Position numbers and translations under genes: made by a program. 53,923 nt of DNA from contig JAKSUW010000006.1 in assembly GCA_024408565.1 (NCBI GenBank), positions 1 to 53,923 of the forward strand. The letters are read 5' to 3'. This stretch comes from Bacilli bacterium (GTDB lineage: Bacteria > Bacillota_I > Bacilli_A > RFN20 > CAG-826). This document shows positions 1-53,923 of this stretch, piece by piece. Position 1 is the first letter of the stretch. Each line of letters starts with the position of its first letter. The notes below the pieces were generated by a model, which did not search any database, was not told the DNA's origin, and saw only the letters and a list, made by a program, of their open reading frames with translations.

Positions 1-1
1 T

Positions 2-1726
2 TTCTCGAAAGGATTAACATTTGTGAACGCTACGAGTGATGAGAAAGAGTTTTCCTACGTTTGTCGTTCTGGTAAAACAAACAAAGTCTCAGTCCACTAT
101 AAAGAAAAAGTAATTACGACAAAAGTCGATGATTTATTGATGGACGTAACCTTTCGAGCGTTAAACGATGGTTATGGTTTCCAATATACTTTCCGAAAGG
201 AAGATGCTAGTGTTTCTTCGTTAATTTGGGAAAATGAATTTACTGAATTTAATCTCCCCATTGATTCTACAACTTACGGAATGGACTATGTACCTAATAA
301 AACCGATAAAGGAACGTTTTATTCTTACGAAGAGCAATATTTAACTCGCCCGGTTTTAGATATTGATTACGTGAGTAAAGTGTCTTTTCCGTTTGGCTAT
401 GACGCTAATGGATATTATTCATTTATTACCGAAAGCGCCTTGATGGGTAGCGGTTATCATGGTTCATTTTTACAAAAAAATGACAAAGGTATTCTAGCAA
501 CGGTTGAAGCCCCGGCTTCTGGAACGGATCCTGATTATAGTGTTGCACTTCCCTTCACTTCTCCTTGGCGGGTCTCATGTGTTGGTAGTTACGCAACCGC
601 GGTAGAAACAACGATTGTGGAAGACATTCAAGGCGACATTCAAGAATATGTTCCGGAAGGCGAATCAAACAACGCTGATTATTATGATTGGGTGGAACCT
701 GGACCAGCAGCTTGGAACTGGTATTTACATCCTAATGATCAAGCCGACTACGATTTACAAAAAACATATATTGATTTAGCCAAAGACATGGGTTGGAAAT
801 ATACAATTCTTGATGGTGGATGGGAAGGTAATCATTCTTTTAGCGAACAAAAAGAATTAATAGATTACGCTCATAACAATGGTGGAAAAAAATTAAAAGT
901 TATTGTTTGGGCCGAAACAATGGATAAATTTGGCAATGAAGCAAAAATGAGACGAACGCTCGACTATTATCACGAATTAGGAGTCGATGGTCTAAAAGTC
1001 GATTTTTGGGATGGTCAGCAACATACTGGCTTACCACACCAGATGGAAGATAAACAAACAATCAAACAATATGATGATTTCTACAAAATGACCGCGGAAT
1101 ATCATATGGTGGTTAATTGCCATGGTTGCAATAAGCCAACTGGCGAAAAAAGAAAATACCCCCACATTATTAACCGTGAAGCTATTTTCGGTAATGAAAT
1201 GGGTAGAGTTTTCTCTGATCAAGGACCCATCAACACCGTTTTAAGAGCGGCAGTTGGACCGACCGATTTTACACCGGTAGTATTGCCTTCAGAGTACGAT
1301 GTTACTGTTGGCTATCAAATGGCATTAACCGTGTTATATGAGTCTGGTCTCCCTTCTATGGCTGATTTGGATGAGACTTATAGAAAAGATCTCTATAAAG
1401 ACTATTTTTCGCGGTTACCTGCCGCTTGGGATAAGACCAAATTTATTGATGGCACCCCTAAAACTTATGTCGTAGTTGCTAGAAAAAAAGGCGATAATTG
1501 GTGGGTAGGGGGTGTAACTGCTTCTAAAGAAAGAAATATCACCGTCGACTTATCTTTCCTAGATGTGGGTAGTAATTATTCAGCTACTTTCTATACTGAC
1601 AACGGTAGTAGAGGACGTGAAGCAACTATCGAAAAAGAAACTGAAATAGTTACTTCTACAACTAAAAAGCTTATTCATTTATCAAGTCAAGGTGGCTTCG
1701 CTATTGAATTAATAAAACAGCAGTAA
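2..1726 (+). CDS. Glycoside hydrolase family 97 (partial, 5' end outside window)
   Basis: The reading frame is open to the left edge. The first in-frame start codon is GTG at 23, but the protein has no signal peptide and its N-terminal beta-sandwich looks short, so the true start is probably upstream. Counting from 23, residues 1-215 are the GH97_N sandwich, about 220-460 the TIM barrel, and 470-567 the C-terminal beta-sandwich. Family signatures are EPGPAAWNWY (W223, E225), YTILDGGW, GLKVDFWDG (D327) and INREAIFGNE (E386). GH97 enzymes are alpha-glucosidases or alpha-galactosidases. Retaining members use an Asp nucleophile in the barrel and D327 is a candidate, but substrate cannot be fixed from sequence. 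No neighbouring sugar-utilisation partner is visible on this side. Confidence 0.85.
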   Translation, partial: FSKGLTFVNATSDEKEFSYVCRSGKTNKVSVHYKEKVITTKVDDLLMDVTFRALNDGYGFQYTFRKEDASVSSLIWENEFTEFNLPIDSTTYGMDYVPNKTDKGTFYSYEEQYLTRPVLDIDYVSKVSFPFGYDANGYYSFITESALMGSGYHGSFLQKNDKGILATVEAPASGTDPDYSVALPFTSPWRVSCVGSYATAVETTIVEDIQGDIQEYVPEGESNNADYYDWVEPGPAAWNWYLHPNDQADYDLQKTYIDLAKDMGWKYTILDGGWEGNHSFSEQKELIDYAHNNGGKKLKVIVWAETMDKFGNEAKMRRTLDYYHELGVDGLKVDFWDGQQHTGLPHQMEDKQTIKQYDDFYKMTAEYHMVVNCHGCNKPTGEKRKYPHIINREAIFGNEMGRVFSDQGPINTVLRAAVGPTDFTPVVLPSEYDVTVGYQMALTVLYESGLPSMADLDETYRKDLYKDYFSRLPAAWDKTKFIDGTPKTYVVVARKKGDNWWVGGVTASKERNITVDLSFLDVGSNYSATFYTDNGSRGREATIEKETEIVTSTTKKLIHLSSQGGFAIELIKQQ

Positions 1727-1743
1727 TAAATAGCAGTTTTAAC

Positions 1744-1770
1744 AAAAAGCGCTCAACCGAGCGCTTTTTT
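1744..1770. terminator. Bidirectional intrinsic terminator
   Basis: An A-tract, then AGCGCTC, loop AACC, GAGCGCT and a T-run form a GC-rich hairpin with U-tracts readable on both strands. It lies between the convergent GH97 and MATE genes, and its right edge touches the MATE stop codon at 1769. Confidence 0.85.
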
Positions 1771-3139
1771 ATTGTTTATTGTCGCCAAAATATTTATAAC
1801 GCTTCCGGAAAATAAACAAGAAGGCAAAGGCCATTACCGCCGTGATACCTTCGGTAACAGGGGCGCTCCACCAAATGCCATCATCACCAATGCATAAGGG
1901 AAGTGTTTCAACAAAAATTAGCAATAGTACAAGATTGCGGCTCAAGGAAATAATCGAGGAAGCTAGACTATTATTTAAGCCAACGAAGAAGGAACTAATA
2001 TAGAAACAGAAGCCACAGAACAAGAAAGAGATCGACCAAATGCGCATTGCGTTAGTACCCGCTTCAATGAGTCCTGAATCACCCGCGGCAAAAATCATCG
2101 AGATGGGTTTAGCTAATACCATCCCAAGCGCAAACATTAAAAGCGATGAAATAGAAATAATAATTATGCTTTTCTTTAATACATTTTTTAATTCAGCGTA
2201 ATTTTCGGCACCGTAATTATAGCCAGCCACGGGTGCCATCGTAATTGAATAACCGATAAAGACCGCCCAGAAGACGAGAATGACATACATAATAATGCCA
2301 TAGGCTTCGACTCCCTCTTGTCCACTATAAATTAAGAGTTGAGCGTTAAAAACAATTCCCGTTGCAGTCATCGCCGCATAGTTAACAAAATCACTAATCC
2401 CGTTGAGGGCGCTCCGCCGAATGTAACGGAAGTTAATTTCGGGTGTTACTAAGAAGATGATGCCTTTGCGTTTTAATAAGAAGTAGGCAATTGGTCCTAA
2501 TCCACCAACAAAGTAACCCATGACGGTCGCAATCGCCGCGCCTTGAGCGCTCATCTTTAAAGGGCCAATAAAAATCACATCAAAGAGAATATTGGTGCAA
2601 CCCGCAATGAGAGTAAAAATAAAACCAAGCGTCGGTTTTTCTTCAACAATGAAGAAACTTTGAAAGAAATTTTGGGTAATGAAGGCGGCTTGCCCAAGCA
2701 TTAAAATCCGCCCATAATTAATTGCTTCTTCAACCATCTTGCTATCTTCGGTGACGCTCTTATCAAGGCTCCCGAGCCATTTCGCTAATGGTTCCACGAG
2801 GAAGAAACCGGCGATTGAAAGAACAATGCCAAGGGTAATAGCGATTAAGAAAACATTGGTAAATACTTGGTTCGCTCGTTTCGGTTCTTTTTTTCCTAAG
2901 TATTTGCTAGTTAAAGCGGCGCCGCCTGCACCAAACATAAAACCAATCCCACCAATGACCATCGTCACCGGGAAGATTAAGTTCACGCCCGCGAAAGCAT
3001 CGATACTCGCTAGATTAGAGACGCAGATTCCGTCAACAACGGAATATAAAGAGATAAAAATCTGCATCAAAATCGGCGCGTAAACAAAACGGAGAATTTT
3101 CTTAAAAGTAAAATGATCGTTTAAGGCAACTTTGGTCAT
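1769..3139 (-). CDS. MATE family efflux transporter
   Basis: A 456-residue polytopic protein of the usual MATE length (about 12 membrane segments in two pseudo-symmetric halves). MATE proteins export cationic drugs, metabolites or flavin-like compounds using Na+ or H+ gradients. Family traits are the N-terminal APILMQIFISLYSVVDGICV helix and FGAGGAALTSKYLGKK after the second helix, with a matching repeat in the second half (MAPVAGYNYGAENY). The ATG at 3139 follows a good ribosome site (AGGTGA, 6 nt away). It is monocistronic, divergent from the HAD phosphatase gene with 58 bp between. Substrate is unknown. It is one of four MATE genes in this window. Confidence 0.9.
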   Translation of the reverse strand: MTKVALNDHFTFKKILRFVYAPILMQIFISLYSVVDGICVSNLASIDAFAGVNLIFPVTMVIGGIGFMFGAGGAALTSKYLGKKEPKRANQVFTNVFLIAITLGIVLSIAGFFLVEPLAKWLGSLDKSVTEDSKMVEEAINYGRILMLGQAAFITQNFFQSFFIVEEKPTLGFIFTLIAGCTNILFDVIFIGPLKMSAQGAAIATVMGYFVGGLGPIAYFLLKRKGIIFLVTPEINFRYIRRSALNGISDFVNYAAMTATGIVFNAQLLIYSGQEGVEAYGIIMYVILVFWAVFIGYSITMAPVAGYNYGAENYAELKNVLKKSIIIISISSLLMFALGMVLAKPISMIFAAGDSGLIEAGTNAMRIWSISFLFCGFCFYISSFFVGLNNSLASSIISLSRNLVLLLIFVETLPLCIGDDGIWWSAPVTEGITAVMAFAFLFIFRKRYKYFGDNKQ

Positions 3140-3182
3140 AATTCACCTATAATTTTAATGGGAAAAGGGCTTATATTCAAGT

Positions 3183-3188
3183 TATAAT
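3183..3188 (+). promoter_or_regulatory. -10 box of a leaderless promoter (HAD gene)
   Basis: TATAAT lies 9 nt before the ATG at 3198 with no Shine-Dalgarno sequence between. Transcription would start within about 3 nt of the start codon. No clear -35 box is seen. Confidence 0.6.
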
Positions 3189-3197
3189 AATAACGCT

Positions 3198-3767
3198 ATG
3201 AACGTTTATGACTTTGATAAAACGATTTGTAAGGATGATACCGAAGAGGACTTTTTTCGTTATGCCCTTTGGCATTATCCAAGTAATTTTTTGCATCTTT
3301 TTTACTTCGCCAAAGCCAACATTTTATATCATCACAAAAAGATTAGCGAAACGGAGTGGCGGCATCGCCTCTATTTAGTTTTAAAACCAATTAAAGACAT
3401 TGATCAAGTCGTTTTAAAATTCTGGAAGAAACGAAAAAAGAAAATCTTATCATGGTATAAAAAACAACAAAAACCGGATGATGTGATTATTAGTGCAACT
3501 CCGCGTTTCTTACTTGAACCAATGCTCATCGCTTTAAATATCAAACATTATATTCTTAGCGAATTCGATGTTAAGGCCCGTCAATTTATTGGTCCTATTA
3601 ATGTGGAAGGCGAGAAACTTCGTCGTTTTAAGAAACTTTATCCTAATGCGGTCATTGATAACTTCTACACTGATTCATTAAGAGACACGCCTTTACTTTT
3701 AGCGGCGAAAAACGCCTTCTTAGTCAATAAGAAATACCAAGTAATTCCCTGGAATAATAAAAATTAA
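3198..3767 (+). CDS. HAD superfamily (subfamily IB, SerB-like) phosphatase
   Basis: A 189-residue cytosolic hydrolase. Motif I is YDFDKT with nucleophile D5 and acid D7. Motif II is the Ser/Thr in VIISATPRFL. The metal-binding end is DNFYTDSLRDTPLLL. The cap lies between motifs I and II, as in phosphoserine-phosphatase-like IB enzymes. The substrate may be a phosphomonoester or a phospholipid head-group such as phosphatidylglycerophosphate; sequence does not decide. The start lacks a Shine-Dalgarno site and follows a TATAAT box directly. The gene is followed 39 bp later by a lipoprotein with its own ribosome site. Confidence 0.85.
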   Translation: MNVYDFDKTICKDDTEEDFFRYALWHYPSNFLHLFYFAKANILYHHKKISETEWRHRLYLVLKPIKDIDQVVLKFWKKRKKKILSWYKKQQKPDDVIISATPRFLLEPMLIALNIKHYILSEFDVKARQFIGPINVEGEKLRRFKKLYPNAVIDNFYTDSLRDTPLLLAAKNAFLVNKKYQVIPWNNKN

Positions 3768-3806
3768 GACTTCATTATGCTATGATTAGGCTAGTGAGGT
3801 ATTAAT

Positions 3807-4958
3807 ATGAAAAACAAATTATTTTTATTACCGTTAAGCGCGGCAATGCTTTTAATTGTTAGCTGTAATGGTAAGACACCAAGTGGAAGCTCCTACATCG
3901 AAGTTTCCGATTATGTGGATACATCTGGACAAACTCCGTGTAGTGATACCATTCAAAAATTAATTAATGATAATCCACATTCCACTTTACACTTTAAAAA
4001 TGGAATTTATTTGTTAAACAAACAAATTGCGACACCTGGCGATCCGGATAAATCAGTCGATTTAAAACTTGATAATTACGCCGTTTTAAGAGCGAGTAAT
4101 AACTATCAAGCCAAGCGAGAAGGCGAAGAGCAAGATTGGGAAGAATGGCAAGATCAATATTTATATATGGTGTCATTAGGCGGATTAGACCGTATCAACG
4201 ACGTGACGAAAATTGGAAGTATCTACGGAATGGATGGTGGTGTTGTTGATGGTAATGGCATTGCCGGTGGTGTAGAAATTGCCGGTGGCCGCGAGAGCAA
4301 AGTTAAAAACGTATCAATGAAAAATGTAGAAGTTGGTTTAAAAATCGCCAAAGGCGTTAATAGTGGTTCAAGTGACGCTGATATTACCAATGTTGATATT
4401 ATTTGTAACGAAACGGTTGATTCGTATGGCATTGTGATTGATGGCTTTGATAACACGATTACTAATTCACGGATTGGTCACACCCAACATGGCGTAAAAA
4501 TTAATGGCGGTGGTAATATGTTAAGAAACATTCATCCGCTTTGTAATGGGAATATTTCCGACACTGATTATCTAAAAACCTATGGTTTTGAAATTAATAA
4601 CCAAAACTATTTAGATTATTGTTATAGTGATAATTTTGTAACAGCGTTTTCCATCGGTGAAGGCAAAAGATCGGTTTTTAACGATTGTTTCGCCTGGTGG
4701 TATAACCCTCATAATACTCCCCATACGATGATTGATAATAATGGTGGTGACTTTAAGAGCATATTCACAAATTTATCATGTGGTTTCCATGATAATATTG
4801 CTGAGGGTCAACATAATGCGGTTTTGAAGAACGCTACGATACCTACCAAAGAGGAAAATAAAGGAATTATCTATAACATCGCCATTAATAATCGCTCAAA
4901 ATTATCTGCTGATGATTTGTATAAAGAAGTGATACAAGGCGCTGATGTTGACTATTAA
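3807..4958 (+). CDS. Lipoprotein with right-handed parallel beta-helix (pectate-lyase-like fold)
   Basis: A 383-residue protein with a type II signal peptide ending LLIVSC (lipidated C20), so anchored to the outer face of the membrane. The body (about 45-370) shows beta-helix features: an entry segment like GH28/pectate lyase 3 proteins (DTIQKLINDN, then TLHFKNGIYLL) and repeated short turns rich in G, N and V such as GGVVDGNGIAGGVEIAGG and ITNSRIGHTQHGVKING. GH28 catalytic motifs (DGD, GDD) are not evident, so it may bind carbohydrate or be an epimerase or lyase of unknown type. Ribosome site GTGAGGT is 7 nt from ATG. It ends at a strong terminator. Confidence 0.7.
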   Translation: MKNKLFLLPLSAAMLLIVSCNGKTPSGSSYIEVSDYVDTSGQTPCSDTIQKLINDNPHSTLHFKNGIYLLNKQIATPGDPDKSVDLKLDNYAVLRASNNYQAKREGEEQDWEEWQDQYLYMVSLGGLDRINDVTKIGSIYGMDGGVVDGNGIAGGVEIAGGRESKVKNVSMKNVEVGLKIAKGVNSGSSDADITNVDIICNETVDSYGIVIDGFDNTITNSRIGHTQHGVKINGGGNMLRNIHPLCNGNISDTDYLKTYGFEINNQNYLDYCYSDNFVTAFSIGEGKRSVFNDCFAWWYNPHNTPHTMIDNNGGDFKSIFTNLSCGFHDNIAEGQHNAVLKNATIPTKEENKGIIYNIAINNRSKLSADDLYKEVIQGADVDY

Positions 4959-4975
4959 GCAAATAAATAACTAAC

Positions 4976-5004
4976 AAAAAAGGCGCTCAGTCGAGCGCCT
5001 TTTG
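4976..5004. terminator. Bidirectional intrinsic terminator
   Basis: An A-tract, AGGCGCTC (4981-4988), loop AGTC, GAGCGCCT (4993-5000) and a T-run. It separates the convergent beta-helix lipoprotein and gdhA. Confidence 0.85.
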
Positions 5005-5021
5005 TTTGATTAATCTTGCGA

Positions 5022-6371
5022 TTAAAACACGCCTTGCGCCATCATCGCATCCGCGACTTTTTGGAAACCAGCAAGGTTAGCACCGGCGACAAGGTTATAG
5101 CCAAAGCCATACTTCTTCGCTGCCGCAACGGAGTTATTATAAATGTTCACCATGATGTGGTGGAGTTGTTTATCAACTTCTTCTGCGGTCCAGATTAAGC
5201 GTTCACTGTTTTGGCTCATTTCAAGCGCTGAAACCGAGACGCCACCAGCGTTCACCGCTTTACTTGGCGCAACGGTTAAGCCACTCTTCATTAAATATTG
5301 AAGCGCGTCATTAGTCGTTGGCATGTTGGCCACTTCGACATAATACTTAATCTTGTTCTTCACGATTAGCTTCGCGCTTTCCATCTTCACGTCGTTTTGC
5401 ATCGCCGCTGGCATAATGACGTCAGCTTTGACACCCCAAGGCTTTTGGTTCGGATAGAACTTCACGCCTTTAAATTTGTCCGCGTAGTCTTTCACTTTAT
5501 TGCGGCCAGAAGCGCGCATCGTGAGTAAGTAATCAACTTTTTCATCGGTGCTTACGCCATTAGGATCATAGATGTAGCCGTCTGGTCCAGAAAGGGTAAC
5601 CACTTTCGCACCGAGTTCTTTGGCTTTCTTACAAATGCCCCAAGCGACGTTACCAAAGCCAGAAATCGCAATGGTGGTACCTTTAATGTTTTTCTTGTCG
5701 TGTTTAAGGACTTCTTGTAAATAATAGACGGCACCATAACCAGTTGCTTCCGGACGGTTAAGTGAGCCACCATAGGGGAAACCTTTACCGGTTAAGACAC
5801 CATTTTGCCAGGTGCTCTTAAGTTTCCGCCACTCACCAAAGAGGTAGCCGATTTCGCGACCGCCAACGCCCATATCACCAGCCGGGACGTCAACATCGGG
5901 TCCGATATATTTATAAAGTTCTTGCATGTAAGCTTGGCAGAAACGCATGATTTCCGCGTCGCTCTTACCAGCGGGATCAAAGTCCGCGCCACCTTTACCG
6001 CCACCGATTGGTAAGCCAGTTAAGGAGTTCTTAAAGATTTGTTCAAAACCTAAGAACTTAATAATGCCGGGGTAGACATTAGGTTGGAAACGAAGACCAC
6101 CTTTATATGGGCCAATCGCTCCGTTAAATTGACAACGATAGCCAGTGTTGGTGTGCCATTGTCCTTTGTCATCCATCCAGGCGACACGGAAAGTAAACAT
6201 TCTTTCGGGTTCAACTAACCGATTAAGAAGGTCCACCTTTTCGTATTCTGGGTGCTTGTCAACAATGGGAGAAATTGATGATAAAACTTCTTCCACCGTT
6301 TGACAAAATTCCGGTTCGTTCGCGTGTTTCTTTTTCACGTTCTCGATGACCGATTTTACATACTTGTTCAT
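5022..6371 (-). CDS. gdhA: NADP-type glutamate dehydrogenase
   Basis: A 449-residue cytosolic enzyme of standard length for the hexameric small GDH. It interconverts 2-oxoglutarate plus ammonia and glutamate. Signatures are GAIGPYKGGLRFQPNVYPG, the catalytic-lysine region GLPIGGGKGGADFDP, DVPAGDMGVGGREIGY and a Rossmann GFGNVAWG. The C-terminal part NMPTTNDA and APSKAVNAGGV is intact. The ATG at 6371 has ribosome site AAGGAGAT, and a TATAAT box lies at 6394-6399 on this strand. It is divergent from an aminotransferase operon that could use the glutamate pool; that link is inference. Confidence 0.97.
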   Translation of the reverse strand: MNKYVKSVIENVKKKHANEPEFCQTVEEVLSSISPIVDKHPEYEKVDLLNRLVEPERMFTFRVAWMDDKGQWHTNTGYRCQFNGAIGPYKGGLRFQPNVYPGIIKFLGFEQIFKNSLTGLPIGGGKGGADFDPAGKSDAEIMRFCQAYMQELYKYIGPDVDVPAGDMGVGGREIGYLFGEWRKLKSTWQNGVLTGKGFPYGGSLNRPEATGYGAVYYLQEVLKHDKKNIKGTTIAISGFGNVAWGICKKAKELGAKVVTLSGPDGYIYDPNGVSTDEKVDYLLTMRASGRNKVKDYADKFKGVKFYPNQKPWGVKADVIMPAAMQNDVKMESAKLIVKNKIKYYVEVANMPTTNDALQYLMKSGLTVAPSKAVNAGGVSVSALEMSQNSERLIWTAEEVDKQLHHIMVNIYNNSVAAAKKYGFGYNLVAGANLAGFQKVADAMMAQGVF

Positions 6372-6393
6372 ATAGTATCTCCTTATGTTTTAT

Positions 6394-6399
6394 ATTATA
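6394..6399 (-). promoter_or_regulatory. -10 box of gdhA
   Basis: TATAAT on the minus strand, 22 nt before the gdhA start, leaving a short leader with AAGGAGAT. No convincing -35 box was found. Confidence 0.5.
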
Positions 6400-6443
6400 T
6401 ACTTTTTTAGCAAAGAATTTATGAAAAAATTCACTTCTTTATA

Positions 6444-6449
6444 TATAAT
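6444..6449 (+). promoter_or_regulatory. -10 box of the aminotransferase operon
   Basis: TATAAT within an AT-rich stretch, 43 nt before the ATG at 6493. Transcription would start near 6456 and the leader would contain the AAGGAGG site and hairpin described next. Confidence 0.45.
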
Positions 6450-6458
6450 ATAAGGTAT

Positions 6459-6492
6459 AAGGAGGCTACCACTTTTTCTGGTAGATATTTTT
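6459..6492 (+). promoter_or_regulatory. Ribosome site separated from start codon by a hairpin
   Basis: AAGGAGG (6459-6465) lies 27 nt upstream of the ATG at 6493, too far for normal use. The spacer holds a perfect 6-bp hairpin: CTACCA (6466-6471), loop CTTTTTC, TGGTAG (6479-6484). Folded, it leaves only 8 nt between the ribosome site and ATG, a normal distance. The alternative is a CTG start at 6478. Confidence 0.6.
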
Positions 6493-7989
6493 ATGGCCTA
6501 TAATGGATTTGCAATTGATCAATATCTTGACGCTAATCAAGTCATCAAAGAACTTGATGAATTAATTAAGAAACCAATGTATTCGGTTAAACCAGAAGCG
6601 TTAAAAAATTACGTTGATAATTATTTCGAAACTAAATGTAAAAAATCCAAAGCGATGATCACCAAGGCTAAGGAAGTGATTCCGGGTGGTGTCCAACATA
6701 ACCTTGCCTTTAACTATCCTTTCCCCATTGTGATTACCAAAGCCAAAGGCGCGAAACTCTACGATATCGATGGTAATGAATATTATGATTTACTCCAAGC
6801 GGGTGGTCCAACGATCTTAGGAAGTAACGATGATTTTGTTCGTTCCAAAGTCATTGAATTATTAAATACTTGTGGACCAAGTACGGGTTTATTCCACGAA
6901 TACGAATATAAACTTGCTCAAAAGATTAAAGAATGTGTCCCAAGCGTTGAACGTTTCCGGATGTTAGGTTCAGGAACCGAAGCATGTATGTGCGCATTAA
7001 GAATCGCTCGTTTAAAAACCAAACACAAAAATGTCTTAAAAATGGGTGGCGCTTATCATGGCTGGTCTGATCAAATGGCCTATGGCATGAGAATTCCAGG
7101 CACCAAATGGATTAAAAGTGAAGGGATTCCCCGGTTTGTCTTTAAACACACCGATGAATTCTTCCCTGGCGATTTAAAAGACTTAGAAAGAAAATTACGG
7201 AAGAATTGTTTTAAAGGTGGCACCGCAGCCGTTTATATTGAGCCAATTGGCCCAGAATCCGGTACACGCCCAGTGACGAAAGAATTCGTTCAAGGTTGTG
7301 AACGTTTAGCGCATAAATACGGCGCGCTACTCGTGTGCGATGAAGTCGTAAGTGGCTTCCGGATTGGTTTAGGTGGCGCCCAAGCCTATTACGGGATTAA
7401 TCCTGATTTAACTATCTTTGGTAAAATCATTGCTGGTGGCTATCCGGGCGCCGGTGGTGTTGGTGGTCATGCGGATTGTATGGCCCATTTAGGTGCCGGT
7501 CTAGATTCTTCGGGTAAGAAAATTAAGAAGGCGCTTTGTGGTGGTACGATGGCCGCTACTCCACTTAGTTGTGTCGCGGGTTATTACACGATTTGCGAAA
7601 TCCAAAAACGAAACGCTTGTGAAGTCGCGGGTCGGATGGGAGACCGTTTAACCAAAGGCTTACAAGCCTTAATTAAGAAATATAATCTCCCGTTTGTGGC
7701 GTTTAATATTGGGAGTGTTTGTCACCTTGATAGTGTTGGTACCATGCACTTTGCGATTAACTGGAAAAAGCTTTGGACGTTACCACACGTTTTAAAAGAA
7801 ACGAGTCAACGCCAAAAAGAAATGGAGCATATGGGTGCGGCGTATATGGCCGAAGGCATTGTGACCTTAGCCGGTAGCCGTTTATATACTTCAGCCGCCT
7901 ATGATGAAAAGATGATTGATGATGTTTTAGCCCGCTTTGAACGGGTGTTTAAAAACTGCGGTCAAGTCGAATTTCCTGAGCAAAAATAA
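6493..7989 (+). CDS. Class III PLP aminotransferase (glutamate-1-semialdehyde aminomutase-like)
   Basis: A 498-residue fold-type I PLP enzyme. Signatures are IPGGVQHNLAF and DIDGNEYYDLLQAGGPTILG, the phosphate-site region GSGTEACMCALRIAR, the PLP-ring Asp in LLVCDEVVSGFRIG, and the Schiff-base lysine K311 in DLTIFGKIIAGG. It resembles HemL, but an N-terminal extension of about 55 residues and its neighbours argue against heme synthesis. It is first in an operon with a class II aldolase (TAATG overlap) and an FGGY kinase. It may therefore transaminate an amino sugar, amino polyol or keto sugar before phosphorylation and aldol cleavage; this is inference. Its ribosome site is unusual (see the hairpin entry). 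Confidence 0.85.
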   Translation: MAYNGFAIDQYLDANQVIKELDELIKKPMYSVKPEALKNYVDNYFETKCKKSKAMITKAKEVIPGGVQHNLAFNYPFPIVITKAKGAKLYDIDGNEYYDLLQAGGPTILGSNDDFVRSKVIELLNTCGPSTGLFHEYEYKLAQKIKECVPSVERFRMLGSGTEACMCALRIARLKTKHKNVLKMGGAYHGWSDQMAYGMRIPGTKWIKSEGIPRFVFKHTDEFFPGDLKDLERKLRKNCFKGGTAAVYIEPIGPESGTRPVTKEFVQGCERLAHKYGALLVCDEVVSGFRIGLGGAQAYYGINPDLTIFGKIIAGGYPGAGGVGGHADCMAHLGAGLDSSGKKIKKALCGGTMAATPLSCVAGYYTICEIQKRNACEVAGRMGDRLTKGLQALIKKYNLPFVAFNIGSVCHLDSVGTMHFAINWKKLWTLPHVLKETSQRQKEMEHMGAAYMAEGIVTLAGSRLYTSAAYDEKMIDDVLARFERVFKNCGQVEFPEQK

Positions 7990-8762
7990 TGTATACGATT
8001 GACGAAGCGAAAGATTTAATCATTAAAGCGGGCCTAGCCCTTGTTGAGAAAAAACTAGTAGCGCGGACCTGGGGGAATATTTCCGCGCGGATTAGTAACG
8101 AAGAATTTATCATCACCCCAAGCGGGATTCCTTATGATCAAGTGAACCGCGATAATTTAGTGGTGGTGAAGATTGCTGATTGCTCTTATGAAGGTAATGT
8201 CAAGCCAAGTGGGGAAAAGAAAGTCCACGCGGCAATTTATCAAAACCGGCCGGATGTGAACTTTATTTTACATACCCACCAAAACTATGCGACCGCGGTG
8301 AGTGTGGACGAAATCGATAAACCCTTCGCTCCCGTCGCGCGTTATGCACTTCCGTCTACTAAGAAACTCGTTAAGAATATCGTAGAAGTACTCAAACGTT
8401 CACCTTCCACTAACGTCTTATTAATGGCGCGGCACGGTGCGATTGCTTTTGACCGCGATTATGAATCCGCCTTTAATGACGCACTCAAATTAGAAAATTA
8501 CGCCCAACGTCTTTATGATGAGGTTGCCGAAGAAAAAACTGCACACGATGAAAGTCTTCCGTATCTCGATGACTATGCCCAAATGTTTGGTCATGGAAGT
8601 GAAGCGGTGGAAGAAGACGAAGAAGCAGTAAAGTTAATTAAATTAAAGAACACTTTGGCGGCGCGTTATCAAAGCGTGTTACGACCAATGCGGTGGCTCG
8701 ATGTTACTTTGCAACACTTTATTTATAAAAAGAAATATTCAAAACTCAAGGATCAACATTAA
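7989..8762 (+). CDS. Class II aldolase (fuculose/ribulose-phosphate type)
   Basis: A 257-residue Zn2+-dependent aldolase of the class II aldolase/adducin family. The full catalytic set is visible: SGE-K-KVH with E76, HTH with H95 and H97, and ARHGA with H149, plus the phosphate-binding TWGNISAR and PSGIPYD. Relatives cleave L-fuculose-1-P, L-rhamnulose-1-P or similar ketose-1-phosphates into DHAP and an aldehyde. It is about 40 residues longer than FucA, the extra part being a charged C-terminal tail. Its start overlaps the aminotransferase stop (TAATG), and the kinase follows 10 bp later, so all three should be co-translated. The phospho-sugar is unknown. Confidence 0.88.
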   Translation: MYTIDEAKDLIIKAGLALVEKKLVARTWGNISARISNEEFIITPSGIPYDQVNRDNLVVVKIADCSYEGNVKPSGEKKVHAAIYQNRPDVNFILHTHQNYATAVSVDEIDKPFAPVARYALPSTKKLVKNIVEVLKRSPSTNVLLMARHGAIAFDRDYESAFNDALKLENYAQRLYDEVAEEKTAHDESLPYLDDYAQMFGHGSEAVEEDEEAVKLIKLKNTLAARYQSVLRPMRWLDVTLQHFIYKKKYSKLKDQH

Positions 8763-8772
8763 GGAGGAGTTT

Positions 8773-10872
8773 ATGAAATACATTCTAGCTTATGACATTG
8801 GCACTACAGGTGTCAAAACTTGTCTTTTTACGATTGATAAAAAGATTAATCTCATTGCTGGGGCGAGTGAATCTTATCCTCTTTATACCTTAGCTAATGG
8901 TGGGGCGGAACAAGATCCTAACGACTGGTGGCGTGGTATGGAACATACCACCAAGAAAGTTTTAGCCGAAGCGAAAGTTAAAGCCAAAGATATTGAGGGT
9001 ATCTCTTTCTGTTCCCAAGCGCAAGGCTTAGTGCTCGTTGATAAAAACGGCCATCACCTTCGTCGAGCGATGTCGTATATGGACCAACGTTCAGGCGAAG
9101 AACTCAAGAAAGGTATTTCTTATGGCTTACAAATTGCGGGCGCGAATCTTCATAAACTTTTGGTGAGTGTCGCCATTACGGGTGCAGTCTCAAGTTCAGT
9201 GAAAGATCCATTATGGAAATATAAATGGGTGGAAGCCCATGAACCACACATCTTTAAGAAAGTTTATAAGTGGCTCGATGTCAAAGAATATCTAATTACC
9301 CGGACAACCGGTAATTTTGTTTCGACTTACGATGATGCTTATAGCACTTTCTTATTTGATAACCGGCCCAAGAAAATGTGCTGGAGTGAACGGCTTTGTA
9401 AACTCTTTAATGTTAATATGGACCATTTACCCAAGGTTGTTTCTTCAACGGCTTGTGTTGGTACTTTAACCGAAAAAGCGGCGAAGGAATTAGGCCTCGT
9501 GAAAGGGATTAAAGTTTTCGGTGGTGGTAGTGATGCGAGTTTAATTGGCGTTGGTGCGGGCGCAACCGAAGTTGGCGATACGCATATTTATTGCGGCACT
9601 TCCGGTTGGGTCTCAACGGTCGTGAATAAACGGATGGTTGACGCTAATTCGATGATTGCGGCAATTCAAGGCGCCGAAGATAATAAATACAATTATTTTG
9701 CTGAAATGGAAACAGCGGGTAAGTGTCTTGAATGGGTGCGTGATCATATGGCGCGCGATGAAATCGTGCTTTATCTTCATGCGCACCGCGAATATAAAAC
9801 CTACGAAGATAAGAGTAAAGCCCTCTTCGTTTATCTAAACGAAAAGGTGAAGAAAGTACCACCCGGAGCAAACGGCGTGATCTTTACTCCTTGGCTCCAT
9901 GGTAACCGTTGTCCGTTTGAAAATCCAAAAGCGGCCGGTACTTTCTTTGGGGTAAAACTTGAAAACGGGAAAACCGATATGATTCGGGCAGTTCTTGAAG
10001 GCATTTATTACCACATCCGTTGGATGGCTGAATGCGAAGAAAAGAAAATTAAGATTGCTGATACTGTCCGCTTTGTCGGTGGTGGCGCGATCTCACCGAT
10101 TTCTTGTCAAATGCTTGCCAATATCTTAGGTAAGAAAGTGGAAACGGTGGCGGCTCCCCAAAATGTAGGCGCCGTTGGTGCGGCCGCGGTCGCGGGAGTT
10201 GGCCTTGGCTATATTCCTAACTTAAGTAGTGTGAAGAAATATATTCCAGTCGTTAAGACTTATGAACCGGATATGGCACGCCATAAGCTCTTTGATCCGA
10301 ACTATTTTGTCTTTAAGAAGCTTCATAAAGCGAATAAAAAGAATTATGTTGAACTCCACGATAAGAGCGCCAAAGATAAGAGTAAAGCCCATGCGGAAAG
10401 AATGCGGCTATTAAAATTTATTCTCTTCTCCTTCTCGGCGGGCGCGATTCAATTCTGCACGAACTGGATCATGATTAGCATTTGGGATCCAAATAAACCG
10501 GGACTCGAGTTTATGGCTTCGGTGTCCTATATCATCCCACTAGTTATCTCGGTTATTTGGAACTTCACCTTTAACCGCAAGTTTACCTTTAAGAGTGCGA
10601 CTAACGTCCCTAAGAGTATGGCGTTAGCCTTCCTTTTCTATGTTTTCTTTGCACCAGCTTCCTTGTTTTTACAAGCCTTCCTAGTTAATGGGATTGTGCT
10701 AAGTGAGAGTGTGCTTGTGATTCCGTGCTTAAAAGATTTATGTGGTTGGGCGATGCCAGAATTACTCGCCACAATTATCTGTATGCTCCTTAACTTTGCC
10801 TTAGAATTCTTATGGCAACGTTTTGTGGTCTTTAGAAACTCGATTGATAGTAATAAAAATAGTAAAAAGTAA
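8773..10872 (+). CDS. FGGY-family sugar kinase fused to a C-terminal GtrA-like membrane domain
   Basis: A 699-residue fusion. Residues 1-250 and 250-520 are the two FGGY actin-like lobes: YDIGTTGVKTCLF (phosphate 1), GGAEQDPNDWW, MSYMDQRSGEE, and GGGSDASLIGVGAG with putative catalytic base D254. Further on are THIYCGTSGWVS and VRFVGGGAISP (adenosine). It is closest in feel to xylulokinase. After a basic linker, about 540-699 form four membrane helices with the GtrA signatures WNFTFNRKFTF and LNFALEFLWQRFVVF. The ATG at 8773 follows AAGGAGGAG. GtrA domains move or anchor isoprenoid-linked sugars, so the fusion would put a cytosolic sugar kinase on the membrane. The fold assignments are firm; the role is open. 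Confidence 0.9.
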   Translation: MKYILAYDIGTTGVKTCLFTIDKKINLIAGASESYPLYTLANGGAEQDPNDWWRGMEHTTKKVLAEAKVKAKDIEGISFCSQAQGLVLVDKNGHHLRRAMSYMDQRSGEELKKGISYGLQIAGANLHKLLVSVAITGAVSSSVKDPLWKYKWVEAHEPHIFKKVYKWLDVKEYLITRTTGNFVSTYDDAYSTFLFDNRPKKMCWSERLCKLFNVNMDHLPKVVSSTACVGTLTEKAAKELGLVKGIKVFGGGSDASLIGVGAGATEVGDTHIYCGTSGWVSTVVNKRMVDANSMIAAIQGAEDNKYNYFAEMETAGKCLEWVRDHMARDEIVLYLHAHREYKTYEDKSKALFVYLNEKVKKVPPGANGVIFTPWLHGNRCPFENPKAAGTFFGVKLENGKTDMIRAVLEGIYYHIRWMAECEEKKIKIADTVRFVGGGAISPISCQMLANILGKKVETVAAPQNVGAVGAAAVAGVGLGYIPNLSSVKKYIPVVKTYEPDMARHKLFDPNYFVFKKLHKANKKNYVELHDKSAKDKSKAHAERMRLLKFILFSFSAGAIQFCTNWIMISIWDPNKPGLEFMASVSYIIPLVISVIWNFTFNRKFTFKSATNVPKSMALAFLFYVFFAPASLFLQAFLVNGIVLSESVLVIPCLKDLCGWAMPELLATIICMLLNFALEFLWQRFVVFRNSIDSNKNSKK

Positions 10873-10883
10873 GCGTTAAAAAG

Positions 10884-10916
10884 CAAGTGGTTAACTATCG
10901 TGAGCCGCTTGTTTTG
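10884..10916 (+). terminator. Probable terminator of the aminotransferase-aldolase-kinase operon
   Basis: CAAGTGGTT (10884-10892) pairs with AGCCGCTTG (10903-10911), 9 bp including two G-U pairs, followed by TTTTG. It starts 11 bp after the kinase stop. Confidence 0.6.
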
Positions 10917-10978
10917 TGGTTGCTATTTAGTGCAATGCATAAGTATATAAGGTACAATGAAAATAAGGAGTTTTAATT

Positions 10979-12166
10979 ATGAAAAAACATGGATTATTAA
11001 TAACGCCACTAATGGCAATCTCGTTTTTAGTAAGTTGTGGTGGCGCTAACCCTACACCTAGTGCGAAAGATTACTTCGTTTCGTTTGAAACTTATGGTGG
11101 TACCCATATCACACCACAACGAGTGAAAGAAGGGGGAAAGGTTGCTAAACCGGATCAGCCTACCCGTAAGGAAGACAATTTTAAAGGGTGGTTTCTTGAT
11201 GCTGAATATAAGACTCCAGAATACACCTTTAATGAAACGGTTAATGCGGATTTAACCTTATTTGCGAAGTGGGATGATATTGGGCCGATTATCGATAAAA
11301 ATACCTTTGTTTTTAAGAGTGATTATTGCACTTTAGATAATGAAGAAAGTTATAAAAGTGGCACTCCAGTAAATTTAAATTTGTCTATAGCCGAAGAATA
11401 TAAAGATGCTTATTTACTACCGGAGGACATTGAAGTATTGCTGGGTAGTAAAACTGGTAAAAAAGACGAGGATTATCAATATAACGTTAACGCCGATAAA
11501 AAAACCGCTTCGTTATCAATGGTAGTGAACGCCGACATTGTGGTACACGTTATGTATAACGATAGTGATAACATCCACATAGTCACGGAAGAGCAGTTTG
11601 ATAAGGCAATGGCGATGGAAGATATTCCTTATATTCAACATGAATACGAATATTATCATTACTACTATAGTAGTAGTGAGCCTGAAATCAATCTCAATCG
11701 AGTCGACTATATTTCGCCGACAGTTAATTATGTATTCATCTCAAACATAATACAAAGTGAGGGTATACAACAAGTTCAGAGTGAACCAAAATTTTATTCA
11801 AAGGATAGCGAAGAGCATAAATGGCAATACAATTATGATAAAAAAACAAAAACATGGTCTAAAGACGACAGTGAACAAGAAAAAATTCCATTTGATGTTT
11901 CCGCAGATGTGTCCCCTATGCAAGATCCAACTATTAAACAATATCTTACATATGACCATTTAAAGGGCCATTACAACTCAGAAACTTCGCTTTATAGTTA
12001 CGATGTAACTGCAAGCGGTGCTGAATATATTGTTACATTATCCTTCGATAAAAATCGGTTGATGTCATTAAGCTACGAAACAACTGATCCCAACAATGGC
12101 TATCTATGTTATATCTCGTATAGTTATTTTGCAATTACGCCGGATTTACCACCGGTTAAACCTTAA
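10979..12166 (+). CDS. Surface lipoprotein with InlB B-repeat-like domain
   Basis: A 395-residue lipoprotein: signal MKKHGLLITPLMAISFLVSC, lipidated C20. Residues about 32-98 match the InlB B-repeat/Flg_new beta-grasp module: a VSFETYGGTHI start, an EGGKVAKPDQPTRKEDNFKGW core and an LTLFAKW end. The remaining 290 residues are beta-rich, acidic and tyrosine-rich and are not recognised. Such modules are found on Gram-positive surface proteins and probably mediate contacts outside the cell. The gene has its own ribosome site (AAGGAG, 9 nt) and possible -10 TACAAT at 10953. Its last 11 bp overlap the end of the convergent MATE fusion gene, with no terminator between. Confidence 0.8.
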   Translation: MKKHGLLITPLMAISFLVSCGGANPTPSAKDYFVSFETYGGTHITPQRVKEGGKVAKPDQPTRKEDNFKGWFLDAEYKTPEYTFNETVNADLTLFAKWDDIGPIIDKNTFVFKSDYCTLDNEESYKSGTPVNLNLSIAEEYKDAYLLPEDIEVLLGSKTGKKDEDYQYNVNADKKTASLSMVVNADIVVHVMYNDSDNIHIVTEEQFDKAMAMEDIPYIQHEYEYYHYYYSSSEPEINLNRVDYISPTVNYVFISNIIQSEGIQQVQSEPKFYSKDSEEHKWQYNYDKKTKTWSKDDSEQEKIPFDVSADVSPMQDPTIKQYLTYDHLKGHYNSETSLYSYDVTASGAEYIVTLSFDKNRLMSLSYETTDPNNGYLCYISYSYFAITPDLPPVKP

Positions 12167-14135
12167 CAATTAGGTTATTAACTTTAAGCATATTGACGTA
12201 TTCAACATCTTTTGCTAGGCCCATGATAATCCGAATCGCCATATTCTTAGTCGCGTCCGCACCTTGTGCAATCCGGTCAGATTTTTCGCCAATTCTAAAT
12301 TTCGGACAATCATCACGGACGCGGAGAACAAGTTCATCGTTTTTGTAGACGACCCGCATTTCACAAGTGTGGTGGCGGATGAGCTGGAGACGCTCCCGTA
12401 GCTTATCGATTCGTTTCGCACTGCGCCGTTCTCTAAACGAGGTTTTTTGTGATGTGCCCTTCCGTTTAGCGTTTTGATCGGAAAAGTATTGGATACGTTC
12501 CGAAAGCTTTCTCATTTTTGCTTGGCGTTTATTAGTGTCACGAATAAAACCACTAGTGACCATCATCATCGCGAATTCTTCGGCGCAGGCAGCTAAATGG
12601 TTAGTCCGTCGTTCATCAACACCTTGTTTTTGGCAAAAGTCGGTCACTTGTTGACTGACCTTGGTAGCTTCTTCGACGTTAGTGATAATAATGTGGGTTT
12701 GTTGTTCAGGGGTACAACCAAAGTCTTTTGGTAGCATAAAAAGCGTATCAACATCAAAGCCGATGTGACGTGAGCGAATCCAACAATACGAGAAGTGGAG
12801 AATTGAGTAAGAAACAAAACCAGCGGTAATGCCAATCCAGATTGGCCAACAAGTGACACTATGATCAACGGGAATGGTTTTCCCGAGCACTAAAAGCATA
12901 GTACTTGGTAAAACAAAACTTTGTAGAGCCGTTACGATGTAGGCGTATTGGGTTCGACGGGTACCTTGGAAAATAGCTAAGAATGGTGCGTTTAGTGCGA
13001 CAAACGGGATTGTTAAAGAATCACATCGCATCGCTAAAACTGCTTCGTTAAAGGCAACAGGATCGCGCGGTTGGATACCAACACCATATAACGTGGCAAA
13101 AACTGGTGCCATAAAGAAGTAGAAAATCGCGAGTGGAATAACGATGGTGAGAATCCATCTAAATAGTATTTTCAATAAATTATTTAGCGACTCCTTATCT
13201 TCTTCGCCATAGAAAATACTACTCAGCATCAAACAGGCAGCAATAAGCCCGGAGGTAATACATTCAATAAAGGGGGTGATGTGGTTAGTCGCACTATAAG
13301 CAATAAAGGCAAGGTCACCGTAACTGTGTAAAACAATGTTAATGATCATGTTGCGACCAAAAATAAAGATAACTTTTGCACAGTTAGGACCGGCGGTTAA
13401 CATAAATTCGCCAATCGGCTTTAATGTAAAGTTTTTAAGTGAGAAGTGAAAGGCCGACCCGTTCTTCTTGATTAAAAAATGCAAGCATAGAACAAACGAG
13501 CCAAACGCAAAAGAAATAGAGGTAGCGACCCCAAGAGCAAAAGCAGCATGTTCAGGGAATAATTGAACACCAAGAATATCGCCGGCGACATTGACCACAA
13601 AGATAGCAATCGTGGACAAATAGTTCATCCGCTTGTTACCTTCAAGGTTAACGATTGGCATTAAAACGTTATATAAAGACATTAACGGGGCACAAATAAA
13701 CACCCCGCGCATATATTGAATTGCCCATTTTTGGTTATCGGGGGTGGCGCCACATAAACTAGTAATTGGCTCAGCGGCAATGATAAAAATAAGACCGAGC
13801 GTGATGGCGACAGCAACGGCTAATATAACGCCCATCGCGAAGATTTGGTTAGCGCCTTTCTTATCGCCTTTAGCGAGTCGCCGCGAACAAAGGATTTGAA
13901 TGCCGATTTCAAATAGGGTAGTAAAAATGCTAGTAAAAATGAGAGTCGGTTGAACAACGGCTAAGGCGCCACTAATAATATCACCGACCTCAGGCACCCA
14001 TGAAGCGCAAATACCATCAGTGAAGGAAGTTAGGGCGCCAATGAGGGCACTGAAAATTGAGACGAGAGCGACGTTTCGAAATAAGCGGTTCATAATCCGC
14101 ATGTCTTTATGTTTAGCGCGCAAATCTTCAATCAT
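12156..14135 (-). CDS. MATE transporter fused to a degenerate HATPase (RsbW/anti-sigma-like) domain
   Basis: A 659-residue fusion. Residues 1 to about 455 are a full 12-helix MATE transporter. After a short linker, about 485-659 resemble HATPase_c_2 (SpoIIAB/RsbW-like GHKL): an N-box helix ACAEEFAMMMV, a G1-like LRVRDDCPKF, and an end segment NMAIRIIMGLAKDVEYVNML. The N-box Asn is replaced (EEFAMMM) and the DxGxG glycines are absent, so ATP binding is doubtful. A very basic stretch (about 530-595: RRSAKRIDKLRERLQ and similar) is inserted inside the domain. The start has no ribosome site, and AT-rich sequence precedes it. The transporter assignment is firm; the regulatory role is inferred. Confidence 0.85.
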   Translation of the reverse strand: MIEDLRAKHKDMRIMNRLFRNVALVSIFSALIGALTSFTDGICASWVPEVGDIISGALAVVQPTLIFTSIFTTLFEIGIQILCSRRLAKGDKKGANQIFAMGVILAVAVAITLGLIFIIAAEPITSLCGATPDNQKWAIQYMRGVFICAPLMSLYNVLMPIVNLEGNKRMNYLSTIAIFVVNVAGDILGVQLFPEHAAFALGVATSISFAFGSFVLCLHFLIKKNGSAFHFSLKNFTLKPIGEFMLTAGPNCAKVIFIFGRNMIINIVLHSYGDLAFIAYSATNHITPFIECITSGLIAACLMLSSIFYGEEDKESLNNLLKILFRWILTIVIPLAIFYFFMAPVFATLYGVGIQPRDPVAFNEAVLAMRCDSLTIPFVALNAPFLAIFQGTRRTQYAYIVTALQSFVLPSTMLLVLGKTIPVDHSVTCWPIWIGITAGFVSYSILHFSYCWIRSRHIGFDVDTLFMLPKDFGCTPEQQTHIIITNVEEATKVSQQVTDFCQKQGVDERRTNHLAACAEEFAMMMVTSGFIRDTNKRQAKMRKLSERIQYFSDQNAKRKGTSQKTSFRERRSAKRIDKLRERLQLIRHHTCEMRVVYKNDELVLRVRDDCPKFRIGEKSDRIAQGADATKNMAIRIIMGLAKDVEYVNMLKVNNLIVKV

Positions 14136-14287
14136 AAAATATAACGTTAATATGATAACTTAATTTGGGGGCAAAAAATACCACTTTTTTAAGTATTAAA
14201 AACTTTTTTAACTACACATAGAAAAAACCAGAAAAAAAATGATAAAAAAATATGGCATTACTAAAAAGCTGATTATAAAAATAATAT
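14136..14287. other. AT-rich intergenic stretch, nothing recognised
   Basis: About 150 bp of very AT-rich DNA with A-runs between the MATE fusion start and the tRNA-Val promoter. No ORF, RNA gene or convincing hairpin was found. Confidence 0.5.
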
Positions 14288-14316
14288 TTGTAATTTTTCT
14301 AGGCTTTCTTTATACT
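14288..14316 (+). promoter_or_regulatory. Promoter of tRNA-Val
   Basis: -35 TTGTAA (14288-14293), 17-bp spacer, -10 TATACT (14311-14316), 17 nt before the tRNA. Confidence 0.75.
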
Positions 14317-14333
14317 ACTACTTATCCGTTGTT

Positions 14334-14409
14334 GGGTGTTTAGCTCAGCTGGGAGAGCATCTGTTTGACGTACAGAAGGTCATGGGTTCGATCCCCTTAG
14401 CACCCACCA
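14334..14409 (+). tRNA. tRNA-Val (anticodon GAC)
   Basis: 76 nt with encoded CCA. The acceptor GGGTGTT pairs with AGCACCC (one G-U). D-arm is GCTC/GAGC, anticodon stem TCTGT/ACAGA with loop TTGACGT, and T-loop TTCGATC. The T-stem (ATGGG/CCCTT) has one T-T mismatch. A terminator follows. Confidence 0.95.
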
Positions 14410-14418
14410 GAAAAAAAG

Positions 14419-14446
14419 AATTGATAATGCAAGTTATCAATTTTTT
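14419..14446 (+). terminator. Terminator after tRNA-Val
   Basis: AATTGATAA and TTATCAATT arms around loop TGCAAG, with an A-tract before and TTTTTTC after. It sits between the two tRNA genes, so they are transcribed separately. Confidence 0.8.
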
Positions 14447-14458
14447 CTTTTATTAGGG

Positions 14459-14464
14459 TATAAT
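14459..14464 (+). promoter_or_regulatory. -10 box of tRNA-Gly / permease transcript
   Basis: TATAAT ending 10 nt before the tRNA-Gly 5' end. No separate promoter is seen for the permease gene downstream. Confidence 0.65.
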
Positions 14465-14474
14465 ACTACTACTT

Positions 14475-14548
14475 GCAAGCGTAGTTCAGTGGCAGAACAT
14501 TAGCTTCCCAAGCTAACTATGCGGGTTCGATTCCCGTCGCTTGCTCCA
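14475..14548 (+). tRNA. tRNA-Gly (anticodon CCC)
   Basis: 74 nt with encoded CCA. The acceptor GCAAGCG pairs with CGCTTGC. Anticodon stem is TTAGC/GCTAA with loop TTCCCAA, and T-arm GCGGG-TTCGATT-CCCGT. It ends only 8 nt before the ATG of an amino-acid permease, with no terminator between. Confidence 0.95.
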
Positions 14549-14556
14549 AAGCTTTT

Positions 14557-15960
14557 ATGCAAAAAGTTAAACAGAAATACGGCATTTGGACCGGAATTGC
14601 GATGGTGGTAGGAACTGTTATCGGTGCCGGTATTTTTATTAAGTCGTCAAGTGTCCTCGCGGTCTGCGGCGGCAATATGTGGGCAGCGGTTGGCGCTTGG
14701 CTTACGGGTGGACTTATCATGGTCGCCAGTGGCTTTTGTTTCGCTAAATACGCAAGCAAAATTACGAAATTTAACGGATTAGTCGACTATGTCGAATACG
14801 CGAGTAACGAAAGTTTTGCTTATCGGATTGCGTATTTTTCCGGTGTTATTTATTTTCCTTTAACGACCGCTAACATTGCTTTATTAGGATCAATGTATTT
14901 CTTACAAATTTTTGATCCGAGTATTACTCAAGCGAGTTGGCAAGTTTATCTTGTTGGCTTTGTGTTTATGCTTTTTTTCACCTTCTTTAACTATTTATCG
15001 CCCAAAATTGCTAACTATTTTCAAATCTCTAGTCTTTGGATTAAGTTGGTGCCAATCGTTTTTATTGTTATTATCGGTGTCTTTGGTGGTGTTATCCCTA
15101 GTCTTGGCCCCGGTCATAGTTTCATCGATCCGTTTAAAGATAGTCCCGCTTCTGCCGTGGTGAATTTTGGTGAGGCCGTTAAGATTACTTCGTTTGCCTA
15201 TAACGGTTGGATTTGTGCAACGGCACTCAACGCCGAAATGAAAGACAGTAAGAAAAATCTTCCGCGCGCGTTAGTGGGTGGAACCATTGCGGTCGTTATT
15301 TTATATATTCTCTTTTTCGTTAGTTTAGCAGCAATTTTAACTAATCCAGGGATGATTGAGGCGAAAGAGACTGCTACCGAAAAAGCCTTTGCCTGGTTAT
15401 TAAGTGATGGGAGTGCTCAACGCGTTGTGGCGGCGATTATTTGTATTTCTTGTTTAGGTAATTTAAATGCGACCGCGATTGCGACGAGTCGCGGAATTCT
15501 CGCGATGGCGATGCGGGGACAAGGCTTTATACCTGAGAAAATCGCCAAAATTAAAGGCGATGATTTTACCTATATGCCGTATTTAATTTCGTTTGTTTTA
15601 TCACTTTTCTTTATGGTACTTTGGTTTTTAGCACATAACCATATTTCCTTCTTCGCTTATCTTGATTCAATGGACGAAATTGTGTGTGCCTTAGTGTATG
15701 GGACCTACATTGTGATTTATATCTATATGATGCGAAAATTTGACGACGAAAATGTTTTCTCGCGTTACGTGATGCCAGTGGTAGCGATTCTTGGTTCGCT
15801 TTTCTTTGTGGCCTGTGGAACAGGCATCTATCAGTTAATTGCTAATAAAACCCCGGATAGTCTATACGGCTTTTTAATCCTTTTAGCGATTAGCGTTTTA
15901 TTCTTTATTCCAAGCGAAATCCTTTGGTATCAAAAACATAAGAAAAAGACGGAAAAATAA
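14557..15960 (+). CDS. APC-superfamily amino acid permease
   Basis: A 467-residue polytopic transporter with 12 predicted helices. The N-terminus KYGIWTGIAMVVGTVIGAGIF is the classic APC unwound-helix substrate site (GxGIF). NFGEAVKITSFAYNGWICA, NAEMKDSKKNLPRAL and ATAIATSRGILAMAMRGQG are also family features. It is most like serine/threonine or broad amino-acid exchangers (LAT-like); substrate is uncertain. The alignment requires the start at 14557, yet no Shine-Dalgarno site exists because tRNA-Gly ends 8 nt upstream. The mRNA is therefore either a tRNA-mRNA read-through or, after 3' processing of the tRNA, almost leaderless. Confidence 0.9.
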   Translation: MQKVKQKYGIWTGIAMVVGTVIGAGIFIKSSSVLAVCGGNMWAAVGAWLTGGLIMVASGFCFAKYASKITKFNGLVDYVEYASNESFAYRIAYFSGVIYFPLTTANIALLGSMYFLQIFDPSITQASWQVYLVGFVFMLFFTFFNYLSPKIANYFQISSLWIKLVPIVFIVIIGVFGGVIPSLGPGHSFIDPFKDSPASAVVNFGEAVKITSFAYNGWICATALNAEMKDSKKNLPRALVGGTIAVVILYILFFVSLAAILTNPGMIEAKETATEKAFAWLLSDGSAQRVVAAIICISCLGNLNATAIATSRGILAMAMRGQGFIPEKIAKIKGDDFTYMPYLISFVLSLFFMVLWFLAHNHISFFAYLDSMDEIVCALVYGTYIVIYIYMMRKFDDENVFSRYVMPVVAILGSLFFVACGTGIYQLIANKTPDSLYGFLILLAISVLFFIPSEILWYQKHKKKTEK

Positions 15961-15962
15961 TT

Positions 15963-15968
15963 TATATT
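15963..15968 (+). promoter_or_regulatory. -10 box of a leaderless promoter (PAP2 gene)
   Basis: TATATT, 7 nt before the ATG at 15976, with no ribosome site. It lies just after the permease stop codon. Confidence 0.5.
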
Positions 15969-15975
15969 ATTAGAT

Positions 15976-16878
15976 ATGAAGAATCGGTGGTATTTTCTTC
16001 CCGCAGCTATCATTGTTTTGACTCTTTTACTAGTCGGAACTTTTCTTGATTTAGAAGTTTCTCAGGCGTTAGCCACTGATCATTTACAAAATCTTTTTAC
16101 CAAAATTTTCGCGTTTGTTGCTTGTTTCCCCTTAGCGTTTATGAGTGCGGTGACAAGCGGCATCATCGTTAAACTTTTGCTTAAGCAATATCAAATAGTT
16201 TGGCAAAGAATTCTTCTTGGGTTCTTTAGCGCACTTTGCTTCGCTATTTGCGTGTGGCTTGTTGGCTCAAATTTAACTAGTTACCACGCGTTTTGTCTTG
16301 ATCATCCCGCGTGGTATTTAATTGGTCTACTTTTAGCGGTCCCAGGTTTTCTAGTTGGTTATTTTGTTTACCAAAAGATCACGCACCCTCATTTATTAAG
16401 ACAAATTATTTTTGTCATGATTACTTTAGCCTTTGTCGCAGGTGCGATTGAAGTAATTAAAATGCTTGCTCCGCGGGTTCGCTTTACCGCGGTGATCCAA
16501 ATGGAAGATGGTCTAAAGTATTATCGCCCGTGGTGGAACCCAAGTTTAACGAGCGAAGAGATTCAAATTGTGCGCGAGTGGGCGAAAGCCAATCCTTTGC
16601 TTGGTGGGGAAGAACATAAATCTTTTCCAAGTGGTCACTCGGCGGTGGCGATGGCCTCGGCTTTTATTTTGATGTATTTACCACTTCTTATTAATAGTCA
16701 GAAGTTACGTCGTTACCAAGGTGTTTGTTTTTATCTTGGTTGTGCTTACTTCCTTTTATGCGCTTTTTCGCGAATCTATGGCGGGGCGCACTATTTAAGT
16801 GATACAATGTTTGCAGGGCTCTTTGCGTTAATGGTGTACTTTATCGCAAACGAGATTTATTTACGCAAACTAGAATAG
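15976..16878 (+). CDS. PAP2-family membrane phosphatase
   Basis: A 300-residue integral membrane protein with about six helices. It has PAP2 motif 2 SFPSGHSAVAMA (catalytic His) and motif 3 SRIYGGAHYLSDTM (SRx5HxxxD). Motif 1 is atypical: KMLAPRVRF followed after an extra loop by YRPWWNP. Family members dephosphorylate undecaprenyl pyrophosphate, phosphatidic acid or phosphatidylglycerophosphate at the outer membrane face. The loop of about 40 residues between motifs 1 and 2 is longer than in BcrC-like enzymes. It is 15 bp after the permease and precedes a membrane protein with its own AGGAGG site. Stop is TAG. Confidence 0.85.
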   Translation: MKNRWYFLPAAIIVLTLLLVGTFLDLEVSQALATDHLQNLFTKIFAFVACFPLAFMSAVTSGIIVKLLLKQYQIVWQRILLGFFSALCFAICVWLVGSNLTSYHAFCLDHPAWYLIGLLLAVPGFLVGYFVYQKITHPHLLRQIIFVMITLAFVAGAIEVIKMLAPRVRFTAVIQMEDGLKYYRPWWNPSLTSEEIQIVREWAKANPLLGGEEHKSFPSGHSAVAMASAFILMYLPLLINSQKLRRYQGVCFYLGCAYFLLCAFSRIYGGAHYLSDTMFAGLFALMVYFIANEIYLRKLE

Positions 16879-16888
16879 GAGGATTCTT

Positions 16889-17326
16889 ATGATTAAAAAA
16901 CTAGGTCAATTAGTTATGTTCTTAGTCGCTGCCGCCTTTATCGGCTTTTCGATTTATAAACTAACGAAAATTATTCCTGAGATTCAATCGCAATTTGCGG
17001 GTGGTCTAAAAGAAATCTTCGAAAAACTAATTCAAGGTGACTGGGGTGGCTTTGCCAAAGTTTGGGAAGCCGGTTGGCGGATTCTTTATATTCTCGTCGG
17101 GCTCAGCGCTTTAGCAATTGCCATTAGTGGTCGGACCGGTTTTTGGACCACGATTGCGGCGATTATTATGTTAGCCTTCTTTATTATGAACGTGGTGAAC
17201 CACGTGAAAGCGGGCGATTGGAAAGAATATTTAACAACGTTACCGGTGGATATCATTCTCCAGGTCGCTTATGTCGGCGGCGTCTTATTAGTGAAAATCG
17301 GTAAACATACCGCGAAAGCAGCTTAA
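16889..17326 (+). CDS. Small membrane protein, unknown function
   Basis: 145 residues with an N-terminal helix (LGQLVMFLVAAAFIGFSIYKL), an amphipathic stretch around 25-55, and three further hydrophobic helices, the last ending IGKHTAKAA. No family is recognised. A strong ribosome site AGGAGG lies 8 nt before the ATG, and its stop overlaps the next start (TAATG). It is thus co-translated with an esterase, in a run of PAP2 phosphatase, this gene, esterase, FakA-like protein and TPR-like protein, which hints at envelope lipid or storage work but proves nothing. Confidence 0.75.
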   Translation: MIKKLGQLVMFLVAAAFIGFSIYKLTKIIPEIQSQFAGGLKEIFEKLIQGDWGGFAKVWEAGWRILYILVGLSALAIAISGRTGFWTTIAAIIMLAFFIMNVVNHVKAGDWKEYLTTLPVDIILQVAYVGGVLLVKIGKHTAKAA

Positions 17327-18129
17327 TGATTAAATTACACATTAATTTAAAGGATGAATATCCGGATATTTTAAGTCAAGATGTTTATCTTGATGGTTTA
17401 CTTTACGACGAAAGTTTTGAATATCCGCATATTTTAAGAAAAAGCGTTTTAGTTTTACCCGGTGGTGGTTATTCTTTTGTTAGTTACCGCGAGAAAGATC
17501 CGGTGATGTTTGCCTTTTTAAGTAAAGGTTTTAACGCGTTTAGTTTATCGTATAGCTGTTTCGCTCTTTACCCAACTCCGTTTATTGAGACAGCGTGTGC
17601 GATGCATTATATTAACACCCGCGCGCAAGAATTTCACCTTGAGGCGAACACAGTCTCTTTAGTCGGCTTTTCCGCGGGTGGACATTTAGCGTCAAGCTAT
17701 CCAACTGTTTATCAAAAACTCTGGGACAAGAAAGAAGATTTTGCTTCTTTAAAACCGTATGCGTTAGTGTTAGCTTATCCAGTGATTTCACTTGTGAAAT
17801 CGCATAATGACCATTGTATTGAAAATATTTCCGCGCATAACGAAGAGTTAATGCATTTATTAAGCGCGGATGAGCATATTGATAAAAATTATCCACCGGT
17901 TTTTATGTGGGCGACGGAAGACGATGAATGTGTTGATCATCATAATGTCTTATGGCTTAAAAAAGCGTTAAACGAGAAAAAGATTAAAAACCAATGTATA
18001 ATTTATCCGCATGGACCTCATGGTCTTAGCCTCGCGAACGAAGCGACCGCGTGCGGTAATCCCGCCAATATTAACGAAGAAGTAAGCAATTGGCTTAGCT
18101 TAGCGGTGAAATTTATTCAAAATCTTTAG
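17326..18129 (+). CDS. Alpha/beta hydrolase (BD-FAE/acetyl-xylan-esterase-like)
   Basis: A 267-residue cytosolic serine esterase. It has the oxyanion region VLPGGGYSFVSYRE (HGGG-like), nucleophile elbow GFSAGG with S116, acid in ATEDDECVD (about 200) and catalytic His in HGPHGLSLA. This pattern is typical of small carbohydrate esterases that remove acetyl groups from imported oligosaccharides, or of hormone-sensitive-lipase-like enzymes. There is no signal peptide. It starts on the overlapping TAATG of the membrane protein, without its own ribosome site. Substrate unknown. Confidence 0.85.
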   Translation: MIKLHINLKDEYPDILSQDVYLDGLLYDESFEYPHILRKSVLVLPGGGYSFVSYREKDPVMFAFLSKGFNAFSLSYSCFALYPTPFIETACAMHYINTRAQEFHLEANTVSLVGFSAGGHLASSYPTVYQKLWDKKEDFASLKPYALVLAYPVISLVKSHNDHCIENISAHNEELMHLLSADEHIDKNYPPVFMWATEDDECVDHHNVLWLKKALNEKKIKNQCIIYPHGPHGLSLANEATACGNPANINEEVSNWLSLAVKFIQNL

Positions 18130-18138
18130 GAGTAAATT

Positions 18139-18396
18139 ATGAGTGAATTAGAATTTAAATATGATACCCAATGTCTCATTGAAGGGAAAAATTTAGACGA
18201 AAACAAAATTAATGAATATATTAAAAATAACATCAAAGGTGATTCTTTACTCGCGGTGGGGGATGAGACATTAATTAAAATCCATTACCACACCAATGAA
18301 CCGTATAAGGTCATTGAATACGCGATGAGCCAAGGCGAAGTCTATGATATCGTCATCGAAAACATGGAACGCCAAGCCAAAGGTTTACATGGATAA
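18139..18396 (+). CDS. Standalone FakA/DAK2 middle-domain protein
   Basis: 85 residues that match only the central portion of fatty acid kinase FakA (YloV): a start like LEFKYDTQCLIEG, the core GDSLLAVGDETLIKIHYHTN, and the end KVIEYAMSQGEVYDIVIENM. In full FakA this domain follows the DhaL kinase domain and precedes a C-terminal domain that binds the fatty-acid carrier FakB. Neither the kinase nor other domains are nearby, so it cannot phosphorylate on its own. It has a proper ribosome site (AGGAG, 7 nt) and an 8-bp overlap with the next gene, so it is a real short gene rather than debris. It may be an adaptor or regulator; inference. Confidence 0.8.
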   Translation: MSELEFKYDTQCLIEGKNLDENKINEYIKNNIKGDSLLAVGDETLIKIHYHTNEPYKVIEYAMSQGEVYDIVIENMERQAKGLHG

Positions 18397-19309
18397 TTTA
18401 GCGACCCTTTTTAAAAAGAAACAGTTCGATTTAATCGTTAATTTAACATCTGGTAGTAATGACGTTGATGCGGTCACGTATCGTTTAAACGCGTTAATCG
18501 CGTTAGGGCGTTACGCGGAAGCGTTAAAACTTGTTTACGAACATAACGATGTTCTTTATAAGAAAGATCCACTAAAATGCATGGAAATTCATTTTGAATT
18601 ATTGCTCCATGAGCGGAAGTATCTAGAAGCAATGGATGAATTAAAACGCTACGAGGATATGCCATACGTTAGTCAACAAGTGGAAGAATTTTTACGTGTC
18701 ATTCCGAAGAAAATCGCTAATTACCAAACGATGAGTGAAACCAAAACACCGTTTGTTAGCCAAGAAGAAGCCAACGAAATTTTTACTAAATCGCAAGACG
18801 AAGCCAAGATTATCGCGACGATTTATCGCTTAAAACCATTAGATATTTCGCCTTATTTAATGTCGTTACTTATTTTATTAAAGCGGGGCGATGTTAACGA
18901 TGACGCTAAAACGATGGCGTTACTTTTACTTATTAGTAAAAAAGTTAACCGTGATGTCACAATTAATAAAATGAAGAGTGTTTATAGTATTAATCCGGCT
19001 AACGCAGTTCCGCCTTATACGGGCGAAAGTTACCGCCAGACAATTCTTTATATTTACGATTTAATTAAAAAAGAACCCGCGGTTCAAGAAGTGGCGATTA
19101 ATTTATTAAACCAATACATCTTCTCGATTTATCCGATTGATTTATATCATAGTATTAAAGCCAAAGATATTGCATTAGCCTTTATTGTTATGGGTAAACA
19201 ATATTTAAAAGTTGATCAAGATGTGGACGCTTTTTTAGAAGAAAACGCAGAAGATGCGGGCCACGTCATGGCGCTCGTTGAGCTATATCGATTGACCTTA
19301 GATAAATAA
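18389..19309 (+). CDS. TPR-like helical protein, unknown function
   Basis: 306 residues starting at the ATG inside the last codons of the FakA-like gene (8-bp overlap). It is almost entirely alpha-helical. Residues 25-110 have TPR-like pairs (NALIALGRYAEALKLVYEH, then HFELLLHERKYLEAMDELKRY). It has no signal peptide or membrane helix, and no enzyme motif is visible. It probably acts as a protein-interaction scaffold together with the co-translated FakA-like protein. Its stop abuts the first CIRCE-like operator of the tig-lon operon. Confidence 0.7.
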   Translation: MDNLATLFKKKQFDLIVNLTSGSNDVDAVTYRLNALIALGRYAEALKLVYEHNDVLYKKDPLKCMEIHFELLLHERKYLEAMDELKRYEDMPYVSQQVEEFLRVIPKKIANYQTMSETKTPFVSQEEANEIFTKSQDEAKIIATIYRLKPLDISPYLMSLLILLKRGDVNDDAKTMALLLLISKKVNRDVTINKMKSVYSINPANAVPPYTGESYRQTILYIYDLIKKEPAVQEVAINLLNQYIFSIYPIDLYHSIKAKDIALAFIVMGKQYLKVDQDVDAFLEENAEDAGHVMALVELYRLTLDK

Positions 19310-19336
19310 TTAGCACTTTATACTTGACAGTGCCAA
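19310..19336 (+). promoter_or_regulatory. CIRCE-like operator 1 (HrcA type)
   Basis: TTAGCACTT - 9 nt - CAGTGCCAA, exactly the 9-9-9 layout of CIRCE (TTAGCACTC-N9-GAGTGCTAA), with 1 and 2 mismatches in the halves. It overlaps the -35 box. Confidence 0.75.
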
Positions 19337-19352
19337 CAAGAGTCCATATAAT
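19324..19352 (+). promoter_or_regulatory. Consensus sigma-A promoter of tig-lon
   Basis: -35 TTGACA (19324-19329), 17-bp spacer, -10 TATAAT (19347-19352): a perfect consensus promoter, the strongest in the window. The leader to tig is about 110 nt. Confidence 0.92.
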
Positions 19353-19356
19353 GTTA

Positions 19357-19383
19357 TTGGCAATCTTAAGTAAGGACTGCCAA
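19357..19383 (+). promoter_or_regulatory. CIRCE-like operator 2 (HrcA type)
   Basis: TTGGCAATC - 9 nt - GACTGCCAA: 27 bp, again 9-9-9, two mismatches to CIRCE per half, and 8 of 9 positions symmetric. It lies across the expected transcription start, 20 bp after operator 1. Confidence 0.6.
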
Positions 19384-19471
19384 ATGAGTTAGACTTATAT
19401 TATATATAACTTGAAGAGAAGTTAAAGATAATGTATAGTTGAATAACTTGTCAAACATAAGGAGAATGAAC

Positions 19472-20746
19472 ATGAAAACAAATGTGAAAAAGATTGCGGA
19501 CAGCAAATACGAAGTCACTTGCGAAGTGGACGAAAAAGATTGGGTAGAAGCCCAAAAGAAAGCACACAATAAAGCGTACGCTCAAGTGCAAGTGAAAGGT
19601 TTTAGGAAGGGCCACGTTCCTGAGGATATTGCACGTAAACACGTTAACGAGGGTGAAATCCTTAATGAGGCAATTAATTTAGTTTTACCCACTGCCTTTA
19701 CTAAAGCTATGGAAGAAAATAAATTAGAACCATTTTTACGTCCCCAAGTGAACGTTGATAAATTTTCGACCAGTGAATTAACGTTAAAATTTACCGTGGT
19801 AGTCGCTCCAAAAGTGGAACTAGGTCAATACAAAGGTTTAAAAGTCGAGAAGAAGAAAGTAGAAGTCACTGATCAAGAAATTGATAACTCAATTAAAGGT
19901 ATCTTAGATAATAACGCGGAATTAGTGTTAAAAAATGACGCCGCCAAGAAAGGTGATGTGGTCATCCTTGATTTTGAAGGCTTTGTGAATGACAAGCCGT
20001 TTGATGGTGGCAAAGCGAGTAACTACGAATTAACGTTAGGGAGCGGACAATTTATCCCGGGCTTTGAAGACCAATTAATTGGTGTTAAAGCGAACGATAA
20101 AAAAGATGTCAATGTTACTTTCCCCGAAAATTATGTTGAAGAATTAAAGGGTAAAAAAGCCGTCTTTAAGTGTGTGATTCACGAAGTGAAAGAAAAGAAA
20201 GTCCCAGCTTTAAACGATGAGACGGTGAAGGGCCTTGATATGAAAGGTGTCACTACGGTTGCGGAATTAAAAGCGAAACAAAAAGAACAATTAACGAAGC
20301 AAAAAGAAATGCAAGCGGACGAGAGTTACTATAACGCGTTAGTCGATAAGATTACTGCTACAAGTAAGATTAACGTCGCGCAAGAAGTGGTGGACGAAGA
20401 AGCCAAAGGAATGAAAGAGAATATGCGTAAGCGCGTCGAAGAAAACGGAATGAAGTGGGAGCAATATTTACAAATCACCGGCCAAAAAGAAGACGAAATG
20501 GCGAAAAAAATGAAAGAACAGGCCGAGAAAAATATTCGCGTAATGCTCACTTTAAACGAAATCATGAAAGTCGAAAAGATTACCGTTGATAAAAACGATA
20601 TCGATGCGGAATATAAACACATCGCCGATATGTATAAGATGGACGTCAAGAAAGTTGAAGAAATCTTAAGCAAAGACTTAAACAATTTGGTTTACCAAAT
20701 CAAAAGTCGAAAATTACACGATTGTTTAGTCGCGTTAAATAAATAA
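19472..20746 (+). CDS. tig: Trigger factor
   Basis: A 424-residue ribosome-associated chaperone and peptidyl-prolyl isomerase. The N-domain carries the ribosome-binding signature GFRKGHVP. The FKBP-type PPIase domain (about 160-245) shows GDVVILDFEGFVNDKPFDGG and GSGQFIPGFEDQLIGVK. The C-terminal helical arms follow (about 260-424). The start at 19472 is chosen over an upstream ATG because AAGGAG (19459-19464) is then 7 nt away. It lies 12 bp before lon, downstream of the promoter with two CIRCE-like sites, so tig and lon form a heat-shock operon. Confidence 0.96.
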   Translation: MKTNVKKIADSKYEVTCEVDEKDWVEAQKKAHNKAYAQVQVKGFRKGHVPEDIARKHVNEGEILNEAINLVLPTAFTKAMEENKLEPFLRPQVNVDKFSTSELTLKFTVVVAPKVELGQYKGLKVEKKKVEVTDQEIDNSIKGILDNNAELVLKNDAAKKGDVVILDFEGFVNDKPFDGGKASNYELTLGSGQFIPGFEDQLIGVKANDKKDVNVTFPENYVEELKGKKAVFKCVIHEVKEKKVPALNDETVKGLDMKGVTTVAELKAKQKEQLTKQKEMQADESYYNALVDKITATSKINVAQEVVDEEAKGMKENMRKRVEENGMKWEQYLQITGQKEDEMAKKMKEQAEKNIRVMLTLNEIMKVEKITVDKNDIDAEYKHIADMYKMDVKKVEEILSKDLNNLVYQIKSRKLHDCLVALNK

Positions 20747-20758
20747 AGGAACAAGCGA

Positions 20759-21655
20759 ATGGATAGTAACGACAAAATCACTTTACCGGTATTAATTACT
20801 AGAGGACTCGTGGTCTTCCCGTATAATCCTTGCTCGATTGAAGCCGCGCGGGATTTCTCGATGAAGGCGATTGATGCGAGTCGGAAGGAAGCAGATTCCT
20901 TACTTTTAGTCGTGGTGCAAAAAGATCCAACGACTGATAAGCCTGGGAAAGACGAAGTTTATCAAGTCGGTTCCTTATGTCGGATTGTTTCTTTCTTAGA
21001 CCAAAAACGTTTTTACCGCATTAAGGTGAACTGCACAAAGCGGGTCAAAATTCTCGATATGCAGATGAGTAACGGCATGTACGTGGCAAGTGCGCTCCCG
21101 CTAGATGATGAACGGGGCAATAACCGTGAAGAAATGGTGTTAGTGAAAGATATGCTTAGTGAACTCCAACGTTCGCCCGAACTACGGATGAGCATTCCGC
21201 CACAACTAATTATGGCTTTATCTAAGCCGATGGATGCGATTGAATTTGGTAATATCTTAGCCTCTACTCTTCCCATGAGCGTTGATCAACGGCAAGATAT
21301 TTTAGCCACCGATAACGTAAACGAACGGTTAATGAAAATCTATAAAGTCATTAACAAAGAAAAAGAAATCGCTAATATTGACCAAAAGATTCAAAAAGAA
21401 GTTCGTGATTCAATGGATAAATCCCAAAAGGATTATATATTGCGGGAAAAACTCCGCCAAATCCATAAGGAATTAGGTGATAACCAAGAAGAAGGGCAAA
21501 GCCTTTTAGAGCGTCTTGAAAAGAATCCTTATCCGGAACACATTAAAGCGAAAATAAAAGCGGAATATCGTCGCTACGAAATGATGCCCCAAGCGAGTCT
21601 AGAATCATCTTTAATTAAGCAATACATTGATACTTTAATGGAAATTAATAAGTAA
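20759..21655 (+). CDS. lon: Lon N-terminal fragment (as encoded)
   Basis: 298 residues before the TAA: the Lon N-domain (LPVLITRGLVVFPYNPCSIE onward) and part of the coiled-coil linker, ending in IDTLMEINK. Alone it could bind substrate or block full Lon but has no ATPase or protease activity. Weak ribosome site AAGGAAC is 8 nt before the ATG. Confidence 0.7.
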   Translation: MDSNDKITLPVLITRGLVVFPYNPCSIEAARDFSMKAIDASRKEADSLLLVVVQKDPTTDKPGKDEVYQVGSLCRIVSFLDQKRFYRIKVNCTKRVKILDMQMSNGMYVASALPLDDERGNNREEMVLVKDMLSELQRSPELRMSIPPQLIMALSKPMDAIEFGNILASTLPMSVDQRQDILATDNVNERLMKIYKVINKEKEIANIDQKIQKEVRDSMDKSQKDYILREKLRQIHKELGDNQEEGQSLLERLEKNPYPEHIKAKIKAEYRRYEMMPQASLESSLIKQYIDTLMEINK

Positions 21656-21760
21656 AAAAAAACGGAAGATAACGATGATTTAAAGAACGCCCAAAAAATT
21701 CTTGATGAAGACCATTATGGTCTTACCAAAGTTAAAGAACGGATTGTTGAATATTTAGCG

Positions 21761-23074
21761 GTGAAGAAAATGACAGGTAATTTAAAAGCCCCCATCCTTT
21801 GCTTCTATGGCGCACCGGGCGTTGGTAAAACCTCCTTAGGTAAATCGATTGCGCGAGCGTTAGGCCGGAAATTCTTTAAGGCGAGTTTAGGTGGTATTTC
21901 TGATGAAGCCGAAATTCGTGGCCACCGCCGGACCTATGTTGGTAGTATGCCAGGTCGTATTATCGCGGGTATGAAACGTTGTGGTGTGCGAAACCCAGTC
22001 TTCTTACTCGACGAAGTCGATAAAATCAGTCAAACCTTTAAGGGCGATCCGGCGAGCGCGTTACTTGAAGTGCTTGATCCTGAACAAAACTTCGCCTTTA
22101 ACGATAACTATGTGGAAGAGCCATACGATTTAAGCGATGTCTTATTTATCGCTACGGCCAACTACATCGAAAACGTTCCCGCTCCGCTTCGTGACCGGTT
22201 AGAAATTATTGAACTTAGTTCCTATACTGAACTTGAGAAAATCCAAATTGCAAAGCACTTCTTAGTGAAGAAAGAGTTAAAAGCTAATGGCATGAAGGAA
22301 GATCAAGTCATCTTTAAAGACGATGCAATTAAATACATCATCAACCATTACACGATGGAAGCGGGTGTCCGTAATCTTGAGCGCGCGATTGCGAAGATTA
22401 TTCGCAAAGTAATTGTCGAAATCTTTAATAGTGGCAAAAAGAAGACCCAAAAGAAAACGATCGAAATTAAAGATGTTAAAACCTATCTTGGGGTTGAGCT
22501 CTTCCAAGAACTCGCCAAAGAAAAGAAACATCAAGTGGGCGTGGTCACGGGTTTAGCCTACACGCAATACGGCGGTTCCACCTTACCAATTGAAGTGAAC
22601 TATTTCCCAGGTAAGGGTAATCTTGTTTTAACTGGTAAACTCGGTGACGTGATGAAAGAATCCGCGAGTATCGCGCTTGACTACGTCAAAGCTAACGCCA
22701 AACGTTATGGTATTGATTTTAAATTATTCCAAAATAACGATGTCCATATTCACTTCCCGGAAGGCGCAATCCCCAAAGACGGACCAAGCGCTGGTGTTGC
22801 AATTACGATTGCGATCATCTCTTGTTTTAGCAATAAGAAAGTAAGTTGTGATGTAGCGATGACGGGTGAAGTTAACTTACGTGGATCAGCTTTACCAATT
22901 GGTGGGTTACGCGAAAAATCACTGGCCGCTCTTCGCTCAGGGATTCATACGATTATTGTCCCCAAAGGCAACGCTCGTGATGTTAGCGAATTACCTGATG
23001 AAGTAAAGAAGAATCTTAAGATTGTCTACATGGAATGTGTCGACGATGCGATGAAACACGCTTTAATAAAATAA
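21761..23074 (+). CDS. lon: Lon ATPase-protease fragment (if translation restarts)
   Basis: From GTG at 21761 (or ATG at 21770) the frame encodes the whole AAA+ module and the Ser-Lys protease domain. No ribosome site precedes either codon. About 35 conserved Lon codons between the TAA and the GTG would stay untranslated, so restart is not convincing. Confidence 0.6.
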   Translation: MKKMTGNLKAPILCFYGAPGVGKTSLGKSIARALGRKFFKASLGGISDEAEIRGHRRTYVGSMPGRIIAGMKRCGVRNPVFLLDEVDKISQTFKGDPASALLEVLDPEQNFAFNDNYVEEPYDLSDVLFIATANYIENVPAPLRDRLEIIELSSYTELEKIQIAKHFLVKKELKANGMKEDQVIFKDDAIKYIINHYTMEAGVRNLERAIAKIIRKVIVEIFNSGKKKTQKKTIEIKDVKTYLGVELFQELAKEKKHQVGVVTGLAYTQYGGSTLPIEVNYFPGKGNLVLTGKLGDVMKESASIALDYVKANAKRYGIDFKLFQNNDVHIHFPEGAIPKDGPSAGVAITIAIISCFSNKKVSCDVAMTGEVNLRGSALPIGGLREKSLAALRSGIHTIIVPKGNARDVSELPDEVKKNLKIVYMECVDDAMKHALIK

Positions 23075-23098
23075 CTATCTTATTTTAAAAAACCCGAC

Positions 23099-23104
23099 TA
23101 CAAT
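23099..23104 (+). promoter_or_regulatory. -10 box upstream of PTS gene
   Basis: TACAAT, 12 nt before the ATG at 23117, with no ribosome site. The leader would be about 5 nt. It suggests the PTS gene is transcribed independently of tig-lon. Confidence 0.45.
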
Positions 23105-23116
23105 AGTTTTTAGCAG

Positions 23117-24682
23117 ATGAATGATGCTGAACTAAGTAAAAAGGTTATTGAACTCGTTGGCGGCGGTGGTAACATCATCGTCGCTTTTAACTGCTATACA
23201 CGCTTACGGATTAACGTCCGGAATTTTGACCTAGTCAAAGTGCCCGAATTACAAAAACTCGAAGGTGTCATTGGTGTCGTCACTAGTGGCATTCAAGTGC
23301 AAGTGATTGTTGGTCCAGGTCGCGCCGCCAAATTAACATCCGTGGTGAACCAACGCTTAGAAGCGGAAATCTTTAACCGGCAACAAGAGGAGTCAGCGGA
23401 AGCGGCCGCGGCTCACGCAATTGCTGAACAAAGCGATAAAAAATATTTAAAGAATAAAGAGAATTTCCGCGGGAAACTTAATGGCAATTTTAATTCCGTG
23501 ATGAAGAAGGTGGCGGGCATTTTTGTCCCCATCATCCCAGCGTTTATTGCTTGTGGCTTATTACTCGCTATCTTAGAGATTATCAAAATTTATGTTGAAG
23601 GTTTCACTGATACTTCTTTTGGCATTATTCTTAACGTTGTTTCTAGTTCAGTCTTCTCGATTTTAAGCGTCATCGTTGGTTTTAACGCGTGTAAAGAATT
23701 TGGTGGAGATGGCATTCTTGGAGCGTGTTTAGGTGGCATTTTATCAAGTCCGTTATTAGGCGATGCGGAAACGCCACTAGTGATTGGTCCTTTTACAATC
23801 TACGCCGGTTTAGGTGGGGTCATTGCGGTTTTAATGGTCGCAATTAGCGCCGCGTATTTTGAAAAACTCATCCGGAAGTTTATGCCGGATATGCTTGATT
23901 CTTTTTTGACCCCTTTAATTACTTTAATTGTGATGAGCGTGGCTGGCTTATTTTTACTCATGCCGCTTGGCGGCTACATTAGCCAAGGCATTGCAATTGC
24001 GGTTGAAGCGATTGTGAAAAACGTACCAATCTTATTAGGACTCGTCCCAATGTTCTACTTATTCCTCGTTCTTTTTGGCGTTCATCATGGTTTAATTCCG
24101 ATTAGCCAAGCCTTAATTGATGATTATATGAAACAACACGGCACAACCGTTGGTTGGGCCCCGATTGTGCCGGTGCAATTAATGGCGGGAGCGGCGGAAG
24201 TAGGTGCAGCGATTTATGTCTTAATGAAAACCCGTGATAAGAAACTAAAGAAAACGATTAAGCACGCTTTACCAATCGGTATTTTAGGAATTGATGAACC
24301 TTTAATTTGGGGTATGACTTTTACCCATAAACGTTTGTTTATTTCGGCTGGATTAGGTGGGGCGATTGCGGGTGCAGTGGTTGCCTCTCTTAACATTATG
24401 GCAAACGTTCCTGAGACGACTGGTATTCAAGCCGCCTTACTTTGTGGCGTCGATATTAATAAAAAATGGCAATACGCACTTTGCTTTATCCTTGCGATTG
24501 CTTTAGGTTTTATCTTCGCGGCTTTAATTGGTTTTAAAGATACGATTGAAACTACCGATCCAGCGACTGGTAAAGTGAAGACCGAAGTTTATGAAACTTC
24601 TATTGCGAAAAAACTTTATGACCAATACCGCGCAAAACACCCAAAGAAAGTTAAGAGTGAGGTAAAGACCACTCATGATTAA
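23117..24682 (+). CDS. PTS sugar transporter, EIIBC components
   Basis: 521 residues. The EIIB domain (1-75) carries the phosphorylated cysteine C26 in AFNCYTRLRINV. After a linker, the EIIC channel (about 120-500) contains VAGIFVPIIPAFIACGLLL, the HHGLIPI region and GILGIDEPLIWGMTF (the GI-EP motif). This arrangement is the glucose/sucrose/beta-glucoside superfamily. No EIIA is attached or adjacent, as in sucrose, trehalose or MurNAc porters that borrow EIIA-Glc. Specificity is not predictable. It sits between lon and ysxC, which are adjacent in Bacillus, and overlaps ysxC by 8 bp. Confidence 0.9.
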   Translation: MNDAELSKKVIELVGGGGNIIVAFNCYTRLRINVRNFDLVKVPELQKLEGVIGVVTSGIQVQVIVGPGRAAKLTSVVNQRLEAEIFNRQQEESAEAAAAHAIAEQSDKKYLKNKENFRGKLNGNFNSVMKKVAGIFVPIIPAFIACGLLLAILEIIKIYVEGFTDTSFGIILNVVSSSVFSILSVIVGFNACKEFGGDGILGACLGGILSSPLLGDAETPLVIGPFTIYAGLGGVIAVLMVAISAAYFEKLIRKFMPDMLDSFLTPLITLIVMSVAGLFLLMPLGGYISQGIAIAVEAIVKNVPILLGLVPMFYLFLVLFGVHHGLIPISQALIDDYMKQHGTTVGWAPIVPVQLMAGAAEVGAAIYVLMKTRDKKLKKTIKHALPIGILGIDEPLIWGMTFTHKRLFISAGLGGAIAGAVVASLNIMANVPETTGIQAALLCGVDINKKWQYALCFILAIALGFIFAALIGFKDTIETTDPATGKVKTEVYETSIAKKLYDQYRAKHPKKVKSEVKTTHD

Positions 24683-25253
24683 TTTTCGTAATACGGTGTT
24701 TGTTAAAAGCGCACCCGATGTTTCCTTTATGCCCGCAAACGCTTTACCTGCTGTTTTATTTGTGGGTAAATCAAATGTGGGTAAATCATCATTAATTAAC
24801 GCTTTATGTTCACATAAAGGTTTAGCGAAAGTTTCTTCGACCCCTGGAGCGACTAAATATCTAAATTATTTTTTACTTGATGAAAAATATTATTTAATCG
24901 ACGCTCCTGGTTATGGATTTGTGGCGAATAAAAAACATGACTTTAACCAAATGATGGCGGGTTTATTTAAAGCGAAAGTAGTGAAGGGCGTGGTGTTTAT
25001 CGTTGATAGTCGAAGAACCTTAACCGATGATGATAAGGTCTTTTATAATTCACTTATTGATTTACATCTACCCTTTGTTCTTGTCTTAGCGAAAGCGGAT
25101 AAATTAAACCAAAGTGAACGCGTTAAAATCATGAAAGATGTTCATCAGCATTTTGTGATTGTGAAAGATAACGAATGCTTATTTACCTCTACTTTAAAAA
25201 AGGAGAATATTAAGAAACTCCAATCAAAGATTGAAAGTTTGTTAAAATATTAA
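24675..25253 (+). CDS. ysxC: Ribosome biogenesis GTPase YsxC/EngB
   Basis: A 192-residue TrmE-Era-like GTPase of normal length. G1 is GKSNVGKSSLINAL, G2 lies in the STPGATKYLNYF region, G3 is DAPGYGF, G4 is LAKADKLN and G5 is FTSTLKKEN. It acts in late assembly of the 50S subunit and is usually essential. It starts within the PTS gene (8-bp overlap) with GAGGT 10 nt upstream. The lon-ysxC neighbourhood is the Bacillus arrangement, here split by the PTS gene. galK begins 3 bp after its stop. Confidence 0.95.
   Translation: MINFRNTVFVKSAPDVSFMPANALPAVLFVGKSNVGKSSLINALCSHKGLAKVSSTPGATKYLNYFLLDEKYYLIDAPGYGFVANKKHDFNQMMAGLFKAKVVKGVVFIVDSRRTLTDDDKVFYNSLIDLHLPFVLVLAKADKLNQSERVKIMKDVHQHFVIVKDNECLFTSTLKKENIKKLQSKIESLLKY
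25243..25248 (+). promoter_or_regulatory. Extended -10 box of galK (leaderless)
   Basis: TGT-TAAAAT: an extended -10 (TGn) inside the last codons of ysxC, 8 nt before the galK ATG, with no ribosome site. Confidence 0.5.
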
Positions 25254-25256
25254 AGT

Positions 25257-26441
25257 ATGGATCAAAAACGAATTAAACATTTATGCCAAGAGTACCAAAA
25301 GCGGTTTAAGAGTAAACCGACTCATGTGGTGAAATCTTGTGGGCGCTTAGAAGTTATTGGCAACCACGTTGACTACGCGAATGGTTATTTAATTAACGCC
25401 TCGATTGAAAATATGAGCATTGTTGGCGTATGCGCCAAACGAAATGATAATGTTGTGCATATTGAATCCATTGGCTATCCAGTCATTGAATTTAAAACGA
25501 ACCAAATTGCTTTAAATAAAAAGCAAGACTACGAAACGAGTAAAGGCTTAGCCAAAGGCGTCTTTAAATATTTTGAAAAGCACGGTTATAAAAAAGGTGG
25601 CTTTAATTTAGTCATGGATTCCACTTTACCAAGTGGGGTGGGTGTTTCAAGTAGCGCTGCCTTTAGTATGGTGGTTAGTAAAACATTAGCGATGTTTTAT
25701 AACGCGGATAAAAAAATTCCGAATGTGACTTTAGCCTTGGCGAGCCAATGGGCCGAAAATACTTATTTTGGTAAGGCCTCTGGTCTACAGGACCAATTAG
25801 GTTCTTGTTCAAATGGTATGGAATTATTAGACTTTAAGAATGTGACTAAGCCAACGATTAAATATTTCGCACCGAAACTCGGTAATTACCAAATCGTGTT
25901 AGTGAAGTCGAAGACTAGCCACGCGAATGCGAGCGCTGCCTTTAACTCAATTCCTTCGGATTATCATAAGATTGAAAAGAAATACCACGTAAAAGCGTTA
26001 CGTTTTATGAAGTGGCCAAATTTCTTATACGACGCTGGTAAAGCTCAAAACAAAAATAAACGGGAATATAAACGCGCCATTCACTATATGAATGAATTAT
26101 TGAGAGTGCGGCGTTCATATACCGCCCTTACGCGTGGTGATATTGAAGAATTTAAAGCTTGTATTGATCAGTCTGGTCATAGTAATTTAACTTATCTACA
26201 AAATATCCTAATACCTGGACAAACTCATGCTAATCTTTTAGATGTCTTCACTAAGAGCCGGCAAGGGATTAAAGATGGTGCCGTCCGGATCCATGGTGGT
26301 GGTTTTGGGGGCGCTTGTTTTGTGATTATTAACAAAAAAGAATTAGCGGGTTACGTGAAAAAGATGACAAAACTTGTGGGTAAGAAAAATATTTATTTTA
26401 TCGATATCTCCACTCACGCGTTAGAGTGGAAAGCACTCTAA
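25257..26441 (+). CDS. galK: Galactokinase
   Basis: A 394-residue GHMP kinase of normal length that makes alpha-D-galactose-1-phosphate, the first committed Leloir step. It has the galactose-binding signature GRLEVIGNHVDYANGY, the ATP loop LPSGVGVSSSAAFS and the C-terminal GHMP motif RIHGGGFGGACFV. The catalytic Asp region is SGLQDQLGS. It is separated by 4 kb from galM-galT on the same strand, and no galE is in the window. It starts 3 bp after ysxC without a ribosome site. Its 3' end overlaps the convergent neighbour by 4 bp. Confidence 0.95.
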   Translation: MDQKRIKHLCQEYQKRFKSKPTHVVKSCGRLEVIGNHVDYANGYLINASIENMSIVGVCAKRNDNVVHIESIGYPVIEFKTNQIALNKKQDYETSKGLAKGVFKYFEKHGYKKGGFNLVMDSTLPSGVGVSSSAAFSMVVSKTLAMFYNADKKIPNVTLALASQWAENTYFGKASGLQDQLGSCSNGMELLDFKNVTKPTIKYFAPKLGNYQIVLVKSKTSHANASAAFNSIPSDYHKIEKKYHVKALRFMKWPNFLYDAGKAQNKNKREYKRAIHYMNELLRVRRSYTALTRGDIEEFKACIDQSGHSNLTYLQNILIPGQTHANLLDVFTKSRQGIKDGAVRIHGGGFGGACFVIINKKELAGYVKKMTKLVGKKNIYFIDISTHALEWKAL

Positions 26442-27406
26442 TAAAGTTCACTAGCTAAATCCTTCAAGTACTTCGTTTGGAGGATTTTTTTAATGTCGTC
26501 ATAAGTTTTTACTTCGTAGTTTAAGAAATGGTGGTGAAACTGATTGATAATGTGATCTTCGAGACTCTTTTCATTTTGGTAATTAAATTCACCCGTGTGA
26601 TAAAGTTCTTCTTCGATAAGATTAATTAGAAGGTGACGGATGGCGGCGATTAAACTTTCCTCAATCCAGTAGTGGACATGGGGGTGATTTTTCAAGATTT
26701 TTTTTAGTTTTAGATAGGGTTCAAGTCCATCGTGTTCATTGTGCCAAAGGTCACAAAATACGTCCGTATTAATATTAAGCGCGTGCGCGTACTTATAAGC
26801 GTCAGCTTGAACGATTTCGTATTTTTCTTTGTAATCTAGTTGAGGGAGGATATTTTGTTTAAATAAGGCAATGACCATCGGGTCTTTTTCAATAATCGTG
26901 ATTTTATCCACTTGCGCACTGAGTAAACTTGGGTAGTAACCAAGTCCTAGTCCTAAGACATAAAGTTGCTTAGAAATTGAGTGCGCGGCCTTTTTCATGG
27001 TGTTTATCTCGTGAGGGATGAGGCTCATCCAGATGATGTGATCCTTTTGAATAGTAAGATAAGGATAGTCACTTGTAAAATAACCGACATGGTTCTTAAT
27101 CAAGAAATAGTCATCTTCGTCGACTGTAATATCATCATATAAAAAGCATTGATAAGGACGATAATGTTCAATCTTTAATTCGTAGCCTTTACTTTTTGTA
27201 TTGCTATGAACACTTTGGTAGTAGTGATCCGATAAGTAATCGTTAATATCTAATTTTTTAATCTCACAAACTTTGGTGAATTCATCAATAAAATTTTCGT
27301 TAATCACGTTGTGATTTAAGAAGGTTGCGACTTCATCGTTATAGTCAGAAGTTTCTAAAAGCCGATTAATTTTTTCTTGTTCGGTTTTATTTAAGAAAAA
27401 TCGCAT
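26438..27406 (-). CDS. SAM-dependent methyltransferase / spermidine-synthase-like protein, unknown substrate
   Basis: 322 residues from the ATG at 27406; longer frames upstream have no promoter or ribosome site. A Rossmann SAM-binding core is seen at about 140-210: LYVLGLGLGYYPSLL (glycine loop), then TIIEKDPMVIALF (acidic residue at the end of beta-2) and EIVQADAYKY. This is similar in style to spermidine-synthase-fold proteins. The N-terminal 130 residues and the helical C-terminus are not recognised. Its -10 box (TACAAT, 6 nt from ATG) overlaps that of the divergent P-loop kinase gene, so the mRNA should be leaderless. Confidence 0.7.
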   Translation of the reverse strand: MRFFLNKTEQEKINRLLETSDYNDEVATFLNHNVINENFIDEFTKVCEIKKLDINDYLSDHYYQSVHSNTKSKGYELKIEHYRPYQCFLYDDITVDEDDYFLIKNHVGYFTSDYPYLTIQKDHIIWMSLIPHEINTMKKAAHSISKQLYVLGLGLGYYPSLLSAQVDKITIIEKDPMVIALFKQNILPQLDYKEKYEIVQADAYKYAHALNINTDVFCDLWHNEHDGLEPYLKLKKILKNHPHVHYWIEESLIAAIRHLLINLIEEELYHTGEFNYQNEKSLEDHIINQFHHHFLNYEVKTYDDIKKILQTKYLKDLASELY

Positions 27407-27429
27407 ACAAATATTGTATACTAATTTAC
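27407..27429. promoter_or_regulatory. 23-bp divergent promoter with overlapping -10 boxes
   Basis: Only 23 bp separate two divergent start codons. Minus-strand TACAAT (27413-27418) ends 6 nt from the ATG at 27406. Plus-strand TATACT (27417-27422) ends 7 nt from the ATG at 27430. The two boxes share 2 bp, so both transcripts must be leaderless and cannot start at once. Confidence 0.65.
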
Positions 27430-27900
27430 ATGAAAACGTTGATTGTGATGTCAGCTTTACCGGGAGCAGGAAAATCCACTTGGGCAAAAAAATATGCGGA
27501 TATGCATAAGAATACGTTTATTTTAAGTAGCGATGAAGTGCGGTTTGAAATAACTCATTCTTACCAAGATTTTACGAAGCAAAAGAAAGTCTGGCGGATT
27601 TTTTACCGTCGGATGAAGAAACTCGCGAAAGCGCCCGATATCACTTTAATTGTGGACGCCTTAAACGACACGAACCAAATTCGACTTGATTACATCAAGA
27701 ACTTCCAGATGTTTGATAAATACATCCTCGTGTTTATGAACAAAGAAAAAACCGAATTAGCCTATTTTAATAAACAGCGGCCCCGTCAACATTGGGTACC
27801 CGATGCAGATTTAAGAAAACTTTACGAAAAGTTTGAAAACATTTCGGATGAAGTCCGCAAGGCTTATCACGAAGTGATTGAAATTAATGATTACGCTTAA
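27430..27900 (+). CDS. P-loop ATPase / polynucleotide-kinase-like protein
   Basis: A 156-residue small kinase-fold protein. It has Walker A SALPGAGKSTWAKKYA, the DEVR motif ILSSDEVRFEIT found in polynucleotide and RNA-ligase-associated kinases, and a Walker B-like TLIVDALNDTN. Members phosphorylate nucleic-acid ends or small metabolites, and the substrate is unknown. The mRNA is predicted leaderless. The last 17 bp overlap the end of convergent rarA with no terminator. Confidence 0.8.
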   Translation: MKTLIVMSALPGAGKSTWAKKYADMHKNTFILSSDEVRFEITHSYQDFTKQKKVWRIFYRRMKKLAKAPDITLIVDALNDTNQIRLDYIKNFQMFDKYILVFMNKEKTELAYFNKQRPRQHWVPDADLRKLYEKFENISDEVRKAYHEVIEINDYA

Positions 27901-29119
27901 TCTTCTTTAGATATTCCGCGTAGCTTTGTTCAATTTTATTATCGCCGGGATTATAGTACTTGGCGTCTTTAAGATCGTCAGGTAAATATTGCTGATCCAC
28001 GTAGTGGTCTTTAAAGTCGTGGGGGTATTGATAATTTTGCCCTTTCACCTTTGCATCTTTCCCATCGTAATGTTTATTTTGCATCGCCCGTGGATAACCA
28101 ACCCCTTTACCCGCGCGGACGTCCGCAATCGCAGCGTCAATACTTAACGCACTGTTACTCTTCGGCGAACTCGCTAAAAGAATTGTGATATTGCTTAATG
28201 GTAAGCGTCCTTCGGGTAAACCTAACATTAGAGCGCTATCGACGGCGTCTTTCACTAAAGAGATAACGGGTGGATTCGCTAAACCGATATCTTCATTTGC
28301 GACACATAGGAGTCTTCGACAAGCGGCAATTAAATCACCATTATCAAGAAGCTTCGCTAAATAAAATAAAGCCGCGTTAACATCGCTTCCGCGGATGGAT
28401 TTATGAAACGCACTTAAGGTATCGTAATGAACATCGCCGGCTTTATCGTAATTAATACTGGCCTTGTTTACAATTTCTTCACAACGTTTTAAAGTGATGG
28501 CTTCCTTACTTTGATATAAGAATTCAAGATAGTTAATAGCCTTTCGCATATCACCATTACTTGCGATACTTAAAAAGTCTAATGATTCATCATTAACTTT
28601 GATTTTTAATTCTTTACTAATGTCCGTTAATCGCTTCTTGATGTCATCTTTTTTTAGGGCCTTAAATTCAAACACCATACAACGCGATAAAAGGGCGGGG
28701 TAAATATAAAACATGGGGTTCTCGGTGGTGGAAGCAATTAAAGTAATCGAACCATTCTCAATAAAGTCTAATAAGGTTTGTTGCTGTTTCTTATTAAAAT
28801 ATTGGATTTCGTCTAAGTATAAGAGAATTTTATTATTCGTTAAAAGGGAGTTAAGTTCATCAGTGATGGCTTTTACATCATCAAGTTTGGCGGTGGTGCC
28901 ATTAAGCTTATAAAGCTTCATGTCAGTATTATGCGCGATAATCTCCGCCACCGTGGTTTTGCCAATGCCGGGTGGACCATAAAAGATCATGTTCGGAATC
29001 TTTTTGCTATTAATCGTTTGGTAAAAAACCGCGTCCTTATTTAATAGATGTGATTGACCCACCACATCCTCAAGTTTTTTTGGACGATAGAAGTTCGCGA
29101 ATGGCTCATTAATTTCCAT
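27884..29119 (-). CDS. rarA: Replication-associated recombination protein RarA (MgsA)
   Basis: A 411-residue AAA+ ATPase of the clamp-loader family that acts at stalled forks and gaps. It has FANFYRPKKLEDVVGQSHLL at the start, Walker A YGPPGIGKTTVAE, Walker B LLYLDEIQYFNK, sensor 1 IASTTENPMF and arginine finger LLSRC. The C-terminal tetramerisation domain carries RRLLCVANEDIGLANP and GKGVGYPRAMQNKHYDG. The start at 29119 fits the family; upstream codons run through the divergent promoter. TATAAT lies 6 nt before this ATG, so the mRNA is probably leaderless. Confidence 0.95.
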   Translation of the reverse strand: MEINEPFANFYRPKKLEDVVGQSHLLNKDAVFYQTINSKKIPNMIFYGPPGIGKTTVAEIIAHNTDMKLYKLNGTTAKLDDVKAITDELNSLLTNNKILLYLDEIQYFNKKQQQTLLDFIENGSITLIASTTENPMFYIYPALLSRCMVFEFKALKKDDIKKRLTDISKELKIKVNDESLDFLSIASNGDMRKAINYLEFLYQSKEAITLKRCEEIVNKASINYDKAGDVHYDTLSAFHKSIRGSDVNAALFYLAKLLDNGDLIAACRRLLCVANEDIGLANPPVISLVKDAVDSALMLGLPEGRLPLSNITILLASSPKSNSALSIDAAIADVRAGKGVGYPRAMQNKHYDGKDAKVKGQNYQYPHDFKDHYVDQQYLPDDLKDAKYYNPGDNKIEQSYAEYLKKIKRNH

Positions 29120-29125
29120 GGCAAT

Positions 29126-29131
29126 ATTATA
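29126..29131 (-). promoter_or_regulatory. -10 box of rarA (leaderless)
   Basis: TATAAT on the minus strand, 6 nt before the rarA ATG, with no ribosome site. Confidence 0.6.
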
Positions 29132-29156
29132 GCATAATATTTGTACGCAAAAACGC

Positions 29157-29184
29157 TTGATATAGTGAGTGATTTCCTTATAAT
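29157..29184 (+). promoter_or_regulatory. Leaderless promoter of the 29192 gene
   Basis: -35 TTGATA (29157-29162), 16-bp spacer, -10 TATAAT (29179-29184), then 7 nt to the ATG at 29192. This is the clearest complete leaderless promoter in the window, since expected initiation falls on the start codon. Confidence 0.75.
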
Positions 29185-29191
29185 AATTTAT

Positions 29192-29716
29192 ATGGCAATT
29201 CAATTTAAAACCGAGGAACAACGTATCGCGGATAAACGCGAGAAAGCGCCAAAGACTAAGTTAGAAAAGGCGCAAAAAGTCTTTTTTATATTATCGATTA
29301 TCGCTCTTGTCATCTTGTTTCTTTATTTTTTGGCGTGCTTTGGGAGTGCCTTAATTATTGTTCCTTTGCTAGTTTTTTGGCTATTAGTAGTGTTAGTGCC
29401 AACCGCTTGTACCTTTGGTACTATCTGGGCTAGCGAAGGTTATCGTAATTTTGTTGGTAAACTTAATGAATTTCTTGGTAAATCAGGCGAAGGACTCGCA
29501 AAAGCGGCGGAAATTTTATTCCAGAGTCTTCCGTATGTTTCATCTGGGATGTTAGTGCTTATTGTCGTTTACGGATTGTTAAGTTTCTTGGCTTATAAAA
29601 AAGACAAAACCAAGAAAAAATATTTACATCATTTTATTGCGGCTTGTGTTCTCTTTGTCCTTGGCCTTGTTTTCACGATTGTCGCTTTTATCGCATTAAA
29701 GGGTGACATGAAATAA
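29192..29716 (+). CDS. Four-helix membrane protein, unknown function
   Basis: 174 residues from the ATG placed directly after the promoter. It has a charged N-terminus (FKTEEQRIADKREKAPKTK). Hydrophobic helices lie at about 30-55, 55-78, 105-130 and 145-170, and a linker (about 78-108) is rich in glycine and lysine. No family is recognised. It is followed 2 bp later by the DJ-1/PfpI gene, so the two are probably co-translated. Confidence 0.75.
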   Translation: MAIQFKTEEQRIADKREKAPKTKLEKAQKVFFILSIIALVILFLYFLACFGSALIIVPLLVFWLLVVLVPTACTFGTIWASEGYRNFVGKLNEFLGKSGEGLAKAAEILFQSLPYVSSGMLVLIVVYGLLSFLAYKKDKTKKKYLHHFIAACVLFVLGLVFTIVAFIALKGDMK

Positions 29717-29718
29717 TT

Positions 29719-30264
29719 ATGAAAGGTTTGATTATTTTTGCCGACGGCTTTGAAGATAGCGAAGGCATTACGACGCGCGATATTTTGCTCCGTGGCAAGA
29801 TTGAGGTCGTGAGCGCTTCGTTAAACAACACACTAGATGTGACGACTAGTCACAATTTAAAAATTAAAGCGGATCTATTACTAAAAGACGCTAAACTTGA
29901 TGAATATCAATTTATCATTTTACCCGGCGGTTTAAAGGGCACCAACAATATCGCTAATTCAGCTTTAGCTATCAACGCGATTAAATATTTCCATGACGCA
30001 AAGAAAGGAGTTTACGCGATTTGCGCCGCCCCGTCAATTTTAGGAAGACTTGGTTATCTTGATCATAAGAATTTAACTTGCTTTAAAGGCTTTGAACAAG
30101 GCATCAACGGTCATTATACGGGTGAACCCGCTACTAAGAGTAGTGAACAAATTATCACGGGGAAAAGTATGGCCTATTCCGTGGATTTTGCCTTAATGAT
30201 TCTTCATGAGTTAGTGGACGAAGCAACTTACCAACACGTCTTAAGTAGCATAAAAAGTTTATAA
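29719..30264 (+). CDS. DJ-1/PfpI family protein
   Basis: A 181-residue class I glutamine-amidotransferase-like fold. The nucleophile cysteine sits in the elbow GVYAICAAPSILG, preceded by the strand FIILPGGLKGTNN. The acidic residue that tunes the cysteine lies in FADGFEDSEG. It is closest to the YajL/ThiJ branch, which has chaperone, glyoxalase or deglycase-like activities; the real reaction is debated for the family. It starts 2 bp after the membrane protein stop. tRNA-His follows. Confidence 0.9.
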   Translation: MKGLIIFADGFEDSEGITTRDILLRGKIEVVSASLNNTLDVTTSHNLKIKADLLLKDAKLDEYQFIILPGGLKGTNNIANSALAINAIKYFHDAKKGVYAICAAPSILGRLGYLDHKNLTCFKGFEQGINGHYTGEPATKSSEQIITGKSMAYSVDFALMILHELVDEATYQHVLSSIKSL

Positions 30265-30281
30265 AAATATTGATTTGTGCT

Positions 30282-30287
30282 TATAAT
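30282..30287 (+). promoter_or_regulatory. -10 box of tRNA-His
   Basis: TATAAT, 17 nt before the tRNA 5' end. Confidence 0.55.
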
Positions 30288-30304
30288 ATAAAGGCACCTT
30301 TAAT

Positions 30305-30381
30305 GGCGGATGTGGTGAAGGGGTTAACACAACCGGCTGTGAACCGGTCATTCGTGGGTTCGATTCCCATCATCCGCCCCA
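30305..30381 (+). tRNA. tRNA-His (anticodon GTG)
   Basis: 77 nt with encoded CCA. The extra G at -1 (30305) faces discriminator C, as required for tRNA-His. The acceptor GCGGATG pairs with CATCCGC. Anticodon loop is CTGTGAA and T-loop TTCGATT. Confidence 0.96.
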
Positions 30382-30387
30382 AGATTT

Positions 30388-30411
30388 AGATAGGTTATAC
30401 CTATCTTTTTT
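30388..30411 (+). terminator. Terminator after tRNA-His
   Basis: AGATAGGT, loop TAT, ACCTATCT followed by T-run and C: an 8-bp hairpin directly after the tRNA. Confidence 0.85.
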
Positions 30412-30421
30412 CTTTCGCGAA

Positions 30422-30448
30422 AAATCCTTATCGTAACGATAAAGATTT
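30422..30448 (+). promoter_or_regulatory. 27-bp palindrome, probable operator of galM-galT
   Basis: Arms AAATCCTTATCG and CGATAAAGATTT around TAA: 11 of 12 positions symmetric. It ends 3 bp before the -10 box TATAAT (30452-30457) and so covers the -35 region, the usual place for a repressor. A 3-nt loop makes an RNA hairpin role less likely. Confidence 0.55.
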
Positions 30449-30451
30449 GAT

Positions 30452-30457
30452 TATAAT
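30452..30457 (+). promoter_or_regulatory. -10 box of galM-galT
   Basis: TATAAT, 17 nt before the galM ATG. The leader of about 10 nt contains only a weak AGGT. Confidence 0.6.
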
Positions 30458-30474
30458 TAAAGATAGGTTAGTTC

Positions 30475-31461
30475 ATGATTGCGAAGATTTTTGTTCACAA
30501 TAATCATCAGTTCTTAGTCGTTAATAACGAACGGAATCTTGAAATTACGTTTTGTTGTTATGGCGCTAGTGTCTATGCCGTGAAATATAAACATAATTAT
30601 GTAACTTATCATCCCGAAAGTCTTGATGAGTTTTTACATTCTTCCGGTTACTATGGAAAAACTTTAGGACGGACGTGTGGGCGCATTAAAGACGGCGTTT
30701 TATCACTAAATGGCCAAAATTATCAGTTAGATAAAAATGATCATGGTAATACATTGCACGGCGGTAAAGATGGTTTATCGTTTAAAGATTTCGCCTACGA
30801 AGTGAGCGAAAATAATAACGAAATTAAGATTATCTTTATTTATAAAAGTCCAGCGGGAGAAGGCGGCTATCCCGGGAACGCGGTGTTCCGGGTAAGTTAT
30901 CACGTGAGTAAAAAGAAAGACGCGTTTTTAATTCACTATTTAGTGACGGTTGACCGCGCGACCCCGATTAACTTATCCACTCATATCTATTGGCGATTAA
31001 CTGGTAAAGACGTTCTTAATCACGAACTTTATGTTCACGCCAAAAAGCGGGTGCTGGGCGATAAGCATTTACTAAATGTGCGTGACGTTAGTCTCACCGA
31101 TTTAATGGATTTTTCAAAACCCAAAATCATTGGTCAAGGAATTCTTGATATCGCTCAATCGGAGCCTGTCGCGAATGGTCTTGACCATTCGTTTGTTTTT
31201 CCGAGCACCGATCGTTCCCAAGTGATTGTGCGGCATAATCATATTAAATTGAGTGTTAAAACGGATATGAACGTGGCGAATATTTTTACCAATAACTATC
31301 CAAAGTATAACCAAATCATGAAACAGTATGGTGAAGACGTGGTGTATGGCGGGATTGCGCTTGAACCCCAAATGCATTTTTTATCCTATAACGATATTAT
31401 CACTGATCCTGAACACCCTTATGAACACTCGATTGCCTTTGTCCTAGAGGAGGATAAATAA
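30475..31461 (+). CDS. galM: Aldose 1-epimerase (mutarotase)
   Basis: A 328-residue GalM-type beta-sandwich enzyme that interconverts alpha and beta anomers of galactose or glucose. Signatures are GYYGKTLGRTCGRIKDG, the catalytic-His neighbourhood NTLHGGKDGLSFKDF, NLSTHIYWRLTG, LDHSFVF, and the catalytic Glu near the end in GIALEPQMHF. It is translationally coupled to galT (TAATG overlap), forming a two-gene Leloir operon behind the palindrome. Confidence 0.94.
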   Translation: MIAKIFVHNNHQFLVVNNERNLEITFCCYGASVYAVKYKHNYVTYHPESLDEFLHSSGYYGKTLGRTCGRIKDGVLSLNGQNYQLDKNDHGNTLHGGKDGLSFKDFAYEVSENNNEIKIIFIYKSPAGEGGYPGNAVFRVSYHVSKKKDAFLIHYLVTVDRATPINLSTHIYWRLTGKDVLNHELYVHAKKRVLGDKHLLNVRDVSLTDLMDFSKPKIIGQGILDIAQSEPVANGLDHSFVFPSTDRSQVIVRHNHIKLSVKTDMNVANIFTNNYPKYNQIMKQYGEDVVYGGIALEPQMHFLSYNDIITDPEHPYEHSIAFVLEEDK

Positions 31462-32930
31462 TGAAACTCTTGAATGTGCTGGAAGCGTTTATCGTCTATG
31501 GCGAAAAGAAATTAGGCCTTAATGAGCTTGATGAAGTTTACGCGAAGAATAAACTATACGCGCATTTTAATGTCTATCCCGCGGGCGAAGTTTTAACCCC
31601 GGAAAAAATTAGTGACGTCGATGGCTTTGTGGCTTACTTCACGTCTTACTACCAAAAGATGAAATTACCTGATTACGCGATAGAACAAAATATTGCGGAA
31701 TTATTTGATATTATTTCACCCCGGCCAAGTGAAGTCGTAAAAGTCTTTAATTCGTTATTAAAACAAAATCCAAAATTAGCCACGTCTTATTTATATAATC
31801 TTGGCGTTAATAACTATTACATTCACCAAAAAGCGATTAAGAAAAATGTGGAGTGGGTTGCGACTTACCCGCACGCGCCAAGCCTAGAAATTTCGATTAA
31901 CTTATCAAAGCCCGAAAAGAATAACAAGGATATTGCTAAATTACTTCAAGTGAAAAAAGAGAACAATTATCCGAAATGCGTATTGTGTCTTGAAAACCTG
32001 GGCTTTGCGGGTAACGCTAAAAGAGCGCCCCGACAAAATATTCGGATGATTCCAATGAAGCTTATGGGGGAAGATTGGTTTATGCAATATTCACCCTATG
32101 GTTACTTTAAAGAGCACATGATTTTGGTTGATCAAAAACATGAACCGATGGAAATCTCCACGCGCATCTTTAAAATTCTTTTCGCTTTCTTAAAAGTTAT
32201 CCCACATTATACGATTGTGAGTAACTCTGATTTACCAATCGTGGGTGGTTCAATTCTTAACCACGAACACTTCCAAGGCGGTAATTATGTTTTCCCATTA
32301 CAAAAGGCGAAGGATTTATATCTTATTAAACAACATCATTATCCTCGCACTAAGATAAGCGTGCTTGATTTTTATAACACGGCGCTTAAATTATCGGGCA
32401 AAAATCCAAATGAGATTATTGACGCGGCAAGTTTAATTCTTAAAAAGTGGCGAAATTATACGGATACTGCTTTAGCCATTAAACCCGGCCACAATACGGT
32501 GACACCAATTTTACGGATAAATAAAGATCATTACGAAATGGTGCTAATCTTACGTTGTAATTCCGTGAGCGAAAAATATCCTGATGGTATTTACCATGTC
32601 CATCCCGAATACTTTGGCGTTAAGCAAGAAGGAATCGGGGTGATTGAAGCGTGCGGTCGCTTTATCTTACCCGCCCGTTTATTACGGCAGATGACCGTGG
32701 TGGAGAAAGTCGCGAAAGCGGGGTTAAGCGAAAAGGCTTATCTTAAACAATATCCAGATTTAAAACTCTTTAAGCCATATATTGACGCTTTAAAGAAACA
32801 CCCGAAGATGCGAATGAAAGATTATATTAATTTAACTGGTCAAGCTATCTTAGATAATACTTCTGTCTTTAAAAAAGACCAAGAAGGAATGAATCATCTT
32901 CATCGCTTTATTAAATCGCTCGCTTTATGA
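31461..32930 (+). CDS. galT: UDP-glucose-hexose-1-phosphate uridylyltransferase, class II
   Basis: 489 residues, the Firmicutes-type long GalT. It exchanges uridylyl between UDP-glucose and galactose-1-phosphate. Its features are the N-terminal all-helical lead (LNVLEAFIVYGEKKLG), CVLCLENLGFAGNAKRAPRQN, the nucleotidyl site LPIVGGSILNHEHFQGGNY and FYNTALKLSG. Class II lacks the Zn ligands of the E. coli enzyme. A strong ribosome site (GAGGAGG) lies inside the galM end. It stops with TGA inside ATGA, which starts a 45-codon ORF. Confidence 0.95.
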   Translation: MKLLNVLEAFIVYGEKKLGLNELDEVYAKNKLYAHFNVYPAGEVLTPEKISDVDGFVAYFTSYYQKMKLPDYAIEQNIAELFDIISPRPSEVVKVFNSLLKQNPKLATSYLYNLGVNNYYIHQKAIKKNVEWVATYPHAPSLEISINLSKPEKNNKDIAKLLQVKKENNYPKCVLCLENLGFAGNAKRAPRQNIRMIPMKLMGEDWFMQYSPYGYFKEHMILVDQKHEPMEISTRIFKILFAFLKVIPHYTIVSNSDLPIVGGSILNHEHFQGGNYVFPLQKAKDLYLIKQHHYPRTKISVLDFYNTALKLSGKNPNEIIDAASLILKKWRNYTDTALAIKPGHNTVTPILRINKDHYEMVLILRCNSVSEKYPDGIYHVHPEYFGVKQEGIGVIEACGRFILPARLLRQMTVVEKVAKAGLSEKAYLKQYPDLKLFKPYIDALKKHPKMRMKDYINLTGQAILDNTSVFKKDQEGMNHLHRFIKSLAL

Positions 32931-33064
32931 ATGAAGTAAAGAATAATCCGCCCAAGAAAATTCGTCCCTATCTTTCCCGTGACGACCGGGCGATGTTAAG
33001 AGAAAAGCAAATTGATTATAAAAAGAAACGCCGGGTGAGTGATTATCACATTGACGCAGCGTAA
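32927..33064 (+). CDS. 45-residue basic microprotein coupled to galT
   Basis: The start ATG overlaps the galT stop (ATGA), the classic coupling arrangement. The peptide begins MNEVKNNPPKKIRPYLSRDD and continues with EKQIDYKKKRRVSDYH. It is strongly basic, with no membrane helix and no known family. Its last 19 bp overlap the convergent SpoU gene. It may be a nucleic-acid- or ribosome-binding peptide, or an unselected read-on ORF; the 45 stop-free codons and the coupling argue for a gene. Confidence 0.5.
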   Translation: MNEVKNNPPKKIRPYLSRDDRAMLREKQIDYKKKRRVSDYHIDAA

Positions 33065-33603
33065 CGCTCATATAATTTCGCTCCGACCTCTAAAGATAAC
33101 GGAGCGTTTTTATTTTTAAATTCAATAATTTCGCTATTTGGATAAGCTTTTAAATACGAGGCTTTGTTTGGATATATAACAATATTCGCCATAAAGAACG
33201 CACCGGCGCTCGCACGAATTAGTTGACGGCTAAATAAATTGACTGATGAATTAATGAGTGCGATATTTTTAATATCAAAGCATAACGCGGTCCGAATGAT
33301 AGTACCGATTTCACCTGCGTCATTTAAATCATGTATTAATAGATGAACACCCTTAGTGAGTCTCATTAAATAAGGAGTGAATTCTGCGATGGCATAAATA
33401 TCACCCTTTTTAACAAGGTGCGCAATATAGTGAGGATCAATCGTAACTGGTAAATGGTAGTCTTGGTACTTTTTGGCTTCTTGTTTACTAGTGACATAAA
33501 CCTTTTTTGCACTAGAAAAATGATGAGCTAATAAACTTTTAACCGAGAATTCGCCAACGGCGAATAATGAATTAGTTAAAGACGAAGCCACCCTTACCAG
33601 CAA
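33046..33603 (-). CDS. TrmH/SpoU-family RNA methyltransferase, short or degenerate
   Basis: 185 residues if started at TTG 33603; GTG at 33591 is an alternative. No ATG is available, and the gene overlaps the MATE end by 32 bp. The N-terminal region resembles the substrate-binding domain (SLFAVGEFSVKSLLAHHF). SpoU motif 1 is LIHDLNDAGEIGTIIRTA and motif 2 lies in RASAGAFFMANI. The usual stretch between motif 2 and motif 3 is about 40 residues shorter, and motif 3 (IPM..SLN) is reduced to APLSLEVGAKLYERY. The SAM-binding knot may therefore be incomplete. Family members 2'-O-methylate rRNA or tRNA; activity here is uncertain. Confidence 0.75.
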   Translation of the reverse strand: MLVRVASSLTNSLFAVGEFSVKSLLAHHFSSAKKVYVTSKQEAKKYQDYHLPVTIDPHYIAHLVKKGDIYAIAEFTPYLMRLTKGVHLLIHDLNDAGEIGTIIRTALCFDIKNIALINSSVNLFSRQLIRASAGAFFMANIVIYPNKASYLKAYPNSEIIEFKNKNAPLSLEVGAKLYERYAASM

Positions 33604-34975
33604 TGTTTTTAATCCAGAGACCTTTTTTATAGTGGTGGATATAAATTGGCGCTTTCACTGACTCTTCGATAATCACAATCGTGAAGATTAAAATTGGATT
33701 CACGTTGGCTAATTCCACTAAAAGAATCGCGGGGACGAGTAAAATCACACCAGTGCAGCAATCGAGTAGTGAAACAATCTTGATATCGCCACCAGCGCTA
33801 AATAGACCATTGCCAAGCACTGAATTGATGGCTTGTGGGATTAATTGAGTGAGATAGATGGCATATAGAATAGCTAGATAAATTAATTGTTGGGTGTTTT
33901 CATCACCTTGCAATTTATCTAAGTTAGTGAAATAAGCAATACCGAATGTAACGATAAAGGCCACCATTTGGAGGACACCAATAAAGATAGCGAAGCGAAG
34001 CGCGTCTTGTCCGTGTTCTTTCGCTTTGGTTAAACGGTTAGCACCTAATTCACGACCGATGATAATACCAACGGCAGCGGCCGCACTAGTGGAAATCGTG
34101 ATAATAATGTTCTTCATTTGAACCATGAGGGAGTGCGAGAAAATAAATTCAACATCACCAGTCCGACCAACCACTACGCTAATCGCGGCGTAGAAAGTAG
34201 CCCAAATAAATTTAGCAAAGAAAATTAAAACGATATAACGAGAGAATTCTTTAATTAACGGGAGGTTAAGTTTGATAAAACTTTTAAAGTGGAAATGAAT
34301 GTAACCACGAATATTTTCAATTAAAATGGCGGAAATGCATTCAACGATACGCGCAATTACAAGGGCCAGCGCAACGCCGGTCACACCAAGATGAGGAGTG
34401 CCCCAAACTAGAATCGCGTTTAATAAGATATTAAGGACTAAGCAATAAGCGGAGTTGATAACGACGAATTTTTCCATTTTCACGTTTTTCATGACGCAAT
34501 AGTAAATCATCGTAATGGCGGTGGGGATATAAGAGATAGAGAAGAATCTTAAATATTCAGCGCCACTTTTAATAATTTCGGGACCGCCCTCGGTCGAAGC
34601 ACGGGCGAAGATCCACATGATTTGTTCGGGGATGGCAGCAGAGATAATCGTGAAAATAGTCGCGACAATTAAAGCAAATTTTAATAGGACGTACATGTCT
34701 TCCTCGATTTTATCGAGGTGACCACGACCATAGTGTTGCGAAATAAAAAGGTTGCCAATGAAAGTTAACGCCACAATCGACATATTAAAGATAAAGAAAA
34801 TCTGGAAGGCGTTAGTCATACCACTAATCATCTCTTCGGTCACATCGGGTTCCGTTTCAATCATTAAGATACCAATAAGTGAAGTGAAAACTAAAATGAG
34901 CTCTTGAATTAAAAATGGAATCATGAATTTCACGATCCGCTTTTTAAAATCGCCATCCTTAAAAACTTTAATCAT
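33572..34975 (-). CDS. MATE family transporter
   Basis: A 467-residue, 12-helix MATE protein (FKDGDFKKRIVKFMIPFLIQ at the start; FISQHYGRGHLDKIEEDM; GIIIGRELGANRLTKAKEHG in the second half). It resembles the MATE at 35354 in its opening and in the GRELGAN region, so the two are probable paralogues facing away from each other across tRNA-Gln. It has no ribosome site; TATTAT lies 6 nt before the ATG. Its end overlaps the SpoU gene, suggesting coupling. Substrate unknown. Confidence 0.9.
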   Translation of the reverse strand: MIKVFKDGDFKKRIVKFMIPFLIQELILVFTSLIGILMIETEPDVTEEMISGMTNAFQIFFIFNMSIVALTFIGNLFISQHYGRGHLDKIEEDMYVLLKFALIVATIFTIISAAIPEQIMWIFARASTEGGPEIIKSGAEYLRFFSISYIPTAITMIYYCVMKNVKMEKFVVINSAYCLVLNILLNAILVWGTPHLGVTGVALALVIARIVECISAILIENIRGYIHFHFKSFIKLNLPLIKEFSRYIVLIFFAKFIWATFYAAISVVVGRTGDVEFIFSHSLMVQMKNIIITISTSAAAAVGIIIGRELGANRLTKAKEHGQDALRFAIFIGVLQMVAFIVTFGIAYFTNLDKLQGDENTQQLIYLAILYAIYLTQLIPQAINSVLGNGLFSAGGDIKIVSLLDCCTGVILLVPAILLVELANVNPILIFTIVIIEESVKAPIYIHHYKKGLWIKNIAGKGGFVFN

Positions 34976-34995
34976 ACATTTATAATAATAAATGT
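34976..34995. repeat. AT-rich inverted repeat at MATE start
   Basis: ACATTTAT - AATA - ATAAATGT, 8-bp perfect arms, directly before the ATG at 34975 and including its TATTAT -10 box. It may be an operator, but AT-rich palindromes also arise by chance. Confidence 0.4.
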
Positions 34996-35016
34996 TTCGC
35001 GTATTAAAAACAAGTT

Positions 35017-35022
35017 TATAAT
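35017..35022 (+). promoter_or_regulatory. -10 box of tRNA-Gln
   Basis: TATAAT ending 10 nt before the tRNA, the same spacing as at tRNA-Gly. Confidence 0.6.
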
Positions 35023-35032
35023 ATAAATATCT

Positions 35033-35107
35033 TGGGGTGTAGCCAAGTGGTAAGGCGTGGGACTCTGAATCCTTTATGCACTGGTTCGAACCCAGTCACC
35101 CCAACCA
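35033..35107 (+). tRNA. tRNA-Gln (anticodon CTG)
   Basis: 75 nt with encoded CCA. The acceptor TGGGGTG pairs with CACCCCA. Anticodon loop is CTCTGAA. The anticodon stem TGGGA/TCCTT has a T-T mismatch at its base and one G-U. T-arm is ACTGG-TTCGAAC-CCAGT. It reads CAG. Confidence 0.93.
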
Positions 35108-35127
35108 ATTTAGTATATAATAGCATT

Positions 35128-35290
35128 ATGAGTTACATTAAAGGCAATTTCTTGCCTATTGTGAAGCCCTTGGTACCGTTTATTTAGGTTCGTTAACCCA
35201 TTGGAGCCAATTAGAGTTAAAAGCGTTGGTCAAATCATCGAAGATATATCTTTTAATAACGCCGTTAAGTATTTTGGCTTGAAGAAGTGA
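35128..35290 (+). pseudogene. Probable gene remnant between tRNA-Gln and MATE
   Basis: TATAAT (35116-35121) stands 6 nt before an ATG that opens only 19 codons (MSYIKGNFLPIVKPLVPFI, then TAG). Downstream in another frame, a protein-like tail EPIRVKSVGQIIEDISFNNA ends in VKYFGLKK and TGA. That tail resembles the C-terminus of amidohydrolase/TatD-type metal hydrolases (the NAxxxFGL ending). The pattern suggests a gene that lost its middle. The family assignment is weak, and a 19-residue leaderless peptide remains possible. Confidence 0.4.
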
Positions 35291-35341
35291 ACTTAAAAAT
35301 TACGTCGATAATAACTATTTTCTTAAATTAATAAAATATGG

Positions 35342-35347
35342 TATATT
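35342..35347 (+). promoter_or_regulatory. Extended -10 box of MATE gene (leaderless)
   Basis: TGG-TATATT, an extended -10, 6 nt before the ATG at 35354 and without a ribosome site. Confidence 0.6.
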
Positions 35348-35353
35348 TTTGCT

Positions 35354-36991
35354 ATGCCGAGGATTTTTCACGACCAAAATTTTAGGAAAGAACTATTGAG
35401 TCTTGCTCTCCCTGTCATTGTTCAAGAGATTTTAGTTTTTTTAGTTAATTTCTCTAATCAGTTGATTGTTAAGGCCATCTTAGGTCCAGATGCTTTTAAT
35501 GGCACCACTAGCGCGAACGACGTATTTTCAATCTTTAATACTTTGTTAATGAGTTTTGTTTTTGCGGGCGCCGCTTTCTCTGCGCAATTTGCTGGCAAGA
35601 AAGATATCACTTCAGTGCGTAAGATTTTTAATCTTTCGTTGAAAATTTCCTTTATTCTCGCGTTAGTTTTCATGGTTGTCAGCATGGTCTTCCCGGAGCA
35701 AATTATTGCTGGCTTAACTGGTGGAACCGAGATTATTGAATTTGGCGCTAATTATCTACGAATATTTGCTATCGCTTTTGTCTTTAGAGGCCTATCGGCG
35801 ATGTATTATTACAGTCTTAAAAATGCCAAGAAAACGAAATTAATTGCCATCTTATCGATTTCGACTTTTGTTCTCAATGTTGGTCTAACTACCGCTTTCT
35901 GCTATGTGCAAATTGGGGGCAACCCAAGTATTGGTCCGGCGATTGCGGCGGTGGCGGCGCGTGGATTAGAGCTTTTACTATTAATTATTTTTACTTGGCG
36001 AATGGAGGAGACAAAATTCTCGCTTAAGTATTTTTTACACACTGATGCCAATTTACTCCCTGGGTATATGAAATATACGGTTGCACTTTTAGCTAGTCGT
36101 ATTTTATGGGGCTTTGGCAATATGCTGATGAGTAAGATTGTTATCAATCATATTGCTTATCCAGAGATTGTTGATCCGAGTGGAGGTCAAACATTAGCGT
36201 TAATTACTGCCAATAATACCGTAAGTACCGTTAGAAGTTTAGTGAACTGCTCAACCGCTGGTATTACCGCTGCGACGAGCGTTTTGATTGGTCGTGAATT
36301 AGGCGCGAATAAATTACGGGAAGCTAATGCGCATAGTAAAGATGTCATGCGCTTCTTAAAATTATTAGCGGCTTTCAATATTGTCATGAGCTTTGTTTAT
36401 GTTCCAATCTTTATGATTAATGCTGGCGCCAATGTTGATCCGAGTAAGCTCGATGTCTTTAATGCCAATTTCACTAATTTTGTTTGGATGTTTTCGGGCA
36501 TTTACGCTCTTAGTTATCTTGCGCAAGTTCATAATGCCACTATTAATGACGCGCTCTTTACCGGCGGCGGAGATAAAGTCGCGATGTTTATGGTAAACGG
36601 CTTATTTATGTGGGGCATCGTCGTTCCGCTTGGTTTAACTTCGTTCTACTTACAATGGGACCCAATTCTTATCTTTACCATTTGTACAAGTGAAGAATTA
36701 GTAAAGTGTTGGGCGGTTATTCTTCGTTACTATAACAAAACTTGGGTGCGAAACATTGTTGATTCGGATGCTAATAAATTAAAAAATTTCCGGTTTGATT
36801 ATCAGAAGAATAAGCAACAAGTGCTTGTGACTTTTGATTATAAAACCATTAATGGCATTAAGTATCCTGTTAAAGTGGATAATTCCGTTCAAGAGCCTAT
36901 CAATTACACACAAGAACTATTATTAAATAGAGACGAAAACAAAAAACTAATGCATTTCGCGGATACTTACTTTAGAAAAAATATTAACTAA
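35354..36991 (+). CDS. MATE family transporter with C-terminal cytosolic extension
   Basis: 545 residues. About 1-460 form a standard 12-helix MATE (FRKELLSLALPVIVQEILVF; FSAQFAGKKDITSVRKIF; VLIGRELGANKLREANAHS). The last 75-80 residues are hydrophilic and unlike normal MATE tails (FRFDYQKNKQQVLVTF, then KYPVKVDNSVQEPINYTQEL). They may form a small cytosolic regulatory or partner-binding element. The mRNA is predicted leaderless. It converges on uxuA with one base between the two stop codons and no terminator. Confidence 0.9.
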   Translation: MPRIFHDQNFRKELLSLALPVIVQEILVFLVNFSNQLIVKAILGPDAFNGTTSANDVFSIFNTLLMSFVFAGAAFSAQFAGKKDITSVRKIFNLSLKISFILALVFMVVSMVFPEQIIAGLTGGTEIIEFGANYLRIFAIAFVFRGLSAMYYYSLKNAKKTKLIAILSISTFVLNVGLTTAFCYVQIGGNPSIGPAIAAVAARGLELLLLIIFTWRMEETKFSLKYFLHTDANLLPGYMKYTVALLASRILWGFGNMLMSKIVINHIAYPEIVDPSGGQTLALITANNTVSTVRSLVNCSTAGITAATSVLIGRELGANKLREANAHSKDVMRFLKLLAAFNIVMSFVYVPIFMINAGANVDPSKLDVFNANFTNFVWMFSGIYALSYLAQVHNATINDALFTGGGDKVAMFMVNGLFMWGIVVPLGLTSFYLQWDPILIFTICTSEELVKCWAVILRYYNKTWVRNIVDSDANKLKNFRFDYQKNKQQVLVTFDYKTINGIKYPVKVDNSVQEPINYTQELLLNRDENKKLMHFADTYFRKNIN

Positions 36992-36992
36992 A

Positions 36993-38018
36993 TTATTTAT
37001 CTTCTAGGCTTGCAAAAACACCGTTTAAATAGGCAGCGCCTAACGCGCGGTCATATAAACCGTATCCAGGTTTATGATTTTCGCCCCAAATATTCCGTCC
37101 GTGGTCAGGGCGTACATAACCATTAAAACCGTTTTTTACTAAGGCCTTGATGATTTTAATCATCGGTAATGAACCAACCATATGCCCCGTTTCGACAAAC
37201 GAATCTTTCTTATCGGTATATTGAATATTTCTGGCGTGCAAGAAATAGATACGCTTAGCGTATTTATTCGCCATATGCACTAAATCATTAAAACGACCGG
37301 CGCCAAAACTACCAGTGCAAAAAGTTAAACCATTACATTTGCTTGGCACCGCTTTAAACATTTTGTCTAAATCTTTTTCGTTGCTCACGACACGTGGTAA
37401 TCCAAAAATATCCCAAGGCGGATCATCCGGATGGATGGCCATTTTTACCTTATATTTTTCGCAAGTGGGCATAATCTTCTTTAAAAAATAGACGAGATGA
37501 TTAAATAAATCTTGGTGCGATATCTTTTGGTACTCTTTTAATAGAGTCTGTAATTCTTTTGGTGAATAAGATTCGTCCCAGCCGGGTAAATGCAAGTGCT
37601 TAGGATCAATCTTATCAAAATCTTTTCGGGAGTACGCTAATGAATTAGAGCCATCCTGATGCTGATATTTCATATTGGTGCGAAGCCAATCAAAAACCGG
37701 CATAAAATTATAACAAATACATTTAACACCGACGCTTGCACAACGCTTGATATTTTCGATGTAATTAGCAATAAATTTATCGCGGCTCGGTTTCCCTAAT
37801 TTAATATCTTCATGAACTGGAATAGATTCAATTACTTCCATCGAAAGATGGTGCTTTAGACATTGTTTCTTTAATTGAATCAATTTTTCTTTTGGCCAAA
37901 CTTTACCAACTGGAACATTATAAACAGCGGTGACGACGCTTTTCATGTTCGGAATTTGGGCGATATATTTTAACGGAATTGGGTCTGTATCATTAAACCA
38001 ACGAAAAGTTAAAATCAT
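36993..38018 (-). CDS. uxuA: Mannonate dehydratase
   Basis: A 341-residue TIM-barrel enzyme converting D-mannonate to 2-keto-3-deoxygluconate (KDG) in hexuronate breakdown. UxuA signatures are the start TFRWFNDTDPIPLKYIAQIP, the metal-site cysteine in CYNFMPVFDWLRT, HPDDPPWDIFGLPR, TFCTGSFGAG, HARNI and RPDHGR. It is last in a four-gene minus-strand operon (isomerase, Gfo/Idh/MocA, SDR, uxuA), 2 bp after the SDR stop with ribosome site GGGGTG. This places the locus in glucuronate/uronic-acid catabolism. Confidence 0.95.
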   Translation of the reverse strand: MILTFRWFNDTDPIPLKYIAQIPNMKSVVTAVYNVPVGKVWPKEKLIQLKKQCLKHHLSMEVIESIPVHEDIKLGKPSRDKFIANYIENIKRCASVGVKCICYNFMPVFDWLRTNMKYQHQDGSNSLAYSRKDFDKIDPKHLHLPGWDESYSPKELQTLLKEYQKISHQDLFNHLVYFLKKIMPTCEKYKVKMAIHPDDPPWDIFGLPRVVSNEKDLDKMFKAVPSKCNGLTFCTGSFGAGRFNDLVHMANKYAKRIYFLHARNIQYTDKKDSFVETGHMVGSLPMIKIIKALVKNGFNGYVRPDHGRNIWGENHKPGYGLYDRALGAAYLNGVFASLEDK

Positions 38019-38020
38019 AA

Positions 38021-38833
38021 TTACACCCCGCTATAAGATGAGAACCCGCCATCAATTGGTAAAACGACACCGGTGATAAAACTAGCGGCTTGATTATCAA
38101 GTAAGAATAAAGTCGCACCGACAAGTTCTTTTACTTCGCCAAAGCGACCCATTGGTGTGGCGCCAAGAATCTTTTTGGTTCTAGCGGTGGGCTTACCATT
38201 TTTGAAGAGCAAATCTTTATTTTGGGCGGTGACAAAAAAGCCCGGAGCAATAGCGTTTACGCGAATTCCCACATGCGAGAAATGAACGGCTAACCATTTA
38301 GTAAAGTTGCTAACCGCCGCTTTCGCGCCGCTATAAGCCGGAATCTTAGTTAGTGGTGTAAAAGCGTTCATACTTGAAATATTTAAAATCGATCCGCCTT
38401 TCTTCATCATATCGCTGGCGAATTCTTGCGTCGGTAACACCGTGCCTAAGAAATTTAAATCAAAAACAAAACTAATTCCCGCTTTATCTAACTTAAAGAA
38501 ATCTTTCGTTTCTTTTGGAAGCTTTACTTCCGCGTATTCGTTATCGGTAGTCGCTTTTGGATTATTGCCACCGGCGCCGTTAATTAAAATGTCCACTGGG
38601 CCAAAATCACGTTTAATCGCTTGATGGACGCGTTTAAGCTGCTGGGGGTCAAGCACATTGCACTGATACGCTTTAGCGTGCTTTAAAGTCTTCGCAAATT
38701 TCTTACCTTTGTTTTCGTTTAAATCAAGGATGGCTAATTTGGCGCCCGCTTTATCTAAAGCGCGCGATAATTCGCTACAAATAACGCCAGAACCGCCGGT
38801 TATCACAATGACTTTATTTTTAAAATTTGGCAT
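38021..38833 (-). CDS. SDR oxidoreductase, probable D-mannonate/fructuronate oxidoreductase
   Basis: A 270-residue classical short-chain dehydrogenase. Cofactor loop is TGGSGVICSEL, NGAGGNN is the NNAG equivalent, the catalytic Ser is in NISSMNAF, and Y-x3-K is AYSGAKAA. The C-terminal FITGVVLPIDGGFSSYSG is intact. In many Bacillota an SDR of this type replaces the classical UxuB next to uxuA and reduces fructuronate to mannonate. The direct adjacency supports that role but does not prove it. Ribosome site GGGAG, 8 nt from the ATG. Confidence 0.88.
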   Translation of the reverse strand: MPNFKNKVIVITGGSGVICSELSRALDKAGAKLAILDLNENKGKKFAKTLKHAKAYQCNVLDPQQLKRVHQAIKRDFGPVDILINGAGGNNPKATTDNEYAEVKLPKETKDFFKLDKAGISFVFDLNFLGTVLPTQEFASDMMKKGGSILNISSMNAFTPLTKIPAYSGAKAAVSNFTKWLAVHFSHVGIRVNAIAPGFFVTAQNKDLLFKNGKPTARTKKILGATPMGRFGEVKELVGATLFLLDNQAASFITGVVLPIDGGFSSYSGV

Positions 38834-38836
38834 ACA

Positions 38837-40033
38837 CTATCTCCCGTTTTTAATATTATGTTGACCAGTACCAAAGTTAAGAGTTTTTTCTACAAAATTA
38901 TCATTAGCAATGCGCAATTTCGATTTTTTAACATGTTTAATTAATTCATCCAAATATAATTTTTCGTTAATCGGAATTTTAACGGTTTTACCTTTTTGCC
39001 AGCCGGATAATTCAATCGCGTTCATTAATTCAACACCATTGATGCCATCGGTGCCTTTGACATATAATTCTTCCTTTTTAAGAATCGCGTTTGTAAAGTT
39101 ACGTAAAATGCCGGTGTGTTGTAAGTTTTTACCATCGGTTTTCACTTCGGTAATTTTAACTTCGGGCTTATCAAAAGAAGATTTAGCGTTTGACAAAATG
39201 GTAGATGAATCAACGCTATTTCTGTAATAAAAAAGTTTATTATTTTCGCAAACCAATTTGCCTAACGTGCCACTAACTTCAAAACGATTAGTACCAGGTG
39301 CTTCGCCGGTAGTAGTAATAAAGACACCAGTTGCTCCACTCTTATAATTAAAGTAGGCAGTAACTTCATCTTCAACTTCGATTTTATGCCAATGGCCATA
39401 TTTACAAAACGCATTAACCGTTGCGGGCATTTCACCAACCACCCAAGAAACTAGATCGATTTGGTGTGGGCATTGATTAATCAAGACGCCGCCACCTTCG
39501 CCCCGCCAAGTTGCCCGCCAAGAACCAGAATCGTAATATAGTTGCGTACGGAACCAGTCAGTAACAATCCATGTCACTCGTTGGAGTTTGCCAATGCCAC
39601 CGTTAGCGATGATTTCTTTCATTTTGCGATATACACAGTTAGTGCGTTGGTTAAACATCATTCCAAACAATACATCAGCCTTTTTACTCGCCTCATTCAT
39701 GCGACGGACGTGTTTAGTATAAGCGCCAGCAGGCTTATCGCAAAGAACATGGAGACCCTCTTCAAAGCCCATGACCGCAATAACAGGATGCGAATAATGT
39801 GGAGTGGTAATAATAATTGCGTCGACATATTTTTTGTCCATCATTTTGTCGCAATTGCGAAATGTTGGGACATTTTCTAATTTAAGCCGTTCTTTGATCG
39901 CCTTAAGTTTCATAGGGTTGGTGTCACAAATCGCGCCTAATACAGCACCGGGAATTTTTCCTTCTTTAATTAAAGAAGCATAATAACTTCCTTGATTTCC
40001 AACACCGATAATTCCGTAACGTACTTTATTCAT
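38837..40033 (-). CDS. Gfo/Idh/MocA family oxidoreductase (copy 1)
   Basis: A 398-residue NAD(P)-dependent sugar dehydrogenase. The Rossmann N-domain has GIIGVGNQGSYYAS, and the catalytic lysine lies in CDKPAG (EKP equivalent). The C-domain carries GEGGGVLINQCPHQIDLVSW with the active-site His. It is clearly paralogous to the gene at 49233: both share WRATW.GEGGG, FGMMFNQR and TGEAPG/TGEYPG segments. A C-terminal extra of about 20 residues is unique to this copy. It has ribosome site AAGGAG and sits between the TIM-barrel isomerase and the uronate SDR. It may oxidise a sugar or glycoside at C3 or C2; substrate unknown. Confidence 0.9.
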   Translation of the reverse strand: MNKVRYGIIGVGNQGSYYASLIKEGKIPGAVLGAICDTNPMKLKAIKERLKLENVPTFRNCDKMMDKKYVDAIIITTPHYSHPVIAVMGFEEGLHVLCDKPAGAYTKHVRRMNEASKKADVLFGMMFNQRTNCVYRKMKEIIANGGIGKLQRVTWIVTDWFRTQLYYDSGSWRATWRGEGGGVLINQCPHQIDLVSWVVGEMPATVNAFCKYGHWHKIEVEDEVTAYFNYKSGATGVFITTTGEAPGTNRFEVSGTLGKLVCENNKLFYYRNSVDSSTILSNAKSSFDKPEVKITEVKTDGKNLQHTGILRNFTNAILKKEELYVKGTDGINGVELMNAIELSGWQKGKTVKIPINEKLYLDELIKHVKKSKLRIANDNFVEKTLNFGTGQHNIKNGR

Positions 40034-40099
40034 CGAACACTCTCCTTGATGCCTTTAATTACCATTTAATGATAACATTAAAATTATGTTTCTTAATAA

Positions 40100-40954
40100 T
40101 TACTTTTGTTTTATAAACCCATCCGCCGTTTCGCGATATCTAGCGTTAAATAAAAGTTGCTTAGCGTGATTAACCGCGACGGCAAAAGCTTCTTCATTAT
40201 TTTGGTGTTCAAATTTAATTTTTAATTGGGTTTTATCGATATTTCCGTAACCGGCAAAAACCTTTAAATGTGGCTCAATTGTTAATACCTTATTATCGTC
40301 TACGGAATTAATAATTTCTTGAAGATGACCATCACCTTCGCCCGCGGGCACTACTTCTCCTGTCGCGATTAAGGCATCTTTAATATGCAAATAATAAGCG
40401 CGAGATAAAAGCAGCGCTAGCGACTCAACAGGTGCTTGCTTACATTGCAAGAAATTGGCCGGATCATAAACATAGTATAATCCCGGAACCGCGTTTAAGA
40501 TTTCAACACAACGTGATGCAATGTCGCCATAAATGCCTTTTTCGTTTTCGTGGCACATTTTCACATTGTATTTCTTAGCAATCGCCACCATCTTTTGTAA
40601 GTTGCTGATTACTTTTTCTTTTTCGCCATAAGCGTTAAAAAAAGAGAACATTCGGATATTATCGCAATGGAAAATATTTGCTAGTTCGCACACTCTAATC
40701 ACTTTCTTTTCGTATTCACGAAAGTCGATAGCAATATCAACTTTACCAAGCGGAGAACCAATTGACCAAACCTTGATGTTGTTTTGTAATAATTTTTCGT
40801 ATATGGTTTTGGCTTCGCTATCGGTAAAATCTAAAACATTTTTACCGTCGATATTTCTGATTTCTAAGAGATGAATGTTGTGTTTTTTTAAATTAGCGAT
40901 TTGTCCCTCTAACGACGGACTCGCCTCGTCGGCGAATGCGCACAGTCTAATCAT
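40100..40954 (-). CDS. TIM-barrel sugar isomerase/epimerase (copy 1)
   Basis: 284 residues of the AP-endonuclease-2/xylose-isomerase-like family. The start at 40954 is chosen because GAGGAA lies 6 nt upstream. Metal ligands are visible in order: Glu in CHENEKG, Asp in YVYDPANF, His in YLHIKDAL and Glu in LTIEPHL. It is paralogous to 50376 (shared CAxxDEA start and VWSIGSPLGK/VWAISSPIGK). It is first in the operon with Gfo/Idh/MocA copy 1, SDR and uxuA. Relatives isomerise, epimerise or dehydrate keto sugars, and some cleave 3-keto glycosides. Confidence 0.88.
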   Translation of the reverse strand: MIRLCAFADEASPSLEGQIANLKKHNIHLLEIRNIDGKNVLDFTDSEAKTIYEKLLQNNIKVWSIGSPLGKVDIAIDFREYEKKVIRVCELANIFHCDNIRMFSFFNAYGEKEKVISNLQKMVAIAKKYNVKMCHENEKGIYGDIASRCVEILNAVPGLYYVYDPANFLQCKQAPVESLALLLSRAYYLHIKDALIATGEVVPAGEGDGHLQEIINSVDDNKVLTIEPHLKVFAGYGNIDKTQLKIKFEHQNNEEAFAVAVNHAKQLLFNARYRETADGFIKQK

Positions 40955-41033
40955 AAAATTCCTCACTAAACTTTATACTAATAAGATATCACAAAAAGGC
41001 GCATTTGTCTTTTGCATAATATAAAATAAATGT
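40955..41033. promoter_or_regulatory. Divergent promoter region, isomerase operon / GH28 gene
   Basis: 79 bp. On the minus strand TATAAA lies 26 nt before the ATG at 40954. On the plus strand TATAAA/TAAAAT (41020-41027) lies 6-8 nt before the GH28 ATG at 41034, which has no ribosome site. No clear shared operator was seen. Confidence 0.5.
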
Positions 41034-43859
41034 ATGAAAACATTATTAAATAAATTGCCGGTACTACCAGTGAGTAGTCGCTTTGTGGCGCCCTGGGATA
41101 CCAGCGGTTGGTATTATCTTCAAGAAAATTTGCGAGTGAGCAAAAAAGTCTATTCAAATAGTGAAGTTAAGATTACTTCTTTACCAAAGAAATTAATTGG
41201 CGCAGATTACATTGTCACTTTTGACACTAAATTGACTAATTTAAAAGAAGTTCGTCAAGGTTTTGACTTTTATACTGAATGTAAGGCGACCGTTTATCTA
41301 GCGGTGGAATCACGCGTTCCGGCTAATTTAATCAAAGGATTTAGGTTAACGAAAGAAGAAATTAAATTATCTAATAAGCTTATCTATAAGCTATACCAAA
41401 AAGAATATAAATCGCCTAGTCACGTCCACACCCCTGATTTAGATGGAGACTACCATCATTATTTTGCGATTATCAAAAAAGAAAAATGTAAAGAAGACTC
41501 TTTAAAGATTCCTGTTAGTGAAAAACCGCGTGATTTAGGCAAATATCAATCACGTAAATATCAAAACTATCTTACCGATGTATTTAATGATCATAAGATT
41601 AATCAATCTTATAAATTGAGCGGTGAAGTCAGCGTGAAGCGTAATCCTTGTAATAAATTAGATGGTTATTTATCTTTTAAAAATAAATCTTGTTTATTTT
41701 ATCCATTTAAAGGCAGCGACGCCATTACTGCTAAGTTTAGATTAGAACATAGTGAAGCGTGTGAATTCGGTTTTATTTTAGCTAATAATCACAAAATTAC
41801 TCTTAGTATTACTAATCACCAAGTATCACTTTTAAATAAGCGCGCTTTATTAAGCCGGAAAGAAAATCATTTTGAATTAATTTATCGTGGCGATATTAAT
41901 TTAGTTAAGGTTTATTTAAATCATCGTCTTTTATTGGAGACAGTTTATAAAGAAAGCGCGAACGTTAAAGAATTTTATTTTGTTAACAACGCTAATGAAA
42001 GTAAATTAGATAACCTAGTTATTAGTGATTTTACCGAAATCTTGGTGAATAGTAATCACGCTTATTTCTCTGATAAATATCTTGTGCATTATCCATTCCC
42101 TAACTCTAATACTTATTTATTAAAGAGTAAGAAAGGATTGACACCTTTTGTCTATTCATTTCAATCAGTCGAAAACATTGTCACCATCGAAACTTCCCTT
42201 CAAGTCTTAAGTAATGAAGCCGCATTAGCGCCGATATTAGTCGACGCACACGGAAATGAAGCGATGAAGATTCTTCTTTATCAGAACAATATTTATTATT
42301 CTAATAAAAACAAATGGGTCCGCGTGGTTGGTCTACCCACCACTGAGTTCTGCTATTTCCCGTGTAAGAATTTCTTAAACATCATTGTTACGATTGATTT
42401 AAAACGACAAGTTTATCAATTAAATATTGACGGGAGTATTCGCGCTCAAGATATTCCTTTACTTAACAAGGTAAAAGAAATATCCGGGGTAAATTATTTA
42501 GTTAATAAGGATGGAATGTACGTAAATAAAATTATGGTCTACGATAGCTATAACTTAGCGCGTGATCTTATGACAAAAGGTTTAGTGTTTGATGTAAGAA
42601 AGTTTGGTGCGATTAGTAATGGCAAAACTTTAACCACCAAAGCGATTCAAAAAGCGATTGATAAAGCCGCCTATACTGGCGGGACAGTTTATTTCCCAAA
42701 GGGTACTTATTTATGCGGTGAACTTCTTTTAAGAAGTGATATTAATTTATACATTTCTCGTGAAGCGAAAATCCTTGGTAGTCAAGACCATAAATATTAT
42801 CCTCTTCGCGTACCAAGTGGAAGTTTATGTGCGAATCGTCAATTAGGTCGCGGTTTAATTTACGGTCAAAATGTTTCTAATGTCACCATTAAAGGTGGCG
42901 GCACAATTGATGGGCAGGGCTTATATCGTTTTAAGATGAATGATCCGGTGGCCGAAAGAAGAAACGAGGATGCTCGTCCTTGTTTATGTTATGTAACCTA
43001 TTCAAAAGATATTGTGATTGAAGGCATGAATTTTAAGAACTCATGTTTTTGGAGCATCGTCCCTTTATCAAGCGAAGGGGTAACCTTCCGCCATCTTAAT
43101 TTAGATTGCTTAAACACGCCAAACCGTGATGGTATTGACCCAGTTGATACCCATGATTTACATATTTATCATTGCAACATCTTGGCGGGCGATGATGCCT
43201 TATGTTTTAAGAGTTCGGATAATTATGGATGTGAGAATATTGATGTTGAAGATTTATCCATTGAAAGTTTAGCGTCGGCGATTAAATTTGGCACCGATAC
43301 TTATTATTCATTAAAGAACGTTCGAATTTATAATTGCTTTACTAAGAATGTTAATCGTTGTGGTATTTCTTTAGAAACAGTTGATGGAGCGGTTGTCAAG
43401 AACGTTACTTTTGAAAATATCGAAATGAGTGATGTGGGCGCTCCTTTATACATAGTTGTGGGTGACCGTAAGCGAAAACCAAGAGGCAATCATGTTCCAG
43501 CGCGTCATGGTTATATTGATGGAGTGACATTTAAAAACATCCATTTTGCGAATTGTTATCCATTTAGTTTTAAAACGTACCCAGAATTCATTCGTGAATG
43601 CATGATAATCGGTCAAAGCAAGCGCCAAATGATTAGTAATGTTAATTTCATTAATTGCGATTTCTCTTTACCCGGAGGAATTAAAACTAATCAGCCACGA
43701 CCAAAAACGATTGGCGACCATTATCCGGAATATGATCAACACGGATTATCTAGTGGACACGCGTTCACATTAATGTATACGCGTAATGTGAAATTTAAGA
43801 ACTTAAAAGTAAAACTCGATCACAAAGATGTCCGTCCACTAATTAAAGAATATAAATAA
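41034..43859 (+). CDS. GH28-type (polygalacturonase-like) enzyme with N-terminal accessory domains, intracellular
   Basis: 941 residues without a signal peptide. About 1-110 form a beta-rich N-domain resembling those preceding carbohydrate-active enzymes. About 170-510 look like two concanavalin/LamG-type sandwiches (for example YLSFKNKSCLFYPFKGSDAI). About 520-941 form the GH28 beta-helix: FDVRKFGAISNGKTLTTKAI, GGTVYFPKGTYLCG, GGGTIDGQG, then the catalytic set NRDGIDPVDT, GDDALCFKS and AIKFGT. The usual catalytic-His segment (GHG) is replaced by a longer, different sequence. It probably trims uronic-acid-containing oligosaccharides after import; exact substrate unknown. It is monocistronic and predicted leaderless. 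Confidence 0.8.
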   Translation: MKTLLNKLPVLPVSSRFVAPWDTSGWYYLQENLRVSKKVYSNSEVKITSLPKKLIGADYIVTFDTKLTNLKEVRQGFDFYTECKATVYLAVESRVPANLIKGFRLTKEEIKLSNKLIYKLYQKEYKSPSHVHTPDLDGDYHHYFAIIKKEKCKEDSLKIPVSEKPRDLGKYQSRKYQNYLTDVFNDHKINQSYKLSGEVSVKRNPCNKLDGYLSFKNKSCLFYPFKGSDAITAKFRLEHSEACEFGFILANNHKITLSITNHQVSLLNKRALLSRKENHFELIYRGDINLVKVYLNHRLLLETVYKESANVKEFYFVNNANESKLDNLVISDFTEILVNSNHAYFSDKYLVHYPFPNSNTYLLKSKKGLTPFVYSFQSVENIVTIETSLQVLSNEAALAPILVDAHGNEAMKILLYQNNIYYSNKNKWVRVVGLPTTEFCYFPCKNFLNIIVTIDLKRQVYQLNIDGSIRAQDIPLLNKVKEISGVNYLVNKDGMYVNKIMVYDSYNLARDLMTKGLVFDVRKFGAISNGKTLTTKAIQKAIDKAAYTGGTVYFPKGTYLCGELLLRSDINLYISREAKILGSQDHKYYPLRVPSGSLCANRQLGRGLIYGQNVSNVTIKGGGTIDGQGLYRFKMNDPVAERRNEDARPCLCYVTYSKDIVIEGMNFKNSCFWSIVPLSSEGVTFRHLNLDCLNTPNRDGIDPVDTHDLHIYHCNILAGDDALCFKSSDNYGCENIDVEDLSIESLASAIKFGTDTYYSLKNVRIYNCFTKNVNRCGISLETVDGAVVKNVTFENIEMSDVGAPLYIVVGDRKRKPRGNHVPARHGYIDGVTFKNIHFANCYPFSFKTYPEFIRECMIIGQSKRQMISNVNFINCDFSLPGGIKTNQPRPKTIGDHYPEYDQHGLSSGHAFTLMYTRNVKFKNLKVKLDHKDVRPLIKEYK

Positions 43860-43896
43860 TTATTTAATGATTTCTGCTGCAAAGTTTATCACTTGA

Positions 43897-43992
43897 CTAA
43901 TTTTTTTTAACTTGTGCGGAGTAATGAATATAACGGTCTAGTAGATTATAAACGCCAATAGCAATCACGCTCACATCGACTAAGTGAATGTT
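43897..43992 (-). pseudogene. Possible N-terminal remnant of a membrane transporter
   Basis: In the 170-bp gap between GH28 and the next lipoprotein, the minus strand encodes NIHLVDVSVIAIGVYNLL and then DRYIHYSAQVKKN before a stop, without a usable start codon. The first part is reminiscent of the opening helix of sodium:solute symporters. It is short and weakly supported; otherwise the gap shows nothing. Confidence 0.2.
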
Positions 43993-44029
43993 TAAAACCT
44001 CATTTATTCTGCTTTTCGTAAAGAATAGC

Positions 44030-44617
44030 TTAGTTTTCTTCGTACATTAATTCGATAATCGCTTTAACTTTAACGATATTTTTTTTATCGATGAATCCGC
44101 GGTTAATTTTTATGCCGATACCGCGATAATAACCATACTGGTTATGAATATGCACAATCGAAGTAGAAAATTTATATTCATCTAAGGTTACTTGTGAATT
44201 ATCGATTACGCTTAATTCTTTACCATTAATTTTATATGTAGTGTTTTCTTTTTCTGGGTATAATTCATCAAAGTTTTCTTCGGTTAAAGGAGGAATCCAT
44301 AACGTATGATAAACAATAATAGATTTACCAATCGGACGATTGGCGCCAGGCCAATAAATGACATCTTTAAATTCATCAATCATGGCTGGAAAAACATTTC
44401 TAAACAGATTCTCAACTTCGTACATAGCGGCTCTACCGGTAGTGGCATGGTAGTCCCAAGAGAAAGTAGCAATTGCTGCATGCGTTTGTGATACTTCTCC
44501 AGTGTAGTTATCATGAACCCATTGCTTAACTCGTTCCCTTGAATGAGCGTTGTTACAAGATGTAAGCGCAAACGGAATAGTTGCTAGCAAACTTAATAAC
44601 ATTTTCCTTGTTTTCAT
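44030..44617 (-). CDS. Lipoprotein, unknown function
   Basis: 195 residues with lipoprotein signal MKTRKMLLSLLATIPFALTSC (lipidated C21). The mature part is mixed alpha/beta, with an Asn/His/Tyr-rich start (NNAHSRERVKQWVHDNYTGE) and a DYHATTGRAAMYEVENLF helix. No known family. It follows the symporter gene by 14 bp with a purine-rich ribosome site (AGGGGGGA) and ends the PL8 operon. It may be a surface binding partner for the lyase products. Confidence 0.7.
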   Translation of the reverse strand: MKTRKMLLSLLATIPFALTSCNNAHSRERVKQWVHDNYTGEVSQTHAAIATFSWDYHATTGRAAMYEVENLFRNVFPAMIDEFKDVIYWPGANRPIGKSIIVYHTLWIPPLTEENFDELYPEKENTTYKINGKELSVIDNSQVTLDEYKFSTSIVHIHNQYGYYRGIGIKINRGFIDKKNIVKVKAIIELMYEEN

Positions 44618-44631
44618 AATTATTTTCCCCC

Positions 44632-46158
44632 CTATTTAGCTCCCGCCAATCTAATTTTATTCTTTGGATCGTGGGCGCTAATTTTTTTCTTTTCTGCCAT
44701 AGCAAGCATAATTTCTTTTTCATCTTGAATTTCTTCGAGGCGGCTCTTATCAATTGGGTACCAGAAGGTGAAGAGAATCGCACCAATTGCATAACAAGCA
44801 ATGACGGTACCCATGGCGACAAACCAAAGCGTGGTTTTTTGTTGCAAATCAAGGGCGATGCCACCGGTATAACCAATAAGAAGTAAGATCACTTGACCAC
44901 CACAGAATGCGATGGTTTGACCAATCTTTCTTGAGAACATCATAATTGAATAACTAGTTCCGTCTTCGCGGATACCAGTATTAATTTGGATTTCATCAAT
45001 TGCATCCGCCGCCATGCCCCAAAGTAAACAGTCGAAGAAACCAGAACCTAAACCAGATAAGAAGTTACAAGCGACATATAAAATGTATGGAGCAGTAGCA
45101 TTCTTGGCTTCGCCAAATACATCAAAATCTACCATGAAGAAAATAAACGTCATCAGGGTATTAATTAACGTTGAGAAATATAAGCCCGCAGCAGACGATT
45201 CTTTTTTACCCATTTTCCTAGAAACAAGCGGTACGAGGAACATTGTAACAGCCACACCAACGCAGTTAAAAATATCCGGTAAGATAGTCATTACCCCATC
45301 GTAACCGAAGAAGTCAGCGGAAATAAATGGGGTAATAACACCTTTAAACATGCCTCCACCAGCGACAATAACCGAAATAACGCAAATCGCTAGCATCGAA
45401 CGACTATGCGTAATACGCCCAATCGCTTTCTTAAATGCACCTTTTTCGCGAGGTGCTGGATTAGGAACCCACCGCTCTTTACTACCTTTATAGCATAAAA
45501 GCATAAAGACGACGGAAAAGATGGCTAAAATCGTGACCCCAATAATTAGTGGCTTCCAGTCGACGACCGAACCACCAGTTTCTTCGTTAGTCTTAAACGC
45601 TAAAGCTTTAATCGCTAAAACTGGCATACCGCCAAGATTACCCGCAATTCCACGAGCAATTGATAATTTACTTCTCTCTTTACTATCAAGCGTAACCACA
45701 TTTGCTAAACTACCATAAGGAATTTGAATAGCGGTCATACACATACCGAATAAGATATAAGTGAAACCGGCTAAAACATATTGCCATGGTGCAGCGCTTA
45801 TTCCATCCGCGGCCGCTGGACCATATTGACAGAACATTAATAAAGTCGCAATGGCGTACGGAACACTCATGTAAAGGAACCACCGCTTAAACTTACCATA
45901 TTTATTTGGTTTCATTCGATCGGCAATCCGTCCCATGATTGGATCGTTTAACGCGTCCCAAACACGTGCGACCGCGAAGATAATGATGATGTAAGCCGGG
46001 TTAAACATTAAGCAACTAGTGTAATATTTGTTAAGTAGCACGTTCGCGCATGCGAAAATTAAACAGTTACCAAAGTCACCGAAGCAATAGAACATGATGT
46101 CTTTCCAAGTGATGCCACTATGTTCGGCGATGGTTTTACGTGAAATTACTTGTGCCAT
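44632..46158 (-). CDS. GPH-type (glycoside-pentoside-hexuronide) cation symporter
   Basis: A 508-residue MFS protein with 12 helices. GPH family features are VARVWDALNDPIMGRIADRM (the DPxxG motif), GKFKRWFLYMSVPYAI, YGSLANVVTLDSKERSKLSI and the second-half GFFDCLLWGMAADAID. These porters take up oligosaccharides, uronides and disaccharides with Na+ or H+. It lies between the PL8 lyase (21 bp upstream) and a lipoprotein, so it most likely imports the unsaturated uronide products. Ribosome site GAGAGGT is somewhat far (about 12 nt). Confidence 0.9.
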   Translation of the reverse strand: MAQVISRKTIAEHSGITWKDIMFYCFGDFGNCLIFACANVLLNKYYTSCLMFNPAYIIIIFAVARVWDALNDPIMGRIADRMKPNKYGKFKRWFLYMSVPYAIATLLMFCQYGPAAADGISAAPWQYVLAGFTYILFGMCMTAIQIPYGSLANVVTLDSKERSKLSIARGIAGNLGGMPVLAIKALAFKTNEETGGSVVDWKPLIIGVTILAIFSVVFMLLCYKGSKERWVPNPAPREKGAFKKAIGRITHSRSMLAICVISVIVAGGGMFKGVITPFISADFFGYDGVMTILPDIFNCVGVAVTMFLVPLVSRKMGKKESSAAGLYFSTLINTLMTFIFFMVDFDVFGEAKNATAPYILYVACNFLSGLGSGFFDCLLWGMAADAIDEIQINTGIREDGTSYSIMMFSRKIGQTIAFCGGQVILLLIGYTGGIALDLQQKTTLWFVAMGTVIACYAIGAILFTFWYPIDKSRLEEIQDEKEIMLAMAEKKKISAHDPKNKIRLAGAK

Positions 46159-46179
46159 ATTCTTCGCATTACCTCTCGA

Positions 46180-48303
46180 TTAAATAATTTTATAGTCGCC
46201 CTTCTTTAAATCGATTGTGTTACCAATAGAAGGCTTATAGCCCTTTATCTTCTCGTATGCAACGACAACGACTTTACCATTAGGTAATTTAACTTCTTGA
46301 ACCATTTGGTCGTTATTGAAATTATTTATTAATTTAAATTCACGGTCATCATAACTTGCTGGTTGAATAGAATAAGCATATTTGCCATTTTCGTTTGTAT
46401 CAAGATAGGCTAACAAAATGTCAGCAGGTGAAGCCATATCTTCGTCGAGATTGCCGTTTTTATTGCGATTCCAATCGCCTGCAAAATAATATTCAATCAT
46501 CTTCTTTTTTTCGTTATATCCACGAACGTTGATATTTGTAGCGTTTTCCCCGCTTCCATCATCATAAGTTTTGTATAAGGCACGACCATGAGTCATAGAC
46601 TTTTTATCATCGGATAATTCGAAAAAATTCTCACCTTTATAGAAGCATTGTTCAATGGTAGTGTGAATGTTAGGTTTTTCAGTAAAGATTTTACCGTCTC
46701 CGGTAGTAATTTCGCCAGTGTACTTTAAATCTGCGCCCACAAGGAACATGCCATCCTCACAAGCAATACAAGTAACGGTAAAGTTATTTTCCGCGTGATG
46801 GCAACTGCGTTGCATTAAGATTACAACGTTATTCTCTTCATCATAATGAGAACTATACACATAATCATTTTTTGTGTCATCGGCTTGAGGCAATTTTTTT
46901 TCATATCCTCCGTCATCGTAATAAGGGATCTTCTTTTCTTTATCACCAAAGGCAATTGTGTTAATTTTATTATCAGAAGAGTATAAATATTTGATGATAT
47001 CATCCTTTTTAGGGTCATATTCTTGAACTTGAATCGAAGTGGTGCCAGGAAGATAGGCATAATCCCAATATGGTGCAATCTGATAATATTCAGGGCCTTC
47101 ATCCATTACGCAAGTATTAGTGCCATAAGATAAGTTAAGTCCTAACTTATTTTCGCCATTTACGGTTTCCGTGCCTAAAACACTAGGATCAGAACCTTCA
47201 AACGAAATATATAAGTTATCAAGAATCATGGTTACTAAATGAGCATCGCTAAAATAAGTAATGCCATTAAAGGTCGGGCGGTGGATTCTTAGATTTTGAA
47301 TGAAGTTTTCGAATTCATGACGCGCTGGAAGGTTCGGCAAATCAAGGAATGCTTCTAAACCAAGATAGGTTTCGGCTTTAGCGGTTTCATCTTTTCTAGC
47401 GTATTCACGCGCCATTTCTAGATAATTGCTATAGCCTTTAAATGTGCCTCTTCCGATTCCTCGTAAGATAAAGTGGGTTAAAATCCTTAGTTTATCAAGG
47501 CTAAAGTGACGAGAAGTCTTATCGACTACTCTTAAAATATTACCGATGCGAATTACGCTTCGACCATAATTGCTCATAGTTTGCACTTGCGCACCGTGTT
47601 GGAAGAATGATCCATCAGGTCTAAATCCTTCGATGTTGTCGGGGTCAACAACAATTTCGTCTTCCATCCGTTTGACGGCTAATTCAAATTCTTCGCGATT
47701 GCGGTTAATAATCGAGGATTTTAAAGTTAATTCAGCGTAATCAAATAGATTTGATCCGCTATGCGCCAATAAAGAAGGTTTGTAGTAGAAACTAGTTCGA
47801 GCAACTCTAGAACGAAGTGCGGCCTTTCCTTGTGAATTTAAATCATTGTAAACAAATAAAGCGGTATTCGCTAATGATGAACCAACGCGTAAATCATTAA
47901 ACCACCAGTTAACATTACGATAATCATGATAAATCCAGTAATAGGTCATGCCGACTGCGATTTCTTGATATCGGTTATCATGGGTTTTAGCCGCGGAGAC
48001 GGCAATTGCTAACATATTAGTGGGATGTGTAGCGGCATCCCAACGATCTGGGTCAGATCCATATTCGTAATTAATATTAGGGTAATAATATGTTTCGACT
48101 CCGTTAATCTCTTCCGATGATAATTCCGCGCGTATTCCATCGGGACCTTTTTGGATAAATTCATCAGTCTTAGTGGAAGCAATAATAGTATCTCGATATT
48201 CATTAAGCAAAATATCAAAGTCATCTTTAGATGAACAACTAACAGTAGTAGGAATTGCTAACAAGGCAACTGAAGTCAAATAAAATAGCTTAGTCTTTTT
48301 CAT
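46180..48303 (-). CDS. Polysaccharide lyase family 8 lipoprotein
   Basis: 707 residues from the second of two tandem ATGs. The signal ends TTVSC with lipidated C23, so the enzyme sits on the cell surface. The N-terminal alpha/alpha-toroid contains NWWFND (132-137) and the PL8 catalytic set with family spacing: N185 (SGSNLFDYAEL), H236 (DGSFFQHG) and Y246 (SNYG). The central beta-sandwich begins near YLPGTTS. PL8 enzymes cleave hyaluronate, chondroitin or related uronic-acid polymers by beta-elimination, giving unsaturated uronides. Which polymer is not decidable, and no GH88 hydrolase is in the window. It overlaps the upstream lipoprotein (ATGATGA arrangement). Confidence 0.9.
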   Translation of the reverse strand: MKKTKLFYLTSVALLAIPTTVSCSSKDDFDILLNEYRDTIIASTKTDEFIQKGPDGIRAELSSEEINGVETYYYPNINYEYGSDPDRWDAATHPTNMLAIAVSAAKTHDNRYQEIAVGMTYYWIYHDYRNVNWWFNDLRVGSSLANTALFVYNDLNSQGKAALRSRVARTSFYYKPSLLAHSGSNLFDYAELTLKSSIINRNREEFELAVKRMEDEIVVDPDNIEGFRPDGSFFQHGAQVQTMSNYGRSVIRIGNILRVVDKTSRHFSLDKLRILTHFILRGIGRGTFKGYSNYLEMAREYARKDETAKAETYLGLEAFLDLPNLPARHEFENFIQNLRIHRPTFNGITYFSDAHLVTMILDNLYISFEGSDPSVLGTETVNGENKLGLNLSYGTNTCVMDEGPEYYQIAPYWDYAYLPGTTSIQVQEYDPKKDDIIKYLYSSDNKINTIAFGDKEKKIPYYDDGGYEKKLPQADDTKNDYVYSSHYDEENNVVILMQRSCHHAENNFTVTCIACEDGMFLVGADLKYTGEITTGDGKIFTEKPNIHTTIEQCFYKGENFFELSDDKKSMTHGRALYKTYDDGSGENATNINVRGYNEKKKMIEYYFAGDWNRNKNGNLDEDMASPADILLAYLDTNENGKYAYSIQPASYDDREFKLINNFNNDQMVQEVKLPNGKVVVVAYEKIKGYKPSIGNTIDLKKGDYKII

Positions 48304-49184
48304 CATGTTTCCCCATATTTTGCTATTGTCACATGGTCGCGCACAACATACGTAGGGATAGTAATAACACATTGAAACCTATCTGTTGTATATTCGCGAG
48401 TAAAATCAACATCGAGTGTAGCGTAATGTGCTCCAGTACGAACTACAATATCTTCTGGGAGTTCTTTCCCTGGTGTTTGGGTTGGTACTGTAAGAGTAAC
48501 TTCAATTTCGTCATGTTCAAAAATTGGAAAAGCTCTCTGCCCATGATTTAAAATCATAATTGGTTCACGAATATCTTGGTATTTAGATCTAAATTCGACC
48601 TTAATATCACCGGTTTTCGGCACTATTCCCTCTTCCTCGTGGTCAGTGTAATCAATTCTTTTATCAAGCGTTTCGCTGAATTCTAGACCATATAACGCTA
48701 ACGGCTGCTCACGTTCTTCAGTTTCAATAACAATTTTCACATCGTTTACCATGTATTTACCATTAATTACAAATTCATTAGTGGTGTTATCAACATAGAG
48801 GAATTGATAAGACCCTTCATATTCTTTTCTATCTTCTCCGCCGATATAAACATGGATTTTATCTAATGCAATCGCATATTCCATATTGGGGTCATCTAAT
48901 TCTCCGATTGTGGTTGGAGTAGGCTTTATGGGCTCGCCGCTGTCCTCATCTACTTTCCAATCCGTCATCCGTTTGTGATAATAAGGAACCCTAATACTAA
49001 AAGTAAAATCCTTATCCATCGGAGCGGTGGTAGGGGCGCCACCTAAAACAGTTACGTGTTCACCAAGATCCCAAGTAATGTTACACACGTTACCATCCTT
49101 GCGCGGGGGCAAGTTTTCGCTTTTTGCACATGCAACAAAAACAAACGCTTGCGACACGATTAATAAATACCTAACGAATTTCAT
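48303..49184 (-). CDS. Lipoprotein co-transcribed with PL8 lyase, unknown function
   Basis: 293 residues: signal MKFVRYLLIVSQAFVFVAC, lipidated C19. The mature protein is beta-rich, acidic, and looks like two or three immunoglobulin- or carbohydrate-binding-like modules (ITWDLGEHVTVLGGAPT, then YAIALDKIHVYIGGEDRKEY, then GDIKVEFRSKYQDIREPIM). It is first in the PL8-symporter-lipoprotein transcription unit with its own TATAAT promoter, and its stop overlaps the lyase start. A plausible role is polysaccharide capture at the surface. Inference only. Confidence 0.75.
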   Translation of the reverse strand: MKFVRYLLIVSQAFVFVACAKSENLPPRKDGNVCNITWDLGEHVTVLGGAPTTAPMDKDFTFSIRVPYYHKRMTDWKVDEDSGEPIKPTPTTIGELDDPNMEYAIALDKIHVYIGGEDRKEYEGSYQFLYVDNTTNEFVINGKYMVNDVKIVIETEEREQPLALYGLEFSETLDKRIDYTDHEEEGIVPKTGDIKVEFRSKYQDIREPIMILNHGQRAFPIFEHDEIEVTLTVPTQTPGKELPEDIVVRTGAHYATLDVDFTREYTTDRFQCVITIPTYVVRDHVTIAKYGET

Positions 49185-49192
49185 ACACCTAT

Positions 49193-49198
49193 ATTATA
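49193..49198 (-). promoter_or_regulatory. Extended -10 box of the PL8 operon
   Basis: TGG-TATAAT on the minus strand, an extended -10, 8 nt before the ATG at 49184. The leader is at most a few nt, and the AGGTG between may not be transcribed in full. Confidence 0.6.
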
Positions 49199-49212
49199 CC
49201 AAAAAATATTCC

Positions 49213-49230
49213 ATATTTATTTATAAATAT
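49213..49230. repeat. AT-rich inverted repeat upstream of the PL8 operon
   Basis: ATATTTAT - TT - ATAAATAT, perfect 8-bp arms, between the Gfo/Idh/MocA stop and the PL8-operon -10 box. It resembles the repeat at 34976 (A-C/T-ATTTAT arms). It may be an operator near the -35, or chance in AT-rich DNA. Confidence 0.35.
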
Positions 49231-49232
49231 AA

Positions 49233-50366
49233 TCAACGTTTAAATTTGGAATTTTTAATTTTATTTTGTAATTCTTTAACGTACTTAACTTCGTTTACTG
49301 GAATCTTAATGGTTTCACCTTTATGCCATCCAGAATATAAAGCCGCGTTAATGATTTCAACGGCTTTTAATCCTTCACTGCCATGAATTTTAAGTTTTTC
49401 TTTACCTAAGATAGCGTTAGTAAAATTAGCCATAACCTTCATATGTTCCTCTAAAGTGTCTTTAGCAACTTTAATTTCTTTCACTTTAAAACCTGGTTTA
49501 TCATATGGAGTTTTTGCAATTTTGGAAAACTTCTTAGTGTCAACGTTAGATTCATAGAAGATTAATTTACCACCTTCACACACAAGTTTCCCTTTGGTGC
49601 CACTTATTTCTAATCGGTTACAACCTGGATATTCTCCGGTAGTGGATATAAAGGTTCCGGTCGCGCCATTTTTAAAACGGAAGAATAACGTGAAGTCATC
49701 ATCCGCTTCAATTGGATGCCACTTGCCATTATCCATAAATCCGTTGACGGAAATCGGTTGTTCACCCATAATCCATTGTAATAGATCGACTTGGTGACAG
49801 GCTTGGTTAATGACTAAACCTCCGCCTTCGCCTTTCCAAGTCGCACGATTAGGCGCAACGGTGTAATACTTATCCGGACGATACCACATGGTAATTACCC
49901 AATTAATTCTTTGTAAATCGCCAAGTTCACCTTCTATGACCATTTCTCTCATTTTTTGATAAATATTTAATGCGCGTTGATTGAACATCATACCAAATAG
50001 AGTTTTGCTCTTTTTCGCTGCGGCAATCATACGTTTAACATCATAAGCGGTGGTCGCTGCCGGTTTCTCACACATCACTGGGATATTGTGTTTTAAGCAT
50101 TCAATCACCATTTCGGCGTGGTAGGGGTGAGGGGATGTGATAATCGCTGCATCAATGCATTTACTCTTGAGCATTTCTTTATAATCGGTAAACACTTTGA
50201 CATTCTTAGGTATGATTGATGGAATCATCTGCCGTCTTTTCGGGCTTGGCTCAGTGACGGCAGCAATTGTTGCATTCTTCACTAATTTTTGTTTCAGAAT
50301 GAATTCGGCATAACAAAGTTCGGCGTGGGCGCCAAATCCAATTAAACCATAACGAACTATTTTCAT
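49233..50366 (-). CDS. Gfo/Idh/MocA family oxidoreductase (copy 2)
   Basis: A 377-residue NAD(P)-dependent dehydrogenase. It has a Rossmann start GLIGFGAHAELCYAE, catalytic CEKPAATTAYDV, and a C-domain with GEGGGLVINQACHQVDLLQW. It is a paralogue of the gene at 38837 with many identical blocks. It is preceded by ribosome site AAGGAGAG and lies 9 bp after the TIM-barrel isomerase copy 2, repeating the isomerase-dehydrogenase order of the left operon. Probably oxidises a sugar or glycoside; substrate unknown. Confidence 0.9.
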   Translation of the reverse strand: MKIVRYGLIGFGAHAELCYAEFILKQKLVKNATIAAVTEPSPKRRQMIPSIIPKNVKVFTDYKEMLKSKCIDAAIITSPHPYHAEMVIECLKHNIPVMCEKPAATTAYDVKRMIAAAKKSKTLFGMMFNQRALNIYQKMREMVIEGELGDLQRINWVITMWYRPDKYYTVAPNRATWKGEGGGLVINQACHQVDLLQWIMGEQPISVNGFMDNGKWHPIEADDDFTLFFRFKNGATGTFISTTGEYPGCNRLEISGTKGKLVCEGGKLIFYESNVDTKKFSKIAKTPYDKPGFKVKEIKVAKDTLEEHMKVMANFTNAILGKEKLKIHGSEGLKAVEIINAALYSGWHKGETIKIPVNEVKYVKELQNKIKNSKFKR

Positions 50367-50375
50367 AATCTCTCC

Positions 50376-51233
50376 TTATTTCTTAAATAAACCTTCGTGG
50401 ATTTCTGTATATCCAGCTTTAAGTAACATCGTTCTTGCGTGCGCCACAGCATCATAAAACGCTGCGGTGCGATCTGGATAAACGAATTTTTGGCAATTTT
50501 GAATTTCTTCAAACGTTTCCTTACCAACCGGATAACGAAGATGATGCTCAATACTAAAAGTCATATCTTTATTTACGAGTTTTAATAATTGAGTGATATT
50601 AGCTTCGCCCTCGCCAACGGGAGTGATATCGGCATCATCACCTTTATGGATTCCATCTTTAAAGTGCACATAATAAGCGCGCGGGAACGCCATGGACAAT
50701 GTCTTCTCAGCCGGGACACCAACTTGAACATAGTTACTAGAATCGTAGACCATTAACATCCCAGGAAGTTTATCTAATAGTTCAATCATTCTTTCAGGTG
50801 TTTCGCCATATGAATCTTTTTCGTTTTCGAGGCAAACTTTAATGCCGGCTTTACTCGCTTCATCAAGAACATACTTTAAACGCTTAACTACTTCATCCGG
50901 ATTATTATTGTGTTCAAAGAAAGAAAAGACTCTAATATGAGGAGCGTGAAAAATTTGCGCCATCCGAATGGCCTTCGCCACCCGTTTTTGGTAAATAGCA
51001 AAATCAATATGCAAATCACGTTTACCAATTGGCGAAGAAATCGCCCAAACATCAATTTGTTTAGCTTTTAATTTCGTATAAAATTCATTTGCTTGTTCAT
51101 CAGTAAATTCAAGCACATTAATATCATTAATGTCGCGAATTTCCGCTAGATGAATACCCACGCTCGATATGGCATTAATTGCGTCATCAATATTGACAGC
51201 GGCTTCATCGGTTGGGGCACAAAGTTTAATCAT
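50376..51233 (-). CDS. TIM-barrel sugar isomerase/epimerase (copy 2)
   Basis: 285 residues from the ATG at 51233, chosen for GGGAGAA 5 nt upstream and for alignment to its paralogue. Metal-site residues are Glu in CLENEKDS, Asp in MVYDSSNY, His in YVHFKDGI and Glu in FSIEHHL. It shares the CAPTDEA start with copy 1 (CAFADEA). It lies between the flavoprotein and Gfo/Idh/MocA copy 2 in one tight transcription unit (10 and 9 bp gaps), so the three should act on one substrate. Confidence 0.88.
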   Translation of the reverse strand: MIKLCAPTDEAAVNIDDAINAISSVGIHLAEIRDINDINVLEFTDEQANEFYTKLKAKQIDVWAISSPIGKRDLHIDFAIYQKRVAKAIRMAQIFHAPHIRVFSFFEHNNNPDEVVKRLKYVLDEASKAGIKVCLENEKDSYGETPERMIELLDKLPGMLMVYDSSNYVQVGVPAEKTLSMAFPRAYYVHFKDGIHKGDDADITPVGEGEANITQLLKLVNKDMTFSIEHHLRYPVGKETFEEIQNCQKFVYPDRTAAFYDAVAHARTMLLKAGYTEIHEGLFKK

Positions 51234-51243
51234 AATTTTCTCC

Positions 51244-53148
51244 CTAGAATATATTTTTATTTTTACGATAGCCTCGCCAGACATTCTCGAAGAAATTATC
51301 TTCTTGAGGAATCGGGCGAACATTACGCCATTTAACTTTAAAGGTCTTATCAAAGATTACTTCTTGGACTTTATCTTTGCTTTTTCCATCATCGGGGATG
51401 AAACGGAAAATCTCATCTAGTCCCCCTCTTAATTTTCCATTCTTTTGATAATATAAAGCGGAACCGCGTGTCTTCTTAATTGTCTTAGCAAAATCAAGTA
51501 AACTAGTTAACACCGCCATTTGGGTAATTAAGATATCCTTATATTTATAAGCATCTACTAAGTGAGTCTTATTTTTAACGCCAACTTGGTTTAAATGTTC
51601 ATAATCTTTTTTAGTTAAGGCGAATGCTTTATTCATATTATCTAATTCACGAATCGCTGCGCCATAATCACTCATTCTTTTGCCCACATCGTTAATTAAA
51701 GCAGTGACGTTATCTTTATTCTTTAAAACCTGATTAATAAATTTAATTTCGCTACTTAACGCTTTATTTGCGATTTTTAAGAAGTTAACGTTGCTGATAG
51801 CTTTGCGTCGGTCGCTAATAATATATTGAGTGGCACGGAGTGAACCGACTTGACCAGCGTTTAATGCACTACCACCAGGACGAGAAACGCCGTGTGTACC
51901 AGCGCATTCACCACAAGCGAATAATCCTTGAAGAGTCGTTTCCCACCATTTGTTAACGGCAATACCGCCATTATGGTGTTGAGCGCAAAGAGCAATTTCT
52001 AAATATTTTTTAGAAATATCTAAACCTTTCGATTTATATAAATCAATCGCCGGTTGATTCATGTGTTTAAGTCTTTCAATTGGTGTTTTTTGTTTAGCGC
52101 CGGCTTTTTCTAAATACGTTTTAGCTTCGTTATTTAATTTATTAAAATCAATTGTTTTTAGACTAAACGGATTCTTGGTGTAGTCTAAATAAACACGACG
52201 GTGTTTAAGAGTAATTTCCCGGTACACAAGTAAATCAATAACCGAGGATCCATTTAGCACTTTATTAGAATCAAATGGCCATTGATAGCCTTTTAAGAAA
52301 ATATTATTTAGCGATTCGTATTTATCAGAGAAATAGTCGGCTAAAAACTCGTATTCTTTTTTATTTTTATCGATTGAAACGAAACGAGGTAATACTTGCA
52401 TATATGTGCCAGAAACGTTCCATCTAGGAGCGATACTGGCTAAACCATATTGCCATTCACTGACATTTTGAAGTTTCGCACCAGCTTGAATTGCTAATGA
52501 AGTGGAACCGGTGTGGCAAGTTGGATAAACGCTATTTTGGTATATCCCCGCCGGACCGCCAGTTGCTAAAATGACATTTGGTGAATTAAATAAAACAAAT
52601 TCACCATTCTTTTTATCTAAAGCAATTAAACCAATTGTTTGGTTATTTTGTTTTAAGATTTTGATTACATAGAGATTATCAAAGATTTTCACTCCTAACT
52701 TTTTCGCTTTCTTTTCAAGCGCTTCGGTCATAAATTTACTAGTTAATGGACCAGCGCTTGTCGCGCGTTCAAATGGATCATGGTCAGTCTTATAACCAAT
52801 ATATTCGCCATAACGGTTATGGGGGAAGGCGACGCCTAATTCACATAGATTAAGGAAACAACGAGGAGAAAGTGCGGCTTCGACTAAAGCGTTATCTCCA
52901 TCCACTGATCCAGGGGCGAATAAATTTTTCGCCATCGCGATTACGCTATCTGGGGAATCTCCCGATAAACCTAATTTATAATAAGTTTGTTTGTCACTAC
53001 CAGTGTTACGTGATGTTCCCATCATCACGCCTTCAGTGATTAAAGCGGCCTTTTTAGTTTTGTCTTCCGTTAAACGGTTAATGGCATTATATCCAGCCGC
53101 ACCGCTACCGATGACTAAGCAATCAAAATTATATAATTTTGTTTTCAT
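51244..53148 (-). CDS. FAD-dependent oxidoreductase (fumarate-reductase/AprA-like flavoprotein)
   Basis: A 634-residue FAD_binding_2 protein: dinucleotide loop CLVIGSGAAGYNAI, then GTSRNTGSDKQTYYKLG, VILATGGPAGIYQNSV, and C-terminal HHNGGIAVNKWWETTLQGLF with GECAGTHGVSRPGGSALNAG. The fold is that of fumarate reductase, L-aspartate oxidase or APS reductase alpha subunits. It lacks a covalent-flavin FMN domain, signal peptide and any Fe-S partner gene nearby. Its position in a carbohydrate operon suggests a sugar-derived substrate or electron sink for the dehydrogenases. It starts 2 bp after the SDR stop, without its own ribosome site. Confidence 0.88.
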   Translation of the reverse strand: MKTKLYNFDCLVIGSGAAGYNAINRLTEDKTKKAALITEGVMMGTSRNTGSDKQTYYKLGLSGDSPDSVIAMAKNLFAPGSVDGDNALVEAALSPRCFLNLCELGVAFPHNRYGEYIGYKTDHDPFERATSAGPLTSKFMTEALEKKAKKLGVKIFDNLYVIKILKQNNQTIGLIALDKKNGEFVLFNSPNVILATGGPAGIYQNSVYPTCHTGSTSLAIQAGAKLQNVSEWQYGLASIAPRWNVSGTYMQVLPRFVSIDKNKKEYEFLADYFSDKYESLNNIFLKGYQWPFDSNKVLNGSSVIDLLVYREITLKHRRVYLDYTKNPFSLKTIDFNKLNNEAKTYLEKAGAKQKTPIERLKHMNQPAIDLYKSKGLDISKKYLEIALCAQHHNGGIAVNKWWETTLQGLFACGECAGTHGVSRPGGSALNAGQVGSLRATQYIISDRRKAISNVNFLKIANKALSSEIKFINQVLKNKDNVTALINDVGKRMSDYGAAIRELDNMNKAFALTKKDYEHLNQVGVKNKTHLVDAYKYKDILITQMAVLTSLLDFAKTIKKTRGSALYYQKNGKLRGGLDEIFRFIPDDGKSKDKVQEVIFDKTFKVKWRNVRPIPQEDNFFENVWRGYRKNKNIF

Positions 53149-53150
53149 AA

Positions 53151-53888
53151 TTATAGTCTTTTAATATGGAAACCACCATCAACATTAATGGCTGTGCCAG
53201 TTGAGAAATCAAGTAAGCCGTTAGCGACCGCAAGAACCGCTTTAGCGATATCGATTGGTTCGCCCCAACGTTTGGTTGGTGTGATACCTTCGGCAATTAA
53301 TTTATCGTATTTAGCCGTCACGACTTCGGTCATTGGTGTTTTAATAATTCCCGGCCTCACTTCTAAAACTGGGATATTATATTCGCCTAATTTGTCGGCG
53401 AATAAAGTAGTGACCATGCTCACACCCGCTTTCGAAATACAATATTCACCACGACTCACACTAGAAGTGTAACTAGAGTTAGAGGCCACGTTTACAATGC
53501 GGGGAGTATAACCTTCGATGTTTTTCTTTAAGGAACTAATCATAAAGTTCGCGAAGATTTGACACATAAAGAAAGTGCCTTTGGTGTTAATTCTAATTAA
53601 ACGATCAAAGCTTTCTTCGGTCGTTTCGAGAATGTCCATTCTCACTTTGCAAGCAACGCCAGCGTTATTAACGAGTAAATCTAAACGACCATATTTTTTT
53701 TCGATATAGTCTTTTAAATTTTTACGATCTTCGGCGTTTGAAATATCGCACTTAACGTATTCAACTCCTTCCATACTTGGTTGGACATCGCTATAAATGA
53801 CCTGATAATCATTTTTCGCTAATAAGTCAGCGATACCCTTACCAATTCCTTGATAGGAACCAGTTACGACGGCTACTTTTTTTGACAT
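53151..53888 (-). CDS. SDR family oxidoreductase
   Basis: A 245-residue classical short-chain dehydrogenase: TGSYQGIGKGIADLL, LLVNNAGVACKV, catalytic Ser region NVASNSSYTSS, YCISKAG (Y-x3-K) and the end FSTGTAINVDGGFHIKRL. It most resembles sugar or 3-oxoacyl-type SDRs; substrate unknown. It is the first visible gene of the flavoprotein-isomerase-dehydrogenase operon, with a strong ribosome site (AAAGGAGAAA) and only 35 bp before the window edge, so the promoter or a further gene may lie outside. Confidence 0.9.
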   Translation of the reverse strand: MSKKVAVVTGSYQGIGKGIADLLAKNDYQVIYSDVQPSMEGVEYVKCDISNAEDRKNLKDYIEKKYGRLDLLVNNAGVACKVRMDILETTEESFDRLIRINTKGTFFMCQIFANFMISSLKKNIEGYTPRIVNVASNSSYTSSVSRGEYCISKAGVSMVTTLFADKLGEYNIPVLEVRPGIIKTPMTEVVTAKYDKLIAEGITPTKRWGEPIDIAKAVLAVANGLLDFSTGTAINVDGGFHIKRL

Positions 53889-53923
53889 AATACTTTCTCC
53901 TTTAATAAGTTCCGATAATATTC

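Follow-up and report, generated by a model that had tools for sequence, protein, structure and literature searches.

The window, by which we mean the whole 53,923-nucleotide stretch of DNA that was analysed, carries the genes tig and lon side by side on the forward strand, to which all features described here belong. The tig gene (19472 to 20746) encodes a 424-amino-acid trigger factor with Trigger_N, FKBP_C and Trigger_C domains and has its own ribosome binding site. The lon gene (20759 to 23074; LON_substr_bdg, AAA and Lon_C domains) starts 12 bp past tig. Upstream of tig, a promoter scan identified a promoter, termed P1, wherein a −35 box TTGACA (19324 to 19329) and a −10 box TATAAT (19347 to 19352) are separated by 17 bp. 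P1 is the sole 12/12 promoter match within positions 17900 to 23300.

Two inverted repeats, each with 9-bp arms and a 9-bp spacer, bracket this promoter and are predicted to be CIRCE operators for the repressor HrcA. CIRCE1 (TTAGCACTT-TATACTTGA-CAGTGCCAA, 19310 to 19336) overlaps the −35 box, which is part of its right half, and hrcA promoters across the family and order share this overlap. CIRCE2 (TTGGCAATC-TTAAGTAAG-GACTGCCAA, 19357 to 19383) begins 47 bp from the start of CIRCE1 and covers the predicted P1 start, which, judged from the hexamers, lies near 19359, about 7 bp past the −10 box and at the left edge of or inside CIRCE2. The operators therefore overlap the promoter and start region of a protein-quality-control gene. 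This arrangement of two 9-9-9 elements around a perfect TTGACA-17-TATAAT upstream of tig-lon had been described in an earlier, sequence-only reading of this DNA and is borne out here. Relative to the canonical TTAGCACTC-N9-GAGTGCTAA, CIRCE1 is changed at 3 of 18 arm positions (15 of 18 matching) and CIRCE2 at 4 of 18 (14 of 18 matching).

CIRCE1 begins directly past the stop codon of a 321-amino-acid open reading frame (18344 to 19309). This frame has no Pfam match and is an uncharacterised conserved neighbour of tig-lon, with tblastn matches in 80 fetched loci (overlapping between genomes) that include the tig-upstream regions of several genera.

The lon gene of this assembly, and of this assembly only, is interrupted by an in-frame TAA at 21653 to 21655. 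A frameshift, as suspected from the split open reading frame, was rejected in favour of this in-frame stop. Several bases between 21640 and 21665 differ from those of relatives, including one that is 99% identical, and the intact copies of the relatives read a conserved MEIPWYQKT here. The likely cause of the stop is misassembly at this spot or a lesion that this genome alone carries.

The operator pattern recurs upstream of hrcA

When a relaxed CIRCE pattern (TTRGCANT-N11-ANTGCYAA) was scanned over the 930-kb genome, only four exact matches were found, namely the tig pair and a second pair at hrcA (contig C10, 517 to 543 and 564 to 590). The reversed pattern gave no match genome-wide, and 40 simulated genomes of the same size, drawn from a first-order Markov model, contained no exact match either. 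With up to two mismatches allowed, the window alone holds two matches against 1.09 expected, which is unremarkable, and both are the real sites at zero mismatches. Thus, the case against chance is based on exact matching, genome-wide exclusivity and conservation, and not on the count of imperfect matches in the window.

The genome encodes HrcA (E = 1.7e-49; a match to PF01628 plus an N-terminal HTH), on whose presence the sequence-only reading had made its proposal depend, and the derived 9-9-9 pattern that it suggested seeking upstream of hrcA and dnaK is found there. Indeed, the second pair lies directly upstream of hrcA-grpE-dnaK-dnaJ and has the same layout as at tig, including the 47-bp register and a TTGACA-17-TATAAT promoter that overlaps element 1. 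The arms of the hrcA operators match canonical CIRCE at 15 of 18 and 14 of 18 positions and so are as divergent as those of the tig pair, which suggests that the departure from the canonical sequence reflects drift of the cognate consensus. Across the family and order, two elements surround the hrcA promoter in a 45- to 48-bp register in 46 of 48 hrcA loci; in a further locus (G046) the second element is visible with a spacer one base shorter. The element 1 motif also occurs elsewhere in the family upstream of hsp20, groESL, clpB and htpG (gene names read from translated open reading frames).

A lineage-specific CIRCE consensus had been proposed for these sites, and this idea holds in part. 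Element 2 has a form particular to the genus (TTGGCANTY-N9-GACTGCCAA), wherein position 3 is G in 14 of 14 half-sites and the right arm is GACTGCCAA in all seven sites; relatives mostly have A at position 3 and GAGTGC. The asymmetry of element 1 is another matter: in 25 of 25 relatives the first base of its right arm is the C that belongs to TTGACA, and much of the asymmetry is explained by overlap with the −35 box. We conclude that the tig elements are HrcA operators, identified as firmly as sequence can identify them.

Conservation and origin of the tig operators

The operator pair is present upstream of tig in all five genomes of the genus, at −160/−162 and −113/−115 from the tig start, and the trigger factors of these genomes are 59 to 99% identical to that of the window. 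Alignment of the upstream regions reveals that P1, the spacing and both operators are kept while the flanks diverge. This comparison with relatives, which the sequence-only reading had recommended, thus finds the elements conserved throughout the genus.

Synteny of tig and lon is kept throughout the family sample. The operator itself differs from genome to genome beyond the genus, and most other genera of the family lack CIRCE both upstream of tig and in the tig-lon gap. One species from a different genus (G076, genus g27) carries an operator pair ahead of tig, upstream of the gene, and one degenerate site occupies this position in G005. Elsewhere the sites are found between tig and lon, as a pair in G064, G066 and a named UBA7278 genome, as a single CIRCE in G027, and as weaker sites in G012 and G073.

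The sequences of these promoters bear on how tig acquired them. In G076, the tig promoter (L117, 696 to 792) duplicates the genome's own hrcA promoter (L211, 1480 to 1576) over 97 bp at 91% identity. The gene further upstream belongs to the same family as the gene preceding tig in the congener G030 (31% identity, E = 3e-23), which argues that the region is not simply a misjoined hrcA contig. Between the tig and hrcA promoters, 21 of 27 unconstrained positions agree in G076, as do 14 of 15 upstream bases, where unrelated CIRCE promoters agree at 3 to 16 of 27. Copying of the hrcA promoter to tig, apparently recent, is therefore a clear reading of the G076 sequences, and it is suggested by those of G001 (19 of 27). 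For the species of the window (G000), the 14 of 27 agreeing positions lie within the control range, towards its upper end, and such copying is not shown.

A second promoter and the tig leader

Between CIRCE2 and tig lies a second sigma-A-type promoter, P2 (TTGAAG-17-TATAGT, 19411 to 19439), which is outside both operators. The form TTGAAN-17-TATAGT is kept in each of the five genomes of the genus, −60 to −63 relative to the start codon of tig. The promoter scan alone lends P2 no support, as it returned 11 promoter-like sites against 13 expected, and the case for P2 is instead one of conservation. In most members of the family that lack CIRCE, a sigma-A-like promoter lies at about the same distance from tig and is the only tig promoter they have. 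P2 is thus a probable HrcA-independent basal promoter, read here as the original housekeeping promoter of tig, with P1 as a heat-inducible module added upstream.

The P2 region also contains a direct repeat, ATAACTTG (within 19406 to 19450), whose two copies are exactly 37 bp apart. The first copy overlaps the P2 −35 box and the second lies just past the −10 box. The repeat is present in all five genus genomes and, among the fetched loci, occurs only in these tig upstream regions. It is possibly the operator of a further regulator of P2.

The tig leader of the window folds with a z score of −4.4 when CIRCE2 is included and −3.1 without it, and the leaders of relatives give −1.7, 0.0 and −1.75, G001 being the one near zero. 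A structured RNA leader was rejected, since the fold is not kept in relatives and an Rfam search of the tig leader returned no match.

GroEL and ClpB are not detected in the genus

No match to GroEL was obtained in any of the five genus genomes by a search that was positive in 14 of 14 control genomes. Likewise, no full-length ClpB was matched in the genus, and Clp_N was also negative in the genome of the window, so that groEL and clpB, two of the genes named in the sequence-only reading, offered no control for the operator pattern. Because the genus genomes are 66 to 91% complete, absence of GroEL and ClpB from all five is likely rather than certain. This appears to be a genus of small-genome gut Bacilli that lacks both chaperones, and the detectable HrcA regulon accordingly comprises hrcA-grpE-dnaK-dnaJ and tig-lon.

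Discussion

We consider it highly probable that the two elements are HrcA CIRCE operators that make P1 a heat-inducible module upstream of a tig-lon operon, with P2 keeping basal transcription on. At normal temperature, both repeats would be occupied by HrcA dimers, one covering the −35 box and the other the start site, and RNA polymerase would be blocked. Under proteotoxic stress HrcA would become inactive, such that trigger factor and Lon would rise together with HrcA, GrpE, DnaK and DnaJ. P2, lying outside both operators, would sustain basal tig-lon transcription, to which HrcA control probably adds a response to heat. That HrcA binds and represses, that heat induces the module, that P2 is active and that tig and lon are cotranscribed is what we infer from sequence. 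This model is supported by the elements themselves, the presence of HrcA, the matching module at hrcA-dnaK, the conservation of P1 and P2, and the fact that such sites precede lon itself in several genera and classical heat-shock genes elsewhere in the family. Against it count the arms, which differ at 3 and 4 of 18 positions where comparison with Mycoplasma gallisepticum suggested that a functional CIRCE tolerates at most two changes (PMC5138195), the lack of CIRCE at tig in most other genera of the family, and the in-frame stop in lon of this assembly, though relatives are intact.

The departure of the arms from canonical CIRCE, and the fact that HrcA binding here is a prediction, could also mean that the elements serve another repressor, for example CtsR, or are incidental palindromes. 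We regard this as extremely unlikely, since this genome has the same module immediately ahead of hrcA, the pattern is absent from the rest of the genome outside the tig and hrcA pairs, and the random expectation is close to nil. Moreover, a search of the tig upstream regions of the genus for a CtsR tandem heptad pair (GGTCAAA-NNN-RGTCAAA) with two or fewer mismatches gave none, and in the wider search upstream of tig and in the tig-lon gap the same threshold gave nothing except one weak match in a named locus (L016). It is also conceivable, albeit very doubtful, that CIRCE2 acts additionally or mainly in RNA, where it would fold into a 5′-terminal hairpin of the P1 transcript and set mRNA stability. 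CIRCE has been reported as an mRNA element in Bacillus subtilis, and the CIRCE2 arms pair in the folded predicted leader. However, any inverted repeat would fold in this manner, CIRCE1 is conserved to the same degree although it is not part of the transcript, and the rest of the leader fold is not kept (z of −3.1 in the window vs about 0 in G001).

A different division of labor would have the operators real and bound by HrcA while P2 provides nearly all tig-lon transcription, leaving P1 as a minor promoter with a weak or decaying operator. The occurrence of P2 in every genus genome, at the position where relatives usually have their tig promoter, and the drift of the genus operators from canonical CIRCE are consistent with this possibility, which we nevertheless judge unlikely. 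P1 is a perfect consensus promoter that is maintained with its spacing and both operators amid diverging flanks, and vestigial sites would not hold an exact 47-bp geometry over five genomes.

If the HrcA-controlled P1 module operates as we favor, it resembles the class I system, wherein hrcA-grpE-dnaK-dnaJ is controlled by the same repressor, inverted-repeat operator and promoter type, and the tig pair has the geometry of the pair found at hrcA in the same genome. The class I targets are dnaK and groESL, whereas here the target is tig-lon, and a second promoter lies outside the operators. Double CIRCEs at one promoter are known from the Lactococcus lactis dnaK operon (PMC1676014), Lactobacillus plantarum hrcA (PMC3842655) and Spiroplasma melliferum dnaK and clpB (PMC5138195), where there are likewise two copies per promoter, but not on tig. 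HrcA control of lon in some mollicutes, mentioned in the sequence-only reading, is documented for Mycoplasma pneumoniae (PMC7737663) and S. melliferum (PMC5138195), where CIRCE precedes lon. In M. pneumoniae, tig (MPN331) adjoins lon (MPN332), a single CIRCE sits immediately before lon, the trigger factor promoter serves lon as well, and the listed HrcA targets do not include tig (PMC7737663). There the operator is between the two genes, whereas here the pair is upstream of tig, which would place both tig and lon under control. A double operator on tig had seemed unfamiliar, and in the limited literature searched we likewise found no description of tig under HrcA. Regulator and operator are well known, the target appears to be undescribed, and the dual-promoter logic is plausible.

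The predicted HrcA regulon is very small (two operons), with Lon and trigger factor joining the DnaK system as the heat-inducible set in a lineage that seemingly lacks GroEL and ClpB. GroE modulates HrcA in B. subtilis, according to Mogk et al. (1997) as cited in PMC7737663. Were GroEL, the usual modulator of HrcA activity, indeed missing, the stress signal would have to reach HrcA otherwise, either by intrinsic thermosensing or by titration of another chaperone; Campylobacter jejuni HrcA has been described as an intrinsic thermosensor (PMC8533110). We hold as a tentative and rather improbable extension that HrcA of this genus works without GroEL and receives its signal by such another route, and that a copied hrcA promoter brought tig-lon under HrcA and rewired the feedback, with trigger factor and Lon standing in for GroEL and ClpB. 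The lineage could be used to ask how HrcA senses stress without GroEL. In addition, the family displays the HrcA module in three states at the syntenic tig and lon genes (before tig, between tig and lon, or absent), along with one apparently recent copy of the hrcA promoter at tig. Together these offer a natural series in which to follow how heat-shock regulons acquire new genes.

At hrcA itself (L004, 564 to 596, on C10), CIRCE2 accounts for almost all of the predicted 5′ leader in the genus. An AAGGA inside this element is probably the hrcA ribosome binding site, in which case operator and translation signal overlap.
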